14,404 bases of DNA from Anaerolineales bacterium (GTDB lineage: Bacteria > Chloroflexota > Anaerolineae > Anaerolineales > Villigracilaceae): assembly GCA_028689195.1 (NCBI GenBank), contig JAQTWR010000026.1, forward strand, positions 1 to 14,404, given 5' to 3'. This document shows, in pieces, positions 1 through 14,404 of the stretch. Position numbers and translations under genes: made by a program. Under the pieces are notes generated by a model. That model saw nothing but the letters and a program-made list of their open reading frames with translations. It ran no database searches and was not told where the DNA came from. Within the stretch, counting starts at the first letter, position 1. Every line of letters begins with the position of its first letter.

Positions 1-2
1 TG

Positions 3-1370
3 GCGTTTTCCGCCGCCGCGCTGGGATATTTGATCTTCTCGCTGTGGGGAATTCCGCTCGAAATGAAGTTGCCGCGCATCCATTTCCCGCCAATCGCGTC
101 TTTCGTTAAGGAGAACGCGCAAGGCGTCGCGCTGGCGCTGATCTTCTTTGCCGTCTATCTTTTCATCGGCTTGCGGCTGAATTTCCCCGACAAAGACACC
201 ACCGATAATTTCCTCTCCGCAGACAATTACCCGTGGATGCAGCGCATCGCCGCGCCCGACGGTTTTAACAACGAAATGCGCGCGCCGCATCCGTTTGCCT
301 ATCTCATTTTTCGTCCGCTTGGCGCGGCGCTGAATTTATTCACGCAAGACCCCGCGCTTTCCGCCATTCTGCTAACCACATTCACGGGCGCGCTCTGCAT
401 CCTGCTGGCGTGGATGTTTATCAAACGCCAATTTCAAGATTCGATCTACGCCTTTTTAATCGCGTCGCTGCTTGGGCTGAGTACCGCGCATATTTTTTTT
501 GGCTCAGTCGTCGAGACGTACATCTTCTCCGCCGCCGCGATGATTGCCTTCTTCCTCCTGCTTCAATCGCAAAAAAACGCGACGAGTTCATTAATAAGCG
601 TCAGCCTGCTTACGTTTGGAATCACGCTGACGAATTTTATCCAGAACTTTATCGGCTTTGTCGTTCAGCGCCTGAAATTCTCCCGCAAAGATTTTTGGAC
701 TTCGACAAAAGAGACGATTAAGTTCGCGGGTTTGACGCTTTCTTTCGGCGTTGTCTTGAGCGTAATTCACGCCGCGCTGTATCCGACAAGCAAATTATTC
801 TTCCTATTATCGGGCGCGCAAGCCGAGCAGAGTTTTGAGTATTCGATTTTTCAAGAACCCGCATGGCGCGCGATCGGGCGCGCGCTTCTGCTTGTCCGCA
901 CAATCGTTTTATACGCTGTCGTCGCGCCCAAGCCGTATGTGTTTTCAAAAGAAGTCGGCGGAACTTTCCCGCGCTTCAATTTTTTCAAGATCGTTCCCGG
1001 CACATTTTCTTACAGCGCGTACAGCGGATTAGGAAATATCCTCGTAGCCGCATGGGCGCTTTTGCTGCTTGCGGCGGGCGTCATGTTTTTGGCAAACCTC
1101 ATCCGCGCAAAAAAACTGGATTTGTCCTTTGCCTTCGCGCTCTGCGTTTTGTTCAACTTTATCCTTCATATCAATTACGGCTACGAACCGTTTTTATACT
1201 CGCCCGACTGGACCTACGCGCTGATATTCTTCGTCGCGCTGGCTCTCGCCCCGCTGGCGAAAAATAGACTCTTCCAAGCCGCGTTATTTATCTTTTTGAT
1301 TCTGCTGGCGTACAATCAATTTCAATTCTTCAAATTTATATTTGAAACCATCGCGCCGTTTGTCGGATAA
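3..1370 (+). CDS. Polytopic membrane protein, GT-C glycosyltransferase-like, 5' truncated by window edge
   Basis: The reading frame is open to the left edge, so the N-terminus lies outside the window. The TTG at 30 is not a convincing start because the preceding codons already encode part of a membrane helix. About 11-12 hydrophobic helices can be seen. The protein aligns with the next gene from about residue 120 of the latter onward. Shared blocks are an Asp-rich loop after a membrane helix (DKDTTDN), HPFAYLIFRP, FTGALCILLAW, ETYIF, FGITLTNFIQ and a C-terminal LH-x2-YG-x3-FLYS-x2-WTYA. An acidic loop after an early helix in a multi-helix protein is typical of GT-C enzymes, which use polyprenyl-phosphate sugars on the outer face of the membrane. 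I infer that role but do not recognise the exact family. The stop is TAA, and the paralogue starts 8 nt downstream, so the two are probably co-transcribed. Confidence 0.75.
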   Translation, partial: AFSAAALGYLIFSLWGIPLEMKLPRIHFPPIASFVKENAQGVALALIFFAVYLFIGLRLNFPDKDTTDNFLSADNYPWMQRIAAPDGFNNEMRAPHPFAYLIFRPLGAALNLFTQDPALSAILLTTFTGALCILLAWMFIKRQFQDSIYAFLIASLLGLSTAHIFFGSVVETYIFSAAAMIAFFLLLQSQKNATSSLISVSLLTFGITLTNFIQNFIGFVVQRLKFSRKDFWTSTKETIKFAGLTLSFGVVLSVIHAALYPTSKLFFLLSGAQAEQSFEYSIFQEPAWRAIGRALLLVRTIVLYAVVAPKPYVFSKEVGGTFPRFNFFKIVPGTFSYSAYSGLGNILVAAWALLLLAAGVMFLANLIRAKKLDLSFAFALCVLFNFILHINYGYEPFLYSPDWTYALIFFVALALAPLAKNRLFQAALFIFLILLAYNQFQFFKFIFETIAPFVG

Positions 1371-1378
1371 TATTTTTC

Positions 1379-3019
1379 ATGTTTAATTTAATTTCTCCCC
1401 GTATGCTGCCGGCGTGGGCGCTATCCCTTCCCGTTGCATATTTCACGCTCGGCTATTTGGGAAATTATTATTCGTCTTTTACAGCGATCATTCTCATCGC
1501 GGCGCTCGGTCAGGTCGTCTTTGGGCTGAGCGTCTATCGTTTGCTGGGCAAAGCGGAAAAATTATACGCAAATCACCGCTGGGATTTTTCCCTCGCGCTC
1601 GCCTTATTCGCCGCGTTGACCGTGTTTGTCGTCAAGATGTTCGAGACCGCCAATCGCTTCCCCCGCCTTTTCGACGCGAAATACATGACCCTCGAAGCGG
1701 GTCAAACGCTCCCATTTATGATCGGCTGCGCGATTGCTTTCCCATCCATGCTCTGGGCGGTTGGATTTTTCAAACAAAGAAAATTTTCGCAGTCCCGCTT
1801 ATATCAATTCCTCGACGAAATATCGGCGGGCGTTCTCATCGCCGCTTTTTTCTTCGCCTTTTATTTTATTTTCGCGTCCATATTCAATCAACCTGTCTTC
1901 GATGTGGACGATATATTTTTCGACACAGACGGTTTGCTCTGGCGCAGGCGGTTTGCCACGCCCGACTTTCAAGATTACTACTGGCGCTCGGTGCATCCGT
2001 TCGCGCTTTTGATTATCCGCCCGCTGGTCGCGCTGCTTGCCTTCTTTTTGAAAGGCGATAAACTCGCCGCCGCGTTTACGCTGACCGCCTTCGCGGGCGC
2101 GCTCTGCGTTTTTCTGGCGTGGTATTTTGTAAAACAAACCGCCGGAAATTCCCTCTACGCTTTGCTGATCGCGTCTTTGTTTGGCGCATCCGCCGCTTAC
2201 ATAATCTTTGGTTTTCTGCTCGAAACGTATATTTTCCTCGCCGCAGCGATGATGATTTTTCTGGTTTTACTGCTCAAAGACAAACCGCTGGTCGCGCTGA
2301 TTTTTACGGGCGCGCTTTCTTTTGGTATTACGCTCACGAATTTTGTTCAAACCGCGATTGCGTTTATTTTTATAAAACGCGATTTCAAACAATGGGTTAA
2401 GTACGGCGTAATCGTCGGCGCGTTGGTCGTCCCGCTGGCGCTGCTCAACAACTTCATTTATCCAAAATCGCAGCCGTATTTTTTCGACCCGTCCAGTTTC
2501 AACGCGGAGGCGGAGAATACGTTCGCGCCCAGCGTTCCCCGCGCGCTGGCAATCGCGCGCGTGATGGCGCTGCACAGCATCGTCGCGCCCGACCCATTAA
2601 TCCTCGACGAAGAAATTCCTTTTCTAAAAGTTTGGATATTCAAAGCCGAGCCAATGCGCTTAAGCGAATACAAAACATGGTCAGGCAAAATCCTCGCTTT
2701 CGTCTGGCTGGGATTGATTCTACTCGGCGAATTTCTTTTCCTAAAGAATTTGAAAAAGCAGGACCCGCGTTTTTCGCCTGCCTTCATTGTGATTCTGATT
2801 TTCAATTTTTTGCTCCACCTGAAATATGGAAAAGACCTTTTCCTTTATTCCGCCAATTGGACATACGCCATCGTTCTTTTCCTTGCGCTTGCATGGCGCG
2901 AACTCGCCGAACGAAAATGGTTTCAAATCGTTTTACTTGTTTTCATCGGGGCTTTGCTTGCGAATAATTCCCGCCTGATATTAACCATGTTGAGTACGTC
3001 CGCTTTGCACGTCAAATAA
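1379..3019 (+). CDS. Polytopic membrane protein, GT-C glycosyltransferase-like, tandem paralogue
   Basis: The 546-residue integral membrane protein has roughly 13-14 hydrophobic helices and is probably complete. An extra N-terminal part (residues 1-140, about three or four helices) precedes the region shared with the upstream gene. Visible conserved features are an acidic loop DVDDIFFDTDG (175-185) after a helix, H206-P207-F208, ETY (282-284), GITLTNFVQ (316-324) and LH-x2-YG-x3-FLYS-x2-WTYA (479-497). The acidic loop and topology fit a GT-C type lipid-linked sugar transferase acting at the cell surface, but no named family is recognised. The ATG lies 8 nt after the previous stop with no clear Shine-Dalgarno sequence, which suggests translational coupling. 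A strong terminator follows the stop directly. An alternative is a non-enzymatic membrane protein of unknown function. Confidence 0.8.
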   Translation: MFNLISPRMLPAWALSLPVAYFTLGYLGNYYSSFTAIILIAALGQVVFGLSVYRLLGKAEKLYANHRWDFSLALALFAALTVFVVKMFETANRFPRLFDAKYMTLEAGQTLPFMIGCAIAFPSMLWAVGFFKQRKFSQSRLYQFLDEISAGVLIAAFFFAFYFIFASIFNQPVFDVDDIFFDTDGLLWRRRFATPDFQDYYWRSVHPFALLIIRPLVALLAFFLKGDKLAAAFTLTAFAGALCVFLAWYFVKQTAGNSLYALLIASLFGASAAYIIFGFLLETYIFLAAAMMIFLVLLLKDKPLVALIFTGALSFGITLTNFVQTAIAFIFIKRDFKQWVKYGVIVGALVVPLALLNNFIYPKSQPYFFDPSSFNAEAENTFAPSVPRALAIARVMALHSIVAPDPLILDEEIPFLKVWIFKAEPMRLSEYKTWSGKILAFVWLGLILLGEFLFLKNLKKQDPRFSPAFIVILIFNFLLHLKYGKDLFLYSANWTYAIVLFLALAWRELAERKWFQIVLLVFIGALLANNSRLILTMLSTSALHVK

Positions 3020-3057
3020 AAATCGGCTTGGCAAACAAAACGCCAAGCCGATTTTTT
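3020..3057. terminator. Bidirectional intrinsic terminator
   Basis: A perfect 13-bp stem (arms 3020-3032 and 3042-3054) encloses a 9-nt A-rich loop and continues into a T-run (3052-3057). The left side is A-rich, so the minus-strand transcript also ends in a U-rich tract. It sits immediately after the stop of the plus-strand membrane gene and 30 bp beyond the stop of the convergent minus-strand gene, so it probably serves both. Confidence 0.9.
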
Positions 3058-3087
3058 ACTCGGGCAAGAATTTTCCCGCGCGGGTTT

Positions 3088-3468
3088 TTAATCTCTCCCT
3101 TTCAATTCGTCTTTGAAGAAAATACTCAACACCACGCTGACCACGCTGACCACCAGCGCGCCGAGAAAAGCGTTCCACCACACGGGCGCAGCCAGAGTCA
3201 AGCCGAAGCCAAAGGACTGACCAACGACGCTCGTCAGCCAGAACATGAAAGTATTGACGACAAGCGTAAACAACCCCAGCGTGAGAATAATCAGCGGGCA
3301 GGTGAGAAACTTCAGCAGCGGACGCACCAACGCGTTCAGCAGCCCGATAATCAGAGCCAGCCACAGCACGCCCGTCCACGCGCCTTGAAAGCGGATGCCG
3401 TCTACAAGCCAAATCGCCGCGTAAAGCGCGATCACATTGATAACCCAGCGGATAACGAATTTTGTCAT
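3088..3468 (-). CDS. PF04020 (phage holin 4-2/YvlD) family membrane protein
   Basis: This 126-residue hydrophobic protein has about four membrane helices. The block GLLNALVRPLLKFLTCP followed by LIILTLGLFTLVVNTFMFWL is the hallmark of the PF04020 family (YvlD-like, annotated 'phage holin family'). Despite the name, these proteins are common chromosomal membrane proteins, and here there are no phage genes nearby. The start at 3468 is chosen because AAGGAG lies a few bases upstream. The frame stays open for 30 more codons, but those read through the palindromic repeat and encode an Arg-rich segment unlike the family. Molecular function is unknown; envelope-stress association has been proposed for YvlD relatives. 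Confidence 0.88.
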   Translation of the reverse strand: MTKFVIRWVINVIALYAAIWLVDGIRFQGAWTGVLWLALIIGLLNALVRPLLKFLTCPLIILTLGLFTLVVNTFMFWLTSVVGQSFGFGLTLAAPVWWNAFLGALVVSVVSVVLSIFFKDELKGRD

Positions 3469-3491
3469 TTCAACTCCTTTTGCGTTGTTAT

Positions 3492-3576
3492 GTCGTTGCG
3501 AGCGTACTTTGCGACGCAATCTTCTTACACCGTTGAAGATTGCGTCGGGCAAGAACAAAATCGCCCTCGCAATAAC
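3492..3576. repeat. MITE-like palindromic repeat, copy 1
   Basis: The element is 85 bp with two nested inverted repeats. The outer arms are 3492-3502 and 3566-3576 (9 of 11 positions pair). The inner arms are 3512-3524 and 3535-3547 (13 bp, perfect) around a 10-nt loop. The ends (GTCGTTGCGAG, CTCGCAATAAC), the central GCAATC/GATTGC and the right-hand AAATCGCCC-type block resemble the 86-bp copy at 13501-13586. No coding capacity is seen. It fills most of the 136-bp gap between the GNAT gene and the PF04020 gene. Confidence 0.8.
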
Positions 3577-3604
3577 GATGTTTATAATAACTACGCAAAA
3601 ATGA

Positions 3605-4579
3605 TTATTTGGTTGCCTGCATCCAGAGCAGCGTGCGGTTTGCTTTGAAGCCCGCCGCTTGAATAGCCTCGTCGAATTTGCCGCTGGGGAATTCCAGCGC
3701 GATGCGGGAATATAGATGGACGAGGTCGCGCCGCGCTTGAATCAGCAGCGCGGTGAGCGCATTGGGGTCAGAGCAGGAATCGGCTGCGGCGAACAGCGCT
3801 TCGCCGCGCCCGTAGGGAATCCACGCGAGCGCGGATTCCATTTTGCCGTTTTTGAGCGCAGCCCATTGACGCGCGTTTGCGTCTATAAAGAAAAGATAGA
3901 GCCAATTCCAAATACCCGGGCGGAGCGCGTCGAAATTCCAGTTGCGATGCCACGATAGAAAATCGGGGTAGAGTTTCGCAAGCCAGCCGCGCTGCGTTTC
4001 CCAATCGCGCGGATTTCTTTTGGCGACGATAATATCCGTTTGCGGAGCCGCCGCGTGAGAATCAGTTACCGCGCTCCAGGAGGTGCGCCGCGCGCGTTCG
4101 ACGAATCCAAGTTTGGCGTAGAGATCAATCGCGGCGGGGTTATCGTCGCGGACGTGCAGCCAGATATTTTTCACTTTCTTTTCGCGGGCGCGCTGCATGG
4201 CGCGTTCGGTCAACGCGCGCGCGATTCCCCTGCGGCGATGGTCGGGATGTACGGCGATATTCGCGATAAGGTAGACGCGTTCTTTTTTGTATCGAAAGGG
4301 AACAAGGCTTGCGTTGCCGATAATCTTTCCGTTTTCTTCCCACACAAATCCCGTCAACGGCAGCGAGGTGGTCTCTGCAGCGCGGTTCGCCCACTGCACG
4401 AACGAGTTGTCGCTGCCAGCGCGACGCATGTCTTGCACATAGCGCTTGCCGTCGTTGTCCATTGTGCTGGCGAAACAAGTTTCGATTAAATCCGCTACGG
4501 CGGGCAGGTCGTGCAAAACGCTAATCGGGCGCAGGTGCGGGTGCGCATCTGCATATACGGGAAGGGTGATAGAAGACAT
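3605..4579 (-). CDS. GNAT family N-acetyltransferase with C-terminal extension domain
   Basis: This 324-residue protein has a standard GNAT fold at residues about 15-165. Motif A is IANIAVHPDHRRRGIARAL (about 105-123), containing the acetyl-CoA pyrophosphate-binding R-x-x-G-x-A. It is followed by NPAAIDLYAKLGF (147-159), the usual motif B region. The remaining 150 or so residues form a second region rich in Trp and aromatic residues that could be a degenerate second acetyltransferase-like domain or a substrate-binding domain; I do not recognise it. The substrate is unknown. The start ATG at 4579 has no clear Shine-Dalgarno; a G-rich stretch lies about 12 nt upstream. It follows the YtxH gene by 74 bp, with a hairpin between them. 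Confidence 0.85.
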   Translation of the reverse strand: MSSITLPVYADAHPHLRPISVLHDLPAVADLIETCFASTMDNDGKRYVQDMRRAGSDNSFVQWANRAAETTSLPLTGFVWEENGKIIGNASLVPFRYKKERVYLIANIAVHPDHRRRGIARALTERAMQRAREKKVKNIWLHVRDDNPAAIDLYAKLGFVERARRTSWSAVTDSHAAAPQTDIIVAKRNPRDWETQRGWLAKLYPDFLSWHRNWNFDALRPGIWNWLYLFFIDANARQWAALKNGKMESALAWIPYGRGEALFAAADSCSDPNALTALLIQARRDLVHLYSRIALEFPSGKFDEAIQAAGFKANRTLLWMQATK

Positions 4580-4610
4580 TGGAGAATAGCCCCACGTTTA
4601 ATAAACAACT

Positions 4611-4638
4611 ATCCGCGAAGAAGGCGGACTTCGCGGAT
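4611..4638 (-). terminator. Hairpin, possible weak terminator after the YtxH gene
   Basis: A perfect 10-bp stem (arms 4611-4620 and 4629-4638) with an 8-nt loop lies 15 bp beyond the YtxH gene stop. In the minus-strand reading direction it is followed by a T-rich but broken stretch (AGTTGTTTATT), so termination may be partial. It could instead be an mRNA-processing or stabilising hairpin. Confidence 0.5.
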
Positions 4639-4653
4639 GTTCAAAACGCTCTT

Positions 4654-4869
4654 TTATTCTCTCGGCGCTTTTAGCGCTTCCAACCGTCCGCGCAGCTCGA
4701 TGCGGCGCGAATCGGCTGCGTGGCGAATTTCGTTCATAAAGCCCTGTCCGCGGTCGCGTAATTGACCGCGCAAGTTTTCGCCCGATTCGGGCGCCATCAA
4801 CAGCGCTATCGTTGACCCCACCAATGAGCCGACCAATATTCCGATTAGAAAACCGAACATTCTACGCAT
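4654..4869 (-). CDS. YtxH-domain small membrane protein
   Basis: The 71-residue protein has one N-terminal membrane helix (about residues 4-26, FGFLIGILVGSLVGSTIALLMAP). The helix runs into the typical YtxH/GvpP-like sequence APESGENLRGQLRDRG, followed by a charged amphipathic helix. The pattern glycine-rich helix, LLMAP-x-SG and charged tail is diagnostic of the YtxH family, whose members are general-stress or envelope proteins of unclear mechanism. The start at 4869 has AAGGAG 9 nt upstream. A TATAAT box about 44 nt upstream suggests its own promoter. Confidence 0.88.
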   Translation of the reverse strand: MRRMFGFLIGILVGSLVGSTIALLMAPESGENLRGQLRDRGQGFMNEIRHAADSRRIELRGRLEALKAPRE

Positions 4870-4912
4870 GACGAATTTCTCCTTCGTTGAGTTGAATTGT
4901 TTGTCTAAAGAA

Positions 4913-4918
4913 ATTATA
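4913..4918 (-). promoter_or_regulatory. -10 box of the YtxH gene promoter
   Basis: A perfect TATAAT on the minus strand lies about 44 nt before the YtxH start codon, which leaves room for a short leader carrying the AAGGAG ribosome-binding site. No good -35 hexamer is seen at 16-18 bp, so the call rests on the -10 alone. Confidence 0.45.
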
Positions 4919-4962
4919 GCGCTCTTGCATACGGGCGGCGCAAAACCTGATTTGCCTAAACC

Positions 4963-5697
4963 CTACCACCCCTCGGCAATTCGCACCGCATTTTTTTCAG
5001 GCAGACCCGCTTCGCGGATGCGACCTTGCGTTTCGGCGACGTTATATTCCACGCGGCGCGGAGTCCACGTCATCGCTTCGTTATCGTAGATGGCGTACGC
5101 GGCGCGCGGATCGCGGTCACGGGGCTGCCCGACGGAACCCGGGTTGAGAATCATCTTTTTCGACGACAGTTTATACGTTTTATCGGGAGTCGTTTGATTG
5201 AGCTGCACGCGGTCGCTTCTTTCATTCAATTCAAAGAGACATTGAATGTGAGAATGTCCCACAAAACACAATTGCGTTTCAAAATGCTCAAAATTGATGC
5301 GCGCCGAAAGCGAGTTCAAAATGTATTCCCACAACGGGTCGCGCGGACTTCCGTGCGCGAGCGTCGCTTCTCCGCATATTTTTGCCTGCGAAGTCAGCGC
5401 GCGCAGAAAATCCATGCTGCTGGCGGTTAAAACTTTTTCATGGTGAAGCAGCGAGCGGCGCGCATCGCCATTAAATGTTTCCAGCGAAAGTTTCCCCGTC
5501 GCCGCAATATCATGGTTGCCCATCATGCAGGTAAGGTTTGAAATCTCGCTGATCTCTTCCACGACCGCATTCGGGTCGGGACCATAACCGACCAAATCGC
5601 CAAGACACCAGGTTTCATCCACCTGCCCGGCGTCCGCCAATACCGCTTGAAGGGCGGCGTAATTTGCATGAACATCCGACATAACCAAAACGCGCAT
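4963..5697 (-). CDS. Calcineurin-like metallophosphoesterase (Metallophos_2/YfcE-type)
   Basis: The 244-residue protein carries the complete metal-binding set of the family: SDVHAN (D8, H10), GDLVGYGPDP (D34), GNHD (N61, H62), HGSP (H115) and GHSH (H148, H150), followed by NPGSVGQPRD. These bind a dinuclear metal centre that hydrolyses phosphomono- or diesters. GYGPDP after the second motif and the NPGSVGQPRD block are typical of the small bacterial subgroup with unknown in vivo substrate. The start codon lies 2 nt after the coaBC stop, with GGAG 5-6 nt upstream, so it is in an operon with coaBC. A functional link to CoA synthesis is possible but unproven. Confidence 0.92.
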   Translation of the reverse strand: MRVLVMSDVHANYAALQAVLADAGQVDETWCLGDLVGYGPDPNAVVEEISEISNLTCMMGNHDIAATGKLSLETFNGDARRSLLHHEKVLTASSMDFLRALTSQAKICGEATLAHGSPRDPLWEYILNSLSARINFEHFETQLCFVGHSHIQCLFELNERSDRVQLNQTTPDKTYKLSSKKMILNPGSVGQPRDRDPRAAYAIYDNEAMTWTPRRVEYNVAETQGRIREAGLPEKNAVRIAEGW

Positions 5698-5699
5698 AA

Positions 5700-6905
5700 C
5701 TACTCCAATAACCTCGACACATGCTCGATAATTTTTTCAGCCGCCTCCGATTTGCTCATTAGCGGCAAACTCTCTTTTGTTCCGTTTTCAAACAATAACG
5801 TCACGCGATTGGTCTCCACTGCGAAGCCCGCATCGCTCGATGAAATGTCATTGGCGGCGATGAAATCCAAATTTTTAGATTTTAATTTTTCGCGCGCGTT
5901 TTCGAGCAGGTCTTGACTCTCCGCCGCGAAACCGACCACCGCGCGATAGCGCGACTTTCCTACGTTCAAACTGGATACTGTTTTCAAAATATCAGGCGCA
6001 GCCTCAAGTTCTATTTGCGGAATGCCGTCGCGCTTTTTAATTTTGTCTTTTGCAATACTCTTCGGGCGAAAGTCCGCCGCAGCCGCAGCCATAATCAACG
6101 CATCGGCTGATTCGCTCAACACCGCGTCGAGCATTTCTTCCGCGCTGTTTACTTTTATCACGCGCGCGCCAATCGGCGAAGTTAAACCCGTTGGCGCGGT
6201 AATCAAGCAAACCTCCGCGCCCGCATCCAGCGCGGCTTGCGCCAGCGCGTATCCCTGCCTGCCCGACGAATGATTTGTAATCACGCGCACGGGGTCGAGC
6301 ACTTCCTGAGTTCCGCCGGCGGTGACGATAATTTTTCTACCCGCGAGTTTTCCGCCCAGCCCCAATGCGATTCGGATGTGACCGAGAATCTCCGACGGTT
6401 CGATCATTCTGCCCGCGCCGACCAAGCCTGAAGCAAGATGCCCTTGCGCGGGACCGATCACAGTCGCGCCGCGATTTTTTAATCGCGCAAGATTCTCCTG
6501 CGTGGCGGGCGCGTCGAACATCCCGCCATCCATCGCGGGCGCAATCAACAACGGACATGCCGCCGCCAGCGCGGTAATGGTCAACAAATTATCCGATATT
6601 CCATTGGCAAGTTTTGCGATGGTGTTCGCCGTGCATGGCGCGATGACGAGCAAATCGGCGCGCTTGCCAAGATTGACGTGCAGGACGTGCGCCTCGGCGC
6701 CCCACAAATCTGCATCCACATAAGCGCGGCGCGACGTGACCGATTGAAACGTGAGCGGCGTGATGAAATTTTTCGCCGCGTCGGTCAGGATGACGTCTAC
6801 CAGCGCGCCCGCTTGCGTTAACTTGGACGCCAACTCGGCGGATTTATACGCCGCGATTGAACCCGTTATGCCAAGCAAAATGTGTTTGTCAGACAAGATG
6901 GACAT
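5700..6905 (-). CDS. coaBC: Bifunctional phosphopantothenoylcysteine decarboxylase / phosphopantothenate-cysteine ligase
   Basis: This 401-residue cytoplasmic enzyme converts 4'-phosphopantothenate and cysteine to 4'-phosphopantetheine in CoA synthesis. The N-terminal CoaC flavoprotein domain (1-185) shows GITGSIAAYKS, the catalytic-type HVNL (H76), PCTAN (90-94), PAMD (123-126) and GHLASGLVGAGRM. The C-terminal CoaB ligase domain (190-401) shows VTAGGTQE, ITNHSSGRQGYALA, AAAAADFRP-x5-KIKK, VGFAAES and ANDIS. Length and domain order are normal for CoaBC. Two CoaC positions differ from the E. coli type: Asp replaces Asn in PAMN, and Ser159 replaces the loop Cys. The start ATG at 6905 has no Shine-Dalgarno; a TATAAT 8 nt upstream suggests a leaderless mRNA. 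It heads an operon with the phosphoesterase gene. Confidence 0.97.
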   Translation of the reverse strand: MSILSDKHILLGITGSIAAYKSAELASKLTQAGALVDVILTDAAKNFITPLTFQSVTSRRAYVDADLWGAEAHVLHVNLGKRADLLVIAPCTANTIAKLANGISDNLLTITALAAACPLLIAPAMDGGMFDAPATQENLARLKNRGATVIGPAQGHLASGLVGAGRMIEPSEILGHIRIALGLGGKLAGRKIIVTAGGTQEVLDPVRVITNHSSGRQGYALAQAALDAGAEVCLITAPTGLTSPIGARVIKVNSAEEMLDAVLSESADALIMAAAAADFRPKSIAKDKIKKRDGIPQIELEAAPDILKTVSSLNVGKSRYRAVVGFAAESQDLLENAREKLKSKNLDFIAANDISSSDAGFAVETNRVTLLFENGTKESLPLMSKSEAAEKIIEHVSRLLE

Positions 6906-6913
6906 AGGCGCTG

Positions 6914-6942
6914 ATTATACTTCCATGCAGTATAAGTGACAG
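6914..6942 (-). promoter_or_regulatory. coaBC promoter, probably giving a leaderless mRNA, with overlapping palindrome
   Basis: On the minus strand a perfect TATAAT (6914-6919) lies 17 bp from CTGTCA (6937-6942, 4 of 6 positions of TTGACA). Only 8 nt separate the -10 box from the coaBC ATG, so transcription should begin at or within a few bases of the start codon. A 7-bp inverted repeat (arms 6915-6921 and 6929-6935) overlaps the -10 box and spacer and could be an operator. The -35 box lies inside the 31-nt hairpin element. Confidence 0.65.
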
Positions 6943-6965
6943 TCGTCTGTGATGTGACTGTCACT
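6935..6965. repeat. 31-nt hairpin repeat, copy A (GACAGTC element)
   Basis: Arms AGTGACAGTC (6935-6944) and GACTGTCACT (6956-6965) pair perfectly around an 11-nt loop; one further pair outside (6934/6966) reaches the stop codon of the reductase gene. It matches copy B at 8096-8126 in length, stem and loop edges. On the minus strand it lies just after the reductase stop and before coaBC. No U-tract follows, so a classical terminator is unlikely. Confidence 0.85.
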
Positions 6966-8075
6966 TTACACGTTTTCTCGTTCTACGCCTTCAAACTCCA
7001 AAATAAAATCCGCGCCGTAGGCTTTGCTTGGGGTTTGAAAACCAGTTTTGTAATGGCCGTCTAAAATGCGTTTCATAATTTCAACCGAAGTCAGCGAAGT
7101 CAGATAATACGCTTCGGGAGTTTTTAGTTTTGCGCGGACACATATCTCTTGGACTGCAAAATCTCCAGATTGTGCAGTCGAATTTTGTCCAAAGTCAGGA
7201 GGCTTTGGACTCCGTACCTCGGCGATAAGCAAACTAAATCCGCTTTTGTTTTGTTCTTGTGATGGACCGGATGGCAGCGTTTTTCCGATCATCCATTTAA
7301 GAAAATCCCGCGCGGCGCGCGAGTAAAGCAGCGCGCCGAGATACCGCATGGCTTTCATTCCGTTGACCATCGAGTTTGGAAATCCCATATACGTTGTGAT
7401 GTTCGGAATCCCCGTGCTGTAATACGCCGTGCTCACATCGCCCCAGCCGACGGAAACCACGCGCGAGGCGCCGCGACCGAAATCAATCATCTTGGAATCC
7501 CAAACGTTTGGCACGCTGATAATTTTTCCGTCGCGGCGGATGCGCCCCTGACGCTGCATGTTCTCAATGCCTGAACGCGCCGTTCCGCGCGAAACTCCGC
7601 TGCCGATACTTTTGATATAAAGTTCGAGATGCGTTGCGTTTTCAACTTTACTGGCAACATACGCGCTCAAACAATCGGATGGCGCCACGTCAAAACCGCC
7701 GCCGGGCAGAAACATAATTCCCGCGCGTTTTGCTTCTTCATCCATTAATGCCAACGCTTCAAAGCCTTCTATTTCGCCGCTGATGTCTACATAATGACGC
7801 TTGGTACGAAGGCACGCTTCCGCCATTTGTTGAAACGTCAACACGAAAGGACCCGCGCAATGCAAAACCGCATCCACTTCAAGCAACGCCGAATCCAGCG
7901 CGGATGAATCTTCGATTGAAAATGCGCGATATTCCAAGCCAAATTTTTCGGCTTGCGCGCGTAATTGGTTTTCGTCGCGCCCCGCAAGGATTGGCTTCAT
8001 TCCTTGTTTGACCGCCTGCTCGACAATTAAATTTCCCGTGTACCCATACGAACCGTAAATTAAAAAACTTTTCAT
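6966..8075 (-). CDS. Saccharopine dehydrogenase NADP-binding-like oxidoreductase
   Basis: This 369-residue protein begins with a Rossmann nucleotide-binding motif, GSYGYTG (8-14), followed by AGRDENQL (31-38) and CAGPF (73-77), the pattern of the PF03435 family (trans-acting enoyl reductase-like branch). Downstream blocks YVDISGE (95-101) and PGGGFDVAPSDC (124-135) fit the same branch. Such proteins are NAD(P)-dependent reductases or dehydrogenases; the substrate is unknown and true saccharopine dehydrogenase activity is unlikely. Residues 289-309 look like an in-frame insertion encoded by a double palindrome (7151-7211). The family normally resumes at VRAKLKTPEAYYLT (313-326). The start at 8075 has GGAG 5 nt upstream. 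Both ends of the gene carry the same 31-nt hairpin. Confidence 0.88.
   Translation of the reverse strand: MKSFLIYGSYGYTGNLIVEQAVKQGMKPILAGRDENQLRAQAEKFGLEYRAFSIEDSSALDSALLEVDAVLHCAGPFVLTFQQMAEACLRTKRHYVDISGEIEGFEALALMDEEAKRAGIMFLPGGGFDVAPSDCLSAYVASKVENATHLELYIKSIGSGVSRGTARSGIENMQRQGRIRRDGKIISVPNVWDSKMIDFGRGASRVVSVGWGDVSTAYYSTGIPNITTYMGFPNSMVNGMKAMRYLGALLYSRAARDFLKWMIGKTLPSGPSQEQNKSGFSLLIAEVRSPKPPDFGQNSTAQSGDFAVQEICVRAKLKTPEAYYLTSLTSVEIMKRILDGHYKTGFQTPSKAYGADFILEFEGVERENV
7151..7211. repeat. Double-palindrome element inside the reductase coding sequence
   Basis: The first inverted repeat has 13-bp arms (7152-7164 and 7167-7179, 12 of 13 pairs) separated by only 2 nt. The second has perfect 8-bp arms (7187-7194 and 7203-7210), extendable by a G-U and a C-G pair to a 4-nt loop. 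Together they encode residues 289-309 of the reductase without breaking the frame. Two adjacent strong palindromes in a coding sequence suggest a small inserted repeat. Confidence 0.65.
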
Positions 8076-8095
8076 AGATACTCCATCTACAATAA

Positions 8096-8126
8096 AGCGA
8101 CAGTCGCCTCGCGGGTGACTGTCGCT
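8096..8126. repeat. 31-nt hairpin repeat, copy B (GACAGTC element)
   Basis: Arms AGCGACAGTC (8096-8105) and GACTGTCGCT (8117-8126) pair perfectly around an 11-nt loop. Compared with copy A at 6935-6965, the third base pair is C-G instead of T-A, a compensatory change. On the minus strand it begins 6 nt after the LipM-like gene stop and ends 20 nt before the reductase start codon. Confidence 0.85.
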
Positions 8127-8132
8127 GAAACT

Positions 8133-8945
8133 TTACGAGCGTTCCGTCCACGCCGGGTTTGCGTATTTTTCTTTGACCAACTCCTCCGCGCGCGCAGATT
8201 CGGATTCCGATAATTCTCCGCGCTCGAAGTTGATTCCCAATTGCGCTTCGAATCCTTTCACAAAAGATTGCGCCGCTGCTTCCCAAGCGATCTCTTTTCC
8301 CAAAATCGATTCGACCGTCGCGGCGCGCGACAGCAATCGTTGCGCCGCATTCTCCCGCGCAGATTCATTTTCAAATTTCAGCGCCTCGCAAATGCGCGTC
8401 AAGTCGCCTGTCAACGGGAGCGAGCCGTGCTGCAACACGCCTTCTTTTTTCCGCGCCTGCGCCGAGCCGATGAGTTTTTTTCCGTTCACGGTAATTTCAT
8501 ACGTAGATGGGACTTCAAAGCAGACGGGATTTGCCGCGCTAGTCATACTGGAAGCATGACCTACATTCATTTCGACGGGCAAACCAATTTCACGCGCCGC
8601 AAACATCAACGCCTGCGCGAGGCGGTTATAGGATTCTAAAACGCCGCCAAATAACGCAGGGACATCCGCGCCGCCTATCACTGAATACGTTAATTCGTCC
8701 GTATGCAAAATCGCGCGTCCGCCGGTTAATCGGCGCACCACGTCCCAGCCGTTGGATTGCAGCCGCGCAACGTCTACATCTTTGAAAGACTGCGCGTGCC
8801 CCAACGACAAACACGGAGGATTCCACGCATACAGGCGCAGCGTGGGCAGCGCTTCGCCGCGATGGATGTGTTCGAGAATCGATTCGTCCACCGCCATATT
8901 CCACGCGCCGTTTGATGGGAAAGTATAGAGAAGTCGCCAGTTCAT
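8133..8945 (-). CDS. Octanoyltransferase LipM-like (lipoate-protein ligase A family)
   Basis: The 270-residue protein belongs to the BPL/LplA/LipB catalytic fold family. Visible motifs are NMAVDESIL (16-24), RLYAWNPPCLSLGHAQ (37-52), RRLTGGRAILHTDELTYSV (71-89), Cys142 in NPVCFEVPSTYEI, GKKLIGSAQ with the conserved Lys (155-163) and LQHGSLPL (171-178). A Cys in the segment before YEI is found in LipM-type octanoyltransferases, where it forms the octanoyl-thioester, and is not typical of ATP-dependent LplA. I therefore favour transfer of octanoyl from ACP to lipoyl domains for lipoate synthesis. The start MNWRLLYTF at 8945 matches the family; the frame is open 43 codons further but that stretch overlaps the divergent tsaE gene. 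No Shine-Dalgarno is visible. An LplA or LipL role is the alternative. Confidence 0.85.
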   Translation of the reverse strand: MNWRLLYTFPSNGAWNMAVDESILEHIHRGEALPTLRLYAWNPPCLSLGHAQSFKDVDVARLQSNGWDVVRRLTGGRAILHTDELTYSVIGGADVPALFGGVLESYNRLAQALMFAAREIGLPVEMNVGHASSMTSAANPVCFEVPSTYEITVNGKKLIGSAQARKKEGVLQHGSLPLTGDLTRICEALKFENESARENAAQRLLSRAATVESILGKEIAWEAAAQSFVKGFEAQLGINFERGELSESESARAEELVKEKYANPAWTERS

Positions 8946-8994
8946 AAGTGAACAGCATGAATGCCGTGTTACGGAGTCTATCATAAGAGCAGTG

Positions 8995-9000
8995 TATAAT
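8995..9000 (+). promoter_or_regulatory. -10 box of tsaE, predicting a leaderless mRNA
   Basis: A perfect TATAAT ends 9 nt before the tsaE ATG at 9010, so the transcript should start at or within about two or three bases of the start codon. No good -35 hexamer is seen. The 64-bp gap 8946-9009 must also hold the divergent promoter of the LipM-like gene; TATGAT at 8980-8985 (minus) is a weak candidate. Confidence 0.6.
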
Positions 9001-9009
9001 TCCCTCGCC

Positions 9010-9504
9010 ATGCCCATTTTAGACGAACACACATTGGATTTTTTCACGCGCAGCCCCGAGCAGACGCGGCGCATTGGAATGCGTCTTGGCGGTCAACTCA
9101 AAGCGGGCGACGTGATTTGTTTGCAAGGCGATCTTGGCGCGGGGAAGACCACCTTCACGCAGGGACTCGCGCAAGGCTGGGGTTCGAGTGATTCTGTTTC
9201 AAGCCCCACGTTTGTTCTTGTAAATTTATACCGCCGCCCCAACGGAGAATCGCTGTTTCATTTGGACGCCTATCGTCTCGATTCAATTCCCGAAGCGGAA
9301 GAACTCGATTTCGATTCCATGCTGGCAGACGGCGCGCTTATCATTGAATGGCCCGAAAAATTAGGAACGCTTATTCCCGAAAATCGTTTGCTGATTGAAT
9401 TGGATCACATCGCTGAAGAACAACGCCGAATGCGAATTCACGCGCGCGGCAAACGCTACGACGAGTTATTAGACCTGATTCGCCAGTCTATGTTTGGAGC
9501 ATGA
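9010..9504 (+). CDS. tsaE: tRNA threonylcarbamoyladenosine biosynthesis ATPase TsaE
   Basis: This 164-residue P-loop ATPase is required with TsaB and TsaD for t6A modification at position 37 of ANN-decoding tRNAs. It shows Walker A GDLGAGKTT (40-48), the switch-like SSPTF (64-68), HLDAYRL (84-90) and EWPEK (113-117), all diagnostic for TsaE, and the length is normal. The start at 9010 is chosen over an in-frame GTG at 8992 because that codon lies upstream of the -10 box. Its TGA stop is directly followed by the tsaB ATG, so the two are translationally linked. Confidence 0.96.
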   Translation: MPILDEHTLDFFTRSPEQTRRIGMRLGGQLKAGDVICLQGDLGAGKTTFTQGLAQGWGSSDSVSSPTFVLVNLYRRPNGESLFHLDAYRLDSIPEAEELDFDSMLADGALIIEWPEKLGTLIPENRLLIELDHIAEEQRRMRIHARGKRYDELLDLIRQSMFGA

Positions 9505-10173
9505 ATGTTATTAGCAATAGACACATCCACCGCGCAAGTCGGTTTGGCGTTGTACGACGGGAATCAAATTCTCGGCGAGATGACGTGGACGACGAAGCGG
9601 CATCACACCACCGAGTTGGCTCCCGCCCTCGCGGGATTACTCGCGCGCTCCGGCGCGACCATGAATTTGGTCAACGCGCTTGGGGTCGCCATTGGTCCCG
9701 GTTCTTTTACTTCACTTCGAGTAGGTCTCTCGCTTGCAAAAGGAATCGCGCTCGCGCGTCATATCCCTTTGATTGGAATTCCCACGCTGGATATTATCGC
9801 GTCGGCGCAGCCGTTGGGAAAACATCCGCTGATTACGGTGATTCAAGCGGGGCGCAAGCGGATCGCTATTGGGGCATACGAAAATACTGAAAACCGCTGG
9901 CAGTTTCAAGGTCAGGTGCGAAGCGCGACGATTGACGAGTTGGCAGATCAACTTGAAGCGCCGACGTACATCGCGGGCGAGTTATCTCCTGAAGATAGGA
10001 ATCGTCTTTCCCATAAAAAATCTCATGCGCTTTTGGCGTCGCCCATCAACAGCGTTCGCCGCCCGTCCATTCTCGCAGACCTGGCGTGGAAGCGCTGGAA
10101 AAATAACGATGTAGATAACGCGGCTGCGCTCGCGCCGATTTATTTGCACGTTGAAGGCGCGCCGATTCTGTAG
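9505..10173 (+). CDS. tsaB: tRNA threonylcarbamoyladenosine biosynthesis protein TsaB
   Basis: The 222-residue protein has the ASKHA fold with LLAIDTSTAQVGLAL (2-16), HTTELAPAL (34-42) and the signature GPGSFTSLRVG (64-74). TsaB is the scaffold partner of TsaD in the threonylcarbamoyl transfer complex and is not itself catalytic. GGAG lies about 5 nt before the ATG, inside the end of tsaE. The position between tsaE and rimI is a common bacterial arrangement. The C-terminal half is less conserved, as usual for TsaB. Confidence 0.96.
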   Translation: MLLAIDTSTAQVGLALYDGNQILGEMTWTTKRHHTTELAPALAGLLARSGATMNLVNALGVAIGPGSFTSLRVGLSLAKGIALARHIPLIGIPTLDIIASAQPLGKHPLITVIQAGRKRIAIGAYENTENRWQFQGQVRSATIDELADQLEAPTYIAGELSPEDRNRLSHKKSHALLASPINSVRRPSILADLAWKRWKNNDVDNAAALAPIYLHVEGAPIL

Positions 10174-10191
10174 CGCGACATTTATGTCGCG
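10174..10191. promoter_or_regulatory. Perfect hairpin in the tsaB-rimI gap
   Basis: Arms CGCGACAT and ATGTCGCG (8 bp, perfect, 2-nt spacer) start on the first base after the tsaB stop codon and end 6 nt before the rimI start codon. This covers the place where a ribosome-binding site would lie, and no Shine-Dalgarno is seen. It could modulate rimI translation or be a fragment of a small palindromic repeat. No U-tract follows, so it is not an intrinsic terminator. Confidence 0.55.
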
Positions 10192-10197
10192 GGCTTT

Positions 10198-10653
10198 ATG
10201 ATGAATTATGTGATTCGCAAAATGACGGTGGAAGATTTGGAGCAGGTCGTGGCTATTGACCAGATTTCTTTTACGCTGCCGTGGCCCCCGCGCTCGTTTC
10301 ACTTTGAAGTGACCGACAATCCCGCGTCGCGTTGCTGGGTTGCGGAGCAGGACGGGAAAATTATCGCGATGCTGGTCGCATGGTTTATCGTGGACGAACT
10401 TCACATCGCTTCGATTGCGACGCATCCCGATTTTCTCAGGCAGGGCGTTGGCGGGCGTTTGCTCGAACATGCGCTGCGTTCCGCGAAAGAAGAAGGCGCG
10501 CTGACTTCGTTTTTGGAAGTGCGCGAGAGCAACGACGCGGCAATTAATCTGTATCGCAAATTTGGTTATGCCGAAAGCGGGCATCGCGAGAACTATTACG
10601 CCGACAATGGCGAAGACGCGATTTTGATGACGTTGAATATCGTCGCAAGTTGA
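10198..10653 (+). CDS. rimI: Ribosomal protein S18 alanine N-acetyltransferase-like RimI
   Basis: The 151-residue single-domain GNAT has IASIATHPDFLRQGVGGRLLEHAL (70-93) with the R/Q-x-G-x-G acetyl-CoA loop, LEVRESNDAAINLYRKFGY (106-124) carrying the expected Glu108 and Tyr119, and a C-terminal NYYADNGEDAILM (132-144) typical of RimI. RimI acetylates N-terminal alanine of ribosomal protein S18 and may acetylate other N-termini. Placement directly after tsaE-tsaB supports the assignment, since this trio is often clustered. ATG-ATG at 10198/10201 gives two possible starts one codon apart. The gap to tsaB holds a hairpin. Confidence 0.92.
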   Translation: MMNYVIRKMTVEDLEQVVAIDQISFTLPWPPRSFHFEVTDNPASRCWVAEQDGKIIAMLVAWFIVDELHIASIATHPDFLRQGVGGRLLEHALRSAKEEGALTSFLEVRESNDAAINLYRKFGYAESGHRENYYADNGEDAILMTLNIVAS

Positions 10654-10688
10654 AAGTGGCAGGTCAAAGGTCGAGCGTTTGGAGGAAT

Positions 10689-11330
10689 ATGTCCGCCGAA
10701 GAAAAATTGAACCGCCTTGCAAAAGAAATTTCCGCGTGCGAAAAATGCGCGCTGCACGAATCGCGCAAGAAATCCGTTCCCGGAGACGGACCCGCAAGCG
10801 CCGAGATTATGTTCATCGGCGAGGGGCCGGGCTTTCACGAAAACGAGCAGGGACGTCCCTTTGTGGGCGCTTCGGGTAAGTTTTTAGATCAACTGCTCGC
10901 GCAGGCAGACGTAACCCGCGCAGATGTGTTCATCGCCAACGTGGTCAAGTGCCGCCCGCCGGGGAATCGCGACCCGCTGCCGGAGGAACTTTCTGCCTGC
11001 GACGAATATTTAGAGGCGCAAATCAAAGCCATTAATCCGAGTATTATTGTGACGTTGGGACGCTTCTCGATGGCGAAGTTCATCCCCGATGTGAAGATCA
11101 GCGCGGTGCATGGGCAGATGAAAAAAGTCGGCGAGCGGTATGTCATCCCCATGTTCCATCCGGCGGCGGCGCTGCACCAGCCGCAGCTCAAGCCCGCGAT
11201 TTTAGGCGATTTCGCCAATCTGCCCGATCAATTGAACGAAGCCCGCGCCGCGATGGGGAAGCCGAAAATCGTTTTCAAGAAGAGAGAAGAAGTTATTGAA
11301 GATAAGCCGCAGCAATTGAGTATGTTCTAG
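10689..11330 (+). CDS. Type 4 (family 4) uracil-DNA glycosylase with Fe-S cluster
   Basis: This 213-residue enzyme removes uracil from DNA to start base-excision repair. Motif 1 is GEGPGFHENEQGRPFVGASG (44-63) and motif 2 is MFHPAAAL (155-162). Four cysteines, C17 and C20 (CEKC), C88 (VKCRPPGNRDP) and C104, match the 4Fe-4S ligands of type 4 UDGs. The C-terminal tail after residue 195 is charged and ends in QQLSMF, matching a sliding-clamp-binding peptide. The start at 10689 is chosen for the excellent GGAGGA just upstream; a TTG at 10650 overlapping the rimI stop (TTGA) is less likely. It lies 35 nt after rimI in the same transcription unit and is followed by a strong terminator. Confidence 0.94.
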   Translation: MSAEEKLNRLAKEISACEKCALHESRKKSVPGDGPASAEIMFIGEGPGFHENEQGRPFVGASGKFLDQLLAQADVTRADVFIANVVKCRPPGNRDPLPEELSACDEYLEAQIKAINPSIIVTLGRFSMAKFIPDVKISAVHGQMKKVGERYVIPMFHPAAALHQPQLKPAILGDFANLPDQLNEARAAMGKPKIVFKKREEVIEDKPQQLSMF

Positions 11331-11334
11331 CCAA

Positions 11335-11375
11335 AAAAATTCGGAGGACGCAAAAATCTCCGAATTTTTATTTTG
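11335..11375 (+). terminator. Intrinsic terminator after the UDG gene
   Basis: A perfect 12-bp stem (arms 11335-11346 and 11358-11369) around an 11-nt loop is followed by a T-rich tract (to 11374). It starts 4 nt after the UDG stop codon and closes the tsaE-tsaB-rimI-UDG unit. Confidence 0.9.
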
Positions 11376-11385
11376 CGTAATTCGG

Positions 11386-11391
11386 TATAAT
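11386..11391 (+). promoter_or_regulatory. -10 box of mntA, predicting a leaderless mRNA
   Basis: A perfect TATAAT ends 6 nt before the mntA ATG at 11398, so the start codon is probably at the transcript 5' end. The upstream -35 region is taken up by the right arm and T-run of the preceding terminator, and no clear -35 hexamer is seen. There is no Shine-Dalgarno. Confidence 0.6.
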
Positions 11392-11397
11392 CAAGTC

Positions 11398-11781
11398 ATG
11401 GCACAAGTTATCGCAAGAAGAAAAATATCCCTCAGTAAAAAAATTTCCGCGCCAATAGGGAAGAAAAGCGCGCCTAAAGACCGTTTCATAAGATTGAAAT
11501 CGCAGGTAACGCCCTTGCTGAAGCCATACGCCAAACGAATTTCAGTTTTTGGCTCCTATGCGCGAGGCGAGGCGACCGCTTTGAGCGATATTGATTTGCT
11601 CATTGCCCTCAAACCCGTTGAAGCGCGCCCTTCGCTTGGTTTATTCGAATTTATTGCGCTTGAACAGGCGTTGGCAAAAAAATTAGGCTGCGACGTTGAT
11701 TTGGTCACCGAAGAAGATATTAATCCGCGCCGAAGGAAAAACATCGAGAAAGATAAGGTGGTTTTGTATGAGGCAAAATAG
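11398..11781 (+). CDS. mntA: MntA-type minimal nucleotidyltransferase antitoxin
   Basis: The 127-residue protein has the polymerase-beta-like signature GSYARGEATALSDIDLLI (52-69), with metal ligands D64 and D66 and a third acidic residue in CDVDLV (D101). MntA proteins add AMP units to the conserved Tyr of the partner toxin HepT and so inactivate it. The partner gene overlaps the 3' end by 14 nt, as expected for this toxin-antitoxin type. About 30 basic residues (K/R-rich, 5-30) precede the core domain, longer than a minimal MNT. The ATG at 11398 is supported by the closely placed -10 box. Without a functional test it could also be an inactive relic, but all catalytic residues are present. 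Confidence 0.9.
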   Translation: MAQVIARRKISLSKKISAPIGKKSAPKDRFIRLKSQVTPLLKPYAKRISVFGSYARGEATALSDIDLLIALKPVEARPSLGLFEFIALEQALAKKLGCDVDLVTEEDINPRRRKNIEKDKVVLYEAK

Positions 11782-12106
11782 AGACCATATCTATTTAGGC
11801 GATATCTTCGACGCTATAGAAAGAATTGAAGGTTACACAACAGGGGTAAAGAAAAAAGACTTCATGGATAATTTTATGATGCAGGACGCGGTCATGCGCC
11901 AGATCGAGATCATTGGCGAAGCGTCTAACAGCGTTTCGGATGAATTTCAAGAAGAGCATCAGAATCTCCCGTGGTTTCAAATGCGCGGTATTCGCAATAA
12001 AATAGTTCACGACTACCGCGGAATCAATCTGCATATTATTTGGGATACGGTAACCAATAATTTGCCCCTGCTCAAAAAACAGGTTCAGGATATTTTGGGC
12101 GAATAG
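11768..12106 (+). CDS. hepT: HepT-like HEPN ribonuclease toxin (DUF86)
   Basis: The 112-residue all-helical HEPN protein has the active-site motif R76-N-K-I-V-H81-D-Y83 (RX4HXY). Typical DUF86 blocks precede it: RQIEIIGEASNSVS (44-57) and LPWFQMRGIRNKIVHDYRGIN (67-87). HepT toxins cleave RNA; R and H are catalytic, and the motif Tyr is the residue that MntA AMPylates. The start at 11768 overlaps the mntA stop by 14 nt. It gives the family's usual N-terminus (RDHIYLGDIFDAIERIEGYT), whereas longer readings only add sequence out of frame with mntA. Confidence 0.92.
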   Translation: MRQNRDHIYLGDIFDAIERIEGYTTGVKKKDFMDNFMMQDAVMRQIEIIGEASNSVSDEFQEEHQNLPWFQMRGIRNKIVHDYRGINLHIIWDTVTNNLPLLKKQVQDILGE

Positions 12107-12178
12107 ATACAAAAAAAACCGTTATGCTTCAAACAATCAGGTTATATAGATTTCAACGCTCCCTAAGGACAAAGAACA

Positions 12179-13498
12179 ATGACAAAAGAGATTCTCATCC
12201 AAAAATTAAAAGATAAAACCGCCACAATCGCTATTTTGGGACTTGGCTATGTGGGGCTGCCGCTCGCCGTGGTGTTTGGCGAAGCGGGATTCAACGTCAT
12301 GGGCGTTGATCCGGACAAGCGCAAGATCGACGCGCTCAACGAAGGCAAGTCTTACATCCCCGACGTGAAGACCGAAGCGGTGGCGAAACTCGTCGAGAGC
12401 GGACGGCTGAAATCCACGACGGATTTTTCCGTGTTGAAGGATATGGACGCGGTCAGCATCTGCGTGCCGACTCCGCTGCGGCAGACGGGCGATCCCGACA
12501 TGTCGTTCATCATTTCCGCGACGGAAGAACTCGGAAAATACATGCACAAGGGCATGGTCATTGTGCTTGAGTCCACCACCTACCCGGGCACCACGCGCGA
12601 AGTGCTGCTGCCCAAACTTGGACTCGAACATGATTTAGTCGTCGGCGAGGATTGGTTTCTCGCGTTCTCGCCTGAGCGCGTCGATCCGGGACGCGAAGAT
12701 TTCACCACCATCAATACGCCCAAAGTGATGGGCGGAATCACCGAAGCGTGCGGCGAAGTCGCATCCGCGTGGTACGAAGGCGCGATCAAAACCGTCCACC
12801 GCGTTTCGACCGCCGAAGCCGCAGAGATGTCCAAATTGCTGGAGAATACCTTCCGCATGATTAACATCGGCTTGGTCAACGAACTTGCCATCATGTGCGA
12901 GCGTCTCGGCGTGGACGTGTGGGAAGTGATTGACGCCGCCGCGACGAAACCCTTCGGCTTTATGAAATTCACGCCGGGACCCGGCTTGGGCGGTCACTGC
13001 ATTCCCATTGACCCGCTGTATCTTTCGTGGAAAATGAAGTCGTTCAATTACAACGCGCGCTTTATCGAGCTCGCGTCCGAGATCAATACCAACATGCCGC
13101 GCTATGTCGTCTCCCGCATTTTGGACGCGATGAACGACCGCAGCATGATGTTGAAAGGTTCCAACGTTTTGGTGTTGGGCGTGGCGTACAAACCCGATAT
13201 TGACGACGTGCGCGAATCGCCCGCGATGGACGTCATCGGCTTGCTGAAAAAGAAGGGCGCGAATGTCGAATATCACGACCCGTATATTCCGCGCATTCAC
13301 CATGAATATGACGGCTGGCAATTGGACAGCGTGAACGATATGATGAAATCCGTAAAGGCGGCGGACGCGGTGGTTATCGTCACCAATCATAAACAATACG
13401 ATTACAAGACGATTATCGAATCCGCGAAATTTGTTTTCGATTCGCGCAACGCGACGGGAAAACTCGGCAAGAATAACGAGAAGGTTGAAAGGCTTTAG
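12179..13498 (+). CDS. wbpA: Nucleotide sugar dehydrogenase, UDP-N-acetylglucosamine 6-dehydrogenase (WbpA)-like
   Basis: This 439-residue NAD-dependent UDP-sugar 6-dehydrogenase oxidises C6 of a UDP-sugar to the uronate in two steps. It shows the Rossmann motif GLGYVG (21-26) with D44, VPTPL (96-100), ESTTYPGTT (131-139), FSPERVDPG (163-171), the catalytic Lys219 in AEMSKLLENTFRMINI, and catalytic Cys274 in PGLGGHCIPIDP, plus a C-terminal domain with GVAYKPDIDDVRESPA. The VPTPL-x5-PDMSFI block and the GGHCIPIDPLYLSWK form fit UDP-GlcNAc dehydrogenases (WbpA type) better than UDP-glucose dehydrogenases. The ATG has AAGGA 9 nt upstream. The next gene encodes a sugar epimerase, which supports a surface-polysaccharide precursor role. 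UDP-ManNAc dehydrogenase is the alternative. Confidence 0.92.
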   Translation: MTKEILIQKLKDKTATIAILGLGYVGLPLAVVFGEAGFNVMGVDPDKRKIDALNEGKSYIPDVKTEAVAKLVESGRLKSTTDFSVLKDMDAVSICVPTPLRQTGDPDMSFIISATEELGKYMHKGMVIVLESTTYPGTTREVLLPKLGLEHDLVVGEDWFLAFSPERVDPGREDFTTINTPKVMGGITEACGEVASAWYEGAIKTVHRVSTAEAAEMSKLLENTFRMINIGLVNELAIMCERLGVDVWEVIDAAATKPFGFMKFTPGPGLGGHCIPIDPLYLSWKMKSFNYNARFIELASEINTNMPRYVVSRILDAMNDRSMMLKGSNVLVLGVAYKPDIDDVRESPAMDVIGLLKKKGANVEYHDPYIPRIHHEYDGWQLDSVNDMMKSVKAADAVVIVTNHKQYDYKTIIESAKFVFDSRNATGKLGKNNEKVERL

Positions 13499-13500
13499 AC

Positions 13501-13586
13501 GTCATTGCGAGGAGCGAAGCGACAAAGCAATCCCCTAACCATTGTGGAGATTGCTTCGTCGGGAAGATCGCCCTCCCCGCAATGAC
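13501..13586. repeat. MITE-like palindromic repeat, copy 2
   Basis: The element is 86 bp with perfect 9-bp outer arms GTCATTGCG (13501-13509) and CGCAATGAC (13578-13586), continuing imperfectly through GGAG/CTCC. Inner arms around GCAATC (13527-13532) and GATTGC (13549-13554) extend with one mismatch to CGACnAAGCAATC-like sequence. It shares ends, centre and the ATCGCCCTC block with copy 1 at 3492-3576. It lies between the sugar dehydrogenase stop and the ribosome-binding site of the epimerase gene. Confidence 0.85.
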
Positions 13587-13599
13587 ATAGAAGGTATCT

Positions 13600-14404
13600 A
13601 TGTCACATTACTTAGTAACCGGAGCCGCAGGCTTCATCGGCGCGCGGACTACGACCATGCTCATCGAGCAGGGACATACCGTCGTCGGCATTGACAATAT
13701 GAACGACGCGTACGATCCGCGCATCAAAGAATATCGGCTCAAGAATCTCCAAGCGCTGGGCGGATTTGAATTTGTCCGCGACGATATTTCCGACAAGGGA
13801 ATTCTCAATCGTCAATCGGCGCTCGTCAACCGCCAGTTCGACGGCGTGATTAATCTCGCGGCGCGCGCGGGCGTGCGCTTCAGCGTCGAAAATCCCTGGG
13901 TCTTCCTCGAATCAAATACGATAGGCACGTTGAACATGCTTGAACTTTGCCGTCAATACGGATGCGGGAAGTTCATTCTCGCGTCCACCTCCAGCATCTA
14001 CGGCGAGAACCCGATTTACCCCACGCCCGAAACCGCGTCGAGCAGCGAGCCGATGCAACCCTACGCGGCGAGCAAAAAAGGCGCGGAAGTTCTCGCGCAT
14101 TCGTATCATCATCTTTACGATATTGACGTGACCGTTGTCCGCTATTTCACCGTGTACGGTCCCGCGGGCAGACCCGACCTTGCGATATTCCGCTTTGTGC
14201 AGTGGATTCTCGAAGGGCGACCCATCCGCATTAATGGCGACGGGACGCAGTCGCGCGGATTCACTTACGTGGACGACATCGCGCGCGGAACGATTGCCGC
14301 GTTGAAACCGCTCGGCTACGAGGTGATCAATCTCGGCGGGCATGAGGTCATCACGATTAATGGACTTGTGCAATTGGTCGAAGAGCTCACGGGCAAAAAA
14401 GCGA
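13600..14404 (+). CDS. NAD-dependent epimerase, UDP-glucuronate 4-epimerase-like, 3' truncated by window edge
   Basis: This extended short-chain dehydrogenase/reductase has 268 residues visible and runs off the right edge. It shows the NAD-binding TGAAGFIG (7-14), LAARAGVR (86-93), STSSIYG (129-135), catalytic Y155-x3-K159 (YAASK) and RYFTVYGPAGRPDLAIFRF (181-199). The last block is characteristic of UDP-glucuronate 4-epimerases (CapI/LspL group) and related UDP-uronate epimerases. With the preceding WbpA-like enzyme it could convert UDP-N-acetylglucosaminuronate to the galacto form, as TviC/WbpP-type enzymes do in other polysaccharide pathways; this is inference. The ATG at 13600 has AGAAGG 5 nt upstream. 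The 101-bp gap before it is mostly the palindromic repeat. Confidence 0.9.
   Translation, partial: MSHYLVTGAAGFIGARTTTMLIEQGHTVVGIDNMNDAYDPRIKEYRLKNLQALGGFEFVRDDISDKGILNRQSALVNRQFDGVINLAARAGVRFSVENPWVFLESNTIGTLNMLELCRQYGCGKFILASTSSIYGENPIYPTPETASSSEPMQPYAASKKGAEVLAHSYHHLYDIDVTVVRYFTVYGPAGRPDLAIFRFVQWILEGRPIRINGDGTQSRGFTYVDDIARGTIAALKPLGYEVINLGGHEVITINGLVQLVEELTGKKA

Follow-up and report, generated by a model that had tools for sequence, protein, structure and literature searches.

A REP-like palindromic element with a GGAGTC tag, apparently inserted in frame in a reductase gene of an Anaerolineales bacterium and recurrent in the loops of other genes

A reductase gene of an uncultured bacterium of the Anaerolineales (Chloroflexota) very probably carries, in frame and within a loop, a REP-like palindromic element whose dispersed family most likely owes its movement to a RAYT transposase and has entered other genes and other lineages repeatedly. 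The gene lies in a stretch of 14,404 nucleotides, hereafter the window, from a fragmented draft assembly (G000; 2.85 Mb in 422 contigs, 82% complete). Judged from its sequence, the element is a real palindromic insertion that is probably translated, and a member of a putative new REP-like family recognizable by the GGAGTC tag. The kind of phenomenon is already known, because protein-coding palindromes are on record in the Rickettsia RPEs and in GTAG and CGTC REPs that lie within genes. What stands out is that unrelated palindromes have repeatedly come to occupy the same loops.

The host gene, on the minus strand (6966..8075), is a frame of 369 codons that stays open throughout and is assigned by its PF03435 match and its homologues to the NADP-binding, saccharopine-dehydrogenase-like reductases. 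The element occupies 63 nt of the same strand (7151..7213) and runs in frame from within codon R288 into codon Q309. Read from 7213 to 7151, it has GGAGTCC at one end and GCAGTCC at the other, this right end being set by hand from comparison with other copies; between them stand two hairpins separated by an 8-nt linker region. The first hairpin, GTCCAAAG ... CTTTGGAC (7187..7210, minus strand), has perfect 8-bp arms that can be extended to 10 around AGGA, and encodes SPKPPDFG; the second, GACTGCACAATCT ... AGATTTTGCAGTC (7152..7179, minus strand), has arms of 13 nt with 12 positions paired and a CC spacer, and encodes TAQSGDFAV. Two adjacent palindromes of this geometry, encoding residues 289-309 without interrupting the frame, had been described in the original prediction, and all of this holds, with S289-Q309 corresponding to 7211-7149; the extent given there, 7151..7211, was right in location and slightly short, since the GGAGTCC start lies at 7213.

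Chance formation of a palindrome at 7151-7213 is ruled out by the folding score together with the synonymous-codon and two-mer shuffles. The DNA fold of 7140-7220 has z = -3.85, with none of 200 shuffles equally stable; the 21 pairs observed in the insert region are reached by 0 of 500 synonymous-codon shuffles of the reading frame (mean 1.7); and the window as a whole contains two adjacent hairpin pairs against a mean of 0.07 in 30 two-mer shuffles. The other pair (3786-3839) sits inside an acetyltransferase-like ORF of 324 residues (3605-4579) and may be another in-gene palindrome. Hairpins of a different palindrome family (GTGACAGTC ... GACTGTCAC) flank the reductase gene at 6934-6965 and 8096-8126.

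Comparison with homologues identifies the 289-309 region as an insertion. The window reductase reads IAEV-RSPKPPDFGQNSTAQSGDFAVQEIC-VRAKL where homologues read IAEV-TDGKQT-VRAKL, a surplus of 19 residues that is missing from 120 of 120 homologues listed (the best 120 of 6,797, E <= 1e-30), and the short loop that had been expected after the AEV strand in this enzyme family is indeed found, as the six-residue TDGKQT. The host codons directly after the element (7139..7150, minus strand) represent the rest of this native loop. The sister genome Anaerolineaceae bacterium Bin_61_3 (L072, 83% identical by tblastn) has the uninserted gene, its site reading GAA GTA ACG AAC GGC AAA CAA ACC GCG CGC; neither a target-site duplication nor a clean empty site is readable here, because this relative, the nearest with an empty site, has diverged too far. 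From 38 aligned sequences, of which the first starts at residue 2 (positions are shifted by one to ORF numbering), AlphaFold2 returned a model of modest quality (mean pLDDT 69.4) in which the insert forms an extended loop between strands 280-290 and 310-319, with pLDDT <50 at 295-307. Because the model puts it in a loop between two strands, the insert is taken to occupy the place of a short turn. In the predicted translation, the element would add to the reductase a loop of about 21 element-encoded residues, for a net gain of 19.

Further copies were found both in the same genome and in its relatives, so that the two checks set in the original prediction, this one and the comparison with homologues, both came out in its favour. 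A BLAST search of G000 with the element returns 18 places at E <= 10, and the core pattern CRAARYCNNNNGRYTTYG occurs there at 31 sites against 0 for a reversed-pattern control. The family form is GGAGTCC-hairpin-hairpin-GGACTCC; copies are single or double and end in GGAGTC ... GACTCC, and a sister core, CCAACG(A)(C)TC, is present in mixed doubles. Single units span 24-30 nt and measured copies 30-68 nt, in keeping with the short palindromic unit (about 20-40 nt) in many copies that is typical of REPs; paired hairpins are common (for example L001, L004, L005, L006 and the copies of G007), and single units also occur. Among 61 genomes of the taxonomic family the core is present in 51, with 1 to 96 copies (control up to 4), the richest being G007 with 96. 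Eight of 41 genomes of the genus hold at least 17 cores (G079 51, G066 39, G000 31, G094 31, G090 27, G065 24, G092 22, G069 17); the remainder hold at most 10 each, and low counts mean little because the reversed control reaches a similar level (0-5). In G007, three double elements (L080, L082, L085) lie within a longer conserved stem (GGACTTTCGCTTT... GGCGAAAGCCCTG-like), an arrangement that suggests a larger composite unit.

The distribution of the 31 sites in G000 is mainly outside conserved genes, as in REPs: 22 have no placement in a conserved gene on ORF context alone, eight, representing seven elements, are in frame within long ORFs for which homologues exist, and one (C225:25366, in an ORF of 383 residues) is judged a chance match because the residues look native. 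The seven element-bearing ORFs are the window reductase, QueA, YifB/ComM, LipB and three hydrophobic proteins (L029, L024 and L022) that match no Pfam entry. At the element site QueA is 15-18 residues longer than 1yy3 and 1vky, and LipB is 12 residues longer than 2qht; for YifB the alignment to a PDB entry (8rxd) is too gapped at the site, and a genus alignment was used instead. L029 exceeds its three genus homologues by 12-13 residues, and L024 exceeds one close homologue by 16 residues for a unit of 30 nt. Two tandem hydrophobic paralogues in the window (30-1370 and 1379-3019) are kin of L024, which lies elsewhere in the genome; they lack 16 and 7 of its 16 extra residues. L022 contains element-like sequence with zero net gain over four homologues and is less surely an in-frame copy, the weakest of the set. 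Besides the reductase, then, five further genes of this genome (QueA, YifB/ComM, LipB, L029 and L024) carry in-frame family members. In the element-rich G007, sampling of 12 elements (15 loci), among them one chance match, gave no in-frame copy within a conserved gene; the G007 match L077, inside an ORF of 447 residues, is taken as chance in the same way as C225:25366. The cases are too few to claim avoidance of a Trp-rich reading frame.

What could have dispersed these elements? A PF01797 search of eight element-rich genomes gave 28 loci, four of which (L189, L194, L201, L203) have the family core in their flanks. L203 (G034) and L201 (G007) each encode a RAYT of 175 residues, 63% alike, with family elements close on both sides; they score 102.9 and 106.5 bits, respectively, against NF047646 REP_Tyr_transpos (NCBIfam, cut-off 80). 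A RAYT homologue is present in 15 of the 41 genus genomes. The closest three (L206, L207 and L219, at 57-63% identity, L219 over 72 residues) all have family cores in their flanks, and the other 17 (<=45% identity) have none. The flanks of these 17 hold palindromes of other kinds, several of which have similar ends (AGTC ... GACT), so that palindrome family and RAYT subclade go together. Elements beside a RAYT, another feature of REPs, are thus seen in five other genomes (G034, G007, G062, G079 and G065, the last on one side seen), and it is for this reason that we read the GGAGTC family as a RAYT-mobilised REP family.

No RAYT of the element-linked clade was found in G000 (82% complete), an absence that may be explained by incompleteness or loss. 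None was found in G066, with its 39 cores, and G062 has one, yet only 5 cores. The Y1 transposases of G000 (L069-L071) were considered as mobilisers and rejected, the palindromes that flank them being of other kinds than the GGAGTC family. One of them, the Y1-type ORF L071, has GTAGCACAGGCTTAAGCCTGTGCTAC-type, i.e. GTAG-tagged, palindromes on both sides (1409-1434 and 2080-2105), and a hairpin similar to those flanking the reductase gene lies near L069; the Y1 locus L200 of G034 has such a hairpin on either side. At L203, L201, L206 and L207, in several genomes, the RAYT apparently has the same gene next to it, one with a Cys/Ala/Gly-rich tail at its end, which suggests vertical inheritance at a fixed locus.

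We infer a course of events in which the RAYT transposase would move GGAGTC two-hairpin elements as REPs and REPINs are moved, and one copy would have entered the reductase gene, in frame, at the loop that joins two strands. The palindrome contains few stop codons and extra residues are tolerated in the loop, so the gene would have stayed open, and the element would be translated as part of the enzyme with near-neutral effect. Similar events would have recurred in other conserved genes and in the same loops of different lineages, with native loop sequence lost or trimmed.

The 41 genus genomes were searched with pieces of six proteins, and the matches listed gave, with own counted, 32 readable sequences for QueA, 36 for LipB and 34 for YifB. 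A GGAGTC-type element is present in 4 of the 32 QueA sequences read among these matches (own, G079, G069 and G092) and in 3 of the 34 YifB sequences (own, G092 and G090). In different species the LipB loop is filled by palindromes of three families that are unrelated to one another: among the matches listed, the 36 sequences read comprise three with GGAGTC elements (own, G090 and G092), two whose loop holds a CCCTCACCCC ... GGGGTGAGGG palindrome (G095 and G031), 15 with AGACCTGACAGGTCT ... AGACCTGTCAGGTCT, some of them degenerate, and 16 with neither GGAGTC-type nor other palindromes. The CCCTCACCCC pattern has 37+39 sites in G031 and 26+22 in G095, both among the four highest of the 41 genomes (control 0), and AGACCTGWCAGGTCT occurs in 27 of 41 (control 0), often paired about 49-51 nt apart; given these counts against a control of 0, the CCCTCACCCC- and AGACCTGACAGGTCT-type palindromes are also dispersed repeats. 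In the 120 best LipB homologues from the protein search, whose loops were classed by peptide alone, 86 have a loop of 14 residues and most others have longer peptides that look element-derived: AGACCTG-type in 22, GGAGTC-type in five by script (own included) with three more by eye (P0125, P0132, P0225), and CCCTCACC-type in two by script, with two G-rich-looking ones added by eye (P0210, P0215).

In the 40 genus genomes, own left out, in which at least one of QueA, YifB and LipB was read among the matches listed, a GGAGTC element is present in these genes in 4 of the 7 genomes that have 17 or more cores and in none of the 33 below that number (Fisher p = 3.8e-4, without correction for relatedness). 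G065, G066 and G094 are core-rich, yet show no GGAGTC element in the genes read among these matches.

The lengths of the copies complicate a simple insertion. In 13 of 13 copies measured, with hand-set boundaries, the net gain falls 6-35 nt below the length of the element (6 nt in the window reductase, 21 in each YifB, 12-35 in LipB and 8-14 in QueA), and native loop sequence has therefore been lost or trimmed. This counts against simple insertion; L024 goes the opposite way and L022 has no net gain. The shortfall could reflect either the element replacing part of the loop or a later trimming of the loop. It is conceivable, although we favour it less, that a palindromic cassette replaced the native loop outright, with template switching, gene conversion between copies or microhomology as the route, and that the families could later be swapped. 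The consistent shortfall speaks for such replacement, as does the partition of the LipB loop among three families. The QueA hairpins of G079 and G092 also show matched substitutions in their two arms (GACGAC/GTCGTC versus GATGAC/GTCATC), which would fit separate arrivals or exchange between copies, and QueA relatives have at the site GTGGAGAATGGACCG, whose GGAG and GGAC are in common with the element ends. Selection trimming a longer loop would nevertheless yield the same lengths, the gain in L024 exceeds its element, the boundaries are hand-set, and no intermediate was seen among these sequences. With the same reserve, the LipB, QueA and YifB loops might be regarded as recurrent docking sites, at which unrelated hairpin families replace the native loop and are exchanged, an abundant palindrome tending to supply the loop. 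Were this so, the evolution of protein loops would be driven by RAYT-type mobile palindromes acting as interchangeable coding cassettes.

It is rather unlikely that each gene received its element in a single ancestral event and then kept or lost it. The YifB inserts of G000, G092 and G090 agree in position, hairpin order and frame, as such an event would predict, and the backbone of the protein tree (504 columns, 33 genomes) is weak, with support of 46-75 at several nodes. The same tree, however, places G092 with G080 (91) and G081 (98), away from G000, G079 and G069, and the QueA genes of G080 and G081 are without the element, although recombination of gene segments could produce this pattern too; LipB, moreover, has different families in different species. 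Retention of the in-gene hairpins for a structural function of the RNA or DNA, such as mRNA stability or attenuation, with the peptide incidental, is improbable. The hairpin is stable and the QueA copies show paired changes, but a known RNA family is rejected by the lack of any Rfam match within 6850-8200 at E <= 1, the sites lie in protein loop regions, and some species have no element at the same place. An artefact of assembly or chance can be dismissed with near certainty, for although the draft is fragmented, in 422 contigs and 82% complete, the frame is intact, the family has many sites, and in-frame copies occur in other genes and in separately assembled genomes.

RAYT-mediated insertion of a REP-like element remains our preferred reading, and it has several precedents. 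PMC3733652 describes GTAG and CGTC REPs that lie within genes and encode 20-30 residues, treats the intragenic REPs of R. conorii as the same as RPE-4 and RPE-6, and places REPs at about the same recB site in two Xanthomonas species; it also records GTAG repeats for the Chloroflexi and in-gene REPs for other phyla. REPINs and RAYTs are defined in PMC3116915 and PMC2817692. As characterized in these papers (PMC2817692, PMC3116915, PMC3733652), REP/REPIN and RAYT systems resemble the present family in their short, single or paired, dispersed palindromes, which lie mostly outside conserved genes and flank a RAYT in relatives, and the GTAG/CGTC REPs share in-frame intragenic copies with it (PMC3733652). 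The family differs from the GTAG and CGTC super-families of that paper in its tag, its ends being GGAGTC ... GACTCC, and the string 'GGAG' was not found in the text of the three papers as searched. Its Anaerolineales hosts and the several unrelated palindrome families in one enzyme loop further set it apart from known REPs.

The likeness to Rickettsia elements suggested in the original prediction stands as an analogy, in that the element is in frame, protein-coding and palindromic. According to PMC2229807, RPEs are in frame in 19 reading frames, an RPE-containing guanylate kinase is expressed and active, and in-frame palindromes in conserved proteins are accompanied by copies between genes, as here. 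The present element is nevertheless no RPE: the same paper gives RPEs as Rickettsia-specific and 105-146 bp long, whereas this one is shorter, at 63 nt, has an Anaerolineales host and, judging from relatives, is probably mobilised by a RAYT/REP system. The intragenic MITEs ERIC/RU-1 and YAPL, described in that paper, are likewise small non-autonomous open-frame repeats fused to genes, but as a rule they show TA ends, terminal inverted repeats and target duplications; none was seen here, the nearest empty site (L072) being too diverged for a duplication to be read. Our literature searches, covering openly licensed papers, returned nothing on such elements in Anaerolineales, in line with the supposed rarity of such cases in Chloroflexota, although the Chloroflexi GTAG repeats are already reported in PMC3733652. 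Within the papers searched, the tag, the host group and the use of one loop by several palindrome families appear new.

These observations extend protein-coding palindromes to free-living Anaerolineales and tie them to a RAYT family. They also provide a natural series in which one enzyme loop, in close relatives, either has no element or holds a palindrome from any of three families, so that neutrality, the keeping of the frame and the role of hairpins as raw material for loops become testable.

Elsewhere in the window, a nucleotidyltransferase-like ORF (11398-11781) overlaps a HEPN-like ORF (11696-12106), a pair whose motifs resemble those of a known toxin-antitoxin arrangement.
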